Of a stretch of 64,000 nucleotides of DNA, positions 1-64,000 are shown one piece after another. The notes under the pieces are model-generated. The model was not told the DNA's origin and ran no database searches. It worked only from the letters and a program-made list of their open reading frames with translations. The translations under genes were made by a program, and so were the position numbers. How positions within the stretch are numbered: the first letter of the stretch is position 1; each line of letters starts with the position of its first letter. Origin of the DNA: Halolamina salifodinae (GTDB taxonomy: Archaea > Halobacteriota > Halobacteria > Halobacteriales > Haloferacaceae). The stretch is taken from positions 62,001 through 126,000 of the forward strand of contig NZ_JAGGLC010000005.1 in NCBI RefSeq assembly GCF_017874235.1, written 5' to 3'.

Positions 1-1052
1 GTCTCCCCACTCTGGGTGATGCCGACGACGAGCGTGTCCTCACTGTGGGGCGGCGGCGACGTGACGTACTCGCTGGCGACGAACGCCTGCGCGGGCACGC
101 CCTGAGAGCGGAACAGCTCCGCAGCATACAGCGCCGCGTGGTAGGAGGTTCCACATGCGACCAGTTGGATGGATCCCGCATTCCGAACGGCGTTCGCGAT
201 GTCGTCGCCGAGATCGACGCGCCCCGAGAGTTCGTCGACGCGCTCCTGCAGACACTGGCGGAGCGCCTGGGGCTGTTCGTGGATCTCCTTGAGCATGAAG
301 TGCTCGTAGCCACTCTTCCCCGTGTCCTCGGACTCCCAGTCGACCGTATTGACCTCCTTATCCACAGCGACGCCGGCAAGCGTCGTCACCGTCCAGCCAT
401 CCGGGGTGAGTTCGGCGACTTCGCCGTCCTCGAGATACACCACGCGGTCGGTGTGCTCCAGGAACGCCGGCACGTCGCTCCCGAGGTACGTCGCCGTATC
501 GTCGACGCCGAGGACGAGCGGCGAGTCATTCCGGGCAGCGAACACCGTGTCGGAGCCCTCTCGGACCGCGGCGACCGCATAACTCCCCTCGAGTCGACTC
601 ACTGCCTGCCGGAACGCCGTCTCGAACGACGCGCCCCCGGCCTGAATCGCCTCGATCAGGTGCGGAACGACCTCCGTGTCGGTCTCGCTTGCGAACTCGT
701 GGCCCGCAGCCTCGAGCTCCTCGCGGAGTGACTCGTAGTTCTCGATGATCCCGTTGTGGACGACAGCGATGTCGCCCGTACAGTCCATGTGCGGGTGGGC
801 GTTCTCGTCTGTTGGCGGGCCGTGGGTCGACCAACGCGTGTGGCCGATACCCGCGTTCCCCGTCAGCGACCACGGCTGGAGCGCGCCTTTGAGCACGTCC
901 AGTTCGCCCGAGCGCTTACAGACCGAGAGTGACTCACCGGAAACCGCGACCCCGGCAGAATCGTACCCGCGATACTCGAGATTGGTGAGGCCGTCGACGA
1001 GGACGTCGAGCGTCTCGCTGCCTCGGCCGACGCTCCCGATGATCCCGCACAT
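1..1052 (-). CDS. glmS: glutamine--fructose-6-phosphate aminotransferase (isomerizing), 3' part missing
   Basis: This enzyme makes glucosamine-6-phosphate from fructose-6-phosphate and glutamine, the entry step to UDP-GlcNAc. The protein starts MCGIIGSVG, so Cys2 is the class II amidotransferase nucleophile, followed by RGYDSAG and the GHTRWSTHG motif. Near the window edge it reads VVGITQSGET, the phosphosugar-binding signature of the first SIS domain. About 350 of the roughly 600 residues expected are present; the C-terminus lies before base 1. Its ATG overlaps by one base the TAA of the upstream glmU-like gene, so the two are translationally coupled and form one pathway unit. Identification is secure from the motifs. 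Confidence 0.95.
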   Translation of the reverse strand, partial: MCGIIGSVGRGSETLDVLVDGLTNLEYRGYDSAGVAVSGESLSVCKRSGELDVLKGALQPWSLTGNAGIGHTRWSTHGPPTDENAHPHMDCTGDIAVVHNGIIENYESLREELEAAGHEFASETDTEVVPHLIEAIQAGGASFETAFRQAVSRLEGSYAVAAVREGSDTVFAARNDSPLVLGVDDTATYLGSDVPAFLEHTDRVVYLEDGEVAELTPDGWTVTTLAGVAVDKEVNTVDWESEDTGKSGYEHFMLKEIHEQPQALRQCLQERVDELSGRVDLGDDIANAVRNAGSIQLVACGTSYHAALYAAELFRSQGVPAQAFVASEYVTSPPPHSEDTLVVGITQSGE

Positions 1053-2245
1053 TATCGCACGACCTCCGTGCCCCGCAGTACGCGACCGGAGATGTGTGCG
1101 CCGACACCCAGCGCGGCAGCCGTCCCGACAATCGTCCCGGAGTCGAAGCTCACGCCACCGCCAACGGTTGCCCGGTCGGCGAGAACGGCTCCGACTTCCT
1201 GCCCTTCGATGACGTTCCCGGCGACAGGGATATCCGCGGGGCCGCTCGGTGCGATCACGCCGGCGCCGATGTCGACGGCTCGGCCGGCGACGACGTCGAG
1301 GAGCGACGAGTTCGGTCCGACTCGTGTATCGACGTCAAGGACAGACCGTCGAACGGTCGCGTTCGCCCCGATCGTGACGTTCCGACCGAGCGACGCGTAC
1401 GGGCCGACAACAGCATTCGGCCCGATGACGGCGTCCGCACCGATCGCGACCGGCCCCTGTAGTACCGCAGATTCGTGCACCTGCGCGGAGTCGGCCAACC
1501 AGACACCGTCCTCGTGCCCATCAGCCTCGATCCACTCCTCGTGCAACAGTCGCTCGGCGACGGTGAGGAGGTCCCACGCGTACGTCGCGTCGACCCACAG
1601 GCCCTCAGTCTGCACCGCGTGGATCGACCCTACGTCGGCATCGTCGACCAGATACTGGAACGTCGCCGGGAGCGAGAATTCGCCTTCTTCTCGGGGCGTC
1701 TCTTCGATCGCGTCGAAGATCCGGTCGTCCACCGCATAGATGCCTGCGTTTAGCTGACGGTGCCCGTTCCCAGCCATCCCCTCGTACACCGCAGTCACCT
1801 CTCCGCCCTCGATTTCGACACTACCGTAGCGCGCGATGTCCTCGTGTTCGATGGCCCCGATGGCGCCGAACGGCTGGTCGGACTCGTAGGCGTCGACGAC
1901 GTCCTGAACCATCTCTGGAGCGACGATCTGGTCGCCGTTCAGGACGAGGAACGGCCCCTCGACCTGCTCGCGAGCTTGGAGGAGGGCGTGACCGCTACCG
2001 AGCTGTTTCTCCTGCGTGACGTACTTGATTGGCGTGCCGGCGTAGCTGTTACCGAACTGGTCACGGATGTGGTCACGCTCGTAGCCGATCACGACGTGGA
2101 TCTCCTCGACGTCGGCCGCGACGAGCGCGTCGAAGACGTAGGAAAGGATCGGTCGGTTCGCAGCGGGGAGCATCGGCTTGGGCCGCGTCTCGGTGAGCGG
2201 CGCCAGCCGTTCGCCTTCCCCGGCCGCGAGGACGACTGCCTTCAT
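1052..2245 (-). CDS. bifunctional sugar-1-phosphate nucleotidylyltransferase/acetyltransferase (GlmU-like), copy 1
   Basis: 397 residues. The N-terminus MKAVVLAAGEGERLAPLTET is the nucleotide-binding loop of NTP-transferase enzymes, followed by LNGDQIV. The C-terminal half is a left-handed beta-helix of hexapeptide repeats (for example AIGADAVIGPNAVVGPYASL), as in archaeal enzymes that make UDP-GlcNAc from glucosamine-1-phosphate. A longer upstream reading frame exists but lacks family similarity, so the start at 2245 is chosen. It sits directly upstream of glmS with a one-base overlap. The exact sugar (glucosamine or glucose-1-phosphate) cannot be told from sequence; the glmS linkage favours GlmU. 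Confidence 0.88.
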   Translation of the reverse strand: MKAVVLAAGEGERLAPLTETRPKPMLPAANRPILSYVFDALVAADVEEIHVVIGYERDHIRDQFGNSYAGTPIKYVTQEKQLGSGHALLQAREQVEGPFLVLNGDQIVAPEMVQDVVDAYESDQPFGAIGAIEHEDIARYGSVEIEGGEVTAVYEGMAGNGHRQLNAGIYAVDDRIFDAIEETPREEGEFSLPATFQYLVDDADVGSIHAVQTEGLWVDATYAWDLLTVAERLLHEEWIEADGHEDGVWLADSAQVHESAVLQGPVAIGADAVIGPNAVVGPYASLGRNVTIGANATVRRSVLDVDTRVGPNSSLLDVVAGRAVDIGAGVIAPSGPADIPVAGNVIEGQEVGAVLADRATVGGGVSFDSGTIVGTAAALGVGAHISGRVLRGTEVVR

Positions 2246-2347
2246 GATGCGGTGGTCTTTCGCGTCAGTACGGGTTACTGTTTCGATGCCTCTACTTTCC
2301 GGCACTGAAGCAGAACGGTCATACCTATCGCCCAACCCATCGGATGT

Positions 2348-3154
2348 ATGGACCGAGAGCTGCTCGTCGCCCTTCTCGTCGGCGCCCTTCAGGGTGTGTT
2401 CGAGTGGCTCCCCATCTCCAGCGAGGGGAACATCACTATCGTGCTCTCGGCGCTCGGTCGCTCGCCCGACGAAGTCGTCGCGTTCGCGCTCTTCCTCCAC
2501 CTCGGGACGGCCCTCTCTGCAACGGTGTACTACCGTGCAGACATCCGGGACGTCCTGCTGCTCCTCCCCGACTGGCGGCCCGGGAGCGCCTTCGAGGGGG
2601 AGCAGGCCACAGTCACCTTCCTCGCTATCGGGACGCTCGTCTCGGGCGTCGTCGGCGTCGCCGCCTACGTGACGCTCGTCGACGCGTTCTCGAAACTCAC
2701 GGGCGGCGTGTTCGTCGCACTGGTCGGCGTCCTACTCCTGCTCACTGGTGGGTTCCAGTACCTCACGAAGGACCGCCTCGGCGAGCATCGAACGCCGACC
2801 GCGCTGGACGGTGTGCTCGTCGGTGCTGCACAGGGAATCGCCATCCTGCCCGGGATTTCGCGCTCGGGGATGACGACTGGGACGCTCCTCCTGCGTGGCC
2901 ACGAGGGCCCGCAGGCGTTTCGCTTCTCGTTCTTGCTCGCTGTTCCAGCCTCTGTGGGTGGTGGGCTGCTTGCCTATCTCGATACGGGGCTGGACATCTC
3001 GCTGCTCGCTGCCGCGCTGGCGCTCGGCGCCGCGGCCGTCGTCGGCTACGCGACCATCGACGCGCTGATGCGCGTCGTTGACGAGCTCCCGTTCTGGAGC
3101 GTCTGTGTCGTGCTGGGCGCGCTCGCCGTCGCTGGCGGGCTACTGGTGGTGTGA
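2348..3154 (+). CDS. uppP: UppP/BacA-type polyprenyl-diphosphate phosphatase
   Basis: 268 residues, a multi-pass membrane protein. It carries both signature motifs of the undecaprenyl-diphosphatase family: the Glu-containing stretch LQGVFEWLPISSEG near residues 14-27 and PGISRSGMT near residues 168-176. In bacteria the family recycles the lipid carrier of cell-wall sugars; in haloarchaea the natural substrate is probably a dolichol-type diphosphate used in S-layer glycosylation (inference). It is transcribed divergently from the glmU-glmS pair and followed by a convergent second GlmU-like gene, which fits a glycan-precursor neighbourhood. Confidence 0.9.
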   Translation: MDRELLVALLVGALQGVFEWLPISSEGNITIVLSALGRSPDEVVAFALFLHLGTALSATVYYRADIRDVLLLLPDWRPGSAFEGEQATVTFLAIGTLVSGVVGVAAYVTLVDAFSKLTGGVFVALVGVLLLLTGGFQYLTKDRLGEHRTPTALDGVLVGAAQGIAILPGISRSGMTTGTLLLRGHEGPQAFRFSFLLAVPASVGGGLLAYLDTGLDISLLAAALALGAAAVVGYATIDALMRVVDELPFWSVCVVLGALAVAGGLLVV

Positions 3155-3177
3155 CGTCGAAAATCGCCTCGCAGAAA

Positions 3178-4377
3178 TCAGTCCATCCGGTCCCGCGTCA
3201 CGGTTTCGTTCGGTTTCGTCCGCGTCCCCACACCGAGCTTCACGCCCGCATTGAGGCTCGTGTCGATCCCGGTTTTCGTCCCGTCGCCGACGACGACGCC
3301 GAACTTCCGTCGCCCAGTATCGACTGATTCGCCCTTCACACGCACGCGAATCGTCTCGTCGTCGTGCCGGAGATTCGCGACGGTCGTCCCCGCGCCGAAG
3401 TTCACGTCGGCGCCGAGCACCGAGTCGCCGACGTAGGAGAGATGCCCGCAGGCGGTGTTGGCCATCAGGATCGAGTTCTTCACCTCGACAGCGTTCCCAA
3501 CCCGAACGTCGGGACCGATCACCGTCGACCCGCGGACGTACGCATTCGGCCCCACGTCCGCGCCCGCCTGCACGACGACTGGCCCCTCGATGTATGCGCC
3601 GTTCCGGACGCGAGCGCCTTCCTCGACGACGACCGGGCCGTTGAGCGTCGCCTGCGGCTCAACGACGCCCTGAACGTCGCCCTCCAGATCAGCGAGCAGG
3701 TGCTCGTTCGCTTCGAGGAGTTCCCACGGGCGCCCGACGTCGAGCCACGGGCCCTCGTACTCGACGGCGGTCACGGCGCCGCCGACGTCGATGTAGCGCT
3801 GCAGCGACTCGGTGATCTCGTACTCCCCGCGCTCGCTGAGTTCGGTTGCCTCGATGTGCGCGAACGCCCCGGGTTCGAACGCGTAGATGCCGAGGTTTGC
3901 GAGGTCCGTGGGTGGGTCGGCGGGTTTCTCGACGACGTTCGTGACTGTCGTGCCGTCGAGCGAGACGACGCCGTAGTTCTGCGGATCGTCGACCGGCTTG
4001 ACGGCCATCGCGCTGCCCTCGGTCTCGGCGAGTTCGCTGACCAGATTGGGGTCGATCACCACGTCGCCGTTGAGCACGAGGAAGCGCTCGTCGACGTACT
4101 CGCTCGCCTGCTCGACGGCGTGGGCCGTCCCGAGCTGTTCCTCTTGCGTGACGTAGTCGACTGGGTTGCCAGCGTACTCCTCGCCGATCCGTTCCCGAAC
4201 CTGCTGGCCCTCGTACCCGACGACGACGACGTAGCGTTCGACTGCGTTGGCGCAGGCGTCGAGGACGTGTTCGAGCAGTGACTGGCCCGCGACCGGGAGC
4301 AGCGGCTTCGGGCGTGTCTCGGTGAGCGGGCGCATCCGCGTCCCCTGACCGGCGGCGACGACGACGGCGATAGTCAT
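3178..4377 (-). CDS. bifunctional sugar-1-phosphate nucleotidylyltransferase/acetyltransferase (GlmU-like), copy 2
   Basis: 399 residues with the same architecture as the gene at 1052-2245: nucleotidyltransferase loop MTIAVVVAAGQGTRMRPLTE, an LNGDVVI metal/NTP motif near residue 97, then hexapeptide repeats of a left-handed beta-helix ending in a GTKTGIDTSLNAGVKLG stretch. It shares LTETRPKP(ML)LP with copy 1 but the two differ clearly in the C-terminal half, so they are paralogues, not a recent duplication. One copy may act on glucosamine-1-phosphate and the other on another hexose phosphate; sequence alone does not decide. It ends 23 bases from the convergent uppP gene. Confidence 0.87.
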   Translation of the reverse strand: MTIAVVVAAGQGTRMRPLTETRPKPLLPVAGQSLLEHVLDACANAVERYVVVVGYEGQQVRERIGEEYAGNPVDYVTQEEQLGTAHAVEQASEYVDERFLVLNGDVVIDPNLVSELAETEGSAMAVKPVDDPQNYGVVSLDGTTVTNVVEKPADPPTDLANLGIYAFEPGAFAHIEATELSERGEYEITESLQRYIDVGGAVTAVEYEGPWLDVGRPWELLEANEHLLADLEGDVQGVVEPQATLNGPVVVEEGARVRNGAYIEGPVVVQAGADVGPNAYVRGSTVIGPDVRVGNAVEVKNSILMANTACGHLSYVGDSVLGADVNFGAGTTVANLRHDDETIRVRVKGESVDTGRRKFGVVVGDGTKTGIDTSLNAGVKLGVGTRTKPNETVTRDRMD

Positions 4378-4482
4378 GGCCGGGAGGATGGCGACCAGCG
4401 TCTTTGGCGTTCCGTTCGAGAGAGGGAGAAGCGAGACAGCGCTGGCGCTAGCGACGAAGCAGCCCGCAAGAAGTCGGCGGCC

Positions 4483-4749
4483 CTAGAGGCGGCCGACGGA
4501 GTCGACGTCGATACTCTCGACGCCTTCGACGTCGCGGAACGCGTCCTCGACGGCTTCGGTACCACCGGCGTCGTCGGGCACGATCACCGTCGGCAGCAGC
4601 GCGACGAGGCCGAAGGCCACGTCCTCACGCTGGTATCCACGGATCTCGGCGCCCTCGGGGAGGGCAGCCTCGAGTCGGTCCTCGAGTTCGTCGAGGTCGA
4701 CCTCGGGGCTCTGCGGCATGACCTTGATCTTGGCAGCGACGTCACCCAT
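4483..4749 (-). CDS. ef1b: translation elongation factor aEF-1 beta
   Basis: 88 residues. The start [20 protein letters not shown] and the length match archaeal EF-1beta, the small guanine nucleotide exchange factor that recharges aEF-1alpha with GTP. The motif [13 protein letters not shown] in the second half is characteristic of the family. A longer upstream frame exists, but the ATG at 4749 lies two bases after the stop of the zinc-protein gene, so this start is clear. The two genes form a tight pair (zinc protein first), a linkage common in haloarchaea. Confidence 0.95.
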
Positions 4750-4751
4750 CG

Positions 4752-4931
4752 TCAGGGCCCCCTGAACCCGCAGTCCGGGCACTCGTAGAGGTTGCTCTGC
4801 TTCCGACACTTCGCACACCGGAAGATAACGGTGTCACACTCCGGGCACTTGAAGCGCGCCGCGTTGGTCCCCGTGACGGAGATCCCACAGGAGACACAGG
4901 AGCGCTCCCCAGTCGTTTCTGCTTCGCTCAT
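4752..4931 (-). CDS. HVO_2753-type small zinc finger protein
   Basis: 59 residues, [16 protein letters not shown] at the start. Four CxxC pairs (CVSC, CPEC, CAKC, CPDC) are spaced as two zinc-ribbon knuckles. This is the pattern and length of the Haloferax volcanii HVO_2753 family, a studied zinc microprotein linked there to biofilm and swarming phenotypes. It is co-directional with the aEF-1beta gene, two bases apart, which suggests a translation-related role (inference). The start at 4931 is preferred to an upstream in-frame start because the upstream residues are not zinc-protein like and the length then matches. Confidence 0.9.
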
Positions 4932-4956
4932 GTACGGGAAGGCGGGCGCGCGACGT

Positions 4957-7392
4957 TTAACGGTTACTTTCCCCTCCCGAGCCCGCAGAATCCGCCGATC
5001 CATCGGCGTCGCCGCCGCCATCGGCCTCGCTCACACCGTCGCCGGGCCCCGGTCGCGCCAGCGCACCCGGCCCGCGTTCGCCCGCGGGCGTCGCCGGACG
5101 GAGCCGTCGAAGCTTCCCGAGCACGTCGACGAAGAACACCACTGTCCCGGCGATCAGCAGCGTGTCACCGGGGAAGCGCAACCAGAAGAACGTCTGCACC
5201 AGCGGGCGCTCATAGAACGCCAGACTCCGGGCGGCGTCGTAGCCCGCGGTGAACGCCGTCTCTAGCTGGAGGAAGCCGATCGGGAGCAGCGACGCGCCCA
5301 CCATGATCGCCAGCCCGGCGTTCCAGAGCCAGAACGACCAGCGCAGGCGGCCCTCGGACCAGTCCGTGGTCGTCACCCGGAGGATGTAGATCCCGATCCC
5401 CAGCGCGAGCATGCCGAACGCACCGAACATCGCCGCGTGGGCGTGCGCAACCGTGAGGTAGGTGCCGTGCTCGTAGTAGTTGATCAGCGGGAGGTTGATG
5501 AAGAACCCCAGCACGCCCGCACCGACGAAGTTCCAGACGCCGGAGGCGACGATGAACGCGAACGGCAGGCGGTACGGGAACGTCTCGCCGCGGGCCACCA
5601 GCGCGCGGTACTCGGTGATGGCCTCGAACAGCACGATGACTAGCGGGATCAACTCCAGCGTCGAGAACACCGAGCCGATGGGCACCCAGATGTCCGGCAG
5701 GCCGATCCACCAGTAGTGGTGCGATACGCCGATGATCCCCGCGCCCATCACGAGTAGCGCCTCCAGCAGCACCGCTTTCGCCGCCGACTCGGGCTGGAGG
5801 AGGTTCATCCCGACCAGCGTCAGGCCGACGACGGCGACGATGAAGAACTCGAAGGCGCCCTCGACCCACATGTGGACGACCCACCAGCGCCAGAACTCCG
5901 TCACCACCATGTTCGTGTCCGGGGTGTAGAGCAAGCCGGCGACGAACAGCAGCGCGATGGAGCCACCCGAAATGAGGATAAGGTGCCCCAGTCCGTAGCG
6001 GTCCTCCGCGGCGAGCATCGGCTTGAGGCCGCGCCAGACGAGGACGGTCCAGCCAGCGAAGCCAGCCAACAGGCCGAACTTCCAGATCCGGCCCACCTCC
6101 AGATACTCCAGCCCCTCAGTGCCGAGCAGCCACCAGAGTTCCCCAGCAGGGTCGAAGAAGCCCCGCGTCCCGAGGAATACCCCGGCGAAGCCGCCGACGA
6201 CCACGATCACCAGCGCGGCGAGCAGCGCGGCGGTTCCCTTTGCCTGCCCACCAGGTTCGTGAGCGGTCAGCAACGGCGGGAGGAACAGCCCCGCGGTGAT
6301 CCAGAGCGTCGCCACCCAGAGGATGGCGAGGTCGACGTGGTAGGTGCGGGCCAGCAGGAACGGCGCCCACTCCAGCACGTCGACGCCCACGGCCTCGAAC
6401 AGGCCGAAGAAGCCGTCGCGCTCGACGTAGTAGTGAGCCAACAGCGCCCCCAACAACGTCTGTGCCAGAAACAGCGCCGCGGCGACGGGGACGTAGAACG
6501 CGGCCACCCGCTGGGAGGGCAGCACGTCCACCTCGCTGGGGTGTGGCACGTCGATATCGGCGTCTGGCTCCGGGAGCGACACGGAACTGTACAGCCAAAC
6601 ACCCACTCCTGCGCCGCCCACGAGCAGGATCATCGACGCCACGCTCCAGAGCATCGCCGAGGCGGGTGCGGTGTTGCCGGAACCGGGCGCGGGCGGCCAG
6701 TCGTTCGTGTAGCTGTGGTCGGCGCCGGGCCGCGGCGTGTGGCTGAACCACGCCGTCCAGAGCGCGAAGTCGGCGAGTTGTCGGGCGGCGTCGGCGGAGT
6801 CGATGGTGCCCGCGGGGAGCCCCAGCGACGCGTTTCCTTCGTGGTAGCGGGCGACGTAGTCCTCGCGCACCTGCTCGTGGGCGTACGCCTCCGCGGCGGA
6901 GTAGGTCAGCGTGCCGTCGTCCTCGCCGCCTCCATGTGCCGGCGAGCCGTCGTCCTCGCCGCCTCCACGTGCCGGCGAGCCGTCGCCCGGGTCGTCGACG
7001 CGGCTCTGCAGGTCCTCCCGGGCCAGTTCGTCGACGGCCGCGCGTTCGGGGCCGCTGAGGGCATCGTACGCCTGGCCGTAGCGCTGCTCGGCGTAGTACT
7101 CCCGCATATACTTGGTTTTCAGGTCCAGCGCGTCGGCCGTGAGGTCGTTGCCGAAGTAGGCGCCGTTGCCCAATACGGAGCCGTGGTTCATCAGGCCGTT
7201 TCGCTGGAACACCCGCTTCCCCTCCCGGACCGACTCGGCGGTCGCGACCGTCTCACCGTCGGGTCCCTCGACGGTCTCGGGGATCGGCGGCGCCTGCTGG
7301 GCGGAGTACCACGCGCCAACGCCCATCACGACGAGGTTGACGACGAACACGACCGCCAGCAGTTTCGCGAGCGTTCGGCGCGTTACGCGCAT
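4957..7392 (-). CDS. norB: quinol-dependent nitric oxide reductase (qNor, NorZ type)
   Basis: 811 residues, an integral membrane enzyme reducing 2 NO to N2O with quinol electrons. An N-terminal membrane anchor (about residues 7-28) and a periplasm-type domain with [20 protein letters not shown] and [12 protein letters not shown] are typical of the fused NorC-like part of qNor. The catalytic core shows heme and metal ligands: [25 protein letters not shown] with its conserved Glu, VSHHYWW and [17 protein letters not shown]. The start [10 protein letters not shown] is chosen because upstream in-frame residues are not conserved in type. A 33-base repeat has expanded in the soluble domain (6913-6985). 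The C-terminus is a Gly/Ser/Asp-rich tail. Confidence 0.93.
6913..6985. repeat. 33-base tandem repeat inside the qNor gene
   Basis: Two full units (6913-6945 and 6946-6978, one base different) plus a partial third. On the coding strand they encode an 11-residue unit like [11 protein letters not shown], giving a flexible acidic Gly/Ser linker in the extracytoplasmic domain. Unit length is a multiple of three so the frame is kept. Confidence 0.9.
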
Positions 7393-7475
7393 CGCTCGGG
7401 GCGTCGGCCGGCGCCCGCTTGTAGGTCGGGGGTGACCGATAGGGCTATCTCCCGGGCAAGAAACACGTTGCCCGT

Positions 7476-8319
7476 ATGCGGCGCCCTCCACGCAGTTCCA
7501 ACAGTAGCACGCGACGACAGTTCCTCAGACGCGTCGGCGGCATCGCCGGCGCTGCCGGCCTCGGGAGCACTGCCGGCTGTCTCGGTCTCCGCGACGCGAT
7601 CTCGTCGCCGCCGACGGCCATCGGCGGCACCAAAGCCGGCGACGTGAACGCGCTCTCCCGAGAGGCGTTCTCCGAGTTCGTCGACCGCCAGCGCGAGCAG
7701 TACGGCGACCACGGCGTTTGGGGGACGGACGGAACAGAACCGGACCACGGCGCCGAGTTCGCCGGCGCGTGGACGCGCACGGTCGGACTCGACAGCGACG
7801 GGAGCCCCGTGCCCCAGCCTGATTCCGGGAGCGATCTCCGCGCGATCACCGACGCCGCCGTCGTCGCCTACGGGATTCCCGAGCGGGACGAGGCTGGAAG
7901 GCAGCACTACCAACTCTGGCTCTGGGCCGCCGCACGCTTGCCCGGCGAACACGACGACGGCCTGCTCGCGGCGACGCCCGGACTCCGGCGCGTCGAAAAT
8001 CGGCGTCGAACTCAGCGGGGCCGACGCCGAGATGGGGCCGTACAGCCCCGGCAGCGACCGTACTGAGGGACCAGTCACCGTCAGCGCCGCGTCACCAGAC
8101 ATTGACGGGCCGAGTGTATCGTTCCCGCTGGAGTCCGGGACGGTCCGTGTGGTGCCCGACCGGACCGGGTTCGACCAGAACGGCTACGCGGTCGAGTGGC
8201 GCGGCGACGCCACTAGCGCCCGGTCGGTCGCGGGCATCTGCGGGGCGTCGTGGGGTGGCAACGCCGCGCAATCGTTCGACCTCTCCGTCCGCGTCACGGC
8301 GGATCGGCGCCGATTCTGA
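7476..8319 (+). pseudogene. Tat-exported lipoprotein gene with a one-base frameshift
   Basis: The first frame (7476-8066) begins with a twin-arginine signal (RRQFLRR, residues 13-19) and a lipobox STAGC with Cys35, so the product would be exported by Tat and lipid-anchored. Sense continues to about 7977, then the frame turns into Arg-rich noise. The next frame takes over exactly there: removing one G from the GG at 7980-7981 gives ATPDSGASKIGVELSGAD and an open frame to 8319. The total would be about 280 residues. The function is unknown; it lies divergently from qNor, 83 bases away. It may be a true pseudogene or a sequencing error. Confidence 0.72.
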
Positions 8320-8330
8320 GCGCCATGTGC

Positions 8331-8344
8331 CGAAACGTTTTGTC
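8331..8344 (+). promoter_or_regulatory. BRE/TATA-like box before 8368
   Basis: CGAAACGTTTTGTC is centred about 28 bases before the ATG at 8368, the spacing of a leaderless haloarchaeal promoter. Confidence 0.55.
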
Positions 8345-8367
8345 CGCGCCGACGAACAGTCCGGAGT

Positions 8368-9027
8368 ATGGATAGCGCAGGGCTCGGCCTCGTCGAGGGA
8401 CAGCGCGGCAACGCGCTGCTCGCGTGGGCGATCCTTCTCTTCTTGCTCGTGACCGCCGGGGTCGAACTGGTCACCGGCGAGATCGTCTGGGCGGGGTTCG
8501 TGCTGGCGGTAGTCGCGCTGGCGCTCGTACCCGCTGCCCGCTACCGCGACCGGCAGATGATGCTGCCGTGGGAACTGCTCGTACTGGCGGCGCTGCCCGT
8601 CGCGTCCCGGGTGTTCATCGCCGGCCGCACCATCGGCGAGGTGACGCTGACCGGGCGCGTGACAGCGTACATCGCCGTCGCCGCCGTCGCGCTGATCGTC
8701 GCCGTGTTGCTCGATCGGTTCACCCCGGTCCGGATGAACGACCAGTTCGCCACCGTCTTCGTCGTCGTTACCACCACCGCGGCCGCCGGCATCTGGGCGG
8801 TCGCCCAGTGGCTCTCGGACATCTACCTCGGCACGGGCTTTCTCGCCCGCCCGCACGCCGAGGAGGCGCTGATGTGGGACTTCGTCGCCGCCACGCTCGC
8901 GGGCGCGCTCTCGGGCGTGCTGTTCACCTACTACTTCCGGCGACGCGCCGGTGGGGGCGATGCCGGCGGCGACGATACCGGCGGCGCTGGCGGCTCGCGC
9001 CCCGCAAACGGGGGTGGGCACGCGTGA
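8368..9027 (+). CDS. multi-pass membrane protein, unknown function
   Basis: 219 residues with about six hydrophobic segments between residues 18 and 190 (for example ALLAWAILLFLLVTAGVEL and YIAVAAVALIVAVLL), then a Gly/Asp-rich cytoplasmic-type tail. No catalytic motif is visible. It overlaps by four bases (GTGA) the next membrane-protein gene at 9024, so the two are co-translated and may form a complex. A promoter-like box sits 28 bases upstream of the ATG. Confidence 0.85.
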   Translation: MDSAGLGLVEGQRGNALLAWAILLFLLVTAGVELVTGEIVWAGFVLAVVALALVPAARYRDRQMMLPWELLVLAALPVASRVFIAGRTIGEVTLTGRVTAYIAVAAVALIVAVLLDRFTPVRMNDQFATVFVVVTTTAAAGIWAVAQWLSDIYLGTGFLARPHAEEALMWDFVAATLAGALSGVLFTYYFRRRAGGGDAGGDDTGGAGGSRPANGGGHA

Positions 9028-9695
9028 AGATCCGCGACGTCATCGGGCTGAGCGACCAACAGCAGCGACTCGCGGTCAACGCGATGCGCTACGCGCTGTT
9101 CGGCATGATCACGGTCGGCTTCTACGAGGGGAGCGCCGGCGTGATGATCAACGCCGGCGTCGGCTTCGTCGTCACCCACATCCCCGCGGTGCTGGAGCGG
9201 GACTACGACATCCCGATGGATCCGGCGCTGGTGCTCTGGATCACGCTCGCGGTGTTCCTCCACGCGTTCGGCACGCTGGGGCTGCCCGGCGACGTGCAGA
9301 ACCCCTACCGGACGATCTGGTGGTGGGACCACCTCACCCACACGTTCTCGGCGAGCCTCGTCGCCGGCGCGGGCTACGTCACGGTCCGGGGGCTGGACGA
9401 GCACACCGACGCCGTCTCCTTTCCCTCCCGGTTCGTGTTCGTGTTCATCCTCCTGTTCACCATCGCGTTCGGGGTGTTCTGGGAGGTCATCGAGTTCGCC
9501 ATCGGCCTGTTCGCCGCGGCGACGGGTACCCAGGGGATCCTGACCCAGTACGGCCTCGAGGACACGATGATCGACCTGCTGTTCGATACGCTGGGCGGCG
9601 TCGTCGTCGGCGTCTGGGGCACCGCCCATCTCTCGGACATCACCGAGGCGATGACCCAGCGACTCGACGGCGGCGAGGACCGACCGGAACGGTGA
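9024..9695 (+). CDS. multi-pass membrane protein (DUF2238/YjdF-like)
   Basis: 223 residues, GTG start overlapping the upstream stop. It has about six membrane segments and polar motifs inside them: RTIWWWDHLTHTFSAS, a FWEVIEFAIG stretch and YGLEDTMIDLLFDTLGG. Paired His and Asp residues next to tryptophans followed by W-E-x-x-E resemble the DUF2238 (YjdF) family of integral membrane proteins, whose function is not settled. The assignment to that family is by motif memory only. It appears co-expressed with the membrane protein at 8368. Confidence 0.8.
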   Translation: MKIRDVIGLSDQQQRLAVNAMRYALFGMITVGFYEGSAGVMINAGVGFVVTHIPAVLERDYDIPMDPALVLWITLAVFLHAFGTLGLPGDVQNPYRTIWWWDHLTHTFSASLVAGAGYVTVRGLDEHTDAVSFPSRFVFVFILLFTIAFGVFWEVIEFAIGLFAAATGTQGILTQYGLEDTMIDLLFDTLGGVVVGVWGTAHLSDITEAMTQRLDGGEDRPER

Positions 9696-9720
9696 TTCCG
9701 GGGGCGGCCTAGTCGTCAGT

Positions 9721-9978
9721 ATGATCGACAGCGCACGCCTTTGGATCGGGCTGCTGGTCGGCGCGGCGGTCGTTCTCGGCGCCGTCGCGACCCGACGTTT
9801 CATCGCGACCGGGGAGCGACCGCTGGCGCCACTGGCCGGCGCTGCCACCGCGTTCGCGGGCGTGTTCGCGCTCGGTGAAGCGGCCGGCTACTTCCGGCCG
9901 GCCCGAGCGTCGGTGATGACCGTCCTCTCGCTGTTCGTTGCTGTGGGACTCGCTGTGCAGTGGTACCGCAAACAGTAG
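9721..9978 (+). CDS. small membrane protein, unknown function
   Basis: 85 residues, MIDSARLWIGLLVGAAVV at the start, three hydrophobic segments (about residues 7-24, 33-52, 61-80) and a short basic C-terminus WYRKQ. It follows the DUF2238-like gene by 25 bases on the same strand and may belong to the same transcript. No family recognised. Confidence 0.7.
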   Translation: MIDSARLWIGLLVGAAVVLGAVATRRFIATGERPLAPLAGAATAFAGVFALGEAAGYFRPARASVMTVLSLFVAVGLAVQWYRKQ

Positions 9979-10024
9979 GAGAGACAGCGCTAATGGAGCG
10001 GGGAAAACGGAGAGAAAGACCGCG

Positions 10025-10504
10025 TTAGGCCTCGGCGAGCTGGTCGTCGTAGTCGCCGCCGTCGACGCGCTGCTTGAACGTTCGGCCGTCCTCGCCGTCG
10101 ATGGTGACGCCGAGCGTGACACACGTGCCCGCGACCTCCTTGGCCGCGTTCTTGGTGTCGTAGGCGAGCAGGTCCGAGGACTTCTGCTCGGCGATCTTCT
10201 TGATCTGGTCGATGCTCAGATCGGCGACGAAGTTCTCCTGAGGCTCACCGGAGCCGGTGTCGAAGCCGGCCTCGTCCTTGATGAGTTCGGCCGTCGGCGG
10301 CACACCGACCTCGATGGTGAACGAGCCATCGTCCTCGTAGTCGATGGTGACGGGGACCTCCATCCCGTCGAACGCGTCGGTCTCCTCGTTGATCTCCTGT
10401 ACGACCGCCTGCACGTCGACGGGCGTCGGACCCAGCTCGGGGCCGAGCGGCGGGCCAGGGTCGGCCTCGCCGCCCGCGACGAGCACTTCGATGGTTCCAG
10501 CCAT
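10025..10504 (-). CDS. rpl11: 50S ribosomal protein L11
   Basis: 159 residues. The start MAGTIEVLVAGGEADPGPPL with the following GPELGPTPVD is the L11 N-terminal domain; the C-terminal rRNA-binding half includes AKEVAGTCVTLGVTIDG. L11 binds the GTPase centre of 23S rRNA. In this window it stands alone, without L1, L10 or L12 beside it. A clear promoter box lies 26 bases before the ATG. The length matches archaeal L11. Confidence 0.97.
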   Translation of the reverse strand: MAGTIEVLVAGGEADPGPPLGPELGPTPVDVQAVVQEINEETDAFDGMEVPVTIDYEDDGSFTIEVGVPPTAELIKDEAGFDTGSGEPQENFVADLSIDQIKKIAEQKSSDLLAYDTKNAAKEVAGTCVTLGVTIDGEDGRTFKQRVDGGDYDDQLAEA

Positions 10505-10525
10505 ACTCGAAACGTGCCCGGCGCA

Positions 10526-10540
10526 CCGTAAAACGGTTTC
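10526..10540 (-). promoter_or_regulatory. BRE/TATA box of rpl11
   Basis: On the minus strand GAAACCGTTTTACGG is centred about 26 bases before the rpl11 ATG, which predicts a leaderless transcript. Confidence 0.65.
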
Positions 10541-10597
10541 TTTCCTGCCTCGGCCCGGAGCGACACCGGTTTGGCCCCACCCGCCCCAGCACCACCA

Positions 10598-10984
10598 ATG
10601 CCGTTCCGCGCCCGAACCGTCGCGCTGGTCGCTACCGGCGGCGTCGCCGGCGCCCTCGCGCGCTGGGGGCTCGCCGTCGCCCTCCCGGAACTCGGCGGCA
10701 CGCTCGCGGCCAACGTCCTCGGCGCGTTCGCGCTGGGCGCGGTGGTCGCGTACGGCGCCGACGGCCGCCTCTCGCCCGCCACGCGTGCCGCGGTCGCAAC
10801 GGGCTTTCTCTCCGCCTTTACGACCTACTCGACGTTCGCCGTCGAGTCGGCACTCGCTAACTCCCCCGCGCTACTGGTCGGAAACGTCCTTGCTACCTAC
10901 GCGTTGGGGTTCGCGGCCGCCGCCGCGGGGCTGGCAGCAGGTCGACGACTCCGAGGCACCGACAGAGGAGGTGAGCCGGCGTGA
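10598..10984 (+). CDS. crcB: fluoride efflux channel subunit (CrcB/Fluc), first of pair
   Basis: 128 residues, four membrane helices. Motifs of the Fluc fluoride channel are present: GGVAGALARWG near the N-terminus, the pore Asn in LAANVLGAFALG, and FTTYSTFAVE in helix 3. Fluc channels are dimers; here two adjacent subunit genes overlap by four bases, suggesting a heterodimer. An in-frame TTG at 10571 gives a longer product, but the ATG at 10598 starts right at the first conserved helix and is preferred. Confidence 0.92.
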   Translation: MPFRARTVALVATGGVAGALARWGLAVALPELGGTLAANVLGAFALGAVVAYGADGRLSPATRAAVATGFLSAFTTYSTFAVESALANSPALLVGNVLATYALGFAAAAAGLAAGRRLRGTDRGGEPA

Positions 10985-11337
10985 TTCTCCCCGCGCCACT
11001 CCTCGTCGGCCTCGGCGGCGCCGTCGGTTCGACGCTGCGCTACGCCGTGGGGCAGGCGCTCGCGGACGCCGACGCGCCGTTTCCGGCGTCGACGCTCGCG
11101 GTGAACACCCTCGGGTCGTTCGCGCTGGGCCTGCTGACGTTCGCCGGCGTCGGCGACGGCGCGATGTTGCTGGTCGGAACGGGGGTCTGCGGCGCGTTTA
11201 CGACGTTCTCGTCGTTCTCGGTGGAGACGGTGCAGGCGTGGGAGGACGGGGATCAGGGGCTGGCGGCCGGGTACGCCCTTGGAACCTTGGTGCTGGCCGG
11301 TGTCGCGCTCGGGATTGCGTGGGTACTCGTCGGGTGA
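10981..11337 (+). CDS. crcB: fluoride efflux channel subunit (CrcB/Fluc), second of pair
   Basis: 118 residues, GTG start overlapping the stop of the first crcB (GTGA). Motifs GGAVGSTLRYAVG, VNTLGSFALG and FTTFSSFSVET match the Fluc family. Together with the upstream gene it would form a heterodimeric dual-topology channel exporting fluoride. The gene ends 16 bases before the convergent M42 peptidase gene. Confidence 0.92.
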   Translation: MILPAPLLVGLGGAVGSTLRYAVGQALADADAPFPASTLAVNTLGSFALGLLTFAGVGDGAMLLVGTGVCGAFTTFSSFSVETVQAWEDGDQGLAAGYALGTLVLAGVALGIAWVLVG

Positions 11338-11353
11338 AGGGAGATCGAACCCC

Positions 11354-12418
11354 TCAGATCTCGACCGAGAACGGCGCGTGCTCACCCGCCCGCTCGGCCA
11401 TCCCGGCACAGAGGTCCGCAACCGCGTCCAGATCCTCCGTATCCACCACTTCCACCGGCGTGTGCATGTAGCGGTTCGGGATCCCGATGTTCAACGACGG
11501 CACGCCGCCGCGCTGCGTAAAGACCCCATCAGCATCGGTCCCGGTCCGACTCCCCGCAGCCTGTAGCTGGAAGTCCACGTCGTCGGCGTCGCCGGACTCC
11601 CGTGCCAGTTCGACGAGAGTCGGGTGGTTCGCGCTGCCGCGGCCGACGACCGGACCCTCGCTGAGTTCGACCGGGCCGCGGTTGCTGGTGGCCACGTCGG
11701 GGTTGTCAGTCGCGTGCGTCACGTCGACGGCGACGTAGGCGTCCGGATCAAGGTCAAAGCCGACCATCTGGGCGCCCTTCAGCCCCACCTCCTCCTGCAC
11801 CGTCGAGACGGCGTAGACCGTCGCATCGGCGCCGGCGGCGGCCGCGCGGCGGAGCGCCTCGGCGGCGACCCATGTCCCCACCCGGTTGTCCATCCCGCGG
11901 GCGGCGACGCGGGTGTTCGCCAGCTCCTGAATCTCGGAGGAGAACGTCACCGGGTCGCCGACGGCGACCAGATCCTCGGCGTCGTCCTCGTCCTCGGCGC
12001 CGACGTCGACGAACTGCTCGCTGATGTCCTCGTACTCCTCGTCGCCCTCGCGCAGGTGGATCGCGGTCTGACCGATCACGCCCTGTACGGGCCCGTCGTC
12101 GGTGTGAACCGTGACGTGCTGGCCCTTCGAAACTGTGCGGTCTGAGCCGCCGACGCGGGCGATTCGGAGGAAGCCGTCGTCGACGATGTCCCGCACGATG
12201 AACCCGATCTCGTCGGCGTGGCCGCCGATGGCGAAGGAAGTGTCCACGGTGGGGTCGCCCTCGTGGACCGCGATTGCGTTGCCGTACGCGTCGGTTTCGA
12301 CGCGGTCGGCGAACTGGGACACGTAGTCGACCCAGACCCGCTGGCCGCGCGTCTCGAAGCCCGAGGGACTCGGGGTGGTGAGCAGTTCGTCGAGGAACGC
12401 CCGCTGAGTGTCGTCCAT
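11354..12418 (-). CDS. M42 family metallopeptidase (aminopeptidase/endoglucanase-type)
   Basis: 354 residues, start MDDTQRAFLDELLTTPSPSG. Binuclear zinc-site motifs of the M42 family are visible: GGHADEIGF with the first His near residue 67, ARGMDNRVGTWVA, and TVQEEVGLKGAQM with the catalytic Glu pair; VDVTHATDNP and a late RYMHTPVE supply further ligands. M42 enzymes are large tetrahedral cytosolic aminopeptidases that clear peptides. Upstream in-frame ATGs exist up to 12499, but the start at 12418 matches the usual length. Confidence 0.93.
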   Translation of the reverse strand: MDDTQRAFLDELLTTPSPSGFETRGQRVWVDYVSQFADRVETDAYGNAIAVHEGDPTVDTSFAIGGHADEIGFIVRDIVDDGFLRIARVGGSDRTVSKGQHVTVHTDDGPVQGVIGQTAIHLREGDEEYEDISEQFVDVGAEDEDDAEDLVAVGDPVTFSSEIQELANTRVAARGMDNRVGTWVAAEALRRAAAAGADATVYAVSTVQEEVGLKGAQMVGFDLDPDAYVAVDVTHATDNPDVATSNRGPVELSEGPVVGRGSANHPTLVELARESGDADDVDFQLQAAGSRTGTDADGVFTQRGGVPSLNIGIPNRYMHTPVEVVDTEDLDAVADLCAGMAERAGEHAPFSVEI

Positions 12419-12495
12419 GTCGGGCGTCTCGCAGGGGAAGCCCATGAGTCCGACGGTGGGGGCCAGCGTGGCGGGTTCGTGCGCCGGCCGAACGA

Positions 12496-12903
12496 TCACT
12501 CCCAGACGGTCTCGTAGCCGGCGTCGCGGATGGCCCCGTCAGTCGTGAGAATCGCGTCCGTGTTCTGCGCGCGGTGGCTGGCGACGATCAGGCCGTCGTG
12601 GATGCTGAACTCGTCGACGAGCTGCGCGTACTCGACCAGCTCAGCGTCGTCGATCGGCGCGACCGAAACGGGACCGTTCCCGACCAGCGCCTGACGTGCG
12701 TCCTCCGGTGTCCCCGTGAGGGAGACGCCGCGGACGTCCTTGTCTCGCGAGACCGAGTACAGCACTTCAGCGAGCGCCGTACTCGGCGCCTGAATGACCG
12801 TTTCTCCCGCCTCGGCTTCGGCGAACGCCTGATCAGCCGCTCGCGGAAGCGCATCGACGAGATAGACCAAGAGTGAGACGGCGTCGGCGGTGTACGTCGC
12901 CAT
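12496..12903 (-). CDS. PIN-domain ribonuclease toxin (VapC-like)
   Basis: 135 residues. The pattern is that of a PIN domain: MATYTADAVSLLVYLVDALP with an early Asp, an ALAEVLYS segment with the Glu, and a late HDGLIVASH followed by ILTTDGAIRD with the last acidic residues. PIN toxins cleave RNA in a metal-dependent way. The gene begins one base after the stop of the AbrB-like gene upstream, a classic toxin-antitoxin order (antitoxin first). Confidence 0.85.
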   Translation of the reverse strand: MATYTADAVSLLVYLVDALPRAADQAFAEAEAGETVIQAPSTALAEVLYSVSRDKDVRGVSLTGTPEDARQALVGNGPVSVAPIDDAELVEYAQLVDEFSIHDGLIVASHRAQNTDAILTTDGAIRDAGYETVWE

Positions 12904-12904
12904 C

Positions 12905-13165
12905 TCAGGTTTCCTCGTAGTTACGGTCGCGGCGCTCGCGGACGCGTTGGCCCAACTCCTCGGCGATCTCTTCACGCTTCTCGTCGGAGGTGTCGTCAGG
13001 AACGAGCATCCCGCGTCCCCCGGTTCGGGTGCGCTTCTTCACAATAATGCCCTCGTCGGTGTCCATCCAGACGACCTCGTCGCCGGGCTCCAGGTCGTAC
13101 TTCTCACGGAGCTCGTGCGGGATCGTCGCCTGTCCCTTCTCCGTAACACGAGTGGACTTGCTCAT
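12905..13165 (-). CDS. AbrB/MazE-type (SpoVT) antitoxin
   Basis: 86 residues. MSKSTRVTEKGQATIPHELR followed by EPGDEVVWMDTDEGIIVKKR is the swapped-hairpin AbrB DNA-binding fold. The C-terminal half is charged and helical (SDEKREEIAEELGQRVRERR), suited to wrapping the PIN toxin encoded directly downstream. Antitoxins of this type usually repress their own operon. The start at 13165 is preferred over an upstream frame extension because it begins at the fold boundary. Confidence 0.88.
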   Translation of the reverse strand: MSKSTRVTEKGQATIPHELREKYDLEPGDEVVWMDTDEGIIVKKRTRTGGRGMLVPDDTSDEKREEIAEELGQRVRERRDRNYEET

Positions 13166-13287
13166 ACGGGGTAATACCTCTCGTAATACCTTAGTCTTGC
13201 GGGGGTTGAACGGCCAGTAGAACCGATCGCCACCGAGGCAGGTGTCGCCCCACAACTGCTTTGCCGGGTGCGCCCGAACGAACGTGT

Positions 13288-13779
13288 ATGGCCGACAAGC
13301 AGTTCACGTTCTTCGAGTTGCATTTCCACGACGACATCCAACTCGGCCCGCGCAGTCTGGGGTCCGGCAGTAGTAGCGAGGGCGACAGCGACGAGTCGAC
13401 GACGATCCCCGAACTGTCCAGCGACGGCTCGACAACCGACGAGACCGAGGAGTCCGGATCGGGCGCGAGCGTCCTCGCACCGCTGTTCGCACTCGGACTG
13501 CTCGTGGCTGCGGGCTACTCCGTCAAGCGACTGCTCGCCGGCGAGAGCGCCGGGGGCCTCAACGCGCTGGACGACATCGAGGCCGATGCCGAGGAGACCG
13601 CCGAAGAGCTACAGGACGAGGCCGAGGACGCCGTGCCCATCGAGATCACTTCCCCGGAGAAGGAGGAGGGCGGCGGCATCGCCGTCGACGTGGCGGCTGC
13701 CGTCGTGCTGCTGCTCGTCCTCGGCGCCGTCGCCCGGAAGCTACTGGCCGGCAGTGAGGAAATCGTCGTCGAGGAGTAG
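13288..13779 (+). CDS. haloarchaeal membrane protein, unknown function
   Basis: 163 residues. After an N-terminal segment MADKQFTFFELHFHDDIQ, a Ser/Asp-rich linker leads to a first membrane helix (about residues 70-90, APLFALGLLVAAGYS), an acidic loop, and a second helix (about residues 138-155). Both helices end in KLLAG/RLLAG-like turns. The His/Asp-rich N-terminus is distinctive but I do not recognise a family. The start at 13288 is chosen over 13261 because it begins the ordered segment. Confidence 0.75.
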   Translation: MADKQFTFFELHFHDDIQLGPRSLGSGSSSEGDSDESTTIPELSSDGSTTDETEESGSGASVLAPLFALGLLVAAGYSVKRLLAGESAGGLNALDDIEADAEETAEELQDEAEDAVPIEITSPEKEEGGGIAVDVAAAVVLLLVLGAVARKLLAGSEEIVVEE

Positions 13780-13821
13780 TCGCGAACGAGGGTTTTTGCC
13801 GCCCGGTCGCCGTGTAGTGAT

Positions 13822-14928
13822 ATGGATCTCTTCCGCAGCGTCGAGGCCGTCGCCACCGCCTCCGGCGACGGCGTCGTCGACTGGGCGGCCGTCTCCGAGG
13901 CGGCGAAGGCGGGCACCGACCCCGGCTCGCTCGACCTCTCTCCGGCCGACCGCGAGGGGTACGCCGCCGACGTGCGCGACGCCCGCGACCGCATCCGCGA
14001 GGTGGGCGGCGTCGAGTTCGACGTGCCCGAGAAGATCGCCCTCCAGAACCGCCACCACTGGATCGACGCCAACGTCGACACGTTCCAGCGCCTGATCGAG
14101 CCGATGACCGAGGAACTGGACCAGCCGCTGTTCCCCGGTGCCTCACGCGTCGCGAACACGGGCTCGATGACGTTCTCGCTTGCCTTCCTCGCCCGGCACG
14201 TGCTCGGCCAGTACGACCCCCTGCTGCTCGCCGAGGCCGACGACGGCCGAACATCGCCGCCGTCCGCGTCTGCCGACGACGGCCGAACATCGCCGCCGTC
14301 CGCGTCTGCCGACGACGGCCGACCATCGCCGCCGTCCGCGTCTGCCGACGACGGCCGACCATCGCCGCCGTCCGCGTCTGCCGACGACGGCCCGGATCAC
14401 GAACTCTACTTCGTCCACCCGAACATCGAGCGCACGGCCCGGGAGCTAAACGTCGACTTCCCGCGGTTTCGTCGCTGGATCGCGTTCCACGAGGTCACCC
14501 ACGCCGCGGAGTTCGGCGCCGCCGACTGGCTGCCCGGCTATCTGGAGTCACGGATGCGCGACACTATCACCGAACTCTCCGCGGGCGGCCTGAACCGCGA
14601 GGCGTTCTCGGAACTCGATGTCGCGATGACCGCCGTCGAGGGGTACGCCGAACTGCTGATGGACCGCGCGTTCGACGAGGAGTACGACGACCTGCGCCGG
14701 AAAATCGACGCCCGACGGGGGGGCGGCGGGCCGGTAGATCAGCTGATTCGGCGGCTGCTCGGCCTCGGTCTCAAGCGCCGCCAGTACGAACGCGGCGCGG
14801 ACTTTTTCAACGTCGTCGCCGACGCCGAGGGCCTCGAGACGGCCACAAAAGTGTGGGACACGCCCGAGAACCTCCCGACCGATGCGGAACTCGACGACCC
14901 GGGGCGCTGGCTCGCCCGGATCGAGTAG
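13822..14928 (+). CDS. zincin-like metalloprotease (DUF2342 / F420-associated family)
   Basis: 368 residues. The zinc motif HEVTHAAEF lies near residue 222, within RRWIAFHEVTHAAEFGAADW, and EGYAELLMDRAF follows as in the zincin_2 (DUF2342) family, annotated in places as coenzyme F420 biosynthesis-associated; that link is by genome context only. An NTGSMTFSLAFLARHVLGQYDPLLL segment precedes the insertion of a 36-base tandem repeat (14236-14391), which adds about 52 Pro/Ser/Asp-rich residues between conserved blocks. The C-terminal part ends with LPTDAELDDPGRWLARIE. Confidence 0.85.
   Translation: MDLFRSVEAVATASGDGVVDWAAVSEAAKAGTDPGSLDLSPADREGYAADVRDARDRIREVGGVEFDVPEKIALQNRHHWIDANVDTFQRLIEPMTEELDQPLFPGASRVANTGSMTFSLAFLARHVLGQYDPLLLAEADDGRTSPPSASADDGRTSPPSASADDGRPSPPSASADDGRPSPPSASADDGPDHELYFVHPNIERTARELNVDFPRFRRWIAFHEVTHAAEFGAADWLPGYLESRMRDTITELSAGGLNREAFSELDVAMTAVEGYAELLMDRAFDEEYDDLRRKIDARRGGGGPVDQLIRRLLGLGLKRRQYERGADFFNVVADAEGLETATKVWDTPENLPTDAELDDPGRWLARIE
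14236..14391. repeat. 36-base tandem repeat (4.3 copies) in the metalloprotease gene
   Basis: Units start at 14236, 14272, 14308 and 14344, with a 12-base partial unit after. Each encodes ADDGR(T/P)SPPSAS. Units 1-2 carry Thr and units 3-4 Pro at one position, so the copies are nearly identical, indicating recent expansion or slippage. Confidence 0.95.
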
Positions 14929-15156
14929 CTACCACTCCCGCTCTGACATGTCGGGCGTGTCCGGCATGACCTCGCGGAGGTTCCGGACGACGAACCACGT
15001 GACGACGATGCCGAGCACGAGGCCGCCGATCCCCGCCAAGAGGACGAACCGAGTGCCGGCGCCGGCCTGTAGCGAGACCAGCGCGACCGAGAGCCCGATC
15101 AGCAGGACGAAGCCGGCCTGTAGCGCCCGCGGGCCGAGGAATCGGTCGCCGCTCAC
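14929..15156 (-). CDS. small two-helix membrane protein
   Basis: 75 residues from a GTG at 15156. Two hydrophobic helices (about residues 11-27 and 34-55, for example FVLLAGIGGLVLGIVVTWFV) are followed by an acidic tail RNLREVMPDTPDMSEREW. No earlier in-frame start is plausible because upstream residues are unlike a protein. It is convergent with the metalloprotease and ends on the base after its stop. Function unknown. Confidence 0.7.
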   Translation of the reverse strand: MSGDRFLGPRALQAGFVLLIGLSVALVSLQAGAGTRFVLLAGIGGLVLGIVVTWFVVRNLREVMPDTPDMSEREW

Positions 15157-15234
15157 CGCGCTCGCCTCCGTTGCATACTCAGCAAGTGGACGCTCGGGGG
15201 CTTGAACACGGCGGTTCGGTCGGGGTGGAGAAAC

Positions 15235-15241
15235 AGTTAAC
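15235..15241 (+). promoter_or_regulatory. TATA-like box before 15266
   Basis: AGTTAAC centred 28 bases before the ATG at 15266 fits a leaderless start. Confidence 0.45.
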
Positions 15242-15265
15242 AGCCAGCGACCAGCACCGGGGCGC

Positions 15266-16210
15266 ATGGTTTCGACGTACACGCTGGCGATGGCCGGCTT
15301 CGCCGTCGTGGTCATCGTGCTCTGTCTCCTCGTCATCGTCCCGCCCAGTTCCGTGCGACTGGCGTTCCAGTCGTTCGAGCGCCGCACCGGAACCCCGCCG
15401 GCGGTGATGGCCGTCGCGTCCGTGTTCGCCCTCGTACTACTCACGCTCGGCATCGCGGGATCGAACACCGCCGGCGAGTTCGGCGTCGTCGACGGCCTGC
15501 TTTCGGTCGCGGGCGCCCTCGGCCCGCTCGGGGTCGTCGTCGGACTGACGGGACGTACGATGCGGAAGCGACTCAGCGCCGCCAGCGACTGCTCGACCGG
15601 GAACCCAGACACCGGCGTCGTGGCCGTCGACGGCGCGCTCAGAGCCGTCGACGGGACGTTCGACATCCCGGACACCGACGGCGGCGTCCTCTCCTGTGCG
15701 TACGCGCTCCAGAAGGATCGCGGGTTCGGCAGCAGGCCCGCGTGGGTCACCATCGCGGAGGGCGAGCGCACCCGCCCGCTCGCGCTCGACGACGGCAGCG
15801 GCGAACTCCGGGTCGACGAGGACGGCGTGTCGATCCACTCCGGCCAGCTTTCCCGCCGGAGCTACAGCGTCTCGCTCCCCGAGAGCGAGCCAGTTCCCGA
15901 CGAGGTCGCGGCATTCCTCGCGATGATCGGCGTCGAGAGCCCGGACCGCCCCAGCGCGGACCACCGCCTCCGGCTCAGACCGCTGAATCCGGGCAACACC
16001 GTCACCGTCGTCGGCGAGTACGGCCGAGTGACCAAGGCTGGCGACGCGTTCTGGGGCGTCTCGGACGGCGACGGCCCGGCGTACCTGTTCCCGGGCGATC
16101 TGGACAGCGTGCGCTCGCGCCTCGCGCGCCGGAGCACCTGGCTGATTGGCGGCGGCACCGCCTTCACCCTCGTCGGCGTCGGCTACGTCGCCACGCTGTT
16201 CGTGCCGTGA
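15266..16210 (+). CDS. GIDE-like membrane protein
   Basis: 314 residues with hydrophobic segments near residues 5-30, 50-70 and 77-95 and a last one near residues 293-312. The middle resembles the GIDE domain of mitochondrial/archaeal E3-like membrane proteins: SCAYALQ, then LALDDGSGELRVDEDGVSIH and LRPLNPGNTVTVVGEYG. No RING finger follows, as expected for prokaryotic relatives, so ubiquitin-ligase activity is not implied. A role in membrane stress or signalling is speculative. Confidence 0.68.
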   Translation: MVSTYTLAMAGFAVVVIVLCLLVIVPPSSVRLAFQSFERRTGTPPAVMAVASVFALVLLTLGIAGSNTAGEFGVVDGLLSVAGALGPLGVVVGLTGRTMRKRLSAASDCSTGNPDTGVVAVDGALRAVDGTFDIPDTDGGVLSCAYALQKDRGFGSRPAWVTIAEGERTRPLALDDGSGELRVDEDGVSIHSGQLSRRSYSVSLPESEPVPDEVAAFLAMIGVESPDRPSADHRLRLRPLNPGNTVTVVGEYGRVTKAGDAFWGVSDGDGPAYLFPGDLDSVRSRLARRSTWLIGGGTAFTLVGVGYVATLFVP

Positions 16211-16231
16211 CCTGCCACGGGTCCACAAAGC

Positions 16232-16240
16232 ACCTATACG
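16232..16240 (+). promoter_or_regulatory. TATA-like box before 16260
   Basis: ACCTATACG is centred about 25 bases before the ATG at 16260. Confidence 0.5.
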
Positions 16241-16259
16241 CTCCCGCCACCCGACCGCT

Positions 16260-17066
16260 ATGGGCGAACGCGCCGCCGTCGATGCAGTGGACGACCCCGT
16301 CACGGCCGACAGTATCGCCGCCGACCTCCGCGACCTGGGCGTCGAGGCGGGCGACACCCTCCTCGTGCACAGCGCACTCTCCGAACTCGGCTGGGTCGTC
16401 GGGGGCCCGCAGGCCGTCGTCGACGCGCTCCAGCGCGTGCTGACCGAGCAGGGAACACTCGTCATGCCGACCCACTCCACACAGTACAGCGACCCCTCAG
16501 TCTGGACGAGCCCTCCCGTGCCGGACGACTGGATCCCACAGATCCGCGAGTCGATGCCGCCCTTCCGGCCCGCGGTGACGCCGACGCGCGGGATGGGCGC
16601 GGTTCCGGAGTGTTTCCGGAACTATCCCGAGACCCGCCGAAGCCGCCACCCGCTCTACTCCTTCGCGGCGTGGGGCGCCGACGCCGAGGCGGTCGTCGAG
16701 GGGCACGAGTTCGAAAACGGGCTGGGCGAGCACTCCCCGCTTGCGCGGGTGACCGAGCAGGACGGCTCAGTCCTACTGCTCGGCGTCGGCCACGACTCGA
16801 ACACGTCGCTCCACCTCGCGGAGTACCGCGCCGACATCGACCCCGACGAGACGACTGCGGGCGCGCCGGTGCTCCGGGACGGTGAGCGAACGTGGGTCGA
16901 GTGGACCGACATCGTCCACGACAGCAGCGACTTCACCGAGGTCGGCGCGGCGTTCGAACGTGAGGTCGGGGCGACGACGGGAACGGTCGGCGCCGCCGAG
17001 GCGACACTGCTCGATCAGTCGTCGCTGGTCGAGTTCGCGGTTGGGTGGCTCGAAGCCAATCGGTGA
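16260..17066 (+). CDS. AAC(3)-family N-acetyltransferase
   Basis: 268 residues. The family pattern is clear: GVEAGDTLLVHSALSELGWV near the N-terminus, GTLVMPTHS near residue 70, RGMGAVPECFRNYP, RSRHPLYSFAAWG and GSVLLLGVGHDSNTSLHLAEY. Aminoglycoside 3-N-acetyltransferases use acetyl-CoA; chromosomal archaeal relatives are more likely to act on other amino sugars or amines. Start chosen at the ATG 25 bases after a TATA-like box. Confidence 0.9.
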   Translation: MGERAAVDAVDDPVTADSIAADLRDLGVEAGDTLLVHSALSELGWVVGGPQAVVDALQRVLTEQGTLVMPTHSTQYSDPSVWTSPPVPDDWIPQIRESMPPFRPAVTPTRGMGAVPECFRNYPETRRSRHPLYSFAAWGADAEAVVEGHEFENGLGEHSPLARVTEQDGSVLLLGVGHDSNTSLHLAEYRADIDPDETTAGAPVLRDGERTWVEWTDIVHDSSDFTEVGAAFEREVGATTGTVGAAEATLLDQSSLVEFAVGWLEANR

Positions 17067-17122
17067 GTCTGGAGAAGACTACCCGGCGAGTCCGTACCGG
17101 GATCGGTTCCAGCGGAACCCCG

Positions 17123-17374
17123 TCAGCGGTTCCGTTCGATCCACGTACAGAAGGCGTCGAAATCGTCGGCGCCGCACTGGTCGGCGATGTTCCGGAGTGT
17201 ATCACCACCGACCTCGTGACCCACCGGGACTGAGACGAGTCGCACCGCGGAGTCGTGTTGGTCCGGCGGATCCCAGCGCAGTCGGACGTGGCTCCCCTCG
17301 CGGCCAACCAAACGGTACCCGTGGCTGGTGAGGACTTTGACGATGGCACGGCCGGGAAAATGTCTCCGAACCAC
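17123..17374 (-). CDS. hicA: HicA-type mRNA interferase toxin
   Basis: 83 residues, GTG start. It has the dsRBD-like HicA fold signature: VKVLTSHGYRLVGREGSHVRL with the catalytic His in GSH, then VSVPVGHEVGGDTLRNIADQ. HicA toxins cut mRNA. It starts two bases after the stop of the HicB-like gene, so the operon order is antitoxin then toxin, the reverse of the classical hicAB order but common in archaea. Confidence 0.87.
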   Translation of the reverse strand: MVRRHFPGRAIVKVLTSHGYRLVGREGSHVRLRWDPPDQHDSAVRLVSVPVGHEVGGDTLRNIADQCGADDFDAFCTWIERNR

Positions 17375-17376
17375 CG

Positions 17377-17691
17377 TTATCGCATGAACTCGGGCAGTTC
17401 AGCGTCTCTCTCGCGCGCCTCCTCGACGGCATCCGGGTCGATCCCGAGTTCCTCGAGTGCGTCCTGCTCCTCCTCCCGGGAGTCGATCGACTCACCTGCC
17501 TCGCCAGTGTGGAGCGCCACCGCCTCGTCGAGCATCGCCAGTGCCTCCTCACGCGTGTCGCCACACGAGGCGACGCCGAGATCCTCGTCGACGGCCGACC
17601 AGTTCCCCGCGTCGTCGTTCCACGATAGCGAGATGTTGCGTGACGCTGGGTCGTCGGCCGTCGAGTCGTTGTTCGGCGTGTCGGTGCTCAT
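17377..17691 (-). CDS. hicB: HicB-type antitoxin
   Basis: 104 residues from the ATG at 17691. The core ISLSWNDDAGNWSAVDEDLG followed by ASCGDTREEALAMLDEAVAL is the partial RNase H-like HicB fold that neutralises HicA. The C-terminal region is acidic (DSREEEQDALEELGIDPDAV), with no obvious separate DNA-binding domain. It is divergent from the nuclease-helicase gene, about 100 bases away. A much longer antisense frame through the helicase gene is a shadow and is not part of this gene. Confidence 0.85.
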   Translation of the reverse strand: MSTDTPNNDSTADDPASRNISLSWNDDAGNWSAVDEDLGVASCGDTREEALAMLDEAVALHTGEAGESIDSREEEQDALEELGIDPDAVEEARERDAELPEFMR

Positions 17692-17760
17692 ACCGCCATA
17701 TCGGCGCCACTGCGGCAAAAGCGTTCGGCCGACGACTCGTCGATCAGCCTGACCGACACC

Positions 17761-17767
17761 GTTTACC
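17761..17767 (+). promoter_or_regulatory. TATA-like box before 17791
   Basis: GTTTACC is centred 27 bases before the ATG at 17791. Confidence 0.5.
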
Positions 17768-17790
17768 CCGACGGACCACTGCCTCCCACA

Positions 17791-20604
17791 ATGCGAATTC
17801 GGGGCCCCATCGTCGACGTCGGCGAGCCACGGACCGTCGGCGGCGGCACCGACCTCGTCGAGATCACGATCCGGCCCGAGCGCGGCGCCGCCGACCCCGT
17901 GCGGGTGACGCTCTGGAACAAGTGGAGCGAGACCGCCGACTACGCCGAGGCGGGGATGGAACTGCTGGTCACCGACGCCGAGGAGTCCGAGTTCCAGGGC
18001 GAGGTGGGCTACGAGACCACGCCCGACTCGTGGGTCGTCCTCGAACCGGAGTTCCTCGTCGACGTGACCGCCGTACGCTCGTGGGTGCAGTGCCCGCGGA
18101 TGTACTACCTCAACAAACTCTCCGGGGTGCCGCTGAAGTACCCCGTCGTGAAGGGGACCGTCGTCCACGAGGTGTTCGGCGACCTGCTCCGCGGGCGGGA
18201 CCTCGAGGACTCCATCGACCACCGCGTCGCCGAGGCCGGCCTCGAACTCGGGGCGCTGGGCTACGACCGCAAGGAAGTCGAGGACGAGGTACGCCGGAAC
18301 GCCGCCGCCGTCGAGGGGTGGCTCCAGCAGGGCACCCTGACCGAGGAGGACACGTGGCGCTCGGAGTACACGCTCATCTCGCCGACGTTCGGGATCAAGG
18401 GCCGCGCCGACGCCCTCAGGCGCGGGATGCCCGTCGAACTCAAGACGGGGAAGAACACCAAACGCGAGCCGCGGTTCCAGGACAAGATGCAGGCGGCCTG
18501 CTACGCGCTGATGCTGGAGGAGCAGGGCGTCGACGTCGAGGGACACAGTCCCTCGGGCAGCCAGACGCAGTCTGGCAACGCCGACACAGCGACCCTCCTG
18601 TACACCAAAAACACCGCGCTCGAACGCGCCGAGGAGACTGGCGACCTCGCCCCGGCGAAGGAGTTCTCCGTGGGCCCGGGCCTGCTGAAGTTCGTCGTCC
18701 GCACCAGAAACGAACTGGCGGCGATGGAGTTCGACGCCGCCGTCCCCACGGGGTTCGAGGCCGACGCCCGCTGTCAGTACTGCTTCGAACAGGACACCTG
18801 CATGGTCGTCTCGGGGCGACTGGATCAGGAGTCGAAAGCCGGCCAGATCGGCAAGCCGCTGCCGGCCGCGGAGCGCGCGTACTTCGAGGGGTTCTACCAG
18901 GGCATCGAGGCCGAACGCCGCGAGGTCCACGCCGAGTACCGCAAACTCTGGGAGCAGACCGCCGGGGAGCGCGCCGAGGACGACCGGGCGCTGCTGGATC
19001 TCGAACCGCTCGACCGCGAGGAACTCCCGGGCGGTCGCTGGCGCCTGCGGGCCCGCAAGCCCGACGACGCCGTCTCGAAGCTCCGGCCGGGCGACGTGGC
19101 GCTCGCCAGCGACGGTGACCCCGTCTCCGGGCACGCGGAACTCTGCCGGATCCAGAGCCTTGGCACCGGGAAGGCCGGCGCCGAAATCGTCGTCGAGGCC
19201 GACGAGCCAGTCGACGTGTGCCGCCTCGATGTCTACCCCTCCGAACTCTCGGTCGACCGGATGCTGACCGCGCTCCACGACGGCGTCCTGAAGGGCGACC
19301 CCGGCCGGAAGGACGTGCTGTTCGGCCGGCGTGACCCCGAGTTTTCGGGGCCACAGCGCGAGTACGTCGGCAACAACGACGCCCAGAACGAAGCCGTGAA
19401 CCTCGCAACCCGCGCCGAGGACTTCGCGCTGGTCCACGGGCCGCCCGGGACCGGGAAAACCTACACCATCGCTCAGACGGTGCAGGCGCTGATCGAGCAG
19501 GGCGAACGCGTGCTGCTCTCGGCGTTCACCAACCGCGCGGTCGACAACGCACTCGAAGCGGTGCGGGAGCAGGGCGTCGACGACGCGGAGATCGTCCGGT
19601 TCGGCACCGAGTCCGGGATCCGCGAGGACATGCAGGACGTGCGGCTGGAGCAGGCCGGCGACCCCGGCGAGCGTATCTCGGAACTCCGGGACGCCTCGCT
19701 GGTGGCGGCGACGACGGCCTCCTGTGGCTCGCGGATCATGCGCGAGGAGGCGTTCGACGTGGCGCTGGTCGACGAGGCCTCGCAGTTGACCGAACCGGCG
19801 ACGCTGGCGGCGATCAACCTCGCCGAACGCTTCGTCCTCGTCGGCGACCACGAACAGCTACCCCCGGTGGTGCAGGCCGAGGGCGGGAAGCGATGGGCGC
19901 CCGAACACAGCGCGGCAACCGACGGCGGAACGGCCGCGGAGTCCGGCGGCGACGGGGCCACCGCCGACCGCCCGCCGCGACTCGATCTCTCCACGTCGCT
20001 GTTCGAACGCCTCCACGAGATGGCGCCCGAGGCGTCGGTCCTGCTGGACCGCCAGTACCGGATGGCCCAGCGGATTCAGGCGTTCTCCTCGCGGGAGTTC
20101 TACGACGGCGCGCTCCGGCCCGCGAACGGCGAGGTGGCCGCCCAGCGTATCGCGGACCTCCCGGGCGTCGACGTCGATGCGATCCCACGGAATCTGCGCG
20201 GTTCGGTCTCGTTCGTCGACCCCGACGGGGAGCGCGCGGGGAACACCAACCCGACGGAGGCCGACCGCGTGGCCGAGGTCGTCGACCAGTTCGTCGCCGC
20301 TGGTGTCGACGAAGAGGACATCGGGGTCATCGCGCCGTTCCGGGCCCAGGTCGCCGAAATCTCCCGGCGCGTCGACGCCACCGTCGACACGGTGGACCGC
20401 TTCCAGGGGTCGAGCGAGGAGGTGATCATCGTCTCCTTCGTGGCGACTGGAGAGCTCTCCGGGCCGATCTACGACGACCCGCGGCGGATGAACGTCGCGC
20501 TCACGCGGGCGAAGAAGTCGCTCGTCCTCGTCGGCGACGCGGGCGCGCTCTCGTCGGATCCGTTCTACGACCGGATGCTCGACTGGGCCCGTCGGGAACT
20601 TTAG
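17791..20604 (+). CDS. Dna2-like nuclease-helicase (Cas4/RecB nuclease fused to superfamily 1 helicase)
   Basis: 937 residues. The N-terminus has an OB-like stretch (residues 1-90). A nuclease follows: first cluster Cys in SWVQCPRMYYLNKL (about residue 101), FGIKGRADAL and PVELKTGK as metal motifs, and CQYCFEQDTC near residues 329-338 completing a four-Cys Fe-S cluster as in Dna2/Cas4/AddB. The helicase half has Walker A VHGPPGTGKTYT (about 550), AFTNRAVDNALE, VDEASQLTEPATL and GDHEQLPPVV (about 658-690), and VDRFQGSSEEVIIVSF plus RRMNVALTRAKKSLVLVGD near the end. This is the architecture of Dna2, which processes flaps and resects ends. A low-complexity insert lies near residues 705-730. Confidence 0.93.
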   Translation: MRIRGPIVDVGEPRTVGGGTDLVEITIRPERGAADPVRVTLWNKWSETADYAEAGMELLVTDAEESEFQGEVGYETTPDSWVVLEPEFLVDVTAVRSWVQCPRMYYLNKLSGVPLKYPVVKGTVVHEVFGDLLRGRDLEDSIDHRVAEAGLELGALGYDRKEVEDEVRRNAAAVEGWLQQGTLTEEDTWRSEYTLISPTFGIKGRADALRRGMPVELKTGKNTKREPRFQDKMQAACYALMLEEQGVDVEGHSPSGSQTQSGNADTATLLYTKNTALERAEETGDLAPAKEFSVGPGLLKFVVRTRNELAAMEFDAAVPTGFEADARCQYCFEQDTCMVVSGRLDQESKAGQIGKPLPAAERAYFEGFYQGIEAERREVHAEYRKLWEQTAGERAEDDRALLDLEPLDREELPGGRWRLRARKPDDAVSKLRPGDVALASDGDPVSGHAELCRIQSLGTGKAGAEIVVEADEPVDVCRLDVYPSELSVDRMLTALHDGVLKGDPGRKDVLFGRRDPEFSGPQREYVGNNDAQNEAVNLATRAEDFALVHGPPGTGKTYTIAQTVQALIEQGERVLLSAFTNRAVDNALEAVREQGVDDAEIVRFGTESGIREDMQDVRLEQAGDPGERISELRDASLVAATTASCGSRIMREEAFDVALVDEASQLTEPATLAAINLAERFVLVGDHEQLPPVVQAEGGKRWAPEHSAATDGGTAAESGGDGATADRPPRLDLSTSLFERLHEMAPEASVLLDRQYRMAQRIQAFSSREFYDGALRPANGEVAAQRIADLPGVDVDAIPRNLRGSVSFVDPDGERAGNTNPTEADRVAEVVDQFVAAGVDEEDIGVIAPFRAQVAEISRRVDATVDTVDRFQGSSEEVIIVSFVATGELSGPIYDDPRRMNVALTRAKKSLVLVGDAGALSSDPFYDRMLDWARREL

Positions 20605-20628
20605 ACTCATGTCACGTAGTTGACATCC

Positions 20629-20650
20629 TCCTCCAGCTAAAGCCGGAGGA
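20629..20650 (-). other. right-end hairpin of the TnpB element
   Basis: TCCTCCAGCT and AGCCGGAGGA form a 10-base stem with one A/C mismatch and a very short loop. This CCTCC...GGAGG hairpin next to the tnpB 3' end is typical of haloarchaeal IS200/IS605 right ends and would fall in the omega-RNA scaffold. Confidence 0.75.
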
Positions 20651-20668
20651 ATCCCAAGCGTTGAGATA

Positions 20669-21925
20669 TTAGGGTTTACAGTCTCCCTGCTCTCTCGTTG
20701 TGAACGACCCGCTCTCGCGGTCGAATAGGAAGACTCCGGGCTGTGCCAACCAGCCGTTACTCATATCCCCCGTCGGGGGACTCTGAGTTATCTTTCTCCG
20801 AATATTCACCGCGCCGTTCACGTCCGCATTCATCGTCGTCTCGCACGACGAGCAGACGTACAACCCACGTTCCACGCGGTTGCTATCACGAATCTGCCCG
20901 CAACACGAACACGTCTTCGACGTGTTCTCCTCGTCTACGCGATCAACGAGGACACCGTGCTCCTCAGCTTTGTATTCGAGTAGACGAGCGAATCGGTCAA
21001 ACTCCCATCCGTGGAGTTTCTTGTTCCCCGACGCACCCCAGTCCCGCGAATTGCCGTCACCGTCTTCGCGGATGTCACTGAGGTCGCCAACCGCTATCTT
21101 CTCCACGCCTTCTTCGACACACCGCTCAACGATATGTTTCGAGAGGGTGTGAAGGAAGTGACCTTTGCGCCGGGAGAGTTTCTGCCGAGCCTTCCGCGCA
21201 CGTTTCGACGGTCCGTTCTCGCCTTCAGTCTGGTACTCCTCGCGGGTGAAGTAGTGCTTGTCCTCTTTCAACACGTTCCCCGGATACAGTTCGCTCGTGC
21301 CATCCTCGTAGTCGATGGCGAGGTAGTTGCTGATTCCGAGGTCGATACCCGCCGTGTTGTCGCCGGGTGCGTCCTCGACAGGTATCTCTTTCTTGCAGAC
21401 GAGGTGGAGTTCCCACTCATCCCCATTCCAGACGGCACGAACCTGCTGGATATTCTCGACTGCTACGTCGGGGCGGGTTTCGTACTCCGCGAGGATGAAG
21501 TCAGACCGGCTCTCTTTCAGGTTGAAGCCTTTCGAGAGACGGAGTTGACCGTGCTTGTCGTCGTGTTTGATGGCCTGTTTCTTCCAGGTGACGGTGGAGC
21601 GCGGGTGGTCGTCGCCACGTTTCCGGTAGCCCGGTGGGTTGTTGCCGTCGTCGGAGTTGTACCAGCCGATGAACGCCTCAGCAAGTTCTTCGAGAACTCG
21701 CTGACTTGACTGAGAATGTAGGTCACTGTAGCGTTCGTGGTCTTTCAACTCCGACTTCAACTCGGCTTCGTCGGGTATCTCATCGTCTTCATCCCACCGG
21801 CCTTGGATGTAGTAGCGTCCAACATTCCACAGTTTGGATGCGGAGAACCCACACTGGTCGAGGTCGTCACGAACCTGTTCGTGGTTCGTGATGCGTGCGA
21901 CGTAGGTGCGGGTTGTCTCCATCAT
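20669..21925 (-). CDS. tnpB: TnpB-family RNA-guided nuclease / transposase accessory protein
   Basis: About 418 residues. The RuvC-like core has GIDLGISNYLAIDY (first Asp), then EKIAVGDLSDIRED at the RuvC-II position, and MNADVNGAVNIRRK with the last Asp. A zinc finger lies between: TCSCCG and YVCSSC. At RuvC-II the usual catalytic Glu (E-D-L) is replaced by Gly (G-D-L), a variant I associate with haloarchaeal members, whose activity is not clear from sequence. In-frame starts at 21940, 21925 and 21922 are possible; MMETTRTYVARI is the likely beginning. The C-terminus extends past the zinc finger with a TGDMSNGWLAQPGVFLF stretch. Confidence 0.92.
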   Translation of the reverse strand: MMETTRTYVARITNHEQVRDDLDQCGFSASKLWNVGRYYIQGRWDEDDEIPDEAELKSELKDHERYSDLHSQSSQRVLEELAEAFIGWYNSDDGNNPPGYRKRGDDHPRSTVTWKKQAIKHDDKHGQLRLSKGFNLKESRSDFILAEYETRPDVAVENIQQVRAVWNGDEWELHLVCKKEIPVEDAPGDNTAGIDLGISNYLAIDYEDGTSELYPGNVLKEDKHYFTREEYQTEGENGPSKRARKARQKLSRRKGHFLHTLSKHIVERCVEEGVEKIAVGDLSDIREDGDGNSRDWGASGNKKLHGWEFDRFARLLEYKAEEHGVLVDRVDEENTSKTCSCCGQIRDSNRVERGLYVCSSCETTMNADVNGAVNIRRKITQSPPTGDMSNGWLAQPGVFLFDRESGSFTTREQGDCKP

Positions 21926-22048
21926 CGTTCTGCAGTACATAATATGTTATAAAGAGCAGACTATCAAAACCAACGAGCGAGGGTGGGGGGAGAATATCCG
22001 GCTGGAGTGTTATCGGTGGGTTGCCGGTCCGAGTGTCGGATTCATCCC

Positions 22049-22062
22049 GCGCCTAAAGGCGC
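22049..22062 (-). other. left-end hairpin of the TnpB element
   Basis: GCGCC-TAAA-GGCGC is a perfect 5-base stem with a 4-base loop, extended by CC/GG pairs after one mismatch. It lies about 125 bases before the tnpB start, the place of an IS200/IS605 left end. Confidence 0.7.
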
Positions 22063-22199
22063 AGGTATTCTCCTTGTTCTTTATAAACCGACCACGACGG
22101 GAGGGTCGGGTGAATATTGCGGCAAGCCGTGGGGCCGGCCCACAAGCCTTTTGTCCGGCATCCACGTGAGAGTTGCGTAATGACGAGGGGAGCGTCCGC

Positions 22200-23384
22200 A
22201 TGAAGCTGGCAATGATCGGGTTCGGTCAGGCCGGCGGGAAGATCGTCGACAAGTTCGTCGGCTACGACGCCGAGCAAGGCTCGGACATCGTCCGGGCCGC
22301 CGTCGCCGTCAACACCGCCAAGGCCGACCTGATGGGGCTGAACAACATTCCGGAGAGCCAACGCGTGCTCATCGGGCAGTCGCGCGTGAAGGGCCACGGG
22401 GTCGGCGCCGACAACGAACTCGGCGCGGAGATCGCCGAGGAGGACATGGACGAAGTGCAGGGCGCCATCGACTCCATCCCGGTCCACGAGGTCGACGCGT
22501 TCCTCGTGATCGCCGGCCTCGGCGGCGGGACCGGGAGTGGCGGGGCACCCGTCATCTCGAAGCACCTCAAGCGGATCTACACCGAGCCCGTCTACGGGCT
22601 GGGGATCCTGCCGGGCTCCGACGAGGGTGGCATCTACACCCTCAACGCAGCGCGCTCGTTCCAGACGTTCGTCCGTGAGGTGGACAACCTCATGGTGTTC
22701 GACAACGACGCGTGGCGGAAAACTGGCGAGTCCGTGCAGGGCGGCTACGACCAGATCAACGACGAGATCGTCAAGCGCTTCGGCATCCTGTTCGGCGCCG
22801 GCGAGGTCGAACAGGGCGGGGAAGTGGCCGAAAGCGTCGTCGACTCCTCGGAGATCATCAACACGCTGGCCGGCGGCGGCGTCTCCACCGTGGGCTACGC
22901 CCGCGAGGAAGTGGACAACACCGGCGGCGGCAACGGCGGCCTGCTCTCGCGGCTCACCGGCGGCGAGGAGGAAGAGCAGCTCGACACCGCCCACACCACC
23001 AACCGCATCACCAGCCTCGTTCGGAAGGCCGCGCTCGGGCGGCTCACGCTGCCCTGCGAGATCGAGGGCACCGAACGCGCGCTGCTCGTGATGGCCGGCC
23101 CGCCGAAATACCTCAACCGGAAAGGCATCGAGCGCGGGCGGAAGTGGCTCGAGGAGCAGACCGGCTCCATGGAGGTCCGCGGTGGCGACTACCCCGTCCG
23201 CGGCGCGAACTTCGTGGCGGGCGTCATCCTGCTCTCGGGGGTCAGCAACGTCCCGCGGATCAAGGAGCTCCAGCAGGTCGCCATCGAGGCACAGGAGAAC
23301 ATCGAGGACATCCGCGAGGAGAGCGAGGACAACCTCGAAGAGCTCGTCAACGACGACGACGACGAGCTCGAGTCGCTGTTCTGA
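22200..23384 (+). CDS. cetZ1: CetZ tubulin/FtsZ-superfamily protein
   Basis: 394 residues. The N-terminal MKLAMIGFGQAGGKIVDKF and the GTP-binding loop GLGGGTGSGGAP (about residues 106-117) identify the tubulin superfamily; the sequence style (KFVGYDAE, SDIVRAAVAVNTAKADL, LGILPGSDEGG) is that of CetZ rather than FtsZ. CetZ proteins control cell shape and motility in haloarchaea. The acidic C-terminal tail ends NDDDDELESLF. Length and its position just before cofC and near cofG agree with the conserved CetZ1 locus. The ATG at 22200 is preferred to a GTG/TTG-type extension at 22173. Confidence 0.95.
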   Translation: MKLAMIGFGQAGGKIVDKFVGYDAEQGSDIVRAAVAVNTAKADLMGLNNIPESQRVLIGQSRVKGHGVGADNELGAEIAEEDMDEVQGAIDSIPVHEVDAFLVIAGLGGGTGSGGAPVISKHLKRIYTEPVYGLGILPGSDEGGIYTLNAARSFQTFVREVDNLMVFDNDAWRKTGESVQGGYDQINDEIVKRFGILFGAGEVEQGGEVAESVVDSSEIINTLAGGGVSTVGYAREEVDNTGGGNGGLLSRLTGGEEEEQLDTAHTTNRITSLVRKAALGRLTLPCEIEGTERALLVMAGPPKYLNRKGIERGRKWLEEQTGSMEVRGGDYPVRGANFVAGVILLSGVSNVPRIKELQQVAIEAQENIEDIREESEDNLEELVNDDDDELESLF

Positions 23385-23399
23385 GCACGCTCCCCCCTC

Positions 23400-24017
23400 G
23401 TGCACGTCGTCGTTCCGTTTTCTGCCGACCGACCGAAGACCCGACTTGCCGACGAACTCAGCGCCGCCGAGCGACGCGACTTTTCGGAAGCGATGCTTTC
23501 GGACGTGCTCGACGCGCTCGACGGCGTCGACCGTGCGTTGGACGTGACGGTGCTCGCGACGGGCCCAGTCGACACCGCTGGCGACGCAACGGTCGAAATC
23601 GACGACCGCCCACTCACGACCGCGGTCAACGACCGCCTCGACACCGCGCCGACGGCGGTGGTGATGGCCGACCTCGCGCTCGCCACCCCCGAGCCACTCG
23701 CTGACCTGCTCGACTCCGAAGCCGACCTCGCTATCGCGGCCGGCCTCGGCGGCGGCACGAACGCCTTCCTCGCCCGCGACACGGCGTTCCGCGTCGACTA
23801 CCACGGTGCCTCCTACCGAGACCACCTCGAAATCGCGGGGGAAGAAGACCTGTCGGTCAGAGAGGTCGATTCGCGGCTGCTCGCGGTCGATATCGACGAG
23901 CCAGCCGATCTCGCGGAGCTACTGCTCCACGGCGAGGGGGCGGCGACGGACTGGCTCGTCGACGCCGGCTTCGAACTGGACGTGGGCGGCGGGCGGGTGG
24001 AAGTGGTTCGATACTAA
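23400..24017 (+). CDS. cofC: 2-phospho-L-lactate guanylyltransferase
   Basis: 205 residues, GTG start 15 bases after cetZ. MHVVVPFSADRPKTRLADEL is the nucleotidyltransferase signature of CofC; VVMADLALATPEPLADLL holds the metal-binding Asp. CofC activates 2-phospholactate (or the variant three-carbon acid) with GTP for coenzyme F420 synthesis. It is placed in a cetZ-cofC-cofG order that is interrupted here by a ribbon-helix-helix/PIN pair. Confidence 0.93.
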   Translation: MHVVVPFSADRPKTRLADELSAAERRDFSEAMLSDVLDALDGVDRALDVTVLATGPVDTAGDATVEIDDRPLTTAVNDRLDTAPTAVVMADLALATPEPLADLLDSEADLAIAAGLGGGTNAFLARDTAFRVDYHGASYRDHLEIAGEEDLSVREVDSRLLAVDIDEPADLAELLLHGEGAATDWLVDAGFELDVGGGRVEVVRY

Positions 24018-24055
24018 CACAAACCGTTTTGGCGATTGGCTCACAACATACACAC

Positions 24056-24376
24056 ATGAGTTCGGGATCGACCGACAAACGGCGGGTACAGTTCCGAGCA
24101 CCCGAGAGCTTGGTCGAACGAACAGACGCGCTCGCCGCAGTATTAGAGACGAACCGAACGGACGTGATCATCTCCGCACTCCGTGACCATCTCCGGAACG
24201 CGGCACACGACGACGAACTCAAACAGGAGATCGCGGGGGCGTACTACGACGGGGAGATCAGTTTCGAGGAATTACGGGAACTACTCGGCCACGAAGAGGC
24301 GGCAAACTTCCGTGTGCTCAAACAGCAGTTAGACGAGGAGTTCATCGAGGCCGTAGGCGAGGAGCTGGTCGAGTAG
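24056..24376 (+). CDS. ribbon-helix-helix protein, probable antitoxin
   Basis: 106 residues from the ATG at 24056. KRRVQFRAPESLVERTDALA followed by LETNRTDVIISALRDHLRN is a CopG/RHH DNA-binding fold. The remainder is helical and acidic (SFEELRELLGHEEAANFRVL), as antitoxin C-termini are. It stops at the base before the start of the PIN-domain gene. The pair sits between cofC and cofG, and its composition is somewhat less GC-rich than its neighbours, suggesting insertion. Confidence 0.82.
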   Translation: MSSGSTDKRRVQFRAPESLVERTDALAAVLETNRTDVIISALRDHLRNAAHDDELKQEIAGAYYDGEISFEELRELLGHEEAANFRVLKQQLDEEFIEAVGEELVE

Positions 24377-24886
24377 ATGCGGGTCGTTGCAGATACCTCA
24401 GCGCTGGTCAGCCTCGAAACCGTCGCTGAGACCGATTCCCCTCCGCTCGACATCCTCCACGACCAGCACTCGGTGCTAGTTCCCCGACAGGTCTGGAACG
24501 AACTCGAAGAGACGGCGTCGTACGACGATACCTCCGGCCAGGCAGCGACAGCAGTTCTCGAAAGGCGTGAATCGTTCGACGTTCGGTCGGTGGATCTTGA
24601 CGAATCGTTCCCGCTCGACGACGGCGAGAACGCTGCAGTGGCACTCGCGAACGACGTCGATGCCGTACAGCTACTCTGTGACGAATTTAACCGGCTCGCG
24701 CTCATTCACGCCTCATTAACCGCGACGCGACTCGTGACGACGCCGATCCTCCTCGCTGGCTTTGTGAGTGGTGGAACGCTATCGGCCGATAGCGCACAGG
24801 AGTTGCTAGCGACGATCAGTGAGGCTCGAAGTTGGTCGGGCAACAACTACGTGGAGCGGGCGAAGGAATCCATGTCGTCCGAGTAG
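24377..24886 (+). CDS. PIN-domain protein, probable toxin
   Basis: 169 residues starting MRVVADTSALVSLETVAETD. PIN acidic residues are visible: Asp6 in ADTSAL, Glu in WNELEE, LDDGENAAVALAND and LLCDEFNRLAL. It resembles the longer (about 165 residue) archaeal PIN proteins paired with RHH proteins. The start codon directly abuts the stop of the RHH gene, indicating coupled translation. Ribonuclease activity is inferred from the fold only. Confidence 0.83.
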   Translation: MRVVADTSALVSLETVAETDSPPLDILHDQHSVLVPRQVWNELEETASYDDTSGQAATAVLERRESFDVRSVDLDESFPLDDGENAAVALANDVDAVQLLCDEFNRLALIHASLTATRLVTTPILLAGFVSGGTLSADSAQELLATISEARSWSGNNYVERAKESMSSE

Positions 24887-24925
24887 GGTGAAAGCTTCTT
24901 GGCCGTCCCCCTGCCACCTCCGAGC

Positions 24926-26089
24926 GTGATCCCGGCCGCCGACGAGTACGACATCGACATCTCCATCGACGAGGGCGAGATCGAGCGCCTGCTCTCGGTC
25001 ACGCCCGACGACGTGGCGGCCGCCAACGCGCTGACGTTCTCCCGGAACGTGTTCATCCCGCTCACCACCGCCTGTCGCTACACCTGCACCTACTGCACCT
25101 ACTACGACGTCCCCGGCGAGGCGACGCTGATGAGCCCCGAGGAGATCCGTAAGGAGTGCCGCATCGGCGCCGACGCCGGCTGTACGGAGGCGCTGTTCAC
25201 GTTCGGCGACGACCCCGACGAGCGCTACACCGCGATCCACGACCAACTCGCCGAGTGGGGCCACGACTCGATCCACGAGTATCTGCGCGAGGCCTGCGAA
25301 ATCGCTCTCGAAGAAGGGCTGCTCCCCCACTCCAACCCCGGCGACCAGACCCGCGAGCAGATGGCTGAAGTCGCCGACGTGAACGCCTCGATGGGCGTGA
25401 TGCTGGAGACGACCGCCGACGTGCGCGCCCACTCGGGCGGCCGGCGTAAGACCCCCGGCCAGCGCCTGAACACCATCCGGAACGCCGGCGAACTGGGGGT
25501 GCCGTTCACCACGGGCCTCCTCGTCGGCATCGGCGAGGACTGGCGCGACCGCGCGGAGAGCCTGTTGGCGATCCGCGCGCTCCACGAGCGCTACGACCAC
25601 ATTCAGGAGGTGATCGTCCAGAACGTCGTCCCGAACGAGCGCTCGGACTTCGAAAAGCCGGATCTCGAGACGATGCGCCGGGTGGTCGCGATGGCCCGCG
25701 CCGCACTCCCGGAGGAGATCTCCGTGCAGGTCCCGCCGAACCTCACACCCGCCCGCGACCTGCTGGACTGCGGCATCGACGACCTCGGCGGCGTCTCGCC
25801 GATCACGGACGACTACATCAACCCTGACTACGAGTGGCCCGCGCTCCGGGAACTCGGCGACATCGCCGACGCGGCGGGCGTACCGCTGTACGAGCGCCTG
25901 CCGACCTACGACCGCTATCTGCCCGACTCGATTCGGCGCGCGGGGTTCGACGGCCGGCCCGCCGACGACCCCGCGGCTGGCGGGGAGTGGCTCCCGCCCG
26001 ATATCCGCGCGCGCATCGGCGACGACGACGCACACGGCGAGCGGTTCCGCGCCGTCGCGCGGCAGGCGGGGCCACTCTCGCCCCCGTGA
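24926..26089 (+). CDS. cofG: FO synthase subunit 1 (7,8-didemethyl-8-hydroxy-5-deazariboflavin synthase)
   Basis: 387 residues. The radical SAM motif CRYTCTYCTYY (Cx3Cx2C) lies near residues 52-61; HSNPGDQTREQMAEV, SGGRRKTPGQRLNTIR and GLLVGIGEDWRDRAESL are CofG blocks. With CofH it builds the F420 chromophore FO from tyrosine and a flavin precursor. The GTG at 24926 is preferred over a TTG at 24899, since the added residues are Pro-rich and not family-like. The partner cofH is about 5 kb away on the opposite strand. Confidence 0.95.
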   Translation: MIPAADEYDIDISIDEGEIERLLSVTPDDVAAANALTFSRNVFIPLTTACRYTCTYCTYYDVPGEATLMSPEEIRKECRIGADAGCTEALFTFGDDPDERYTAIHDQLAEWGHDSIHEYLREACEIALEEGLLPHSNPGDQTREQMAEVADVNASMGVMLETTADVRAHSGGRRKTPGQRLNTIRNAGELGVPFTTGLLVGIGEDWRDRAESLLAIRALHERYDHIQEVIVQNVVPNERSDFEKPDLETMRRVVAMARAALPEEISVQVPPNLTPARDLLDCGIDDLGGVSPITDDYINPDYEWPALRELGDIADAAGVPLYERLPTYDRYLPDSIRRAGFDGRPADDPAAGGEWLPPDIRARIGDDDAHGERFRAVARQAGPLSPP

Positions 26090-26136
26090 CCGCCGGAACC
26101 GCGACCGGGGGTTCGTTCGGCCGTGCGGGAACTGAC

Positions 26137-27852
26137 TCACGCCGAGTCGGCGCCGTCGGCGCGCGGGAAGCCAAGGGTCGCGCGGGTGCCGCCCAGATCG
26201 GTTTCGGTGTCGAGCGTGAACGAGCCGTGGGATTTGCGCACGATCAGGTCGACCAGCCAGAGGCCGACGCCGGAGCCGTGGGTGAGCGACGTCTCGCTCC
26301 CCAGATCGAGCGCCGCCAGTTCGCTGTCGGCGATCCCCGGACCGTCGTCCTCGAGGACGAACATGCCCTCCCCGCCGTCGGCGTAGACCGACACCAGCAG
26401 TCGCGGCGCCGTCTCGCCGTGGTGATGGCGGACCGCGTTCTCGTACAGTTCGCGAATCCCCTCGGTGACCAGCGGGTTGCCGTCGATCACGACCTCCTCT
26501 TCGACGTCCATCGTCACCGTCGCTGCAGAGTCGTCGAGGACGCACTCGGCCTGCTCGCGGGCGACTGCGGCCAGGTCGATCCGTTCCTGCCGGCGGTCAG
26601 AGTCGACAAGCTTTCGGAGCTTGGTCGCCTTCTCGCTGTGTGCGAGTAGCTGTTCGCTGACCGCCCTGATCTGGTCGGTCTCGGTCGCGTATACTCCGCT
26701 TTCGTCCTGCGATTCTATTGCCGTTACGTGGCCGTTCAGCACGTTGAGCCGGTTGCGGAAGTTGTGTCGGAACAGGCGTGTGAAGATCTCCTTCAGCAGT
26801 TCGAGGTCCTGCTCGCGGTCCCGGAGCGCCGTCACTTCACGGAAGACGAGCAGCGATCCCGCCTGTGAGGAGCCACGGCTGACCGGCCTGACGGAGAGGA
26901 TGAAGTGCTGTTTCTCGCCGTTGGCCGTGAGCGTCACGTCGGTGCTCTCCCGAGAGTCGCCCCGATAGCCCTCGTGAAGCTCCGGATACGCCCGTGAGAA
27001 CTCCTCGAACGACCGGCCGATCAGGTCACTATTGGGCGCGAACAGCGCCTGTGCCGCCGGGTTCGCGTCGATCACGGAGCCGTCCTGATCGACGGTGATC
27101 ACCGGGTCGGGCATCGTCTCGACGGCCTGCCGCCGGCTCACCGGCACCAGGCTGAACAGCTGATGTCGGTGCAGGGCGAACCCCCACAGCAGCGCGGTGA
27201 TCAGGAACGTGACAGGGGTGAAATCGACGTATCTGGGGATCGCATCGACGTTCCGGAACAGGTGGGTCTGGAGCGTGCCGGGGAAGCCGACGACCCAGCC
27301 CGCGAGGAGGAACACCAGCTGTCGCCGGTGGATGCCGTGTGCATCCCGGTAGTCGACGAGGAGCAGCCCGATCGGGAGCATGGCGAGCACGATTGCGAAC
27401 CCGATGTGGACGAAGTACCACGGCCCGGTCACGAGTTCGCTGATCCCGGCTGGGTTCGTCGGCGTCGCCGCGCGCAACACGAGATGGTGCCACGGGTTCG
27501 TCAGTGTGAGAAGCAGCGTGACGACCGAAAAGCCGAGGCCGGCGACGACCGCCGGATGGCGTATCGTGGGCGGCTCGCGGCCCAGATACTCCCAGATGAA
27601 CAGCGGCCAGCCGAACGCGACGAGCAGCTGGAAGAAGAACCGGCCGGCGACGTTCGACGAGATCGGGAACACCCGCGTCGGCCACGTCACGAACAGCAAC
27701 ATCATCGACCAGCCGATCATGCCGAGCAGACACAGCAGGAACCCACGGCCGCCGGGCTCCGACCGATTGCGGTACGTGTAGATAGTGATACCGATGATCG
27801 GAACGGTCGAGATGAACATCAGCAGGGCCATCGACTGAGCGCCCTGACTCAT
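26137..27852 (-). CDS. 7TM-PAS sensor histidine kinase
   Basis: 571 residues. Seven hydrophobic segments span residues 8-235 (histidine-kinase 7TM N-terminal type). A PAS domain follows (VETMPDPVITVDQDGSVIDA, about 245-350). The H-box is TRLFRHNFRNRLNVLNGHV with His near residue 363. The ATPase domain has IRELYENAVRHHH (N box), LEDDGPGIAD (G1) and THGSGVGLWLVDLIV (G2). It would sense a membrane or intracellular signal and phosphorylate a response regulator, none of which is encoded next to it, as is common for haloarchaeal kinases. Confidence 0.92.
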   Translation of the reverse strand: MSQGAQSMALLMFISTVPIIGITIYTYRNRSEPGGRGFLLCLLGMIGWSMMLLFVTWPTRVFPISSNVAGRFFFQLLVAFGWPLFIWEYLGREPPTIRHPAVVAGLGFSVVTLLLTLTNPWHHLVLRAATPTNPAGISELVTGPWYFVHIGFAIVLAMLPIGLLLVDYRDAHGIHRRQLVFLLAGWVVGFPGTLQTHLFRNVDAIPRYVDFTPVTFLITALLWGFALHRHQLFSLVPVSRRQAVETMPDPVITVDQDGSVIDANPAAQALFAPNSDLIGRSFEEFSRAYPELHEGYRGDSRESTDVTLTANGEKQHFILSVRPVSRGSSQAGSLLVFREVTALRDREQDLELLKEIFTRLFRHNFRNRLNVLNGHVTAIESQDESGVYATETDQIRAVSEQLLAHSEKATKLRKLVDSDRRQERIDLAAVAREQAECVLDDSAATVTMDVEEEVVIDGNPLVTEGIRELYENAVRHHHGETAPRLLVSVYADGGEGMFVLEDDGPGIADSELAALDLGSETSLTHGSGVGLWLVDLIVRKSHGSFTLDTETDLGGTRATLGFPRADGADSA

Positions 27853-27879
27853 TGAATCACGACCCAGTAGGGCGAGTGG

Positions 27880-27889
27880 CGCATTAACC
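27880..27889 (-). promoter_or_regulatory. TATA-like box of the histidine kinase gene
   Basis: On the minus strand GGGTTAATG is centred about 32 bases before the ATG at 27852, predicting a very short leader. Confidence 0.45.
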
Positions 27890-27997
27890 CTTGTGAGTAT
27901 CTACCAAACTGAGGGCGGAGGTACGAAACCGAGGCTGACACGAAAGCGCCGGTGGGACGGGCAACAGTTCTTTGCGCCGCCCGTGACAGGCACGTCC

Positions 27998-28864
27998 ATG
28001 AGCATGACTGCGTTACAGTTCGGGCTGAGCGGCGAGCTGTTCGGCGTCTCGCTGAGCGCGCTGGCCGGGCGGGCGCTGGCGTTCGTCGCCGGCTTCCTGG
28101 TGACGCTGGTGATCGGCCGGGTCGTCCTGATCCCGCTCGTACTCCGCGTCCTGACGGCCCGCGGGTTCACCGAGGCGCTACGGAGCCTGACCAAGAGCGT
28201 CGCCAACGCGCTGGTGCTGTTCGCGGCCGTCGCCGTGGCGTTCATGGCGGCCGGCTACCCCAGCTTCCTCACCGCGGCTGCGACGCTCTCGGGGGCACTC
28301 GCGCTGGCGCTTGGCTTTGCCGCACAGGATCTCGTGGGCAACTTCGTCGCCGGCGTGTTCATCATCAAGGACGAGCCGTTCCAGGTCGGCGACTGGATCG
28401 AGTGGAACGACATATCGGGCCGCGTCGAGAACATCGACCTCCGGGTGTCGACGGTCCGAACCTTCGACAACGAGCAGATCACCGTCCCCAACGGCGAACT
28501 GGCGAACAACGCCATCACCAACCCCGTCGCCTACGAGAAACTCCGCCAGAAGTTCGTGTTCGGCATCGGCTACGACGACGACATCGACCTCGCGCGCGAG
28601 GCGATCATCGAGGAGATCAGCGCCGTCGACGGGGTGCTGACGGATCCCGCGCCGGACACCCGCGTCAGCGAACTCGGGGACTCGGCGGTCGGTATTCAGG
28701 CGCGCTTCTGGATCGACGACCCCGACCGCGGCGACTACGTCGCGGTCCGAAGCTCGGCGGTGCAGGCAGTCAAGGAGCGCTTCGACGCCGAAGGGATCGA
28801 CATGCCGTACGTCTACCGACAGCTCGTCGGCGAAATCGACGTGAACGAGCGCCCGGCCGAGTAA
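27998..28864 (+). CDS. mscS: MscS-family mechanosensitive channel
   Basis: 288 residues from the ATG at 27998 (a second ATG six bases later is possible). Three membrane helices, the last being the pore-lining TM3 with LSGALALALGFAAQDLVGNFVAG, are followed by the beta domain DEPFQVGDWIEWNDISGRVE and VRTFDNEQITVPNGELANNAI, both MscS hallmarks. The channel opens under hypo-osmotic shock. It is transcribed away from the histidine kinase and convergent with the aminotransferase gene, ending eight bases before it. Confidence 0.93.
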   Translation: MSMTALQFGLSGELFGVSLSALAGRALAFVAGFLVTLVIGRVVLIPLVLRVLTARGFTEALRSLTKSVANALVLFAAVAVAFMAAGYPSFLTAAATLSGALALALGFAAQDLVGNFVAGVFIIKDEPFQVGDWIEWNDISGRVENIDLRVSTVRTFDNEQITVPNGELANNAITNPVAYEKLRQKFVFGIGYDDDIDLAREAIIEEISAVDGVLTDPAPDTRVSELGDSAVGIQARFWIDDPDRGDYVAVRSSAVQAVKERFDAEGIDMPYVYRQLVGEIDVNERPAE

Positions 28865-28871
28865 GCCGGAT

Positions 28872-30005
28872 TCAGTCGAGGAACCGCTCGATCCGGGCGG
28901 TCGCCTCGCGCAGGTCGTCCATCCCGGTCGCGTAGGAGACCCGGAGGTGGCCCTCGCCACCCTCGCCGAACACGCTGCCGGGAACGACGGCGACACCCTC
29001 CTCGGTCAGCAGATTCTCCGCGAACTGTTCGTCGTCGCCGGGGCACTCGGGGAACACGTAGAACGCCCCCTCCGCCTCGAAGCAGTCGAGGCCCATCTCC
29101 CGGAACCGCGAAAGCACGTAGCGGCGCCGCCGGTCGTACGCCTCGCGCATCTCCTCGACCGCGTCGTCACAGGACCGGATCGCTTCGAGACCAGCGAACT
29201 GTGCTGTCGTCGGCGCCGAAAGCATCGTGTACTGGTGGACGCGGTTCATCGCCTCGACGGCCTCCGGCGGCGCGAGCGCGTAGCCGAGCCGCAGGCCCGT
29301 CATCGCGAACGCCTTCGAGAAGCCGCCGATGACGACCGTGCGCTCGCCCATTCCCGGCAGCGTCGCGATGGAGTCGTGGTCGCCGCCGTAGGTGAGTGCA
29401 GCGTAGATCTCGTCGGCGAACACCGTCAGATCGTGCTCCCGGGCGAAGTTCGCGACCGGCCGGAGATCCGCCTCGTCCATCACCGCGCCGGTGGGGTTGT
29501 TCGGGTAGCAGTAGATCAGCGCGTCGGCGTCGGCGGCGCCCGCGGCCGCGAGCGCGTCGTCGGTGAGTTTGAAGCCGTTCTCGGCCCGGGTCGGCACCGG
29601 GAGCACCTCCGCGCCGGCGAACTTCGCGGTCGGCGCGTAGGAGATGTAGGAGGGCTGGGGGACCGCGACGGTGTCGCCGGGATCCACGAGCGCGCGCATC
29701 GACAGATCGACCGCCTCGCTGGCGCCGGCGGTGACGATGATCTCCGATTCCGGGTCGTAGTCGAGATCGTACTGGGTGACGTGCTCGGCGATGCCCTCCC
29801 GGAGGTCCGCCCGCCCGCGATTGGCGGTGTAGGAGGTCTGCCCGCGTTCGAGGGCGTCGATGGCGGCCGCGCGGGCGGCCCACGGCGCCGAGAAGTCGGG
29901 TTCGCCGACGCCCAGCGAGATCACGTCGTCGGCGGCTTCCGCGAGTTCGAAGAACTTCCGGATGCCCGAGGGCGGCGTGCGCTCGACGCGGTCGGCGACC
30001 TTCAT
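28872..30005 (-). CDS. PLP-dependent class I aminotransferase (AspC-like)
   Basis: 377 residues. MKVADRVERTPPSGIRKFFE opens the protein; substrate and cofactor motifs are CYPNNPTGAVMDE, FADEIYAALTYGG and GGFSKAFAMTGLRLGY, with the PLP lysine near residue 231. The sequence is of the archaeal aspartate/alanine aminotransferase group; the amino acid substrate is not determined. Its ATG overlaps the stop of the Lrp-family gene by four bases, so the regulator is first in the operon and probably responds to the amino acid involved (inference). Confidence 0.92.
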   Translation of the reverse strand: MKVADRVERTPPSGIRKFFELAEAADDVISLGVGEPDFSAPWAARAAAIDALERGQTSYTANRGRADLREGIAEHVTQYDLDYDPESEIIVTAGASEAVDLSMRALVDPGDTVAVPQPSYISYAPTAKFAGAEVLPVPTRAENGFKLTDDALAAAGAADADALIYCYPNNPTGAVMDEADLRPVANFAREHDLTVFADEIYAALTYGGDHDSIATLPGMGERTVVIGGFSKAFAMTGLRLGYALAPPEAVEAMNRVHQYTMLSAPTTAQFAGLEAIRSCDDAVEEMREAYDRRRRYVLSRFREMGLDCFEAEGAFYVFPECPGDDEQFAENLLTEEGVAVVPGSVFGEGGEGHLRVSYATGMDDLREATARIERFLD

Positions 30006-30490
30006 GGCGAGACCGAGAGCCGATCATCGTCGTCGTGGTCGGCGAACTCCACGCCGCGGCGCTTGTAGGTGTCCATCACGAAGTGGGTCACCGTCTGGGT
30101 GACCTCCGGGATCGGGGCGATCTGGTCGGCGACGAACGCCGAGACGTCCCGCATCGACGTGCCGACGACGACCGCCGCGAAGTCGTAGTCACCGGAGACC
30201 AGCCGCAGCGTCTCGACCTCGGAGTAGTTCGCGATCCGGCCCGCGATGTCCTCGTACTTGGTCTCGCGGTCGAGTTCGACGTTGAGTTCGACGTGGCCCT
30301 CGACGCGCTCCTCGTCGGCGTTGGCCCAGTCGACGACCGCCTGATAGCCGTGGACGACGCCCGCGGCTTCGAGGTCGTCGATGGCCGCCTCGACCTCCGC
30401 CTCAGTGCGGTCGGTCTGGCGGGCGATGTCCGCGGTGGACTGGCGAGCGTCGGCGAGCAACAGATCGAGTACGTCGCGTTCGGCGTCCAT
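30002..30490 (-). CDS. Lrp/AsnC-family transcriptional regulator
   Basis: 162 residues. A winged helix-turn-helix at the N-terminus (LDLLLADARQSTADIARQTD, residues 8-50) is followed by an RAM/AsnC ligand domain (LVSGDYDFAAVVVGTSMRDV). Lrp-type proteins sense amino acids. It is the first gene of a two-gene operon with the aminotransferase, linked by a four-base overlap. The start at 30490 gives the usual family length. Confidence 0.92.
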   Translation of the reverse strand: MDAERDVLDLLLADARQSTADIARQTDRTEAEVEAAIDDLEAAGVVHGYQAVVDWANADEERVEGHVELNVELDRETKYEDIAGRIANYSEVETLRLVSGDYDFAAVVVGTSMRDVSAFVADQIAPIPEVTQTVTHFVMDTYKRRGVEFADHDDDDRLSVSP

Positions 30491-30569
30491 ACGTCGGTGT
30501 CGGGGGCGCCGCTGAAAGCCTTTGCTCGACCGTGGGAACAGTTCGGCGCGGGGCGGGCCCGCTCTCGAC

Positions 30570-31919
30570 TCAGTCCAGCAGCGGCGTCCCGTCAGCCTGC
30601 GGGCCCAGTTTCGGGCCATACGGGCCCCCATCCATCTCCACCCGCCGTGTCTGCTCGTAGTCCGTTGAGCGCTCGGCCAGCGGCCGGCCGATGGCGCCCA
30701 CCATCTCGACGTAGTCGGCGACGCTCCGGAACTCGCCGTACTGGCCGCCGGCGCGCTTGGTGATCTCCTCGGAGAGGATCGTCCCCATGAAGTCGTCGGC
30801 GCCGCAGTTGAGCAGTTTCAGCCCGTGTTCGTCGCCGGATTTGACCCACGAGGACTGGATGTGCTCGATGTTGTCGAGGAAGAGGCGCGCGACGGCGACG
30901 AGCAGTTCGTCCTCGTCCGTGCTCGCGCCGGAGTCGACGACGCCGGCCTCGTAGAGCGGCGTCTGCTGGTGGATGAAGGAGAGCGGGACGAACTCGTTGA
31001 TGGCGCCCGTGCGGTCCTGCAGATCACGGATCACCTGCAGGTGTTTCGCGCGGTGCATCTCGTTCTCGACGTGGCCGTACATCATCGTCGAGGTGAGCGG
31101 GAGGCCCGCGGCGGCGGCGCCCTCCATCGCCGCCACCCACTCGCCGGTGTCCATCTTCCCCGGACAGATCACGTCCCGGACCTCGTCGACGAGAATCTCG
31201 GCGGCCGTGCCGGGCGCCGAGTCGAGCCCCGCATCGCGCAGGCGACCGTAGATCGACTCGTAGGATCGCTCAGTCCCGCGGCGGGCGTGGTAGGCCTCCT
31301 CGGGCGTCATCGAGTGGAGGTGGACGCCGCCGACGGACATGGCCTCCATCTGCTCGACGTACGTCCCGGGGTCGGTGTCGTAGCGCTCGGGCGGTTTGTA
31401 GTTCACCGTCCGGGCGGCGTCGTCGTACGTCTCGAGGATCTCTCGGTGCTCCTCGTCGAGGGCGAACGCAGGGTGGAGCCCGGAGACGGAGGTGACCTCG
31501 TAGATGCCGTGTTCGAGGCCGTCACGCACCGCCTCGCAGCTCTCGGCGGGCGTCTTGGTGAACCCCGTGTGGGCCACGTCCGACTCTGTCTCGAAGGCGC
31601 TGGAGCTGTTCTTGAAGTTGCAGAACAGACAGCCGGTGTTGCAGGCCGTGGTGACGTTGTTGTTGAGGTTCGCGACGAACGTCACCGTGTCGCCGACCAT
31701 CTCGGCCCGCCGGCGGTCCGCGAGTTCGAGTACTCGCTCCTTTCGCTGGGCGTCGATGTCCGGCGACCCGGTGCCGGTGGTCAGCAGTTCGACGGCGTCG
31801 TCGACGGCGAGGCGTTTCCCGTCTGCGGCCTTCGCGAGTGCGTTCTCGAAGGACTGGTCGCTCTCGGGGACGTGCTCGAACTGGAGCGCCCCCTCGTCGA
31901 GGTCGGCCGCCGTGGTCAT
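30570..31919 (-). CDS. cofH: FO synthase subunit 2
   Basis: 449 residues. Radical SAM cysteines lie in TACNTGCLFCNFKN; following blocks KMDTGEWVAAMEGAAAAGLP, TSTMMYGHVENEMHRAKHL and GADDFMGTILSEEITKRAGG are CofH-specific. CofH couples a tyrosine-derived radical to the flavin precursor; CofG completes FO. A strong promoter box is centred 27 bases upstream of the ATG. Upstream frame extension to 32900 is antisense to purC and is not real. Confidence 0.95.
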   Translation of the reverse strand: MTTAADLDEGALQFEHVPESDQSFENALAKAADGKRLAVDDAVELLTTGTGSPDIDAQRKERVLELADRRRAEMVGDTVTFVANLNNNVTTACNTGCLFCNFKNSSSAFETESDVAHTGFTKTPAESCEAVRDGLEHGIYEVTSVSGLHPAFALDEEHREILETYDDAARTVNYKPPERYDTDPGTYVEQMEAMSVGGVHLHSMTPEEAYHARRGTERSYESIYGRLRDAGLDSAPGTAAEILVDEVRDVICPGKMDTGEWVAAMEGAAAAGLPLTSTMMYGHVENEMHRAKHLQVIRDLQDRTGAINEFVPLSFIHQQTPLYEAGVVDSGASTDEDELLVAVARLFLDNIEHIQSSWVKSGDEHGLKLLNCGADDFMGTILSEEITKRAGGQYGEFRSVADYVEMVGAIGRPLAERSTDYEQTRRVEMDGGPYGPKLGPQADGTPLLD

Positions 31920-31940
31920 ACAGGGAAGCGGCAGTCGAGC

Positions 31941-31950
31941 GTGAAAAACC
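31941..31950 (-). promoter_or_regulatory. BRE/TATA-like box of cofH
   Basis: On the minus strand GGTTTTTCAC is centred about 27 bases before the cofH ATG. Confidence 0.5.
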
Positions 31951-32107
31951 GTCCGGTGGGTAGAACCCGATGGCCGCGGTGGCGCCGGCATCGTCGCCGC
32001 CACTGCTTCCGGCATCGACGCCGCGTCGACACCCGCGCCGGATATCCGAGAACGCGCATATCTCCACGCGAAACGGAGGGGTAGTGGCCACCGATGTGAA
32101 GATTCAA

Positions 32108-32123
32108 GGTGGCGCGAGCCACC
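32108..32123 (+). promoter_or_regulatory. hairpin just before purC
   Basis: GGTGGC-GCGA-GCCACC is a perfect 6-base stem with a GCGA tetraloop, ten bases before the chosen purC GTG; outer sequences GGAGGGGT (32083-32090) and ACCCCTCC extend a larger imperfect inverted repeat. It could be a leader structure or fortuitous. Confidence 0.35.
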
Positions 32124-32132
32124 CCTCCGGGT

Positions 32133-33167
32133 GTGACCAGCGTCAAGGAGTTCCGCGTCGACCGGGAGCCGACCGCCGACGACCTGGGGCGTGGCCGGTT
32201 CGTCTTCACCGACGACTACTCCGTGTTCGACTGGGGGCCGATGCCCGACCAGATCCCGGCGAAGGGGCGGAGCCTCTGCACGATGGGCGCGGACAACTTC
32301 GAGCGCCTCGCCGAGGCAGGAATCCCGACCCACTACCGCGGCGTCGTCGGCGACGACCCAGCCGAGGACCCCGACCCGCGCGCGCTCGACGCCGTCGAGG
32401 AGGCCCCGCGGCAGATGGCAATCGACCTCACGGTCGTCCCGGACCTCCCCCACGGCGCGGACGGGTACGAGTACGACCAGTTCCACGAAGCCGCCGGGAG
32501 CCACTACCTCGTCCCGCTGGAAATCGTCTTCCGGAACGAGGTGCCAATCGGCTCCAGCTTGCGGAGCCGAAAAGAGCCGGAAGATGTGGGCCTGGACCGC
32601 CATCGCTGGCCCGACGAGGCCGTCTCGCTGCCCGAACCGGTCGTCGAGTTCTCCACGAAGTTCGAAGAGCAGGACCGCTACCTTGGGGAGAGCGAGGCCG
32701 CCGAGATCGCGGGTCGCGCGGATCTCGACGCCCTCCGGGAGACCGCGCTGGCGGTGAACGAGGTCGTCACCGAGCGCGCGGCCGAGACGGGGTTCGTCCA
32801 CGAGGACGGCAAGATCGAGTGTCTCTGGGTCGACGGCGAGATCCGGGTCGCCGACGTGGCCGGGACGTTCGACGAGAACCGCTTCGCCTACGACGGCCAA
32901 GAGCTATCCAAAGAGGTGCTGCGGCAGTTCTACAAGGCCTACGACCCCGACTGGGTCGCCGCCGTCGCCGACGCCAAAGCCCTCGCTGCCGAGGAGGGCG
33001 TCGCCGACTGGAAATCCTTCTGCGAGGAGTCGCCGGACCCACTCCCCGACGACGTACGCGAGACCGCCGGCGAGATGTACGCCGCCGGAACGAACGCCTA
33101 CACCGGGCAGAACTGGTTCGACGCGCCGGATATCGACGACGCCGTCGACGCCGTTCGGAACCTGTAG
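32133..33167 (+). CDS. purC: phosphoribosylaminoimidazole-succinocarboxamide synthase
   Basis: 344 residues from the GTG at 32133 ([20 protein letters not shown]). SAICAR synthetase motifs are [20 protein letters not shown] with QIPAKG, and [18 protein letters not shown]; the C-terminal half has GKIECLW. It catalyses the ATP-dependent addition of aspartate to CAIR in purine synthesis. An alternative GTG at 32109 would add eight residues that overlap the hairpin. Other purine genes in the window are purSQ and guaAb. Confidence 0.94.
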
Positions 33168-33170
33168 GGC

Positions 33171-33178
33171 TTTTTCAC
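33171..33178 (+). promoter_or_regulatory. BRE/TATA-like box before 33201
   Basis: TTTTTCAC centred 27 bases before the ATG at 33201, the same motif as at cofH. Confidence 0.5.
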
Positions 33179-33200
33179 GAATCCCCCACGAACCGGAACT

Positions 33201-34409
33201 ATGCCGCCCTCCACCGACCTGCCGATCACCAGACGTGCCGCCCTCGCGGCCGGCGTCGCTGCCGCCTCCACGCTCGCTGGCTGTCTCAGTGTCGAGGACA
33301 TCCGCGACACGATCAACCCCCGCACGCACCACAGCGACGCCGAACTCGGCGCCCCGCCGGAGCCGTGGCCGACCGCGGGCCACGACGCTCGACGGACTGG
33401 CTCACGAGAAACTGAGACAACCCTCCCCGAGTCACCAACCATCGAGCGCGTCGGCCCCGGCGGCGACTTCTACGAAGGGGCGCCGATGGTCGACGCAGAG
33501 GCCGTCTACGCGCCGATCTGGAAACAGGCCCAACCTGAGTACGTCCGGGCGTTCGTCGCGACGGGCCGCGACGGCGAATCTCGCTGGCGCCACGACTGGT
33601 CCGAGAGCAGCGGCGCCGCGGCGCCGACGCTCCACGGTGGGACCGCGTTCCTGACTCGGGCCGGGGAGACGATGGCCGTCGACCGCCTGACTGGGGAAAT
33701 CCGATGGACGTACGCGGCTGGCACGACCGGGAGCACCCCGACGGCCGTCGACGATCACCTCTACCTCGGCGCGAACTCACTGCTGGCACTGGACGGCGCG
33801 ACTGGCGAACGGCTGTGGCGTGCCGACGACGTCCCGGACCACGCCGGCGAACTCGCAGCCACCGCTGACACCGTCTTCGCCGAGAGCGACGGCACACTGT
33901 TCGCCATTGACGCCGCTGACGGTTCGGTTCGCTGGCAAACTGACCTCGAACAGGAGGCCTACGGCGGACCAGTCGTCGGCGAGAAGATGATCGCGTTCAT
34001 GGGGAGCGATGGGCTGCTGCAGGTGATTTCCCGGTCGGATCAGAGCGACCGCTGGACGGTCCAGTTCGACCGCGCCGCGCAGGCCCCGCCCGCGATTGCT
34101 GACGGCGTGGTCTACGTCGTCGACGAATCACCCTACGCCTGCCGGGCCTACGACGCCGCGAGCGGCGAGGAACTGTGGGACACGGACCTCGGCGTCGGCA
34201 GCGAGGATCGGCCCGCGGTGGATCCCGAGACGGTGTACGTCCCGAGCGAGGACACACTCGACTTGCTCGACCGCGAGACCGGCGAGATCCGGCGACGGAT
34301 CGCGCTCGATCTGGACACGTTCTCCCAGCACGCCATTGCACTGGCCGACGACGCCGTGTTCTTCGTCGGGATTCGAGAAGGCGAGAGCGGCGTTTACCGG
34401 GTCGGGTGA
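33201..34409 (+). CDS. Tat-exported lipoprotein with PQQ-like beta-propeller
   Basis: 402 residues. A twin-arginine signal (ITRRAALAAGVAAASTLAGC, residues 9-28) ends in a lipobox with Cys28, so the protein is exported folded and anchored on the outer face. Repeated blade motifs such as VDRLTGEIRWTYAAGTTGST, ALDGATGERLWRADD, AIDAADGSVRWQTDLEQ and YDAASGEELWDTDLG are PQQ-type propeller repeats (about seven or eight). Such proteins serve as scaffolds or, rarely, dehydrogenases; no PQQ-specific catalytic set is visible, so a scaffold or binding role is likelier. Confidence 0.88.
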   Translation: MPPSTDLPITRRAALAAGVAAASTLAGCLSVEDIRDTINPRTHHSDAELGAPPEPWPTAGHDARRTGSRETETTLPESPTIERVGPGGDFYEGAPMVDAEAVYAPIWKQAQPEYVRAFVATGRDGESRWRHDWSESSGAAAPTLHGGTAFLTRAGETMAVDRLTGEIRWTYAAGTTGSTPTAVDDHLYLGANSLLALDGATGERLWRADDVPDHAGELAATADTVFAESDGTLFAIDAADGSVRWQTDLEQEAYGGPVVGEKMIAFMGSDGLLQVISRSDQSDRWTVQFDRAAQAPPAIADGVVYVVDESPYACRAYDAASGEELWDTDLGVGSEDRPAVDPETVYVPSEDTLDLLDRETGEIRRRIALDLDTFSQHAIALADDAVFFVGIREGESGVYRVG

Positions 34410-34434
34410 GTCGTTGGATCGCTGACTTGGCGCG

Positions 34435-34695
34435 TCAGAGCAGATCCGGGAGCAACAGGAGCGCGAGCAGCAGGTGCCAGCCGAGCAGCGCGTACGTCTG
34501 CTGAGCGGACTCCGGCGGCCGGGGTGGGTTCCGTAGCGTCGCGTCGTAGACGAACACCGTCGCGAGCAGCGCGCCGGCCAGCAGGGCGAGTCGGAAGTCA
34601 ACGTCGGTGGCGACGCCAGCCAGCGATCCGCCACCGAGGCTGGCCGCGATGGCGATCAGAATTTTGTCGTAGTACTCCAGCGAGCGACGCTGCAT
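34435..34695 (-). CDS. small membrane protein, unknown function
   Basis: 86 residues from the ATG at 34695 (MQRRSLEYYDKILIAIAASL); an ATG at 34731 would add twelve basic residues. Three hydrophobic segments (about 10-30, 35-50, 68-86) suggest an integral membrane protein. No known family is recognised. It is convergent with the PQQ lipoprotein gene. Confidence 0.65.
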   Translation of the reverse strand: MQRRSLEYYDKILIAIAASLGGGSLAGVATDVDFRLALLAGALLATVFVYDATLRNPPRPPESAQQTYALLGWHLLLALLLLPDLL

Positions 34696-34756
34696 CTCGC
34701 TCGGTCGTAGCCGCCTCAGCCTGAAAAACATTCGAGCGAGCCGTCGACGGTGGCGC

Positions 34757-35992
34757 TCACTCCGCGACGGCCGCCGCCAGCCAGACTGTCACGAGCGTCC
34801 CCGCGAGAGCGACGGCGCCGATTGCGCCGAACGCCGCACCCGGGCCGGTGACATCGACGATGTAGCCGAACGCGGGCGGTGCAATGGCGCTGCCGAGCAT
34901 CACGCCGACGCTGACCACCGCGAAGTTCGTCCCGACGGTGTCGTCGGCCGAGAGCGCGTCAGTCAGGCCGTCTCTGGCCGGCCCGGCGAGGCTCCGGGCG
35001 GCGCCGACGCCCAGCAGGGCGCCGACGGCCACCATCGCCGGGACGAGACCGGAGGCCAGCAGCACGACGAACCCGGTGACCGCGGCGAAACTCGCGACCA
35101 TCACGGGGCCCGGATCGATCCGGTCGGTCAGGTCGCCGCCGAGGATGATGGCGACGGCGCCGACGACGAACATCCCCGTGAGCGCGAGGTTCGCCGTCTC
35201 CGAGGGAACGTCGTACACTCTGTCGAGGAACACGACGGCGTAGGTGTTCACGCCCCACGACGCCGTCGAGGTCAGGAGTGCGAGCAGCGTGAGCCCCATA
35301 ATCCCGGGGGAGTTCGCCAGCGCGCGGAGCGCGGCGACGGCGCGGGTCGAGAGCGATTCCTTCTCCCCCTCTGTCTCGATGCCGACGTTCGGCCCCGTCA
35401 CGTCGTCAGCGACGACGAACCGGAGTATGGCCGTCGCGACGAACGCGTAGAGCAGGCCGACGATGCCGATGGCGCCGACGGCGTGGCGCCACGTCATGCC
35501 GGCGTTGGTGAACAGCGTGAACGTGACCGGCGGAGTGGCGAAGCCCAGCGCGCCCCCGACGCCGTACACCGAGAACGCCCGACCCCGGAGGCCGTCGGGT
35601 GTGGCATCCGAGAGCAACGGGTAGTGGGCGGGGTGGTGGCCACCGACGCCGACGCCGATAAGCACCTGACCGAGCACGAGTGCGGGGAAGTTCGGCGCCA
35701 GCGCGACGGCGAGCACGCCGAGCGCGCCCGCGACCGAGGAGAGGGCGAAGGCGATGGTCCGGTCGCGCGCGTCGGCGAGCCAGCCGAAGGGGAGCTGGAA
35801 CACGGTGTTGGCCGCCCCCTGCACGCCGAGGGCGATGCCGAGCATCGCCAGCGACGCCTCGAACTCCGCGGAGAGCGTCGCGAGAATCGGCGGGAACAGG
35901 ACGAGATACGCGTGGTTGACGTACTGCGAGCCGCTGACGAGGCCGACGACTGTCGCCGCCTCCCTCGACGCGTCGCGGGCTCGGGTCGCCAT
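34757..35992 (-). CDS. major facilitator superfamily transporter
   Basis: 411 residues, about twelve membrane helices. The MFS loop 2-3 motif appears as FGWLADARDRTIAFALSSV. GVGVGGHHPAHYPLLSDATP is characteristic of the fosmidomycin-resistance/sugar efflux group, and VFLDRVYDVPS and GGDLTDRIDPGPVMVASF occur in the second half. The substrate is unknown. It is a single gene, transcribed away from purSQ. Confidence 0.9.
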   Translation of the reverse strand: MATRARDASREAATVVGLVSGSQYVNHAYLVLFPPILATLSAEFEASLAMLGIALGVQGAANTVFQLPFGWLADARDRTIAFALSSVAGALGVLAVALAPNFPALVLGQVLIGVGVGGHHPAHYPLLSDATPDGLRGRAFSVYGVGGALGFATPPVTFTLFTNAGMTWRHAVGAIGIVGLLYAFVATAILRFVVADDVTGPNVGIETEGEKESLSTRAVAALRALANSPGIMGLTLLALLTSTASWGVNTYAVVFLDRVYDVPSETANLALTGMFVVGAVAIILGGDLTDRIDPGPVMVASFAAVTGFVVLLASGLVPAMVAVGALLGVGAARSLAGPARDGLTDALSADDTVGTNFAVVSVGVMLGSAIAPPAFGYIVDVTGPGAAFGAIGAVALAGTLVTVWLAAAVAE

Positions 35993-36115
35993 TACCCGAA
36001 TTCAGGACCGCGCCACTCCCAACCCTACGGCTGGCGGCAATCCACGGGGGATTCTCAGCCCCCGGACAGCATCGGCGGTACGCACGACTGTGTATATCCG
36101 ACCCCGACCACAATC

Positions 36116-36124
36116 CCTTTTACG
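36116..36124 (+). promoter_or_regulatory. TATA box of purSQ
   Basis: CCTTTTACG centred 27 bases before the purS ATG, matching a leaderless operon start. Confidence 0.6.
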
Positions 36125-36146
36125 CACGGACGAACATACCCAGTCG

Positions 36147-36404
36147 ATGACCGCCTACACCGCGACGGTGACGGTGCGGCTGAAGCGCGGCGTACTCGAC
36201 CCCGAGGCCGAGACGACCCAGAAGACGCTGGAACGGCTGGGGTTCGAGCTGGCTGACCTGCGCTCGGCCGACCAGTTCGAGGTGGATCTGGACGCCGACG
36301 ACGCCGAGGCCGCGGCCGAGCGCGCCGACGAGATGGCCCAGCGGCTGCTGGCGAACCCGACGCTCCACGACTACGACGTGGTTGTGGAGGAGCAGGGCGC
36401 ATGA
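36147..36404 (+). CDS. purS: phosphoribosylformylglycinamidine synthase subunit PurS
   Basis: 85 residues from the ATG at 36147. YTATVTVRLKRGVLDPEAET and DLRSADQFEVDLDADD match PurS, the small bridging subunit of the FGAM synthase complex (PurL, PurQ, PurS). It overlaps purQ by four bases. The large subunit gene purL is not in the window. Confidence 0.94.
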   Translation: MTAYTATVTVRLKRGVLDPEAETTQKTLERLGFELADLRSADQFEVDLDADDAEAAAERADEMAQRLLANPTLHDYDVVVEEQGA

Positions 36405-37075
36405 CCGTCTCCGTGGTTCAATTCGGTGGCTCGAACTGCGACCGCGACGCCGTGCGCGCGCTCGACCGCATCGGCGTCGACGCCGAACGCGTCTGGCACG
36501 AGGACGGCCTACCCGCCGATACAGAGGGTGTCGTCCTCCCCGGTGGCTTCTCCTACGGCGACTACCTCCGAGCGGGCGCGATGGCCGCGCACTCGCCGAT
36601 CATGAACGAGGTCCGCGAGGCCGCCGAGGCAGGGATTCCCGTCCTCGGCGTCTGCAACGGCGCCCAGATCGGCAGCGAGAGCCGGCTCACCCCGGGTGCG
36701 TTCACGACGAACGCCAGCGCCCGGTTCCAGTGTGAGCACGTCCACCTGCGCGTCGAGAACGCCGACACGCCGTGGACCGCGGCGTACGAGGCGGGCGAGG
36801 TGGTTTCGCTCCCCATCGCCCACGGCGAGGGGCGCTTCGAAATCGAGGACGAGCGCTACGAGGCGCTGGTCGACGACGACCGCGTGCTGTTTCGCTACTG
36901 CGACGCCGACGGGGACGTGACTGACGCAGCGAACCCCAACGGATCCACGGGGAACGTCGCGGGTGTGCTGGGCGAGTCCAAGAACGTCGCCGTGTTGATG
37001 CCCCATCCCGAGCGGGCGTCGCTGGAGGAACTCGGCGGCGTCGACGGACAAGGCGTGCTTGAAGGCTTCGCGTAG
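36401..37075 (+). CDS. purQ: phosphoribosylformylglycinamidine synthase subunit PurQ (glutaminase)
   Basis: 224 residues. Class I amidotransferase motifs: LPGGFSYGDYLRAGAMAAHS, the nucleophile Cys85 in VLGVCNGAQIG, and the catalytic His-Pro-Glu in LMPHPERAS near residue 200. It supplies ammonia from glutamine to PurL. Start overlaps the purS stop (ATGA). Confidence 0.96.
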   Translation: MTVSVVQFGGSNCDRDAVRALDRIGVDAERVWHEDGLPADTEGVVLPGGFSYGDYLRAGAMAAHSPIMNEVREAAEAGIPVLGVCNGAQIGSESRLTPGAFTTNASARFQCEHVHLRVENADTPWTAAYEAGEVVSLPIAHGEGRFEIEDERYEALVDDDRVLFRYCDADGDVTDAANPNGSTGNVAGVLGESKNVAVLMPHPERASLEELGGVDGQGVLEGFA

Positions 37076-37203
37076 TTCTGGTTTTCCGGCCTTGAGGTTT
37101 CTGTGGAGTGTTCTCGGAGCTACCGCGACAGCGACAGCAGCTCTATCGTTGGCAACTTGTGACCGCCCCGCAGCCAGCGGTGGCGCGCGACGCGAGCGCC
37201 TCT

Positions 37204-37265
37204 GTGCGCGAGCAAGCGCGAGGGACGAGCGACCTACGGGAGCGAGTCGGCTGGGGAGGATGTGG
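37204..37265. repeat. dispersed intergenic repeat, copy A
   Basis: Within the 301-base gap 37076-37376, this segment contains a 26-base block identical to 51335-51360 and a further near-identical block GAGTCGGCTGGGGAGG-TGTGG; the middle differs. The rest of the gap shows no gene; it includes GGCAACTTGTGACCGC and a related GCGGTCACAAGTGGCC, an imperfect inverted pair (37151-37166 and 37283-37298) around the repeat. Confidence 0.8.
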
Positions 37266-37376
37266 CCGCAGTGCTGGGCAGTGCGGTCACAAGTGGCCTT
37301 GGGAACTCCGCGGTCGTGTTAGCGGTCACACTACCAGAGAAAAGCGCAGAAACGAGGAATAAACGCCAGATCCGAA

Positions 37377-38456
37377 CTAGCGAGAGAGCGGCGTGTTGTA
37401 GCCTCGCTCCTCCTCCAGCACCAACTCCCACGTGAACTCACACTCACACTCGACCTGCTCGAACACCGACGGATCTTGCCGCAGGTCGAAGTCCTTGATC
37501 GCGCGCTGGACGCGGTCGTCACACTCGCCGCAGTTGTGAGCGCCGCGCTCGCTCCCGTGGCCCACCGGGTCCGAGACGACGATGGCGTCGACGTCCGTCG
37601 TCGTCCGGAGCACCTCGGCGACCGACCAGAGCCACGGCGGCCGGTAGCCGCCCTCGTAGAACAGCTCGTCCACCATCGTGTAGCGCTGGACGTTACAGGG
37701 GTTCATCGAGACGGTGTGACAGCCCTCGACCGCCCCGCAACGACGAACGCTGTCCTGCATATCCGCCAGCGCCTCCTGCTCCGAGAGGAAGGGCGGCTTC
37801 ATCAGCAGGTACGCCTTCACGCCGCCGTCGGCCGCCCGCGCTTCTGCACAGGCGTCCTCGAAGTCCGCGAAGTCGAAGTACTTGTTCACGCAGTCGTGGC
37901 GCACGCGGTCGGTCGCCGTCTCCAGCCCCACCGCGACGTCGGTCTCCAAACCGCGGTCGGTGAACTCCGCGACCTTCTCGCGGTCGACGAAGTCCGGCAG
38001 GGACTCGACGACGATGCGGTCCCGGTCCGCGAACGTGTCGGCGATGGCCTGCCGGGTCTCGGCGGGCACCTCACGCTCGTCGAGGAACGATCCGGAGGTG
38101 TAGATCTTGATCAGGCCGGACTCGGCGTCGGCCTCCTCGGCCTCGTGGTCGAGACAGACCTGGATCTGCTCCATCAGGGCGTCGTGGCTCACGCTGCCGC
38201 CCTCGACGGACTCGGCGACGTAGCCACACATCGTACAGCCACCGGCGCGGGCCCAGCGACAGCCACCCGTGTTGAGGATGATCGTGAGGCTCTGGTACAC
38301 CCCGTCGGGGGTGTTGTCCTCGTCGATCCACACGCGGGTCGGCTCTCGCGGGTCGTAGCTCTGATCGTTCTCGGCTCGGATGTCGCGCATCACCTGGTTG
38401 TGCGCGTCCATCCCCCGCCCGCGTTCGTACACTTCGGGCGTCGGCTCGCTGCTCAT
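37377..38456 (-). CDS. raSEA: archaeosine biosynthesis radical SAM protein RaSEA
   Basis: 359 residues from the ATG at 38456. The radical SAM cysteines are in NTGGCRWARAGGCTMCGYVA (Cx7Cx2C). Blocks IKIYTSGSFLDEREVPAE, VGLETATDRVRHDCVNKYFD and VSMNPCNVQRYTMVDELFYE match the RaSEA family, which forms a complex with ArcS and cleaves the lysine adduct on tRNA position 15 to give archaeosine. A late CGECDDRVQRAIKDFD plus QVECECEF gives a further Cys cluster. The ArcS gene is not in the window. Confidence 0.92.
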   Translation of the reverse strand: MSSEPTPEVYERGRGMDAHNQVMRDIRAENDQSYDPREPTRVWIDEDNTPDGVYQSLTIILNTGGCRWARAGGCTMCGYVAESVEGGSVSHDALMEQIQVCLDHEAEEADAESGLIKIYTSGSFLDEREVPAETRQAIADTFADRDRIVVESLPDFVDREKVAEFTDRGLETDVAVGLETATDRVRHDCVNKYFDFADFEDACAEARAADGGVKAYLLMKPPFLSEQEALADMQDSVRRCGAVEGCHTVSMNPCNVQRYTMVDELFYEGGYRPPWLWSVAEVLRTTTDVDAIVVSDPVGHGSERGAHNCGECDDRVQRAIKDFDLRQDPSVFEQVECECEFTWELVLEEERGYNTPLSR

Positions 38457-38537
38457 GGGCGAACTCCGCCGGGCACGGGGAAAACGGCTTCGACAGGCCC
38501 GCCAGCCACCCCTCGACGACACTGACCGGTCGTCACG

Positions 38538-38909
38538 TCAGTCCGGTCCCGGGCGTGCAGAGTCGTCGACGCCGCCGAACAGCCACCACGCGGCCCCACC
38601 GGCCAGCGCACCCACAGCGTCGGCCACCAGATCAAGCGCGGAGACGTGCCGGCCGGGAACAGGTCCCTGCAGGAGTTCGACGACGCCACCGAACACTGTC
38701 ACGGCGACGACGACGGCGAGGAAGACCCGCGCCATCCGGGCCCGGCGCGCGAACAGCGTCGCCGCGGCGAGGGCGGCGTACCCCGCGCCGTGGAGGAGTT
38801 TGTCGACGCCCACGGGGCCGATGGTGGCGCCACCACCCCCGCCCGGGACGAGCGAAGCGGCGAGGATGACGGCGCCGACGGCGACGGGGAGCCAGTTGCG
38901 CGAAGCCAC
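38538..38909 (-). CDS. VanZ-like membrane protein
   Basis: 123 residues, four predicted membrane helices. VGVDKLLHGAGYAALAAATL and the later LLQGPVPGRHVSALDLVADAVGAL match the VanZ family pattern (DK-x2-H near the start, PGR-x-x-S-x-x-D-x-x-x-N/D later). Function in archaea is unknown. Single gene, about 80 bases after the RaSEA gene start and on the same strand. Confidence 0.8.
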   Translation of the reverse strand: MASRNWLPVAVGAVILAASLVPGGGGGATIGPVGVDKLLHGAGYAALAAATLFARRARMARVFLAVVVAVTVFGGVVELLQGPVPGRHVSALDLVADAVGALAGGAAWWLFGGVDDSARPGPD

Positions 38910-38986
38910 GGCCGAGGGTCGGCAGGCAGCGGGAAAACCGTTGTGTGGCAGGTGGGTTTATGCTGGCCGGGGCAGAACGGCCGGTC

Positions 38987-39277
38987 ATGTCCGGAGCCGA
39001 CTCCTCCACCGGCCTCTCGGGGTATCGTGGACTGCTACTCGCCGTCGCCGCGGGTGTGCTGATCGTCCTGCTCGTACTGGGGCTGCTCGGGTTCGGCGGC
39101 GTTGGCGGTGTCGTCGGCCTCCTCGGCTTCCTCGTCTACGGCGTCATCTGGCTGGCGCTACTGGCGTTCGTGCTGTGGCTGTTCTACCGCCTCGTCGTCG
39201 CCGTCGAGCGCATCGCGGGGGCGCAGGAACGGATCGCCGCCGCACAGAACCCCCGGTCACGGAGCGACGAAAACTGA
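38987..39277 (+). CDS. small membrane protein, unknown function
   Basis: 96 residues from the ATG at 38987. Two Gly/Leu/Val-rich helices (about residues 14-36 and 38-66) are followed by a helical amphipathic C-terminus VERIAGAQERIAAAQNPRSR. No family recognised. It is convergent with the gene at 39278-39688, the two stops being adjacent. Confidence 0.7.
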   Translation: MSGADSSTGLSGYRGLLLAVAAGVLIVLLVLGLLGFGGVGGVVGLLGFLVYGVIWLALLAFVLWLFYRLVVAVERIAGAQERIAAAQNPRSRSDEN

Positions 39278-39688
39278 CTACTCCAGACTCACGACGACGG
39301 CGGTCCGGATGTCCAGTGCGGCGTCGAACTCGGCGCCACGGCGGGTTTCGGCGCCGATCCGGAGCAGTTGGCGCTCGTGAGCGCGGCGGACGGACTCCTT
39401 CTCCTCGGGCGACAGCGAGAGCACGGAGGCGACGCCCTCCCAGTAGTCCGGCGGGACGAAGAACAGTTCCCGCTGGTCGTCGCGGTGGGCGCGCTCGAAC
39501 TTCCGGCGCAGCGACTCCCGACAGCCGGTGAGGTGGGTCTCGACGCGACTCAGTAGCTCCGGGAGCGCCTGGACGCCGACGCCGTCCGAGTGGGCCGCCT
39601 GCTGGAGCACCGCGGCGTCGAAGGGCACCCCGTCGGCGTCCGGCACGGGCGGCGCGTCCCGCGGGTCCGGCGCGTCGAAGGAGGTCAT
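39278..39688 (-). CDS. uncharacterised haloarchaeal protein
   Basis: 136 residues, soluble and mostly helical. PFDAAVLQQAAHSDGVGVQA, LFFVPPDYWEGVASVLSLSP and a terminal DAALDIRTAVVVSLE stand out. No cofactor motif or known family is recognised by eye. Coding is supported by the haloarchaeal acidic composition and by clean convergence with the upstream-strand gene. Confidence 0.75.
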   Translation of the reverse strand: MTSFDAPDPRDAPPVPDADGVPFDAAVLQQAAHSDGVGVQALPELLSRVETHLTGCRESLRRKFERAHRDDQRELFFVPPDYWEGVASVLSLSPEEKESVRRAHERQLLRIGAETRRGAEFDAALDIRTAVVVSLE

Positions 39689-39794
39689 CGAGCCACCCGC
39701 GATGGTCGGCTCCCGTCCGCGGGCCCAGGAACGTGCGTCGAGCGAAGCATACCCGTCCTTTGTGCGTTCTCGGGGATAAGGAGCGTGGAGGCGG

Positions 39795-40595
39795 CTACTG
39801 GTTCCACGGCGCCGCGTCGAAGTCGACGATGCGGCGCCGTTCGTCGATTCCGTCGATGGCGGCGACGTCTTCCTCGTCCAGCTCCAGTTCCTGTGCGCCC
39901 CAGTTGTCCCGGATGTGGGCCTCGCTCGTGGCCTTGGGGATGGCGACGAGGTTCTCCTTTTCGAGCAGCCACGCGAGGCTCACCTGCGCGGGCGAGGCGT
40001 CGTGTTTCGCGGCGATATCCTGAATCGTCTCGATCTCGGCGACCTGGTTCCGAGCGATGGGGCAGTACGCCACCAGCGCGTAGTCGTGGTCGACGGCGTG
40101 GGCCCGGAGGTCTTCCTGGGGCAGCATCGGGTGACACTCCACCTGATGGGCCGCGAGCGGCGGGTCCAGTCGCTCGATGGCGGCGTCGAGTTGATCGATC
40201 CGGAAGTTCGACAGCCCCACGGCCTCGATGACGCCGTCCTCGTAGAGGTCGTTCAGCGCCTCGATAGTGCCCTCGGGGTCGTAGCTGTTGATCGGCCAGT
40301 GGACATACAGCAGGTCGATGCTGTCAACGCCCAGTCGCTCGACGCTCTCGTGGGCCGTCTCGACGGCGTCCTCGTACGCGAGGTTCCCCGTCGCGAGTTT
40401 GGTGGCGACGAACACGTCCTCGGCATCGACGTCGCTCGCGGCGATGCCGTCGCCGACGGCGCTCTCGTTGCCGTAGCTCTGAGCGGTGTCGACGTGCCGG
40501 TAGCCCACCTCGAGGGCGGTCCGGACGCTCTCGGCGCACTGCTCGGGGTCGTCGTTCTCGTAGGTGCCGAAGCCGAGTCGGGGGATCCCCTGCAT
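39795..40595 (-). CDS. aldo/keto reductase
   Basis: 266 residues from the ATG at 40595. The catalytic tetrad is recognisable: Asp and Tyr in YRHVDTAQSYGNES, Lys in VFVATKLATGN, His in DLLYVHWPINSYDP. The NADPH-binding end has PKATSEAHIRDNW. Aldo/keto reductases reduce carbonyls; the substrate is unknown. It lies head to tail with the PHP and cupin genes, 49 bases downstream of the PHP gene, and could share their transcript. Confidence 0.93.
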   Translation of the reverse strand: MQGIPRLGFGTYENDDPEQCAESVRTALEVGYRHVDTAQSYGNESAVGDGIAASDVDAEDVFVATKLATGNLAYEDAVETAHESVERLGVDSIDLLYVHWPINSYDPEGTIEALNDLYEDGVIEAVGLSNFRIDQLDAAIERLDPPLAAHQVECHPMLPQEDLRAHAVDHDYALVAYCPIARNQVAEIETIQDIAAKHDASPAQVSLAWLLEKENLVAIPKATSEAHIRDNWGAQELELDEEDVAAIDGIDERRRIVDFDAAPWNQ

Positions 40596-40644
40596 GGGCG
40601 GATCGCGGGCGCGGGGGCCCCTCAACCCACCGGTACCGGCGGCC

Positions 40645-41421
40645 TCAGATATCGAGGGTCGTCGGTTCGACGCCGAGGTCGTCGAGGTGGCTCTCCAGGG
40701 CGTCGACCCGGCGGCCGAGTTCCTCGGGCGAGTGCGCGTCGCTGCCAACGACGAACTCGACGCCGTGGTCCCGGAGCGTCGTGAGCAGGTCCGGGGCGGG
40801 GTGGAACTCGCCGTAGTCACCCAGCGCGCGTCCGGCGTTGATCTCCGGCACGGTGTCTGACTCGGCCAGCGCGGCCGCCAGCCGGTCGTAGTGGGCCTGC
40901 GTCGAGAAGCCACGCAACGACGGCGTGCGCTCCACCAGATCGACGTGGGCGGCGATGTCGAACAGCCCGGAGTCGACCAACTGGACCAGCGTGTCGTAGT
41001 AGTCGTCGACGACCGCCTCCCGTTCGCGCTCCGAGTCGTCGCGGAACGCGGCGTCGCGCTGGACGTTCCGGCCGTTCACCTGATGGACGCTCCCGACCGC
41101 GTAGTCGAAATTCGCGTCGTCGAGGAAGGCGGCCTGCTGGTCCTCAGCGGCGGGGAGGTAGTCCATCTCCACCGCATCGAACACCCGAATATCTCGGCCG
41201 GCGGCGATCTGTTCGATCCCGCGGCGCCGACGCTCGTAGGTGAGGTCGAGCGAGAAGCCGAGGCTGTCGCGGTTCGCCCGCAGGCGCTCGTCATCCGAGA
41301 TGTGGCAGTGGTCGGCGATGCCGACCCCCTCAAGCCCGGCGCGTTCTGCGGCCTCGATCATCCCGAACAGGAACCCGCCGTCGGAGTAGTTCGAGTGGGT
41401 GTGGTAGTCGAACCGGACCAT
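40645..41421 (-). CDS. PHP-domain phosphoesterase (histidinol-phosphatase-like)
   Basis: 258 residues. Metal-binding motifs of the PHP fold are DYHTHSNYSDGG (residues 5-16), GIADHCHIS, AVEMDYLP, AHVDLVER and FVVGSDAHSPEEL. The closest annotated families are HisK-type histidinol phosphatases and other phosphoesterases; no his genes are in the window, so the substrate is open. Its ATG overlaps the cupin stop codon by one base. Confidence 0.88.
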   Translation of the reverse strand: MVRFDYHTHSNYSDGGFLFGMIEAAERAGLEGVGIADHCHISDDERLRANRDSLGFSLDLTYERRRRGIEQIAAGRDIRVFDAVEMDYLPAAEDQQAAFLDDANFDYAVGSVHQVNGRNVQRDAAFRDDSEREREAVVDDYYDTLVQLVDSGLFDIAAHVDLVERTPSLRGFSTQAHYDRLAAALAESDTVPEINAGRALGDYGEFHPAPDLLTTLRDHGVEFVVGSDAHSPEELGRRVDALESHLDDLGVEPTTLDI

Positions 41422-41729
41422 CAGGGAAGCGGCGCGAGTGTCGCCGTGAAGACGGCGGTGTCGTCCGTTTCGTTGCGGGCGCCGTGGGCGACGCCACGCT
41501 CGTGGACGACGACGCCGGGCGCGTCGATGGCTTCCTCGTCGCCGTCCTGAATCACGGTGACGGCGCCGGCGAGCACGTGGAACACGTTCAGGCTCTCGGG
41601 GTGGTCGTGGCTGTCGAGTTCGGCGCCCGGGCCGAGGAAGAAGGCCTTGACGAGAGCATCGTCATCGACGACCAGTTCACGCGTCTCGATCTCGCCCTCG
41701 GCAGGCGTCACGTCGGGTAGTCGGTCCAT
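41421..41729 (-). CDS. cupin-domain protein
   Basis: 102 residues, single cupin barrel. The first motif is LDSHDHPESLNVFHVLAGAV with metal-ligand His residues and the second is PGVVVHERGVAHGARNETDD. Small cupins of this kind are often metal-dependent isomerases, dioxygenases or sensors; the role is not determined. It is the first gene of a possible cupin-PHP-aldo/keto reductase unit. Confidence 0.85.
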   Translation of the reverse strand: MDRLPDVTPAEGEIETRELVVDDDALVKAFFLGPGAELDSHDHPESLNVFHVLAGAVTVIQDGDEEAIDAPGVVVHERGVAHGARNETDDTAVFTATLAPLP

Positions 41730-41776
41730 ACGCCCCCGTGGGGCGGCGGGAAGAAAAAGCCGGCTTCGGTGGCGGG

Positions 41777-42262
41777 CTACTCCTCGCCGTCGATCCCGTC
41801 CTCGTCGAGGAAGCCGTGGTACGGGCAGACGTACTCGTCACGGATGATCTGCTCGTCGACGATTTCGAGGCCGAGCGCGTCCAGATCCTCGCTGATCCGG
41901 TTGAGGTCGTCGTGATCCCGGCCGATGGTGTTGACGTAGACGTTGCGCTCGCCGGTCATGATCTCCCGGACGGCGGTCACCCCGCGGATCTGGCGGGCCT
42001 CGTTGGCCAGTTCGTCGCGCTCCGGGATCGGCGCGGTACAGATGATCTTCGTGTACAGCGGGTAGCCCGCGAGGTCGTAGTCGATGTCGAGGTGGTAGCC
42101 GCGGATGACACCGCGCTCCTCGAGTTTGTTGATCCGGGTGCGGACGGTGCTCGCCGAGAGATCGAGCTTTTCCGCGATCTCGCTGGAGGAGGTGCCACGG
42201 GCGTCCTGCTGGAGGTAGTAGAGGATGTGTCTGTCCACTCGGTCCAGCTCTCCGTCTTTCAT
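41777..42262 (-). CDS. Lrp/AsnC-family transcriptional regulator
   Basis: 161 residues from the ATG at 42262. The DNA-binding part RVDRHILYYLQQDARGTSSS with EIAEKLDLSASTVRTRINKL is a full winged helix; the C-terminal ligand domain includes VREIMTGERNVYVNTIGRD and ends IRDEYVCPYHGFL. It is divergent from the TrkA-N/APC transporter operon, which makes that operon a likely target (inference). It differs from the Lrp at 30002 in sequence and partner. Confidence 0.93.
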   Translation of the reverse strand: MKDGELDRVDRHILYYLQQDARGTSSSEIAEKLDLSASTVRTRINKLEERGVIRGYHLDIDYDLAGYPLYTKIICTAPIPERDELANEARQIRGVTAVREIMTGERNVYVNTIGRDHDDLNRISEDLDALGLEIVDEQIIRDEYVCPYHGFLDEDGIDGEE

Positions 42263-42410
42263 CGCTACGGCGATATCACCGGGGAGCCGCCTTAGTCCCC
42301 GCGGTTTCGCCGAGAACAGCGGCGGCACGACCGCCGACAAACGAATGTTCAGCAGACAGATCGGGTTTTTCTGCCAGTTTCTTCGACGGAACCGTAAATA
42401 GAACCATCAA

Positions 42411-42416
42411 TTTATG
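42411..42416 (+). promoter_or_regulatory. TATA-like box before the TrkA-N/APC operon
   Basis: TTTATG in an AT-rich patch (42392-42416) would place transcription near 42440, leaving a leader of about 30 bases that contains GGAGA upstream of the ATG at 42473. Confidence 0.45.
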
Positions 42417-42472
42417 CGGTTACGTCTCCAAGACAGAGTGCAAGCTTGGAGAAAGCGGGTAGATCGCCTCCC

Positions 42473-42901
42473 ATGAGTCACAACTACACCGAATCGGCCG
42501 ATGACGAATCGACAACCGAGCCCGGCGGGGCCGACTACTACGTGCTGGGCGGTGGCGTGCTCGGCGTAGCGGTCGCCAGACGGCTCCGCGAGAGAGAACA
42601 CACCGCAGTCGTCGTCGACGACACCGTCAGCACAGCGGACGTGCCCGTCGTCGACGCCGCGCCGACCGACACGGACGCACTGCGTGACGCCGGACTCTCG
42701 GCGGCCTCGACCGCTATCGTCGCGACCTGCTCTGACGAACGGAACCTCCTCGTCGCCCAGTTGATCCGTGCCCGCTTCGACGGACTGCGGGTGGTCGTGC
42801 TGGCCAACGCTGACGGCCGGGTTGGGGTGTTTGCCGACGCTGGCCACGAGCCGGTCTGTGTGACGAGCGCCATCTCCGACGCCGTCGCCGAGCACGTATG
42901 A
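42473..42901 (+). CDS. stand-alone TrkA-N (RCK) NAD-binding protein
   Basis: 142 residues from the ATG at 42473. YYVLGGGVLGVAVARRLRER is a Rossmann nucleotide-binding loop; STAIVATCSDERNLLVAQLI and LRVVVLANADGRVGVFADAG complete a TrkA-N domain. There is no channel or C-terminal RCK domain. The stop overlaps the start of the APC transporter by four bases (ATGA), so it probably gates or senses for that transporter instead of a potassium channel (inference). Confidence 0.85.
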   Translation: MSHNYTESADDESTTEPGGADYYVLGGGVLGVAVARRLREREHTAVVVDDTVSTADVPVVDAAPTDTDALRDAGLSAASTAIVATCSDERNLLVAQLIRARFDGLRVVVLANADGRVGVFADAGHEPVCVTSAISDAVAEHV

Positions 42902-45048
42902 AGGAGCTCGAACGCGACCTCGGCCTGCCGTCGGTGCTGGCGATCAGCATCGGCGCCATGATCGGCAGCGGCATCTTCATCCTCCCCGCCCTGGCGCTGA
43001 AAATCGCCGGCCCCGCGGTGATCCTCGCCTACCTGCTCGCGGGCGTGCTCGTCGTACCCGCGGCGCTCTCGAAATCCGAGATGGCGACCGCGATGCCCGA
43101 AGCCGGCGGCACCTACATCTACATCGAGCGCGGGATGGGGCCGCTGCTGGGCACCATCGCCGGCGTCGGCACGTGGTTCTCGCTCTCCTTTAAGGGCGCC
43201 CTCGCGCTGGTCGGCGGCGTCCCCTACCTGCTGATCCTGTTCGATCTCCCGCTCAAACCCGTCGCGCTCGCGCTGGCGACGGTCCTGATCCTCGTGAACG
43301 TCCTCGGCGCGAAACAGACCGGGCGCCTCCAGGTCGGTATCGTCGTCGTGATGCTGGCGGCGCTCGGGTGGTTCGCCGCCGGGAGCGCCCCGCAGGTCCA
43401 GTCGGCGAACTACGCCAACTTCTTCGCGGACGGCATCGGCGGCCTGCTGGCGGCGACGGGGCTGGTCTTTGTCTCCTACGCCGGCGTGACGAAGGTCGCC
43501 AGCATCGCCGAGGAGGTCGAGGACCCCGGTCGGAACATCCCGCTGGGGATCCTCGGCTCGCTGGGCTTCACGACCGTGCTCTACGTCGCCATCGTCGCCG
43601 TCCTCGTCGGCGTCACCGACCCCGGCGCCGTCGCCGGCTCTGCCACCCCGGTCGCGGAGGCAGCCGCGGTCACGCTCGGGGGCGCCGGCGTCGTCGCCGT
43701 CATCGCCGCCGCCATCCTCGCGCTGGTGTCGACAGCCAACGCGGGGATCCTCTCCTCCTCGCGTTACCCGTTCGCGATGAGCCGCGACAGCCTCGCGCCG
43801 CCGTCGATGGCGTCGGTCAGCGAGCGGTTCGGCACGCCGGTCAACTCAATCACGCTCACCGGCGCGGTGCTGCTGGCGCTGATCGCGTTCGTCCCGATCC
43901 TGGACATCGCCAAACTCGCGAGCGCGTTCCAGATCATGGTGTTCGCGCTGATCAACCTCGCCGTGATCGCGTTCCGCGAGGGGACCACCGAGTACGAACC
44001 GGAGTTCGACTCGCCGCTCTACCCGTGGATGCAGGTGTTCGGCGCGGTCAGCAGCCTCGCGCTGCTGACCCAGATGGGGAAGATAGCCCTGATCGGCGCC
44101 GGCGTGATCACGGTCGGCAGCGTCCTCTGGTACCTGGGCTACGTTCGCCCGCGGGTCAGCCGCGAGGGTGCAGCGACCGGCGCGATCCGCCAGCAGGTCA
44201 GCGAGGACGTGCTCAGCGAGGTCGAGACCGCCGACGCCACCCACGAGGTGCTCGTCGCACTCACCAAGCGGATGGACCAGCGCCGCGAGCGCGCACTCAT
44301 CGGTCTCGCGGCGGACCTGATCCGGGACGACGACGGCCGCGTGGTCGTCGTCCGGTTCGAGGAGGTGCCCGATCAGGCGCCGCTGACAGAGGACGCGACC
44401 GTGCAGTCGACTGCCGACCGCTCTTTCGAGCGCCGGGTCGAACGACTGGGCGAGGAGTTGGGCGTCGCCGTCGAGGCCGACGAGATCGTGAGCCACGACA
44501 CGAAACACGCTATCGTCAACTTCGCGGACCGCCGCGGCGTCGACGCCATCGTGGCCGAACACGAGCCGCTGCGCCTGCGCTCGCGGCTGTTCGGCGACCC
44601 TATCGACTGGGTGGCTCGCCACGCACCCTGTGACGTACTGCTCGTCGACAGCGCCGACCCCGAGCGGCCCGAAGAGATCGCGGTGGCCGCCGAGTCCGGC
44701 CCGTTCCCGCCCTTGGCGGTGAACGCCGCCGAGGCCGTCGCCGACGCCCAAGAGGGCGAGGTGTCGCTCTGGTACCCAGCCGAACGGGCCGACTCGCTCG
44801 AGGAACACCGTACGGAACTCTCGGGGATGCTCGACGTGCCCGTGACCGCCGAACCGATCCGGACCGACCGGCGCCGCCCCGAAACGGACCTGCTGATCCG
44901 CCGCGGCCAAGACCACCGCGTCCGTGGCGCGCTGTTCGACGGGGAGCGACGATTTATCGGCGCCGCGGGGACGACGGTCACCGTCTATCCCCGGGAGAGC
45001 CGTCGACCGCCGCTGAGCCGACAGCTACTCGAGCGGTTCGTGGTCTGA
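42898..45048 (+). CDS. APC-family amino acid transporter fused to UspA domains
   Basis: 716 residues. The N-terminal 430 residues are an APC transporter with the TM1 signature SIGAMIGSGIFILPALALKI and about twelve helices (VSTANAGILSSSRYPFAMSR in TM8). The soluble C-terminal part carries universal-stress-protein-like modules: HEVLVALTKRMDQRRERALI and ADRRGVDAIVAEHEPLRLRS with a nucleotide-binding-like stretch. Such haloarchaeal fusions are thought to import amino acids with adenine-nucleotide control. The upstream TrkA-N protein and divergent Lrp gene fit a regulated amino acid uptake unit. Confidence 0.92.
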   Translation: MKELERDLGLPSVLAISIGAMIGSGIFILPALALKIAGPAVILAYLLAGVLVVPAALSKSEMATAMPEAGGTYIYIERGMGPLLGTIAGVGTWFSLSFKGALALVGGVPYLLILFDLPLKPVALALATVLILVNVLGAKQTGRLQVGIVVVMLAALGWFAAGSAPQVQSANYANFFADGIGGLLAATGLVFVSYAGVTKVASIAEEVEDPGRNIPLGILGSLGFTTVLYVAIVAVLVGVTDPGAVAGSATPVAEAAAVTLGGAGVVAVIAAAILALVSTANAGILSSSRYPFAMSRDSLAPPSMASVSERFGTPVNSITLTGAVLLALIAFVPILDIAKLASAFQIMVFALINLAVIAFREGTTEYEPEFDSPLYPWMQVFGAVSSLALLTQMGKIALIGAGVITVGSVLWYLGYVRPRVSREGAATGAIRQQVSEDVLSEVETADATHEVLVALTKRMDQRRERALIGLAADLIRDDDGRVVVVRFEEVPDQAPLTEDATVQSTADRSFERRVERLGEELGVAVEADEIVSHDTKHAIVNFADRRGVDAIVAEHEPLRLRSRLFGDPIDWVARHAPCDVLLVDSADPERPEEIAVAAESGPFPPLAVNAAEAVADAQEGEVSLWYPAERADSLEEHRTELSGMLDVPVTAEPIRTDRRRPETDLLIRRGQDHRVRGALFDGERRFIGAAGTTVTVYPRESRRPPLSRQLLERFVV

Positions 45049-45272
45049 GCGCCGCTGTCCGTTCCAGCGCTCGGAGAAATGGTGCCGCGTCGGAACCGCA
45101 TGCACGACAGCGAACGATACGGACGAACCCATCCCGGATGGCCCGCCTCTGACAGAGGACACCCCCGCACCGTCCGAGACCGCTACCGTCGCGCCGTCAT
45201 CGCCGTCTCCCGAACCAGGGGAGAATGGGCGGATCCGAAACCCACTACCGCTGATCAGCCGCGAGTGGCCGA

Positions 45273-46376
45273 TCAGTTCTTGCCGTTACCGTTCCCGTTG
45301 CCGGCCTGCTCGTCGTCATCGTCGTCTTCCTCGTCGTCGTCAGCGTCCGCCTCGTCCTCAGCGTCGTCCGCCTCGGACTCCGTTTCCTCGTCGTCGCTGT
45401 CGCTCGCGGTTTCGGTCGCGTCGTCACCGTCCGGCGCGTTGCCGTTGTCGTTGCCGCGATCCGAGTCGTTCTCGGAGTTGCCCGGCGCCTCGTCGCTGTT
45501 ACCGGGGCTGTCGTCGGAGCTGTTCGGGCCGGCGTCGGAGTCGTTCTCGGGCGTGTCCTCACCGTCGGGGCCCGCGTTCTCGGAGTTGCCCGGCGCCTCG
45601 TCGTTGGCGGTCGCGTTCTGGATCATCTGGCCGAGGTTCCCCTCGCCGTCACCGTTGAGCCAGTTCTGGACGACCGCGAACACGGAGTGGGCTCGCTCGG
45701 AGGCGTTCTCGTCGGGGCCCTTCTCCGCGTCCTCACCGTCTTCCTCGTCGTCGCTCTCGGCGACCAGTTCGCCGTTCTCGATCTCGTACTTGAGCTCGAG
45801 CTCCTGCTCGCCCGACTCGACTTCGATCTCGAGTTCCTCGCTCGCGTTCGTCTCGAACGTCAGCGTGCCGCTTGCGTCGGTCGTGCCGACCGTCTCGCCG
45901 TTGGCGACGACCGTCGCGTTCTCGACTGCGCTGTCGTTCTCGGTCACCGTCACGTCGACGGTGCCGTTATCGAACGTCACGTCGGCCGAGAGTTCGGTCT
46001 CGGTCTCGTTCTCCTCAGTCTCGTTCTCCTCTGTTTCCTCGTCCTCGACGAGTTCGAGTTCGCCGTCCTCGATCGCGTAGGTGCGCTCGAGGTCGACGTT
46101 GTCGCCGTCGAACGCGAGCGTCAGTTCCTCGCTCGCGTTCGTCTCGAAGGTGAGCGTGCCGTTCGCGTCGGTCGCGCCGACGGTCTCACCGTTGGCGGCG
46201 ACGGTGACGTTCTCTGCAGCGCTGCCGTTGTGGGTCACCGTCACCGTGACGGCGCCCTCGTCGTAGTTTGCTTCGACGCTTGTCTCAGCGTCGGCCTGGA
46301 CGGCCGTGGCGGCCCCCGCACCTGCGGAGACCACCAACGCTGCGAGCAGCATCGTGAGCAGTTTGGTGGAGTTCAT
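45273..46376 (-). CDS. secreted, highly acidic two-domain protein
   Basis: 367 residues. A Sec-type signal peptide (MNSTKLLTMLLAALVVSAGA, cleavage probably after Ala-Val-Gln-Ala near residue 28) is followed by two related domains of about 75 residues: both have TVTVT(H/E)N(G/D)SA.EN.TV.ANGETVG.TDA.GTLTFETNASEEL-type sequence. Many N-x-S/T sequons occur (ETNAS, NATV, ENAS). The C-terminal 150 residues are Asn/Asp/Glu/Gly low complexity ending GNGNGNGKN. It looks like an S-layer-associated or adhesin-type exoprotein; the molecular role is unknown. Confidence 0.83.
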   Translation of the reverse strand: MNSTKLLTMLLAALVVSAGAGAATAVQADAETSVEANYDEGAVTVTVTHNGSAAENVTVAANGETVGATDANGTLTFETNASEELTLAFDGDNVDLERTYAIEDGELELVEDEETEENETEENETETELSADVTFDNGTVDVTVTENDSAVENATVVANGETVGTTDASGTLTFETNASEELEIEVESGEQELELKYEIENGELVAESDDEEDGEDAEKGPDENASERAHSVFAVVQNWLNGDGEGNLGQMIQNATANDEAPGNSENAGPDGEDTPENDSDAGPNSSDDSPGNSDEAPGNSENDSDRGNDNGNAPDGDDATETASDSDDEETESEADDAEDEADADDDEEDDDDDEQAGNGNGNGKN

Positions 46377-46537
46377 CGCAGTCGATCCAACGACCTACAC
46401 CCCCTTGAATGGGGGACGCCACAAACGGGGATTTGGGCGCTTCAGGCCGCTATAAGCCGAATTAAGCCGAATTAAGCGTCGATCTGTGGGCTCGACGGCC
46501 GACAAAATTAGCAGGCCGCCGCCCGAACGGCAACCGC

Positions 46538-46915
46538 ATGACAGACACCGAGAGCGAGCGGGCGATACCCGACGACTGGGCGGAGGTCGAGCGCCCCGAC
46601 TCCATCGTCGAGAAGTACGACCCGCGCGCGCCGGCGCTGTTCGAGTACGACGACCGCGACATCGGCGTCCACATCCTCCCCGCCGAACCCAACGTCGCCC
46701 ACGCCGACACGCACCGCTGGCGGCTGGGGTTCGTCCGGGGGAACCGCGACAACTTGGAGGAAGCGGAACCGATACTCGTGGTTCACGGCCGGGAGAACGC
46801 GTACCACGCAGCGCACGTGTTCATGGAAGCGTACGACGAGTACGACGAGCACAGCCACGACGCGCGCGTCGAGATCGCGAAGGCGGCCGCGCGCGACGCG
46901 GTGGACGAGGCGTAG
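46538..46915 (+). CDS. uncharacterised haloarchaeal protein
   Basis: 125 residues, acidic and soluble. WAEVERPDSIVEKYDPRAPA, ADTHRWRLGFVRGNRDNLEE and VVHGRENAYHAAHVFMEAYD are notable but match no family known to me. An AT-rich box CAAAATTAGC is centred about 31 bases upstream. It is convergent with the gene at 46916, stops abutting. Confidence 0.75.
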   Translation: MTDTESERAIPDDWAEVERPDSIVEKYDPRAPALFEYDDRDIGVHILPAEPNVAHADTHRWRLGFVRGNRDNLEEAEPILVVHGRENAYHAAHVFMEAYDEYDEHSHDARVEIAKAAARDAVDEA

Positions 46916-47242
46916 CTACAGTTCCGCGACCAACTCCTCGGCGACCGTTTCGGCGTCGAGCAGCGACGGATCGACGATCAGATCGACGACGCTGCCGACG
47001 GATTCCGGCAGCGTTCCCTCACCGTAACAGACCGCCCGCACGTCCTCATTTGCTTCCTTTGCGAGCGTAATCGAAATCCCCTCGCTCAGATCCGTCAGAA
47101 CGAACAGGTCGGCGTCCTCGATGCCCGCTTCCGAGAGCGCGTCGGCGAACACGGGGCTGCCGACGCGCTGGATGTCGACGCCCAGCGCTTCGAGTTCCTC
47201 GCCGATCCCTTCCGGGTCGGCGCCGGCGACGATGGCCTTCAT
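46916..47242 (-). CDS. conserved haloarchaeal protein downstream of guaAb
   Basis: 108 residues from the ATG at 47242, which overlaps the guaAb TGA (TGATG). [41 protein letters not shown] and EDVRAVCYGEGTLPESVGSV describe a small Rossmann-like alpha/beta domain resembling a nucleotide-binding (RCK/CheY-like) fold. No catalytic residues are evident. Its coupling to pyrG and guaAb in one operon suggests a nucleotide-linked role (inference). Confidence 0.82.
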   Translation of the reverse strand: MKAIVAGADPEGIGEELEALGVDIQRVGSPVFADALSEAGIEDADLFVLTDLSEGISITLAKEANEDVRAVCYGEGTLPESVGSVVDLIVDPSLLDAETVAEELVAEL

Positions 47243-48159
47243 CACTCGTACTCGATGGTCGCGGGCGGTTTGTGGGTCACGTCGTAGACGACGCGGGCCA
47301 CGTTCTCGTTCATCCCGGTGATCCGGCTCTGGATGCGCTGGAGCGTCTCCCAGGGCAGTTCCTGGGCGCGGGCGGTCATCCCGTCCCGGCTCTCGACGGA
47401 GCGGACGGCGACGACCCAGCCGTGGACGCGGTTGTCACCCTTCACGCCGGTCGCTTTGCCGAGGACGGCGCCAAAGGCCTGCCACGGCTCGTGTTCCTCG
47501 GTCTCCTCCTCGACGACGTGACAGGCGTCGCGGGCGACCTCGACTTTCTCCTTGGTGACCTCGCCGACGATGCGGACTGCCAGCCCCGGCCCGGGGAACG
47601 GCATCCGTTCGGCGATGACCTCCTCCAGATCGAGTTCGCGGGCGACCTCGCGGACCTCGTCCTTGTAGAGGTCCCGAACCGGTTCGACGATGCCCTCGAA
47701 GTCGACGACCTCCGGCAGGCCGCCGACGTTGTGGTGGGACTTGATGTTCCCCTCGCTCTCGATGCGGTCGGGGTAGATGGTCCCCTGCACGAGGTAGTCG
47801 GCGTCGGCCTCCGTCGCTTCGCGTTCGAACTCGCGGATGAACTGCTCGCCGATCACTTTGCGCTTCTCCTCGGGGTCGGTGACGCCCGCGAGTTCGGCGA
47901 GGAAGCGGTCCTCGGCCTCGACGACGGTGAGCGAGTGCATGAACGCGAACGTCTCGCGGATGCTCTCGGTCTCGCCTTTCCGCATCAGGCCGGTGTCGAC
48001 GTACACGGGGATCAGGCGGTCGCCGATGGCCTCGTAGGCCAGCGCGGCCGCGACCGAGGAGTCGACGCCGCCCGAGAGCGCGATGACGGCTTTGCCGTCG
48101 CCGACCTGCTCGCGGATCTCTTCGATCTTCTCGTCGACGAATTCGGGGGCGTCGACCAT
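47242..48159 (-). CDS. guaAb: GMP synthase, ATP pyrophosphatase subunit
   Basis: 305 residues. The PP-loop [20 protein letters not shown] (residues 27-46) is the ATP pyrophosphatase signature; [24 protein letters not shown] and [18 protein letters not shown] follow, ending [20 protein letters not shown]. This is the archaeal two-subunit type without its own glutaminase domain, converting XMP to GMP with ammonia. It overlaps pyrG upstream and the small gene downstream by one base each (TGATG). Confidence 0.96.
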
Positions 48160-49802
48160 CAGGCGCTCACCTCCTCGGTCGCCTCCTGCTCGTCCAGAAT
48201 CGCGTCGAGCAGGCCGACGAAGGGCGGGCTCGCGCGGTCGGGACGGGAACGGAACTCCGGATGGAACTGGGTGCCGAGGAAGTACGGGTGGTCGGCACGT
48301 TCGACGATCTCCATACGGTTACCAGCGTCCCCCGAGAACGTCAGCCCGTCGGCTTCGAGCTGTGGGATGTACTCCGGGTTCACCTCGTAACGGTGGCGGT
48401 GGCGCTCGGTGCAGGAGGTGTCGCCGTACACCGCGGCCGCAAGCGTGCCCTCGTCGATATCGGTGTCGTGGGAGCCCAGCCGCATCGTGCCGCCCATCTC
48501 CTCGGTCTCGTACTGCTCGGGCAGCAGGTCGATCACGGAATGCTCGGTCTCGGGGTCGAGTTCGGCGCTGTGGGCGTCCTCGAGGCCGAGGACGTTGCGT
48601 GCGTGCTCGACGACCGCCATCTGGAAGCCCAGACAGAGGCCCAGGAAGGGGACGTCGTTCTCGCGGGCGTAGCGGATCGCCTCGATCTTCCCCTCGGTGC
48701 CCCGGGAGCCGAAGCCGCCCGGGACGACGATTGCGTCGGCGTCCTTCAGGCGCTCGGTGTGGTGCTCGGCCATCTCGTCGGCGTCGACCCACTCCACGTC
48801 GACCTCGACGCCGCGCTGGATGCCGGCGTGTTTCAGCGCCTCGTGAACCGACATGTAGGCGTCCTCGAGGTCGTACTTGCCGACGAGCGCCACGTCGACG
48901 GTCTCGGTGCGCTCGCGGGTGACGAGGTCGCGCCATTCCGTCGAGCGTTCCTCTTCGGGGAGCGCCTCCTCTTTGAGGTTCAGGCGCTCCATCACGTACT
49001 CGTCGAGCCCTTCGGCCTCGACCATCAGCGGGACGTGGTAGATGTCCTCGACGTCCGGGTTCGAGAACACCGCGTCGGTGGGCACGTCACAGAACAGCGC
49101 GATCTTCTCCTTCGTCTTCGGGTCGAGTTCGTCCGTGGCGCGGCCGACGAGGATGTCCGGCTGGAGCCCGATGGACCGGAGCTCCTTCACGGAGTGCTGG
49201 GTGGGCTTGGTCTTCTGCTCGCCGTTCTTCGAATAGGGGACGAGCGTCACGTGGGCGAAGAGCAGGTCCTCCTCGTCTTCCTCGTGGGCGAACTGGCGGA
49301 GAGCTTCGAGATACGGCATCCCCTCGATGTCGCCGACGGTGCCGCCGATCTCGATGAGGCAGACATCGCTGCCCTCGGCGGCCTCGCGGATGCGCCGCTT
49401 GATGTCGTCGGTGATGTGGGGGATGACCTGGACAGTCTCGCCGAGGTAGTCGCCGGCGCGCTCGCTCTCGATGACTTCCTGGTACACTTTCCCCGTGGTG
49501 ACGTTGTGGTCGGAGGTCATGTCGACCCCGAGGAACCGCTCGTAGTTCCCGAGGTCGAGGTCCACCTCCCCACCGTCTTTCAGCACGTACACCTCGCCGT
49601 GCTGGTAGGGGTTCATCGTGCCGGCGTCGACGTTGAGGTAGGGGTCGATCTTGACGGCGGTCACGTCGAAGCCGGCGTTTTTGAGCAGGCGACCGGTGCT
49701 CGCGGCGGTGATGCCCTTGCCGAGTCCGGACATCACCCCGCCGGTGACGAACACGAACTTCCGGCCGAGGTCGGGGTCGTAGCGCTGCGGGTCCGTCGGC
49801 AT
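48159..49802 (-). CDS. pyrG: CTP synthase
   Basis: 547 residues, the expected length. The synthase domain begins [20 protein letters not shown] and includes [20 protein letters not shown] with [11 protein letters not shown]. The glutaminase domain has [13 protein letters not shown] and the nucleophile Cys in [13 protein letters not shown], with FHPEF near the C-terminus for the His/Glu. It makes CTP from UTP and glutamine. An in-frame ATG nine bases further upstream is possible. It is the first gene of a pyrG-guaAb-small-gene operon. Confidence 0.97.
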
Positions 49803-49907
49803 ACCGACCATCCCCGTCCACCCGGGAAAACGATTTCGGAGGGGCCCCGGGGTGGGGATCACTCCCGTTCGATACGGCGTCGGTCGCGTCAGTTCTCGGG
49901 GGACACG

Positions 49908-51257
49908 TCAGATCTCGGCGAACAGCTCCTCGGCGTAGGCCTGCGCGCGCTCCCGGACTGCGGCGGCGTCGACGCCGATATGCTCACCGTCCTCGTAGCG
50001 CACCTGTCCGTCGACCATCGTGAACTGCACGTCGTCGCCGTGTGCGGCGAACACGAGATGGGAGACGGGGTCGTGGATCGGCGTCGCGCGTTCGTTGTCG
50101 GTGGTGAGACCCACGATGTCGGCTTTCCAGCCCTCGCGGAGCGCGCCCACGCGCTCGAAGCCGGCCGCGTCGGCGCCGTTGAGCGTCGCCATCTCGAAGG
50201 CCATCTCGGCGGCGATGGCGGTCGGATCGCGGTCGTCGACTTTCGCGAGCAGGCTAGCCTGCCGCATCTCGGTGAACGCATCCAGCGTGTTGTTGCACGG
50301 CGGGCCGTCGTTGCCCAGCGCGACGTTGATCCCGCGGCTGACGTAGTCCTCGACCGGCGCGATGCCGGATGCGAGCTTCATGTTCGAGGACGGGCAGTGG
50401 GTGACGTGGGTGTCCGTGTCCGCGAGCACCTCGCGTTCGGCCTCGTCGGTGTGGACGCAGTGGGCCAGCACCACGTCGTCGCCGGTGAGGCCGACTTCGT
50501 CCAGCCAGTGGACGTTCCGCATCCCGGTCTCGGTTTCGACGGCCGCGATCTCGTCCTCGTTCTCGCTGGCGTGGGTGTGAATCCGGACGCCGTCGTAGCG
50601 GTCGGCGAGGTCGCGAGCGCCGCGCAGGCACTCCTCGGTACAGGAGACGGCGAACCGGGGCGTCACGGCGTACTGGATCCGGCCGTTCTCGGTGTCGTGA
50701 TGCCGGCGAATGAGGGCCTCACTATCCGTGAGCGCCTGCTCGGTCGCCTCTTCGAGGCCGTCGGGGGACTCCTTGTCCATCAGCACCTTCCCCATCCGGG
50801 CGCGGATGCCGCGCTCGCGGGCGGCCTCGAAGGCGGCGTCGGCGTGGTGGACCGAGAGGTGGTCGATGACGGTGGTCGTGCCGGAGGCCAGACACTCGAG
50901 ATAGCCGAGTTCGGCGGCGAGGCGCATGCCTTCGGCGTCGAGGCCGGCCTCCATCGGGAGGACGTAGTCGAACAGCCAGTCGAGCAGTTCCGCGTCGTCG
51001 GCGACGCCGCGGCCCAGCGACTGGACGGAGTGGACGTGCGCGCCCACGAGACCCGGGGCGACGATGTCGAACTCGCGGTGGTCGTGCGCCGGGAACCGCT
51101 CGCGGAGGTCGGAAGCGGGGCCGACGGCTTCGATACGGTCGCCGTCGCCGGACTCCGTCCGGCTGCTAGAGGTGCTTCGCTCCTCGCTGGCGACGACGAC
51201 GGCGCCGTCCTCTACGACGGTGTCGGCGTCGACGACGACGGTTCCGGTGAGTAGCAT
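49908..51257 (-). CDS. mtaD: amidohydrolase, 5'-methylthioadenosine/S-adenosylhomocysteine deaminase-like
   Basis: 449 residues. Metal and catalytic motifs of the MTA/SAH deaminase group: PGLVGAHVHSVQSLGRG near residues 70-85, HTHASENEDE, VVLAHCVHTDEAE, THCPSSNMKLASG and LGNDGPPCNNTLDAF with the catalytic Asp. The family deaminates adenosyl thioether compounds or related purines. Between the first beta strands lies a Ser/Thr-rich stretch (about residues 26-40, EERSTSSSRTESGDGD) not expected in the family. Substrate not certain. Confidence 0.9.
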   Translation of the reverse strand: MLLTGTVVVDADTVVEDGAVVVASEERSTSSSRTESGDGDRIEAVGPASDLRERFPAHDHREFDIVAPGLVGAHVHSVQSLGRGVADDAELLDWLFDYVLPMEAGLDAEGMRLAAELGYLECLASGTTTVIDHLSVHHADAAFEAARERGIRARMGKVLMDKESPDGLEEATEQALTDSEALIRRHHDTENGRIQYAVTPRFAVSCTEECLRGARDLADRYDGVRIHTHASENEDEIAAVETETGMRNVHWLDEVGLTGDDVVLAHCVHTDEAEREVLADTDTHVTHCPSSNMKLASGIAPVEDYVSRGINVALGNDGPPCNNTLDAFTEMRQASLLAKVDDRDPTAIAAEMAFEMATLNGADAAGFERVGALREGWKADIVGLTTDNERATPIHDPVSHLVFAAHGDDVQFTMVDGQVRYEDGEHIGVDAAAVRERAQAYAEELFAEI

Positions 51258-51334
51258 CCTCCACGGGCGAAGGTTTCGGTGCTTAAGAGTATGGCTATGC
51301 GAAGCGGTGGTCGGCGCGAAGCGATCGCGCCGTC

Positions 51335-51403
51335 GTGCGCGAGCAAGCGCGAGGGACGAGTGAGCGACTGAAAGGAGCGAACGAGTCGGCTGGGGAGGCT
51401 GTG
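51335..51403. repeat. dispersed intergenic repeat, copy B
   Basis: Lies in the 320-base gene-free gap 51258-51577. The first 26 bases are identical to 37204-37229 and the last about 22 bases match GAGTCGGCTGGGGAGG-TGTGG of copy A. Just upstream (51312-51332) is a CGGCGCGA-AGCGA-TCGCGCCG hairpin. I see no gene in the gap. Confidence 0.8.
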
Positions 51404-51435
51404 GACTGTGTGGTCGGGCGGGACTGAAAGGGGCT

Positions 51436-51512
51436 GCGGCGTCGGCGAACCCGGACGACGTAAGGACCGCAACGAAGTGAGGACCGCAGCGAGTCCCGGG
51501 AGCCGACGCCGC
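51436..51512. repeat. inverted repeat flanking a 55-base spacer
   Basis: GCGGCGTCGGC (51436-51446) and GCCGACGCCGC (51502-51512) are perfect 11-base complements. The spacer has a repeated AGGACCGCA(A/G)CGA(A/G)-type unit. It could be part of a larger repeat element with copy B or a transcription end structure. Confidence 0.6.
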
Positions 51513-51577
51513 AGGGGCTTTCTCTTGTTACCAATCTAGACGGATCGGCACACGATTCACCCGGAAAGTACGAATCG

Positions 51578-51772
51578 TCAGAACCCCAGCGCCTCAAGCA
51601 GGTCGAACCCCCAGCCGAGACGCTCTATCCCGACGTAGCCCACGTAGATGCCGAGGATGGCGACGACGCCCGGGAGTTCCGGCGGCGCCGGCAGCGGGAG
51701 GCGGAGGAACGTGAACAGCGCACCAGTGGTGATGCCGACAGCGAGGGCGGCGACGACGGCGACGAGGTTCAT
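51578..51772 (-). CDS. XapX-domain small membrane protein
   Basis: 64 residues from the ATG at 51772. MNLVAVVAALAVGITTGALF and LRLPLPAPPELPGVVAILGI match the XapX pattern: two helices around a Pro-rich turn with L-P-x-P-A-P. The family is of unknown function. An upstream frame extension to 51871 is less likely, since the protein begins at the first helix. Confidence 0.78.
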   Translation of the reverse strand: MNLVAVVAALAVGITTGALFTFLRLPLPAPPELPGVVAILGIYVGYVGIERLGWGFDLLEALGF

Positions 51773-51884
51773 AGCCTGCGAAACCACGGGGCCGGCGGCC
51801 GTAAAGGCGGCTATCGCCGGCGATTCTTTCCCTGCCCAGCCAAAGCGGTACTCACCCCTATGATTTAACAATCATTGGGAGAAC

Positions 51885-51890
51885 ATAAAG
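51885..51890 (+). promoter_or_regulatory. TATA-like box of the DUF3800 gene
   Basis: ATAAAG centred 28 bases before the GTG at 51916, in an AT-rich stretch. Confidence 0.5.
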
Positions 51891-51915
51891 CGAATAGAAT
51901 GGGCCCCGACTGAAC

Positions 51916-52593
51916 GTGTTCGTAGACGAAAGTGGGAACCACAGTCGGCCAGACTGTTATATCGTGTCGTGTTGTTGGTGCGTTACTGAGTACGACGATC
52001 CGAATCGAGTGCTGCGGTCGACAAAGAACAAAATCTCGGACAATGTCATCTATCCTCGCGACGAACCGTCACCCGGACGGGAGCTCAAGGGGGCCGAAAT
52101 AACGGATACAAAGCTCAATTCGGCCTTCGCTTACCTTCGAAAGATCGGTAAAGGCGACGGCACAATCGTTACGGCTGGTCTGCCATGGTCTGACCGGCAG
52201 CCGATACGATTCACTTCTTACGAGAGCGAGAGTGAACTTGGAAGTCGTATCAGTCAGGATTACCTCGGAGAAGGAAGATCAGAATTCCTTGATCAGATTG
52301 TTGGCCTCTCGTCGGCGATAACCCCGCTTTTCCGGCTATTGGCTCGACACGAACCGAATATTGAGATGGGTCACGTGCTACTAGACGCAGAAACTTGGAA
52401 AACACCGAGCGACAAGATCGAATCCCTCGTTACCCCTATCGAGTGGATCCCGGAGGTGAGGTTCAGCGTGCATAATAGCCAAGCTGTTCCAGGGATTCAA
52501 TTAGCCGATATCGCAGCCCATATGCGTCGTAGTTTCATTATGGATGGCGACTGCAAAGAGGGGCAGAGCTATCTGAACGAGCTGAGGTTGTAG
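51916..52593 (+). CDS. DUF3800-family protein
   Basis: 225 residues, GTG start. The family signature MFVDESGN is at the very start, LLDAETWK comes later, and SQAVPGIQLADIAAHMRRS closes the RNase H-like core expected of DUF3800. The function of the family is not settled; members are often near mobile or defence genes. Base composition is clearly less GC-rich than neighbours, and codons such as ATA, AAA and TTA are used, all consistent with recent acquisition. It stands alone with its own promoter. Confidence 0.85.
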   Translation: MFVDESGNHSRPDCYIVSCCWCVTEYDDPNRVLRSTKNKISDNVIYPRDEPSPGRELKGAEITDTKLNSAFAYLRKIGKGDGTIVTAGLPWSDRQPIRFTSYESESELGSRISQDYLGEGRSEFLDQIVGLSSAITPLFRLLARHEPNIEMGHVLLDAETWKTPSDKIESLVTPIEWIPEVRFSVHNSQAVPGIQLADIAAHMRRSFIMDGDCKEGQSYLNELRL

Positions 52594-52755
52594 AGAGACG
52601 GAGGACGAACCATAACGGCTCCTCCTCCTGAAGACATCAATGTATTCCGCTTCCAGATATTTAAACATGGCATTATTTGGACCAACCCTGACCGGAAGGG
52701 TCTCATAGTCGTCGATGACCGCCGTGCCTATTACTGGGGAGCGTCGAACACCAGT

Positions 52756-53331
52756 ATGAGCTACGAGGACGAAATGGAGAACCCCGAGAACCCGGTCGCG
52801 ACGATTCAGACCACCCACGGCGACATCGTCGTCGAACTGTTCGAACAGCGCGCGCCGACGACCGTGCGGAACTTCATCACGCTGGCGACCAGCGCCGACG
52901 ACTACGAGGACGCCGAGGTCGGCCCCGAGGGCGAGGCGTGGGAAGACCCCGAGTCCGGCGAGAAGCGCGTCGACCCGCTGTACGACGACGTCGCGTTCCA
53001 CCGCATCATCTCCGAGTTCATGATTCAGGGCGGCGACCCCACCGAGACGGGTCGCGGCGGCCCCGGCTACGAGTTCGAGGACGAGTTCCACGACGAACTC
53101 AGCCACGACGGCCCGGGCGTCCTCTCGATGGCCAACTCCGGCCCCAACACGAACGGCTCGCAGTTCTTCATCACGCTGGACGCCCAGCCCCACCTGGACG
53201 GCAAGCACGCCGTCTTCGGGCGCGTCATCGACGGCATGGACGTGGTGAAAGAGCTCGGTTCGGTCCCGACCGACCGCAACGACCAGCCGCAGGTCGAGGC
53301 GAAGCTGGAGTCGGTCGCAATCGAACAGTAA
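52756..53331 (+). CDS. ppiA: cyclophilin-type peptidyl-prolyl cis-trans isomerase
   Basis: 191 residues. [20 protein letters not shown], then [20 protein letters not shown] with the catalytic Arg, [20 protein letters not shown] and [20 protein letters not shown] are canonical cyclophilin motifs. An acidic loop (residues 50-75, [14 protein letters not shown]) is inserted between the early strands, typical of haloarchaeal forms. It accelerates proline isomerisation in the cytoplasm (no signal peptide). A TATTAC box is centred about 25 bases before the ATG. Confidence 0.95.
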
Positions 53332-53449
53332 ACCGATCTCTGCGGCTCCGTTCTGCGCTTTTCACCCTCCCCAGCGACGCAACTACCGTGATTTCACTCC
53401 ACATAAGCGTTGCCGGCAAGGCTTATCCGCGTCCGTGGTAGTTGTTCAC

Positions 53450-53800
53450 ATGCACAGTATGTTCGAGCAGTTCTCCAGCGGCTACTACCTGGGTGTGTTG
53501 TACGTCGAACCCGGCGAGGAGCGCGCCGCCCTCAACGTCGACGACCACGAGGCGGTCAACCGACAGCTCTACGCGGACAGCGAGGGGATCGAACGGCTCG
53601 ACTCCCCGCTCGTGATGAAACTCGACGGCATCCACTTCCCGGTCCGGGGCGACGAGGGTGTCCCGTCGGGCACGCTGACGGTGCCCGCGTCGCTGGCCGA
53701 CGGCGACCTGCCGGCGCGCCGCGAGGTGTTCCTCGCCCGTCCCGAGCGTGCCGGACAGCTACTGAAGTACGGCGGCTGGCGGCCGGCGGACGCCGCGTAG
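53450..53800 (+). CDS. conserved haloarchaeal protein (DUF5802-like)
   Basis: 116 residues if read from the ATG at 53450, 113 from the ATG at 53459 (MFEQFSSGYYLGVLYVEPGE). A GGCTTATCC box about 28 bases upstream favours 53450 as a leaderless start, while similar proteins I remember begin at MFE. The rest, LPARREVFLARPERAGQLL with LMKLDG-like strands, is a compact beta-rich domain. The DUF5802 label is from motif memory. Function unknown. Confidence 0.78.
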   Translation: MHSMFEQFSSGYYLGVLYVEPGEERAALNVDDHEAVNRQLYADSEGIERLDSPLVMKLDGIHFPVRGDEGVPSGTLTVPASLADGDLPARREVFLARPERAGQLLKYGGWRPADAA

Positions 53801-53833
53801 CAGCCGGAAACCACGGGGTAAGCATCCCGTTCG

Positions 53834-53839
53834 TTTAAA
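53834..53839 (+). promoter_or_regulatory. TATA box before the 43-residue ORF
   Basis: TTTAAA centred about 25 bases before the ATG at 53861, an ideal leaderless spacing that supports the small ORF being expressed. Confidence 0.6.
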
Positions 53840-53860
53840 GAGAGATAGTTAGGTGGGGCC

Positions 53861-53992
53861 ATGGGTAAGAGACAACGCAAGAACACGAATGGCGCGGGCG
53901 GGCTCCGCGCCGCCCTCGACGCCGCCGAGTGTGAGGGGGCCCGCCGCCACATCCGCGAGTCGATGCAGTTCCCCCACCTCGACAGCGAGTAA
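53861..53992 (+). CDS. 43-residue basic microprotein
   Basis: The protein starts MGKRQRKNTNGAGGLRAALD and ends SMQFPHLDSE. The first ten residues are basic and the remainder is a likely helix with a single Cys. Support for coding comes from a TATA box at leaderless distance and its place 40 bases before the Vms1-like gene on the same strand. A basic N-terminus suggests RNA or ribosome binding, which would match the downstream peptidyl-tRNA hydrolase (inference). Confidence 0.6.
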   Translation: MGKRQRKNTNGAGGLRAALDAAECEGARRHIRESMQFPHLDSE

Positions 53993-54032
53993 GGCCCGAA
54001 GCTACAAACCCCTCGCCGCCCGCGGGTTCGGT

Positions 54033-54932
54033 ATGCTCGACCGCCTGCTGGGCCGCGCCCATCTGAAAGCGCGTATCGAGGAACTCGAGGAGGAGTGTGA
54101 GAGCCTGCAGGCCCAGGCCGAATCAGCAAAGCGGAGCCGTGCCGAGGCCGTCAGCGCCCGCCAGCAGGCCGAACACGAGATCAACCGACTCGAGGACCGG
54201 ATCACCGAACTCGAGGATCGCCTCTCCCGGGCCGAAGGAGACGGCGAAGCCGACCTGACCTACCGCCACGAGGAGACCGCCCGCGGCGACCGAGTCGCCG
54301 CCGTCGCCGACCGCCTGCGCAGCGTCGACGCCGCCCGTGAGGGCGCGCTAACTGCGTTCGTTGCGGACGGCGACCTGCCCGACGCCGTCCGTGAGACGCT
54401 GGGCGACCGGGCGCCGTTGGTCTCGCGGGCCGCTCCCTGCCTCGTTTGTGTTGACGACGCCGGCCTCGTCGCGACGGCGCTCTCGCTTCCGGTCGAACCC
54501 GACCCCTTCAGCGAGTGGGACGACAGCTTCCGGGTCGAACCGGAGTGGGTCCGGCCAACCGGTCGGCTCTGTTTCGCGCTCGTGCGCTCCGATAAGTTCG
54601 CTCTCGGCATGTACGAGGACGGCGAGCGCGTCGAGTTCGCGGGGTTCGAGAGCGACGTGATGAACGAACACTCGAAGGGCGGCTTCTCCCAGGACCGCTT
54701 CGAGCGCCGGCGCGACGCCCAGATCGAGGAGCACCTGGAGAGGGCCGCCGAAGCCATCGAGAACCACACAGCCGACGCCGACCGCGTCATCGTCGTCGGC
54801 GAGAAGAGCGTGCTCGGCGACCTCCGGGACCTCGCGGACGTGACGGCGACCGTCGACGCCACCGGCGACCCCGAGGAAGCGCTGGCCCACGCGTTCTCGG
54901 ATTTCTGGAGCGTGCGCGTCCGGGGGCTGTAG
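54033..54932 (+). CDS. Vms1/ANKZF1-like peptidyl-tRNA hydrolase (eRF1-fold)
   Basis: 299 residues. An N-terminal coiled coil (residues 8-70, heptads such as LEEECESLQAQAESAKRSRA) precedes an eRF1-domain-2-like region. The diagnostic segment is NEHSKGGFSQDRFERRRDAQ followed by ADRVIVVGEKSVLGDL, equivalent to the GGSQ-type catalytic loop of Vms1 with its Gln. Vms1 frees nascent chains from tRNA on stalled large subunits in ribosome quality control. The archaeal assignment is by motif. It follows the 43-residue microprotein. Confidence 0.78.
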   Translation: MLDRLLGRAHLKARIEELEEECESLQAQAESAKRSRAEAVSARQQAEHEINRLEDRITELEDRLSRAEGDGEADLTYRHEETARGDRVAAVADRLRSVDAAREGALTAFVADGDLPDAVRETLGDRAPLVSRAAPCLVCVDDAGLVATALSLPVEPDPFSEWDDSFRVEPEWVRPTGRLCFALVRSDKFALGMYEDGERVEFAGFESDVMNEHSKGGFSQDRFERRRDAQIEEHLERAAEAIENHTADADRVIVVGEKSVLGDLRDLADVTATVDATGDPEEALAHAFSDFWSVRVRGL

Positions 54933-54970
54933 GCACCACGGCCGCGCCGACCGGCTTCCGCAGACCGCCG

Positions 54971-54978
54971 ATTTATCT
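54971..54978 (+). promoter_or_regulatory. TATA box of dgcN-dgcA
   Basis: ATTTATCT centred 27 bases before the ATG at 55002, leaderless spacing. Confidence 0.6.
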
Positions 54979-55001
54979 ACCCCCTCGCCCATTCCCGAAC
55001 C

Positions 55002-56027
55002 ATGACCGAAAGCAGGCGCCTCGCGATCCTCGCCCACGAGAAGTTCCCGGACCGCGCGAAAACCGCCCTCGGCGTGATGCGCTACAGCGACGACGATACC
55101 GTCGCCGTCATCGACCGTGACACCGCCGGCAGCCGGGTCCACGACCACACCGAGACCGTCCCGGACGCGCCCATCGTCGGCGCGTTCGAGGACATCAACG
55201 AGGAGGTCGACACGCTGCTGATCGGTATCGCACCCATCGGCGGCGGCTTCGACGAGTCGTGGCGCCCGGACGTGCGCGCCGCGCTCGAAGCGGGCGTCGA
55301 TGTCGTTGCCGGCCTCCACTACTTCCTGAACGAGGACGAGGAGTTCGCCACGCTCGCGGCCGAACACGGCGCCGACATCCACGACGTTCGCGAACCGCAC
55401 GCCGGGATCGGCGTCGCGGAGGGGCGCTCCGACGAGATCGACGCCGAGGTCGTGCTCACGGTGGGCACCGACTGCTCGGTCGGCAAGATGACCGCCACCT
55501 GCGAACTGGTCACGGCCGCCCGGGAGGCCGGCATCGACGCCGGATTCATCCCGACGGGCCAGACCGGGATCATGATCGCCGGGTGGGGCAACCCCGTGGA
55601 TCGCGTGGTCTCGGACTTCACGGCCGGCGCCGTCGGGGAGATGCTGCTGGAGAAAGGCGACGAACACGACGTACTGTTTGTCGAGGGGCAGGGGAGCATC
55701 GTCCACCCGGCCTACTCCGCGGTCACCTGCGGCATTCTCCACGGCTCGATGGCCGACAAACTCGTACTCTGTCACGAGGCCGGCCGCGAGGTCGTCCACG
55801 GCTACGAGGACACCGAACTCCCACCCGTTTCGGAGTACGTGGACCTCTACGAATCGCTCGCGAACCCCGTCCACGAGACGGAGGTCGTCGCCGGCGCGCT
55901 CAACACGAAGGATATCGAGGACGACGCGGCGGCCCGCGAGGCCGTCGGGGCGTTCAGCGAACAGATCGGCGCCCCCGCGACCGACGTGGTCCGGTTCGAC
56001 GCCGCCGAGATCGTGGAGGAGCTATGA
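55002..56027 (+). CDS. dgcN: DUF1611 protein, DgcN-type D-glutamate N-acetyltransferase
   Basis: 341 residues. The P-loop-like block VVLTVGTDCSVGKMTATCEL (about residues 148-167) with FIPTGQTGIMIAGWG and FVEGQGSIVHPAYSAVTCG defines the DUF1611 family. Members next to an enolase-superfamily epimerase have been assigned as DgcN, which acetylates D-glutamate ahead of DgcA. Its stop overlaps the start of that epimerase gene by four bases, giving exactly that arrangement. An older view links the pair to muropeptide-type dipeptides, unlikely in an archaeon. Confidence 0.85.
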   Translation: MTESRRLAILAHEKFPDRAKTALGVMRYSDDDTVAVIDRDTAGSRVHDHTETVPDAPIVGAFEDINEEVDTLLIGIAPIGGGFDESWRPDVRAALEAGVDVVAGLHYFLNEDEEFATLAAEHGADIHDVREPHAGIGVAEGRSDEIDAEVVLTVGTDCSVGKMTATCELVTAAREAGIDAGFIPTGQTGIMIAGWGNPVDRVVSDFTAGAVGEMLLEKGDEHDVLFVEGQGSIVHPAYSAVTCGILHGSMADKLVLCHEAGREVVHGYEDTELPPVSEYVDLYESLANPVHETEVVAGALNTKDIEDDAAAREAVGAFSEQIGAPATDVVRFDAAEIVEEL

Positions 56028-57064
56028 GCCTCGACACCGAGTTCGAGCGCGTCTCGCTCCCGCTAGCGGACGCGTTCACCATCTCCCGCGGGACACAGGA
56101 GACCGCCGAGAACGTGATCGTCGAGATCACTGACGAGGGCGGGATGACCGGCATCGGCGGCGCCGCCCCTTCCGCACACTACGGCGAGACCGCCGACACG
56201 GTCGAGGCGGTGCTACCGGACCTGCTCGATGTCGTCGAGGAGGTCGGTGACCCCCACGCACTCACCGAGATCGAGGCACGGATGCGCGAGACGGTCGAGC
56301 GCAACCCCGCCGCCCGCTGTGCGGTCTCCATCGCGCTGCACGACCTCGCGGCCAAGCGCACGGGGCTGCCGCTCTACCGGATGTGGGGGCTGGACGCCGA
56401 CGAGACGCCAACCAGTTCGTTCACCATCGGCCTCGACACGACCGAGCGCATCCGCGAGAAGACCGAAGAGGCCGTCGAGGAGGGCTACGAGGTGCTGAAG
56501 GTCAAACTCGGCACCGACCGCGACCGGGAGATCATCGAGGCCATCCGCGACGCCGCGCCCGACGCGACGCTGCGCGTCGACGCCAACGAGGCGTGGACGC
56601 CCCGCGAGACCGTCGAGAACTCCCGCTGGCTCGCCGACCACGGCGTGGAGTTCATCGAACAGCCGGTACCCGCCGAGGACCCGGGGGGCCTGCAGTTCGC
56701 CTACGAACGCAGCGAACTCCCAATCGCGGCCGACGAGTCCTGCGTGACGCTGTCGGACATCCCCGAAATCGCCGACAAGTGTGACATCGCGAACCTCAAA
56801 CTGATGAAGTGCGGCGGCCTGCTGGAGGCCAAACGGATGGTCCACGCCGCCCGCGCGGAGGGGCTGGAGGTGATGCTCGGCTGCATGATCGAGAGCAACG
56901 CCAGCATCGCCGCCGGCGCCCACCTCGGGCCGCTGCTGGACTACGCGGACCTCGACGGCTCGCTGCTGCTGGAGTCGGATCCCTACGACGGCGTCGACCT
57001 CGCGAAAGGGGAACTTCGGCTCGCGGAACTCGGCCTGCCCGGGACCGGCGCGCGCAAAGCGTAG
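56024..57064 (+). CDS. dgcA: enolase-superfamily dipeptide epimerase / N-acyl-glutamate racemase (DgcA-type)
   Basis: 346 residues. The mandelate-racemase subgroup residues are visible: acid/base lysines in EVLKVKLGTD (KxK), metal ligands in RVDANEAW, EFIEQPVP and IAADESC, and the second lysine in NLKLMKCGG. The N-terminal capping domain covers residues 1-115. By itself it resembles L-Ala-D/L-Glu epimerases; with dgcN upstream it likely interconverts or processes an N-acetyl-glutamate isomer. Confidence 0.88.
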   Translation: MSLDTEFERVSLPLADAFTISRGTQETAENVIVEITDEGGMTGIGGAAPSAHYGETADTVEAVLPDLLDVVEEVGDPHALTEIEARMRETVERNPAARCAVSIALHDLAAKRTGLPLYRMWGLDADETPTSSFTIGLDTTERIREKTEEAVEEGYEVLKVKLGTDRDREIIEAIRDAAPDATLRVDANEAWTPRETVENSRWLADHGVEFIEQPVPAEDPGGLQFAYERSELPIAADESCVTLSDIPEIADKCDIANLKLMKCGGLLEAKRMVHAARAEGLEVMLGCMIESNASIAAGAHLGPLLDYADLDGSLLLESDPYDGVDLAKGELRLAELGLPGTGARKA

Positions 57065-58105
57065 CTACTCCGTCTCGAGCGCCACGTTCCGGTCGGTTTC
57101 TCGGAGGATGAACGGACCGATGGAGAGCGTGCGCTTGGTGACAGTGACGATCCGGAGGATGTACGCCAGCAGCACCGCGAACGGCAGCAGCGCGATGGCG
57201 ACGATGGCGGCGGCCTGCAGCAGCGCGAACGGGACGCCGGCGACGCCGCCCGGCGCCGGATCGAAGAACAGCAGCGCCCACGTCGACACCAGCAGCGACG
57301 GCAGCGACGCCCAGAGGATCGTCCGCGAGAGGTCGATTAGCTCCCACTGGAAGTAGAGCGTCTTGAAGTGCTCGCGGGCGGGCCCGAACAGTTCGAGCAC
57401 GGTCGCGAGTGCGTCCAGTCGGTCGGTCGCCCCGTCGCTCAAACTGTCGGCGTGTTCGGCCCGGAGCCGCTTCGCGGTGTAGAGCTTCCAGGAGTAGTTG
57501 AAGTCAAGCGCCGCCGTGATCACCTCGAACTCGCCGAACCGGGCGCCCTCGAGGTCCGCGCGCACCCCCTCGCTGTTCTCCCGGATGGCGTCGACGAACT
57601 CGGTAATTCGTTCGCGGAGGTCGGCGTCGTCGAGATCCTCGACGGCCGACGCCACTTCCTCGGCGCGCTGCTCGGTCGCGCCCACGAGCGCCCGGAGGAA
57701 CGCCGAGGGCTCGGTGGGGCTGACGGCCTCTTCGATCTCGTCGGCCACGTCCGACCGGAACGCGGTCGCCTCCTCCATACGCTCGCGTTGGTCGCCGACG
57801 GCTCCCTGCTCCTGTGAGAGCACCAACTGCGAGAGCGTCAACACGAGCGTCACGCCGGTGATCGTCGACCCCACGAGCGCCTGGGCCAGCGTCTCCATCG
57901 GGTCGCCGTCGGTGAGCAGCGGGTAGGCGGACTTCGGGTGGGCGAACCCGCCGGCGACGACGCCGAGAAAGAGGGCGCCGACGACCCCCAGCGCGACCAG
58001 CCGGCGGTCGGCGCCCATGTACAGCCAGAGTTTGGCGGTGCTCACGTCGGCACGCTCCCGGATGGTGTCCCGGGTTTCGCCCGGGGAGCCGTCAGCGTCG
58101 CTCAC
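57065..58105 (-). CDS. multi-pass membrane protein with helical cytoplasmic domain
   Basis: 346 residues. Two N-terminal helices (LVALGVVGALFLGVVAGGFA and a second with TITGVTLVLTLSQLVL), a soluble helical middle (residues 110-235, rich in Glu and Arg), and two C-terminal helices ending ILRIVTVTKRTLSIGPFILRE. The arrangement recalls DUF2254-like proteins but I would not assign it. It is the gene after pspA on the same strand with a 30-base gap, so an envelope-related role is possible. Confidence 0.78.
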   Translation of the reverse strand: MSDADGSPGETRDTIRERADVSTAKLWLYMGADRRLVALGVVGALFLGVVAGGFAHPKSAYPLLTDGDPMETLAQALVGSTITGVTLVLTLSQLVLSQEQGAVGDQRERMEEATAFRSDVADEIEEAVSPTEPSAFLRALVGATEQRAEEVASAVEDLDDADLRERITEFVDAIRENSEGVRADLEGARFGEFEVITAALDFNYSWKLYTAKRLRAEHADSLSDGATDRLDALATVLELFGPAREHFKTLYFQWELIDLSRTILWASLPSLLVSTWALLFFDPAPGGVAGVPFALLQAAAIVAIALLPFAVLLAYILRIVTVTKRTLSIGPFILRETDRNVALETE

Positions 58106-58135
58106 CGGTGCTCACCCCGTCGACGGGACACGGGG

Positions 58136-58963
58136 CTACTCCTCGTCGCCGCGGAGTTCCTCGAGTTCGCTTTCGATCTCGGCGTCTGCCACCTCGGTCT
58201 CGGGTTCGGTGGCGGACGATTCGCTCGACTCACTCTCGGTCTCGTCAGCACCGTCGGCCTCGGCACCCTCACCGAGTTCCCCCTTCAGCGTCGCGAGTTC
58301 GGACTCGACCTCGGTGTCGGCCCGGCCCTGTTCGAGTTCGCGGTCGATGCGGTCCTCCTCGGAGAGCGCGTTCTCGAAGGCGCCGGTGTCCTGGAGTTCG
58401 TCCATCGCCTCCGCGCGGGCCTCCATCTCCTCGGTCTGCTCCTCGGAGCGCTCGATAGCCCGGGTCACGTCGCTCATCTCGTCGCCGGCGCCGGTCATTG
58501 CCTCGGAGACGCGGGTCTCGGCCTCGGCGGCGTCGTGGCGGGCCTTGAGCGTCTCCTTCCGGGTGCGGAACTCCTCGATCTGACTCTGGAGGTCGTCTTT
58601 CTTCTCGACGAGGCGGTCCTGTGACTCCTGCAGGTCGGCGATCTGGGCCTCGAGGTCCTCGATCTCGTTCATCTTCGATTTCTTCTTCTCGAGGGCCTCG
58701 CGGGCGAGGTCGTCGCGGTCCTGCCGGACGGCCTCGCGGGCCTGTTCGTTGTGTTTCTCGACGTTCTCTTCCAGCCGGCGCTTCTGGATCTCCAGGCGTT
58801 TCTTCTGGGTCGTGAGGTCGGCGATACCCTGCTTGACCTCCTGAAGCTGATCACGCATCTGCTCGTAGGAGTAGTCGAGGGTCTCGTTCGGGTCTTCGGC
58901 CCGGTTGAGCACCGCGTTCAGCTTCGACCGGACGACGTAGGAGGCGCGCGAGAGGATTCCCAT
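58136..58963 (-). CDS. pspA: PspA/IM30 (ESCRT-III superfamily) protein
   Basis: 275 residues. MGILSRASYVVRSKLNAVLN with AEDPNETLDYSYEQMRDQLQ is the PspA N-terminal helix region; a long coiled coil follows (residues 25-190). The C-terminal 80 residues are an acidic Glu/Ser/Ala-rich tail typical of haloarchaeal forms. PspA-family proteins polymerise on membranes under stress. An in-frame ATG at 58969 would add two residues. Confidence 0.93.
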   Translation of the reverse strand: MGILSRASYVVRSKLNAVLNRAEDPNETLDYSYEQMRDQLQEVKQGIADLTTQKKRLEIQKRRLEENVEKHNEQAREAVRQDRDDLAREALEKKKSKMNEIEDLEAQIADLQESQDRLVEKKDDLQSQIEEFRTRKETLKARHDAAEAETRVSEAMTGAGDEMSDVTRAIERSEEQTEEMEARAEAMDELQDTGAFENALSEEDRIDRELEQGRADTEVESELATLKGELGEGAEADGADETESESSESSATEPETEVADAEIESELEELRGDEE

Positions 58964-59059
58964 ACCCATGCGTGGGGTCGTCAGCGCCTTAAACTTCCCG
59001 CGGAGATGACCAGTTCGGCGACCGGAAAGGGCTTGCAGCCGGGCGACCCACCCCCCGTC

Positions 59060-59719
59060 GTGAGCGACTCGATCAGGCTCCCCAGCGTTCGGGACGTGCG
59101 TGCGAGCCTCGATTCGGCGTCGACGGACGCGGACGAAGGTGCGCCCGGCGACGGTCGGCCGGGCGCCGACGCTTGCGTCGTCGCCTGCCCGCCCCACCCC
59201 CAGCAGCGCGGCCACCGCGGCGACGACCGCCTCGTCGCCATTTCGGAGCGCCTCGTCGACGGCGGCGTCGACTGCCTGCGCTTCGACTACGGCGACTGGG
59301 ACGGGGGGTACGGCGAACTCGGCGACACGTACGACGCGCTCGCGTGGGCTGGCGAGAACTACGAGACAGTGGCCCTGACAGGGTTCAGTTTCGGCGGCTG
59401 TCTCACGCTGCTTGCGGCGGGCGGTATCGGCGTCGATGGAGAACCAGCAGCGACGCCGGACCTCGAGGCCGTCGCCGCACTCGCGCCGCCCGCGCGGCTG
59501 AACCAGGATCTGGATGCTGTGCCGGCGATGGAGCGCATCGACGCCCCCGCGACAGTGGTGTACGGCGAGCGCGACGATATCGCGGACTGGGAGCCAGTCG
59601 TCGAACGTGCGGAAGAACTCGGCTGGCCGACGACGGCGCTGTCGGCCGATCATTTCTTCGTCGGACGAACTGGCAAAGTCGGCGACATCGTCGGGGAGTT
59701 CCTGCTGGACGCGCTCTGA
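59060..59719 (+). CDS. alpha/beta hydrolase (dienelactone hydrolase-like)
   Basis: 219 residues from the GTG at 59060; an ATG at 59006 would add 18 residues and cannot be excluded. Hydrolase features: CPPHPQQRGHRGDDRLVA (oxyanion region), FDYGDWDGGYGELGDTYDAL, the nucleophile Ser in LTGFSFGGCLTLL, VVYGERDDIADWEPV with the Asp, and a late ADHFFVG with the His. The substrate is unknown. Divergent from pspA. Confidence 0.85.
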   Translation: MSDSIRLPSVRDVRASLDSASTDADEGAPGDGRPGADACVVACPPHPQQRGHRGDDRLVAISERLVDGGVDCLRFDYGDWDGGYGELGDTYDALAWAGENYETVALTGFSFGGCLTLLAAGGIGVDGEPAATPDLEAVAALAPPARLNQDLDAVPAMERIDAPATVVYGERDDIADWEPVVERAEELGWPTTALSADHFFVGRTGKVGDIVGEFLLDAL

Positions 59720-60145
59720 CTACTCCGCTGCCTCGCGGTAGCCCGCGAGGACGTAGCTCCCGGTGAGGATCAGGACCATCGCGAGCACGAACGCCCAGAA
59801 GCCGACCTGGAGCGCGTCGGCGACCAGCGCGGCCGTGGAGGCCCGTTCGATCGGCTCCCAGACGAACACGACGGCGGCCGCGAGCGCGCCGACGACGAAC
59901 GGCGCGAGAAAGCGCGGATCCCACAGCGAGCCGCCGGTCTCGGCGTAGCTACCCACGTAGTTCCGGAACGTCGAGACGAACACGTACACCGCGAACCCCC
60001 AGAGCACGCCGCTGACGGCGGCCGCAAGCAGCGCCGAGACGGTGAACGCCGCTGTGCCCGCGCCGGCCAGCGATCCGGCGGCGCCGACGAGGAAGGCAGC
60101 GACGACGAGGAGATGCCACGGTTCGAAGCGGTCCTGGAGGGCCAT
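59720..60145 (-). CDS. membrane protein, unknown function
   Basis: 141 residues, four predicted membrane helices (about 10-30, 35-58, 80-98, 108-132). FVSTFRNYVGSYAETGGSLW lies between helices 2 and 3. No family recognised. The stop codon abuts the stop of the convergent hydrolase gene. Confidence 0.75.
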   Translation of the reverse strand: MALQDRFEPWHLLVVAAFLVGAAGSLAGAGTAAFTVSALLAAAVSGVLWGFAVYVFVSTFRNYVGSYAETGGSLWDPRFLAPFVVGALAAAVVFVWEPIERASTAALVADALQVGFWAFVLAMVLILTGSYVLAGYREAAE

Positions 60146-60187
60146 CGCCCGGAGATCAGTGCCGCGGGAGAAAAGCGTGCCGACGGC

Positions 60188-60511
60188 TCAGTTGTACTCG
60201 CGCCACGTGTTGTCGCACTCCTTGCAACGCAGGAACCGCGTCGGGGGCTCGTCGGCCGACGCCGTCTGTCGGATCTCGTACCACGCCTCGCCGTGGCCAC
60301 ACTCTTTGCAGGTCACGTCCGAGGCGGTGGGTTTGCCCTCGTACTCGGCGTCCTCGTCGGCCTCGATCAGGTCGCCGTGGGTCTGCTCCTCCGTCGAGAC
60401 GAACGCCTCCTCGGCCTCGGCGTCGCGGGGCTGACTGGCGTCACAGTCGGTACAGACCATCCGGTCGCCCTCGGCGACCATCATCGAGCCGCAGTCGTCG
60501 CAGAACTGCAT
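60188..60511 (-). CDS. tfs: transcription factor S (TFIIS/RPB9-like)
   Basis: 107 residues from the ATG at 60511. An N-terminal zinc ribbon (MQFCDDCGSMMV and VCTDCD) and a C-terminal TFIIS ribbon (VTCKECGHGEAWYEIRQTAS, FLRCKECDNTWREYN) flank an acidic linker. The Asp-Glu of SADEPPTRF is the catalytic hairpin pair that stimulates transcript cleavage by backtracked RNA polymerase. Length and motifs are typical of archaeal TFS. Confidence 0.95.
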   Translation of the reverse strand: MQFCDDCGSMMVAEGDRMVCTDCDASQPRDAEAEEAFVSTEEQTHGDLIEADEDAEYEGKPTASDVTCKECGHGEAWYEIRQTASADEPPTRFLRCKECDNTWREYN

Positions 60512-60545
60512 ACCCGAACGAGGCGCTGGGCCCGGGAAAGCCTGT

Positions 60546-61061
60546 TCACTCCTCGCTGACGAACCCCGAGAGCGCCTCGTCGTCGGCGGCGACTTTCGGG
60601 CAGTTCCGCACCCGGAACTGGTCGCTGTCGAGCATCTCCACGATCTCGGTGCCCGCATTGGTGCAGGTGGCGTCCGGCGGCGCGGCGAAGAACTCACAGC
60701 GCTGGCAGTACTCCCGCTTGTTGATCACGTGCTCGTCGGGCGCCGGGGCCCGCTCGGTGTCGACGGCTGGCTCCTCCTCCAGCAGGTCCTCGGGGGGCTG
60801 TTCGCCCTCGACGACGGCGTCCCAGACCTCCTCGGTGTCGACGTCTGCCACGTCGACCTCCTCGAACAGCTCCCCTCCCTCGGCGCTGGCCTCGGTGTCG
60901 ATTTCGGCGAACGGGCTCGCCTCCCCCGCCTCCCGCCGGGCCTCGACACGCTCGCGGAGCCCCGAGAGCGGGGTCTCCTCCTCGGCTTCGTCCGCCGGCG
61001 CCGTTGCTTCGTGGTCCGACTCCCGATCCTCGTCGCGCTCCGCGTCGGCGTCCTCAGTCAT
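60546..61061 (-). CDS. acidic protein with a C-terminal Cys cluster
   Basis: 171 residues. The first 115 are Glu/Asp/Ala-rich and mostly disordered in style (AERDEDRESDHEATAPADEA). The last 55 contain four cysteines, KREYCQRCEFFAAPPDATCT and RVRNCPKVA, which could bind a metal. Its start overlaps the stop region of the upstream coiled-coil protein gene by eight bases, and tfs follows 34 bases after its stop, so the three genes likely form an operon. Confidence 0.78.
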   Translation of the reverse strand: MTEDADAERDEDRESDHEATAPADEAEEETPLSGLRERVEARREAGEASPFAEIDTEASAEGGELFEEVDVADVDTEEVWDAVVEGEQPPEDLLEEEPAVDTERAPAPDEHVINKREYCQRCEFFAAPPDATCTNAGTEIVEMLDSDQFRVRNCPKVAADDEALSGFVSEE

Positions 61062-61854
61062 CGTCGACGAACACCTCCTCGGCCGTCTCGGGTTCGAACG
61101 ACTCGCCGGTCAGCGCCGGGCGGTCGCCGATCACCAGCGTCGCTGACCCCAGGAACCAGCTTCCGGGCTCGATCCCCTCGAACGGCTCCTCGCAGTGGGG
61201 GCAGCGCGGCGCCGACAGCAGGCCGATCTGGACTTGCTTCCCACAGCCCTCGCAGTCGGCGGCCGCGACGTTGCGGCTGTTGGCCTCGCGCTGAATCGCC
61301 TCGACGGCGTCCCGGCGGGCGTCCGCCGCCTCGAGTTCGGCGACGCGGCGGCGCAGGCCGACGACGGCGCTGGCTAGTGTGTCGAGTTTCTCGTCGGTCC
61401 CGTCAGCGCGGTCCGCCAGCGTGGTCAGCACCGCCTCGTAGTTGTCGAACCCACTCTCGACCCGGCGGTCCAGGTGGGCGAGCGCGCGCCGGAGCGATTC
61501 GACGTCCTCGGCGCTCTCAGCCTCGAGTTCGTCGATGCGCTCGGCGAGTTCGGGGTGGTCGTGGTTCGCGTCGGCTTTCGCCTTCGCGACCTGCATCACC
61601 TGGACGATCCGGTCGCGCACGTCCTCGATCCGGTCGTCGGTGTCGGCGTCCAGTTCCTCGACGCGGTCGGCGAGATCCCCGACCTGCTGATCCAGGGGCG
61701 CCACGTCGGCCGCGTCCTCGGCCTCCGAGAGCAGTCGATACGTCGCAACCGCACGGACGAGCACCTCCTGTCGGTCCCGGCCGCTCTCGGCGGCCTGTTC
61801 GTCGAGCCACCCCTCGAGGTCGGCCGGGAGCGACTGAGGCTGCTCTTCTGCCAT
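61054..61854 (-). CDS. coiled-coil zinc-ribbon protein
   Basis: 266 residues. An RHH-like N-terminal segment (PADLEGWLDEQAAESGRDRQ with EVLVRAVATYRLL), a long coiled coil (residues 60-195), and a zinc ribbon DCEGCGKQVQIGLL with APRCPHCEEPFEG near residues 205-235. No known family is recognised. It is the first gene of the operon with the Cys-cluster protein and tfs, which suggests a transcription- or translation-linked adaptor (inference). Confidence 0.8.
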   Translation of the reverse strand: MAEEQPQSLPADLEGWLDEQAAESGRDRQEVLVRAVATYRLLSEAEDAADVAPLDQQVGDLADRVEELDADTDDRIEDVRDRIVQVMQVAKAKADANHDHPELAERIDELEAESAEDVESLRRALAHLDRRVESGFDNYEAVLTTLADRADGTDEKLDTLASAVVGLRRRVAELEAADARRDAVEAIQREANSRNVAAADCEGCGKQVQIGLLSAPRCPHCEEPFEGIEPGSWFLGSATLVIGDRPALTGESFEPETAEEVFVDDD

Positions 61855-61976
61855 TGCCGATGGCTACTGTTCGGCAACATAAGTAACTCCGCACTACGGT
61901 GGCCCCGTTCGCGTAAGAATGTAGAGTCGTTCACCGCGGATCGAACGCCGAGTGATAGGCATCCGCTACCAATACG

Positions 61977-61982
61977 TTTATC
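61977..61982 (+). promoter_or_regulatory. TATA box before 62007
   Basis: TTTATC is centred about 27 bases before the ATG at 62007. Confidence 0.6.
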
Positions 61983-62006
61983 AACTATCTCTCGGCAGAA
62001 TTGGAC

Positions 62007-62792
62007 ATGTCCCTGAACATCGGAGAGGCCCTCTCGACGGGAGCGGAAAAGCTGACGACGACGGCGGGGATCCAACTCGGCGTTGCCTACGTCGTCCTCC
62101 AACTGATTACGGCGCTGGGTACCAACTCGGCCATCTCGACCATCGACACGGGTACCGGTGCTGGTGGCATGGGCACCCCGGCGCTCTCGCTGCCGATCGG
62201 GATCGCGGGCGGCGCGGCACTCGTTGCGCTCGGGATCATTCTCAACATCGCGTTGACCATCGTCGCCTTCCGGACGCTGGCACACAGTTCGAGCGAACTC
62301 GGCAGCATCCCGAGCGGCGTCGCCGACGGCCTGCTGAAGCCCGGCGTGTTCCTCGTGATCGCCAGCATCGTGCAGGGGATCGCGATCTTCCTCGGCTTCA
62401 TCGCGCTGATCATCCCTGGGTTCTTCATCATGATCAGCCTGATCTTCACGCAGGTGTACATCGCCGTCGAGGACGAGGGACCCTTCGAGGCGCTCTCTTC
62501 CAGTTGGTCGCTCGCGAAGGGGGACCGCTTCCCGCTGTTCGGTCTCGGCGTGATCCTCTTCGTCGTCAGCCTGCTGGCGTCGATCCCGGCGGCCATCGTC
62601 TCGATCCTGAGCCCGCTCGCCGGATCGGTGCTGAACTACGTCGTCACGGGGTTCATCTCCATCTTCTCGTGGGGCGTGCTCGTCGCTGCCTACCAGCAGC
62701 TCAAGGGCGAGGCGGCGACGACGACGACCACGACCGAGGAGGAGGACGGCGTCGAGCACCTCGACGACGACTCGGGCTTCGACTACGCCTGA
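62007..62792 (+). CDS. multi-pass membrane protein (DUF7847-like / glycerophosphodiesterase membrane-domain-like)
   Basis: 261 residues. Five or six membrane segments between residues 20 and 235, with an amphipathic stretch EDEGPFEALSSSWSLAKGDR between the middle helices, a pattern typical of YciC/DUF7847-type and GDPD membrane-domain proteins. A Thr-rich linker (TTTTTTEEEDG) and acidic tail follow. A TTG six bases upstream is less likely than the ATG because of the promoter distance. Function unknown. Confidence 0.78.
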   Translation: MSLNIGEALSTGAEKLTTTAGIQLGVAYVVLQLITALGTNSAISTIDTGTGAGGMGTPALSLPIGIAGGAALVALGIILNIALTIVAFRTLAHSSSELGSIPSGVADGLLKPGVFLVIASIVQGIAIFLGFIALIIPGFFIMISLIFTQVYIAVEDEGPFEALSSSWSLAKGDRFPLFGLGVILFVVSLLASIPAAIVSILSPLAGSVLNYVVTGFISIFSWGVLVAAYQQLKGEAATTTTTTEEEDGVEHLDDDSGFDYA

Positions 62793-62833
62793 TCCGGCTC
62801 GGGTCGGGCGACGGCGCCGCTGTCAGATGGTAA

Positions 62834-62842
62834 CCCTTAACC
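62834..62842 (+). promoter_or_regulatory. TATA-like box of the tRNA gene
   Basis: CCCTTAACC centred about 30 bases before the first tRNA base. Confidence 0.5.
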
Positions 62843-62867
62843 TCGCTGGGGTCGTTTTCTCAAGTGC

Positions 62868-62940
62868 GGGCCGGTGGGGTAGCTTGGTATCCTTCGGCCT
62901 TCGGGTGGCCGTAACCGCGATTCGAATTCGCGCCGGCCCA
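62868..62940 (+). tRNA. tRNA-Pro (anticodon CGG)
   Basis: Acceptor stem GGGCCGG/CCGGCCC with discriminator A; anticodon stem CGGCC/GGCCG with loop TTCGGGT, so the anticodon is CGG (reads CCG, proline); T arm CGCGA-TTCGAAT-TCGCG. The D arm contains GGTAGCTTGGTATCC-like sequence. CCA is not encoded. Several fragments of this gene recur downstream (62920-63416). Confidence 0.95.
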
Positions 62941-63126
62941 TTTTCACCCCACTTCGCAACGACGAGCACTAGCGAGGAGTCCGTAGTGCGTGTGTCAATT
63001 ACGCCGCGCGAATTCGGGCACGGGAGACAAGCGAAGCGAGTCTCCCGGAGTTCGACATTCGCGCCGGCCCACTTCTCCCGCATTCTCACACTGTGAGCAA
63101 CGGCCTTCGGGTGGCCGTAACCGCGT
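62920..63126 (+). repeat. tRNA-Pro-derived direct repeat, copy 1
   Basis: Begins in the T arm of tRNA-Pro and runs through a 180-base spacer to a copy of the tRNA anticodon arm (CGGCCTTCGGGTGGCCGTAA at 63101-63120). It contains a second 3'-end copy (TTCGACATTCGCGCCGGCCC, 63051-63070). The whole is repeated 290 bases later with few changes. No gene is visible between 62941 and 63446 apart from these repeats and hairpins. Confidence 0.9.
63021..63047. other. hairpin with AGCGAAGCGA loop (1)
   Basis: CGGGAGAC pairs with GTCTCCCG (8-base perfect stem) around the loop AAGCGAAGCGA. The second repeat copy has the same hairpin at 63311-63337 with loop GAGCGAAGCGA. Confidence 0.75.
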
Positions 63127-63195
63127 CCCCGTGAGCGAAGCGAACGGGGAACGACGAGTCGCATGCCCGGGAAGCGACCGAAGGGAGCGACCCGG
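63127..63195. other. insert with two hairpins splitting a tRNA-Pro fragment
   Basis: CCCCGT-(GAGCGAAGCGA)-ACGGGG at 63127-63149, same loop as the neighbouring hairpins but a different stem, and CCGGG...CCCGG at 63167-63195 with AAGCGACCGAAGGGAGCGA between. The insert separates an anticodon-arm copy (ends 63126) from a T-arm/acceptor copy (starts 63210). Confidence 0.7.
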
Positions 63196-63209
63196 AACGT
63201 CTTGTCTGT

Positions 63210-63416
63210 ATTCGAATTCGCGCCGGCCCATTTTCACCCCACTTCGCAACGACGAGCACTAGCGATGAGTCCGTAGTGCGTGTGTCAATTACGCCGCGCG
63301 AATTCGGGCACGGGAGACGAGCGAAGCGAGTCTCCCGGAGTTCGACATTCGCGCCGGCCCACTTCTCCCGCATTCTTACACACCGAGCAACGGCTTTCGG
63401 GTGGCTGTGCCCGCAT
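63210..63416 (+). repeat. tRNA-Pro-derived direct repeat, copy 2
   Basis: Aligned to copy 1 with an offset of 290 bases; differences are few (for example GAGGAGT/GATGAGT and AGACAAGC/AGACGAGC) until about 63376, then more in the anticodon-arm copy (CGGCTTTCGGGTGGCTGTGC at 63391-63410). It again contains tRNA 3' ends at 63211-63230 and 63341-63361. Confidence 0.9.
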
Positions 63417-63446
63417 CTCGAGCGAACGGGGACTGGCTGTGGCCGC

Positions 63447-63846
63447 TCAGTACGTCATCACTTCCAGCCCCTCCACGTCCCGTAAGTCGGCGTCGTTCGA
63501 CACCACCGGTTCAGCGAGGACCAGCCCGTGAGCGGCGACTGCAGAATCGGCACCATCGAGGTTCTTCAGCCGGTCCGACGCCTCGTGTTTCCCCGGAGTG
63601 TTCCGGCACGGCGAGCCCCCTTCTCATCCAGTTCGATGATCGTCGACGCCTCGAACAACGACTCGTAGTTCCGGCGGATCCGTGTGGCGCGACCGGCCGT
63701 GAGCTTCCCGAGGCCGTAGAAGATCTCCCAGACGACCGTCGACGGGATTCGCGTCGGTGCCTCGCTGGCGTCGATTTCCGCCGCTAGCGTTCGGGCATCC
63801 GATCCTGTTAGGCCAGCGCCCCGAGATACTGCGTATCGAGAATCAC
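63447..63846 (-). pseudogene. vapC: decayed PIN-domain (VapC-type) toxin gene
   Basis: From a GTG at 63846 the frame reads MILDTQYLGALA then stops. The next frame continues SDARTLAAEIDASEAPTRIP, STVVWEIFYGLGKLTAG and IIELDEKGARRAGTLRG, and a third frame ends KHEASDRLKNLDGADSAVAA with VVSNDADLRDVEGLEVMTY. Together they make a full PIN domain of about 133 residues with the early Asp, DGADSAVAAH and NDADL acidic motifs. Two frameshifts, near 63814 and 63590, each look like the loss of one base, so the gene is inactive unless the sequence is wrong. It overlaps the antitoxin stop (GTGA). Confidence 0.8.
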
Positions 63847-64000
63847 GAAAGCTGCTCCTCGATCTCTTCGCGGGCCCGCTCGTCGGAGTTCTCGATCGCC
63901 TGCTCAAGGTTTTCGACGGTCGGGTGCTCGTCGGCCACGTCGGCCATGTCGTCCGCAAAGTCCACCAGCCCGTAGTCGCCCAGCAGCCGCTCGAGCGTCT
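63843..64000 (-). CDS. vapB: VapB-type antitoxin, start beyond the window
   Basis: The last 51 residues are present: LLGDYGLVDFADDMADVADE, then a helical EQAIENSDERAREEIEEQLS end. The acidic helical tail and the four-base overlap with a PIN-domain gene match the antitoxin of a VapBC pair. The N-terminal DNA-binding part lies past base 64000. It remains open, whereas the toxin is broken. Confidence 0.75.
   Translation of the reverse strand, partial: TLERLLGDYGLVDFADDMADVADEHPTVENLEQAIENSDERAREEIEEQLS

What the first reader, a model, noticed from the sequence alone, without database searches (positions are those of the whole stretch)
20620..22075. TnpB-only element with an atypical RuvC-II motif
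The RuvC-I Asp and RuvC-III Asp motifs are intact, but the RuvC-II site reads AVGDL where most TnpB proteins have a Glu before D-L. This is either a shifted catalytic residue, as in described TnpB groups with rearranged RuvC-II residues, or a nuclease-dead TnpB that could have become an RNA-guided repressor. There is no tnpA, consistent with a domesticated role.
Basis: partly seen in the sequence, partly recalled or inferred. Interest (0 to 1): 0.6.

Follow-up and report, generated by a model that had tools for sequence, protein, structure and literature searches.

The report
Transposon nuclease with relocated catalytic glutamate
This is an ordinary, still-mobile haloarchaeal transposon gene for an RNA-guided DNA cutter whose 'missing' active-site residue sits at another, already described position, so it is most likely a working nuclease rather than a dead one.

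Summary
In detail: the RuvC-II motif reads AVGDL (Gly280) where most TnpB proteins have Glu. The dead or domesticated reading is not supported. The protein carries Glu332 exactly six residues before the first zinc-finger CxxC (E-ENTSKT-CSCC). This is the published alternative glutamate (Ealt) of Fanzors and a clade of TnpBs.

Among 191 TnpB sequences in one alignment, 120 have Ealt and no canonical Glu, 71 have canonical Glu and no Ealt, and none has both. Another 69 show the same rule. With both columns masked, one fully supported branch separates the two types. The nearby Glu308 (WEF) is Ala, Ser or Pro in 34 of the 120, so it is not the replacement.

The gene is under strong purifying selection (median dN/dS 0.10 over 40 copies). 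It lies in a complete 1463-bp TnpB-only IS200/IS605-type element (20620-22082) with a TTTAT-type TAM and a covarying right-end RNA structure. Close copies occur in many haloarchaeal genera; six of six congeners lack the insertion here. Published work reports that one RuvC-II-rearranged TnpB cuts DNA. Cleavage by this copy is inferred, not shown.

The parts
20672..21925 (-). tnpB, 418 aa, RNA-guided endonuclease TnpB family, alternative-glutamate (Ealt) type
   Evidence: NF040570 190.3 bits against cut-off 100, PF07282 and PF01385; full-length TnpB/Cas12f fold
21341..21343 (-). codon of RuvC-I Asp195 (DLG motif)
   Evidence: Asp in 116 of 116 full-length Ealt proteins; end of strand 190-196 in the model
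21086..21088 (-). codon of Gly280, the position of the canonical RuvC-II Glu
   Evidence: sequence; column analysis
20930..20932 (-). codon of Glu332, alternative catalytic Glu (E-x6-CxxC)
   Evidence: regex match; mutual exclusion with canonical Glu; directly after strand 326-331 and before the zinc ribbon
20822..20824 (-). codon of RuvC-III Asp368 (NAD motif)
   Evidence: Asp in 116 of 116 full-length Ealt proteins
20620..22082 (-). whole TnpB-only element, left end to right end, 1463 bp
   Evidence: sharp loss of conservation at both ends among 45 close copies; plasmid matches run from query 3-5 to 1471, i.e. window about 22086-20620
22083..22087 (-). TAM TTTAT just upstream of the left end (core TTAT)
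   Evidence: NTTAT at this place in 39 of 45 copies
20620..20750 (-). 3' part of the predicted omega RNA scaffold, overlapping the tnpB 3' end, with the right-end hairpin
   Evidence: 38 pairs, 98.0% of cells paired, 8 pairs with compensatory changes, 0/500 shuffles reach this; synonymous divergence halved in codons 376-418
20604..20619 (-). predicted guide, first 16 nt of host flank (length taken from ISDra2)
   Evidence: conservation stops after GTCAA (42 of 45 copies); inferred by analogy to ISDra2 (PMC8612924)

Best explanation
The window holds a TnpB-only IS200/IS605-type (IS1341-like) element of haloarchaea. Its TnpB belongs to the clade in which the RuvC-II glutamate has moved from the end of one beta strand (canonical, here Gly280) to the loop after the next strand, directly before the zinc ribbon (Glu332). 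The triad Asp195-Glu332-Asp368 is complete. TnpB most likely binds the omega RNA made from its own 3' end and the right end, uses the adjoining host flank as guide, and cuts the re-joined empty site (TTTAT followed by the flank) after excision, so that repair copies the element back. Mobility would depend on a TnpA acting from elsewhere. Shown here: motif, mutual exclusion, clade, selection, element ends, RNA covariation, empty sites in relatives. Inferred: actual cleavage, omega RNA expression, TnpA in trans.
For: Glu332 matches ExxxxxxCxxC, the Ealt definition of PMC10711439 (passages): 119 of 120 Ealt proteins match the regex and 0 of 71 canonical ones. Ealt and canonical Glu exclude each other in 191 of 191 TnpBs, and in 69 more. 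Tree with both columns masked: one edge, support 1.0, splits 20 Ealt from 34 canonical tips with no misplaced tip. Model (mean pLDDT 81.1): Glu332 follows strand 326-331, Asp195 ends strand 190-196, Asp368 opens helix 367-380. This is the topology given for Fanzor in PMC11423790 (passages). Fold matches: ISFba1 TnpB Z 23.2, ISDra2 TnpB Z 22.2, mimivirus Fanzor2 Z 20.0. Median dN/dS 0.101 over 40 copies. Nety et al. report one active ortholog in the RuvC-II-rearranged clade RII-r5 (PMC10278001, passages).
Against: Only one rearranged-clade ortholog is reported active in the passages read, and I could not verify that RII-r5 is the clade of this protein. 32 of 59 orthologs in that screen showed no TAM activity. 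The other acidic residue, Glu308, is conserved in the immediate subclade. The first structure model (37 close sequences) was poor, pLDDT 51.
Confidence: 0.92

Rival explanations
1. Nuclease-dead TnpB that has become an RNA-guided repressor (TldR-like).
For: The canonical RuvC-II Glu is absent; no tnpA in the element.
Against: The same Gly occurs across a whole mobile clade together with Ealt. Of the TnpBs lacking the canonical Glu, 120 of 120 have Ealt. The element is multicopy, with further near-identical ends at four contig ends of this genome, and widespread. The 16-nt guide has no other match with fewer than 3 mismatches in the held genome. Six of six congeners lack the insertion, so the locus is not conserved.
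Confidence: 0.04
2. The replacement catalytic residue is Glu308 of the WEF motif rather than Glu332.
For: Glu308 is conserved in the immediate subclade (86 of 120 Ealt proteins; invariant in A4).
Against: It is Ala in 31, Ser in 2 and Pro in 1 of the 120 Ealt proteins, including two other TnpBs of the same genome (L002, L003). Many canonical TnpBs also have Ala there, so it does not track the loss of the canonical Glu.
Confidence: 0.03
3. The RuvC-II change is degeneration of one decaying copy.
For: Some relatives do carry stops or frameshifting inserts (L033, L060, L085, L086-L089).
Against: This copy has no stops, its RuvC-II Gly is shared by the clade, and dN/dS is about 0.10.
Confidence: 0.01

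Closest known systems
Ealt TnpBs with a D-Phi-G RuvC-I motif (clade described in PMC10711439)
   Same: Glu six residues before the first CxxC, no canonical RuvC-II Glu, DLG rather than DPG at RuvC-I
   Different: Nothing found; this is a haloarchaeal member in a TnpB-only element
Haloarchaeal IS1341-type / IS200/IS605 TnpB elements with omega RNAs (sotRNAs) in Halobacterium salinarum (PMC12558985)
   Same: tnpB with a structured RNA at its 3' end and a right-end hairpin next to the guide
   Different: Expression was not measured here; whether the H. salinarum copies are Ealt was not checked
ISDra2 TnpB (canonical)
   Same: Overall fold (Z 22.2), TAM next to the left end, guide from the right flank
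   Different: Canonical Glu278 and a tnpA in the element, against Gly280 plus Glu332 and no tnpA here
Fanzor2, e.g. mimivirus L79 (9b0l), and pro-Fanzors
   Same: Alternative glutamate position; fold Z 20.0
   Different: They carry DPG at RuvC-I; this protein has DLG

Membership tests
TnpB (guided_TnpB, NF040570) | Profile match over curated cut-off | tested here: met
   190.3 bits against 100
TnpB (guided_TnpB, NF040570) | TnpB/Cas12f fold over the full length | tested here: met
   Residues 1-383 aligned, top rows Cas12f, TnpB and Fanzor2
TnpB (guided_TnpB, NF040570) | RNA-guided, TAM-dependent DNA cleavage | not testable with these tools
   needs a cleavage assay
Ealt TnpB | Glu at ExxxxxxCxxC before the zinc finger | tested here: met
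   EENTSKTCSCC
Ealt TnpB | No Glu at the canonical RuvC-II position | tested here: met
   Gly280
Ealt TnpB | Groups with other Ealt proteins in a tree | tested here: met
   20 of 20 Ealt tips on one side of a fully supported edge, catalytic columns masked
Fanzor / pro-Fanzor | DPG at RuvC-I together with Ealt | tested here: not met
   DLG; 115 of 120 Ealt proteins here have DLG and 1 has DPG
Nuclease-dead TnpB / TldR | RuvC acidic triad lost | tested here: not met
   Asp195, Glu332, Asp368 present; definition recalled
Nuclease-dead TnpB / TldR | Guide matches a host locus outside the element | tested here: not met
   Only its own flank matches exactly; other hits have 3 mismatches; genome 91.8% complete; definition recalled
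TnpB-only IS200/IS605-type element | Defined left and right ends with hairpins, TAM at the left end, no tnpA | tested here: met
   Ends from 45 copies; no hit to the own-genome TnpA in the flanks of any of 80 relatives (one TnpA as query, flanks up to 2 kb)
TnpB-only IS200/IS605-type element | Insertion absent at the same place in relatives | tested here: met
   Six of six congeners examined have the two flanks adjacent

The most novel reading that the evidence does not exclude
Haloarchaeal Ealt TnpBs keep the triad but have changed chemistry, for example nicking, or guided cutting without collateral single-strand cleavage, which would let TnpB-only elements persist in many copies.
Probability: 0.15. 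Interest if true: 0.5.

Novelty: new member of a known kind. Interest (0 to 1): 0.17.

Why it matters
It shows how a motif scan that looks only at the canonical RuvC-II Glu would wrongly call a whole mobile clade nuclease-dead. The mutual exclusion of the two glutamates is a simple screen for separating relocated sites from truly dead TnpBs. The element is a compact, salt-adapted Ealt nuclease that could be tested in Haloferax volcanii.

Tried and rejected
I first suspected Glu308 (WEF) as the replacement residue; it is not conserved in sister TnpBs.

The automatic column call in the viral set first labelled 62 proteins 'neither'. Reading the rows showed the canonical Glu present but shifted in that alignment. 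Adding the same sequences to the earlier alignment gave 62 canonical-only and 7 Ealt-only. The first structure model, from 37 close homologs, was poor and was not used. The first viral scan gave no relative. Rfam had no match in the window at its gathering scores. The Altae-Tran 2023 census of TnpB/Cas12 is not held; what I know of it is recalled. VIA-align rows are limited to Foldseek's top 1000.

Rows dropped from counts: four ORFs that are not TnpB (L051_1, L069_1, L080_0, L171_1) and one 116-aa fragment of a stop-interrupted canonical TnpB (L106_0), from 196 ORFs. 17 of the 206 loci in the five sets gave no ORF with the zinc-finger pattern. In one search, 143 of 244 loci gave a usable ORF. 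In the RNA alignment I used 24 sequences (the window and 23 copies) that I chose.

Full report
What is there. The minus strand of the window encodes a 418-aa TnpB (20672-21925) inside a 1463-bp element (20620-22082) between a Dna2/AAA helicase-like gene (17791-20604) and a CetZ gene (from about 22200). It passes NF040570 at 190.3 bits against a cut-off of 100. RuvC-I reads GIDLG (Asp195), RuvC-II AVGDL (Gly280), RuvC-III NAD (Asp368).

Where the glutamate went. PMC10711439 (passages) defines an alternative RuvC-II glutamate, Ealt, six residues before the zinc-finger CxxC. It describes two Ealt clades, one with DPG at RuvC-I (Fanzors and pro-Fanzors) and one with D-hydrophobic-G. The window protein reads E332-ENTSKT-CSCC with DLG: it fits the second clade. 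PMC11423790 (passages) places the Fanzor catalytic Glu in the loop between the fifth strand and the zinc-binding domain. In my model Glu332 directly follows strand 326-331 and precedes the zinc ribbon.

Mutual exclusion. I aligned 196 ORFs: the window protein, close relatives, other TnpBs of the same genome and family-HMM hits from class and phylum. Of these, 191 are TnpBs with both columns: 120 Ealt-only, 71 canonical-only, 0 both. Of the five others, four are not TnpB and one is a fragment. Leaving out the similarity-picked set and the window, the counts are 41 Ealt-only and 70 canonical-only. A further 69 proteins, from viral-contig scans seeded with chosen queries, gave 62 canonical-only and 7 Ealt-only after a misalignment in a first attempt was corrected. 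The published regular expression matches 119 of 120 Ealt and 0 of 71 canonical proteins. In the 116 full-length Ealt proteins (a group defined by Glu332), Asp195 and Asp368 are invariant too; no other acidic position of the window protein is acidic in all of them. A tree of 54 tips under 80% identity, with both catalytic columns masked, has one edge of support 1.0 that separates 20 Ealt from 34 canonical tips exactly.

The decoy. Glu308 in WEF is conserved among the closest relatives but is Ala, Ser or Pro in 34 of 120 Ealt proteins. It does not follow the loss of the canonical Glu.

Structure. A first model from 37 close homologs was poor (pLDDT 51.1). A second, with 41 more diverse sequences, has mean pLDDT 81.1; the ten-residue blocks holding Asp195, Gly280, Glu332 and Asp368 average 84-93, while 287-302 lie under 50. 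VIA-align gives AsCas12f Z 26.0 (rmsd 4.3, 353 aligned), ISFba1 TnpB Z 23.2 (4.2, 344), ISDra2 TnpB Z 22.2 (5.1, 341) and mimivirus Fanzor2 Z 20.0 (4.1, 348).

The element is mobile. 227 stretches in public genomes encode relatives; the best 80 were kept, many at 86-94% protein identity in genera such as Natrinema, Halorubrum, Haloterrigena, Halobaculum, Halorussus and Halobacterium. 27 plasmid records hold it, the top ones over its full length. Among 45 close copies, conservation begins just after NTTAT (39 of 45; TTTAT here) and ends at GTCAA (42 of 45). Six of six congeneric genomes examined have helicase and CetZ flanks adjacent, without the element. In this genome, further ends of near-identical copies (95-100%) lie at four contig ends, which suggests at least two more copies lost to assembly. 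No TnpA hit was found in the flanks of any of the 80 relatives; the genome's single Y1 TnpA is on contig C4 beside a canonical TnpB. This fits movement by a TnpA in trans, which is inferred.

RNA. The last 131 bases of the element in 24 copies fold into a consensus with 38 pairs; 98.0% of cells pair, 8 pairs have changes on both sides, and 0 of 500 shuffles reach this. The right-end hairpin has double changes in 6 of its 9 pairs. Synonymous divergence falls from 0.655 in codons 1-375 to 0.302 in codons 376-418, as expected if an RNA overlaps the gene's end. PMC12558985 (outline and two sections read) describes omega RNAs with a right-end hairpin and a pseudoknot in Halobacterium salinarum. No RNA data were available here.

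Selection and guide. Over 40 copies dN/dS is 0.065-0.15, median 0.101. The 16-nt predicted guide matches only its own flank exactly; the next best places in the genome have 3 mismatches (8 places, against 2 for the reversed control). A repressor with a fixed host target would be expected to have a target elsewhere; none was seen in a genome estimated 91.8% complete.

Known activity. PMC10278001 (passages) reports one ortholog of the RuvC-II-rearranged clade RII-r5 active in a TAM screen and states that such clades should not be assumed inactive. I could not verify that this protein is RII-r5. PMC8612924 (passages) gives the ISDra2 model: cleavage of the re-joined donor site and repair from the sister copy. 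I apply it here by analogy.

Verdict. This is a new copy of a known kind: an Ealt TnpB in a TnpB-only haloarchaeal element. It is most likely an active guided nuclease. The dead or domesticated reading is not supported.

Noticed in passing
L086, L087, L088 about 2220-2279 (inside tnpB at residue 74); L084 and L087 right end; L098, L181 and others: Short (about 50-65 nt) double-hairpin units, hairpin-(T)GATG-hairpin, in or beside TnpB elements: 13 hits in 10 of the 236 loci then held, stems differing in sequence but paired. A subfamily (GTCCTCAGAA..TTCTGATG) occurs 46 times in 19 of 38 haloarchaeal genomes, 0 in the reversed-pattern control. By eye, 14 of the 46 lie within about 350 bp of or inside a TnpB gene listed (a truncated list). 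They resemble REP/IS200-type mini-elements; GTAG/CGTC REPs are described for other prokaryotes (PMC3733652, passages).
   Followed up: partly
L086, L087, L088: Three genera carry an insert at the same codon 74 of tnpB (about 55 nt, shifting the frame), but the stem sequence of L086 differs from that of L087 and L088.
   Followed up: partly
L049 and L051, left end: About 50 nt of extra DNA inside the left-end hairpin.
   Followed up: no
G000 contigs C2, C3, C4, C6, ends: Four contigs end inside near-identical copies of this tnpB (L004, L005, L008, L009), so the element probably broke the assembly.
   Followed up: no
window 24029-24886: Two adjacent small ORFs in an AT-richer stretch that read like a ribbon-helix-helix antitoxin and a PIN-type toxin (impression only; no Pfam match at E 0.001).
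   Followed up: partly
window 51916-52593: ORF of 225 aa in or beside the lowest-GC kilobase of the window (0.554), starting MFVDESGNH, possibly foreign.
   Followed up: no
L202, L209, L226, L230, L232: Ealt TnpBs whose former RuvC-II motif has changed further (GDP, GWP, GHP, SWP in place of GDL), as expected if that site is no longer catalytic.
   Followed up: no

Follow-up and report, generated by a model that had tools for sequence, protein, structure and literature searches.

What is recorded by an array of partial copies of a tRNA gene standing behind the intact gene itself? This question is raised by a 64,000-nucleotide stretch of the Halolamina salifodinae genome (hereafter, the window), whose sole tRNA gene, an intact tRNA-Pro(CGG) identified by ARAGORN (62868..62940, plus strand), is followed by several fragments of its own sequence. 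The attL and attR sites that archaeal tyrosine recombinases form at tRNA genes have been reviewed (PMC8371274), and the initial annotation of the locus proposed that the nested copies are tandem att scars left by repeated integration and excision or, alternatively, that the spacers are expressed as tRNA-like RNAs. We found this interpretation to be partly supported.

The repeats themselves are real. With 3 mismatches allowed, an 18-nt pattern from the 3' end of the tRNA has four matches in the window (0.25 expected by chance; 0/100 shuffles gave 4). Four recurrences had been counted at the outset; one of them is the tRNA gene itself and two of the remaining three are imperfect, i.e., the matches at 62923 and 63213 are exact and those at 63054 and 63344 carry 3 mismatches each. 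The anticodon arm (25 nt) does recur twice more, as first described, at 63101 (100% identity) and 63391 (80%), and the direct repeat, given as about 207 bases with a 290-base offset, measures 208 nt (62920-63127 and 63210-63417; 197/208 identical, 95%; offset 290). From tRNA-Pro onward, the order is better read as tRNA-B-A-B-A', i.e., as two pairs of cassettes of types that we call B and A.

All of these units lie on the plus strand. Cassette B1 (62941..63071), delimited by its fold and by relatives with the same layout, is composed of a trailer; a hairpin H1 (62962..62992, from the fold); an inverted copy covering the T arm of the tRNA and some of its acceptor strand, which pairs with the echo (63003..63016, supported by the fold and by an own-tRNA antisense test on 66 cassettes); a second hairpin H2 with loop AAGCGAAGCGA (63020..63048, supported by the fold and by compensatory changes between species); and an imperfect 3'-end echo, found by pattern match, running from the T loop to the discriminator (echo 1, 63051..63071). 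The B1 fold is predicted at -56.9 kcal/mol (z -4.20, matched by 0/200 shuffles). Cassette A1 (63072..63230), delimited by the repeat and by relatives, consists of a trailer; a copy, 100% identical on sequence comparison, of the anticodon arm, variable loop, and 5' T-stem strand (63101..63125); an 84-bp palindromic insert between that T-stem strand and the T loop, recognized from its sequence and hairpins (63126..63209; its first hairpin, 63126-63150, has the loop GAGCGAAGCGA); and an exact 3'-end echo, again found by pattern match (echo 2, 63210..63230). As a whole, A1 folds no better than chance (z -0.20), and its architecture recurs at tRNA-Phe, Tyr, and Leu. The long direct repeat defines cassette B2 (63231..63361), near-identical to B1 and containing the imperfect echo 3 (63341-63361, pattern match). 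Cassette A2 (63362..63432), identified from the repeat and its sequence, is truncated: it keeps the 80% anticodon-arm copy (63391-63415, sequence comparison) and a hairpin remnant, without the T-loop/3' part. The open frames in the array (62941-63432) overlap one another on the two strands, and we took none of them for a gene. With the Rfam 15 covariance models, no match was above threshold in the array, on which basis a known RNA family was rejected for the cassettes, and only tRNA was matched in the cassette loci. Beyond the array, the minus strand of the window (63440-64000) carries a broken frame that resembles, by eye, a decayed VapC-type toxin with its partner, with no Pfam match.

We have shown that the tRNA-Pro array is one case of an arrangement found across haloarchaea and not a local oddity. 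In five haloarchaeal genomes, 55/123 tRNA genes are followed by an echo of their own 3' end, defined as a match to the last 20 nt of that tRNA, allowing 4 mismatches, in the 420 nt that follow it (23/45, 13/27, 14/34, 2/9, and 3/8 tRNAs per genome, with a few tRNAs examined in each of G003 and G038; the denominators, from ARAGORN and Rfam, include some doubtful entries, e.g., 'tRNA-Stop'). The same search gave 1/123 upstream, 0 for 5'-end copies downstream, and 1.6% for the 3' ends of other tRNAs. Among non-haloarchaea of the same phylum (other families), 0/55 tRNAs had a 3'-end echo, and the difference is significant (Fisher p = 1.6e-11). If the tRNA tail had simply been duplicated in tandem and had then decayed, with no mobile or structural meaning, the genuine 208-bp duplication in the window array would be accounted for; however, the same layout stands behind many different tRNAs throughout the class and is absent from those 55 non-haloarchaeal tRNAs. 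We disfavor this reading, which we regard as extremely improbable.

The extent of the arrangement was also explored by scanning the GTDB species genomes with an 18-nt motif from the H2-echo junction, which was matched at at least 80 loci. Among the matches listed, 79/80 loci are archaeal, nearly all titled haloarchaea, and 1/80 is a Gemmatimonadetes contig. In all the loci analyzed, a same-strand tRNA precedes 110/126 motif sites by 69-530 nt (median 105), and 100 of the 110 are at least 80% identical to the 3' end of that very tRNA; of the 16 other sites, 5 are clearly not behind a tRNA and 11 are at locus edges.

Closer to the window, a query made of the tRNA and its array found a match in 55/60 related genomes, many of them to the tRNA alone, and of 24 relatives whose sequence behind tRNA-Pro was read, many carry similar fragment modules and some carry none. 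Since arrays of this kind follow tRNA-Pro in numerous other genomes, including several complete ones, the array is not the assembly duplication that had been considered as a possible source of error. Nor are the arrays identical in all relatives, the other situation named at first as speaking against integration: they differ between species. Within Halolamina, the Pro locus reads B-A-B-A' in the window genome, A-B' in G003, and B alone in several. At tRNA-Lys(TTT), the cassettes of two species are related, a further species shows a decayed echo, and another carries an H2 of a different type. The echo is missing in three more; at these three sites the start of H1 is still present, hence they read as losses and not as a pre-insertion state. 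At tRNA-Asp, the cassettes go from none to two or more and the H1 types change order. At Pro, Lys, and Asp, cassettes thus turn over within the genus by gain, loss, and change of order. Furthermore, tRNA-Pro(CGG) and a conserved AAA_33 kinase gene are 263 to 9820 nt apart in Halolamina, the additional DNA lying on the far side of the array, and this interval is a cargo hotspot.

Could the repeated integration and excision of integrase elements have built the array alone, all the copies being tandem att scars? Such a variable cargo site beside a tRNA gene fits this explanation, as does the finding that the 3' part of tRNA-Pro is directly repeated behind the intact gene. In the literature, partial tRNAs beside full copies are noted in Haloferax gibbonsii (PMC7921747), and prophage-linked tRNA repeats are known in Haloquadratum (PMC3119063). 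Integrase elements do insert at tRNA genes here and in relatives, leaving 3' copies. We located the tyrosine integrase genes (PF00589) in four genomes and, in agreement with the premise that tRNA genes are integrase targets, two tRNA genes of the window genome hold integrase-bearing elements: tRNA-Leu(TAG) is followed by a 6.4-kb element, an anticodon-to-3'-end copy, and then two type-B cassettes, and tRNA-Thr(GGT) by a 12.9-kb element, an anticodon-to-3'-end copy, and then one type-B cassette. In the related genome G056, tRNA-Tyr precedes a 4.8-kb element, two type-A units, and then a type B; in G059, also related, tRNA-Glu(TTC) precedes a 9.4-kb element, a distal tRNA copy that hairpins interrupt, and then two type-B cassettes. 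In this last copy, 9.4 kb from the intact gene, the hairpin pair lies between the acceptor 5' strand and the D arm. For four further tRNAs, a search reaching as far as 40 kb showed no distal copy, or just the proximal echo.

These occupied sites separate the two types of cassettes. The attR copies are clean at Leu and Thr and hairpin-interrupted, i.e., type-A-like, at Tyr and Glu, and the identity block of the type-A copy at 63101 reaches the anticodon loop as it does in occupied sites, whereas type-B copies start at the T loop. The series of occupied sites supports well, although it does not prove, the reading of type A as a decayed attR (anticodon arm to 3' end) with a later hairpin insertion; the series is made of different tRNAs and not of one locus through time. 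The hairpins would have entered after integration because they lie on the chromosomal side of the anticodon-loop crossover. On the contrary, type B lies beyond attR in 4/4 occupied sites, and is therefore older than the elements, which displaced it. The H1/antisense/H2 signature is absent from the element ends in 4/4, and a collapsed form of the present elements was rejected as the nature of type B at these four sites. Moreover, H2 cores are closer among different tRNAs of one genome than at the same tRNA across families (0/1000 label shuffles), whereas separate elements would not be expected to have an internal hairpin in common at their att sites.

At tRNA-Pro itself, no element or integrase lies between or next to the copies. 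An integrase beyond position 64000, to be sought according to the initial annotation, did not turn up, with no PF00589 match on the window's contig and no integrase family in the ORFs scanned up to ~10 kb downstream. We also obtained 0 matches in 50,697 phage records, and the three IMG/VR matches are one haloarchaeal tRNA-Glu with a cassette and two tRNA-rich contigs without the layout; with plasmid matches merely hairpin-sized, a viral or plasmid origin of the cassettes was rejected. In the end, the idea of nested att scars fits the interrupted copies found at Tyr and Glu but is not supported for the type-B copies, and as a whole account it meets a structured spacer that recurs class-wide at about half of the tRNAs examined. 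We judge it unlikely that att scars alone built the array.

Hairpin pairs similar to those of type A are also found inside other sequences. In the window genome (G000:C1:646248; L315 ~19618-19668), G002, and G006, the Kae1/TsaD gene contains a 51-nt in-frame double-hairpin insert that is missing, leaving an empty allele, in G001, G003, G004, G005, and two other genera. A helicase gene carries a 57-nt in-frame double-hairpin insert in the window genome only (G000:C1:470901; L349 ~1500), with empty alleles in relatives. The inserts of these two protein genes are flanked by repeats of 8 bp (CGACGACG) and 7 bp (GACGGCG), and the filled and empty alleles support insertion as the probable process for the hairpin pairs of these two genes. 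By contrast, no such 7-8-bp duplication is evident beside the hairpin insert of type-A cassettes. We also noticed, in two families, tRNA-Gly echoes (L080, L126, L095) with hairpin pairs in the acceptor 3' strand and possible short flanking duplications. Separately, L339, L343, L345, L353, L354, L356, and L362 share a dispersed repeat that is some hundreds of nt long, lies between genes wherever it was read, and has recurring blocks such as GAATCGGCTGGGGAGG and GTAAGCACCGCAG; it sometimes carries the same double hairpin and matches no Rfam family above threshold.

On the other hand, the structure of type B could reflect selection on RNA. After the tRNA, the order is that of B1, i.e., trailer, H1, inverted T-arm copy, H2, then T loop to discriminator. 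We demonstrated that the inverted copy is specific to the tRNA that it follows: 49/66 cassettes contain at least 8 nt exactly antisense to the T arm of their own tRNA (12.7% with the T arms of other tRNAs, 1.1% with shuffles). Compared in five species, H2 has 22 pairs, with 96% of cells paired and 5 pairs changed on both sides. For hairpins tipped with GAGCG(N1-2)AGCGA, the ratio of the tRNA-sense strand to the opposite strand is 43:1 in echo arrays and 10:4 behind echo-less tRNAs. These GA-tipped, sense-oriented hairpins, the B1 fold (z -4.2), the compensatory changes in H2, and the match of the inverted arm to its own tRNA would all fit a functional RNA, i.e., a read-through tail in which the inverted T arm and the 3'-end copy act as a switch, a terminator, or a processing decoy. 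However, any site-specific insertion would also give a fixed orientation, and A1, as a whole, folds no better than chance. The loops do not follow the usual RNA preference either: GNA forms 19/31 of the three-base loops and GNNA 14/19 of the four-base loops, with GNRA in 1/19. The c-GNA-g and c-GNNA-g loops are very stable in DNA, which provides a lead. Cassettes are found at only about half of the tRNAs, at different tRNAs in different families, and are lost, decayed, or replaced between species of one genus; the echo occupancy by tRNA is not significantly correlated between families. The tRNA-Pro of Haloferax volcanii does have two downstream RNA 3' ends (PMC7237163), at a site not established as a cassette site. 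All in all, the functional RNA seems to us quite improbable as the explanation of the cassettes.

Site-specific or selfish cassettes with recombination at repeats fit these data, because occupancy is variable, cassettes spread within genomes, and they are reordered. We propose, with about even confidence, that haloarchaea carry gene-less cassettes of two kinds, type A being a decayed attR with hairpins and type B a structured unit, that turn over by recombination at the 3' ends. Each cassette is delimited by a direct repeat of the 3' end of the tRNA that it follows. Integrase elements targeting the tRNA would leave an attR, from the anticodon arm to the 3' end, which would later take up a mobile hairpin pair and become a type A. 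Type B would be a palindromic structured cassette at the tRNA 3' end, having first arisen by insertion there and being since then gained, lost, and reordered, most likely through recombination between the 3'-end direct repeats. Because a trailer of its own opens each cassette at the end of the tRNA, the tRNA stays intact, and presumably functional, whatever follows. In the window array, one B-A pair would have been duplicated in tandem, the second A having lost its end, with unrelated cargo distal to it. We found no pre-insertion empty site for type B and saw no cassette moving. Two observations run counter to this proposal: simple insertion does not account for the inverted copy of the T arm, and the conserved, sense-oriented, covarying hairpins also fit selection on RNA. 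More tentatively, and with less than even confidence, the cassettes may be a distinct class, defined by the inverted T-arm and direct 3'-end copies and spread between the tRNAs of a genome by a recombinase or transposase acting on folded hairpins.

How do these cassettes compare with known systems? Like integrase att sites (PMC8371274), of which this genome has occupied examples, they duplicate the tRNA 3' part and leave the tRNA intact; they differ in that the tRNA-Pro array has no element between the copies and that type B starts at the T loop, contains an inverted T arm and hairpins, and lies beyond attR. A passage of the Haloferax gibbonsii LR2-5 account (PMC7921747) notes in passing a haloarchaeal tRNA remnant beside a full tRNA, without mention there of a shared structure, an inverted arm, a class-wide frequency, or turnover. 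REPs and the Rickettsia RPE-1 (PMC3733652) are likewise short palindromes in protein genes, here with two in-frame inserts and their empty alleles, but the haloarchaeal hairpins are paired, have GAGCGNAGCGA tips, and are also found within tRNA copies. The resemblance to integron cassette arrays is one of layout only, i.e., units split by a repeat of recombination size, imperfect hairpins, and an order that varies between species; the haloarchaeal units have no open frames, no dedicated integrase was found for them, and their repeat is a tRNA 3' end. The nearest published accounts that we found are those of LR2-5, Haloquadratum, and the integrase review (PMC7921747, PMC3119063, and PMC8371274), and the literature searched, with preprints and most subscription journals outside its scope, contained no systematic description of the cassettes.

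If this proposal is true, about half of haloarchaeal tRNA genes bear a feature that lies outside every Rfam family. The arrays would then show how a tRNA gene can absorb repeated integration without loss of function, and would constitute a legible record of past integration. They would also point to a process that copies the 3' end of a tRNA beside it, in direct as well as inverted orientation. An effect of the tail on tRNA processing, or a role as decoy integration site, would become testable.
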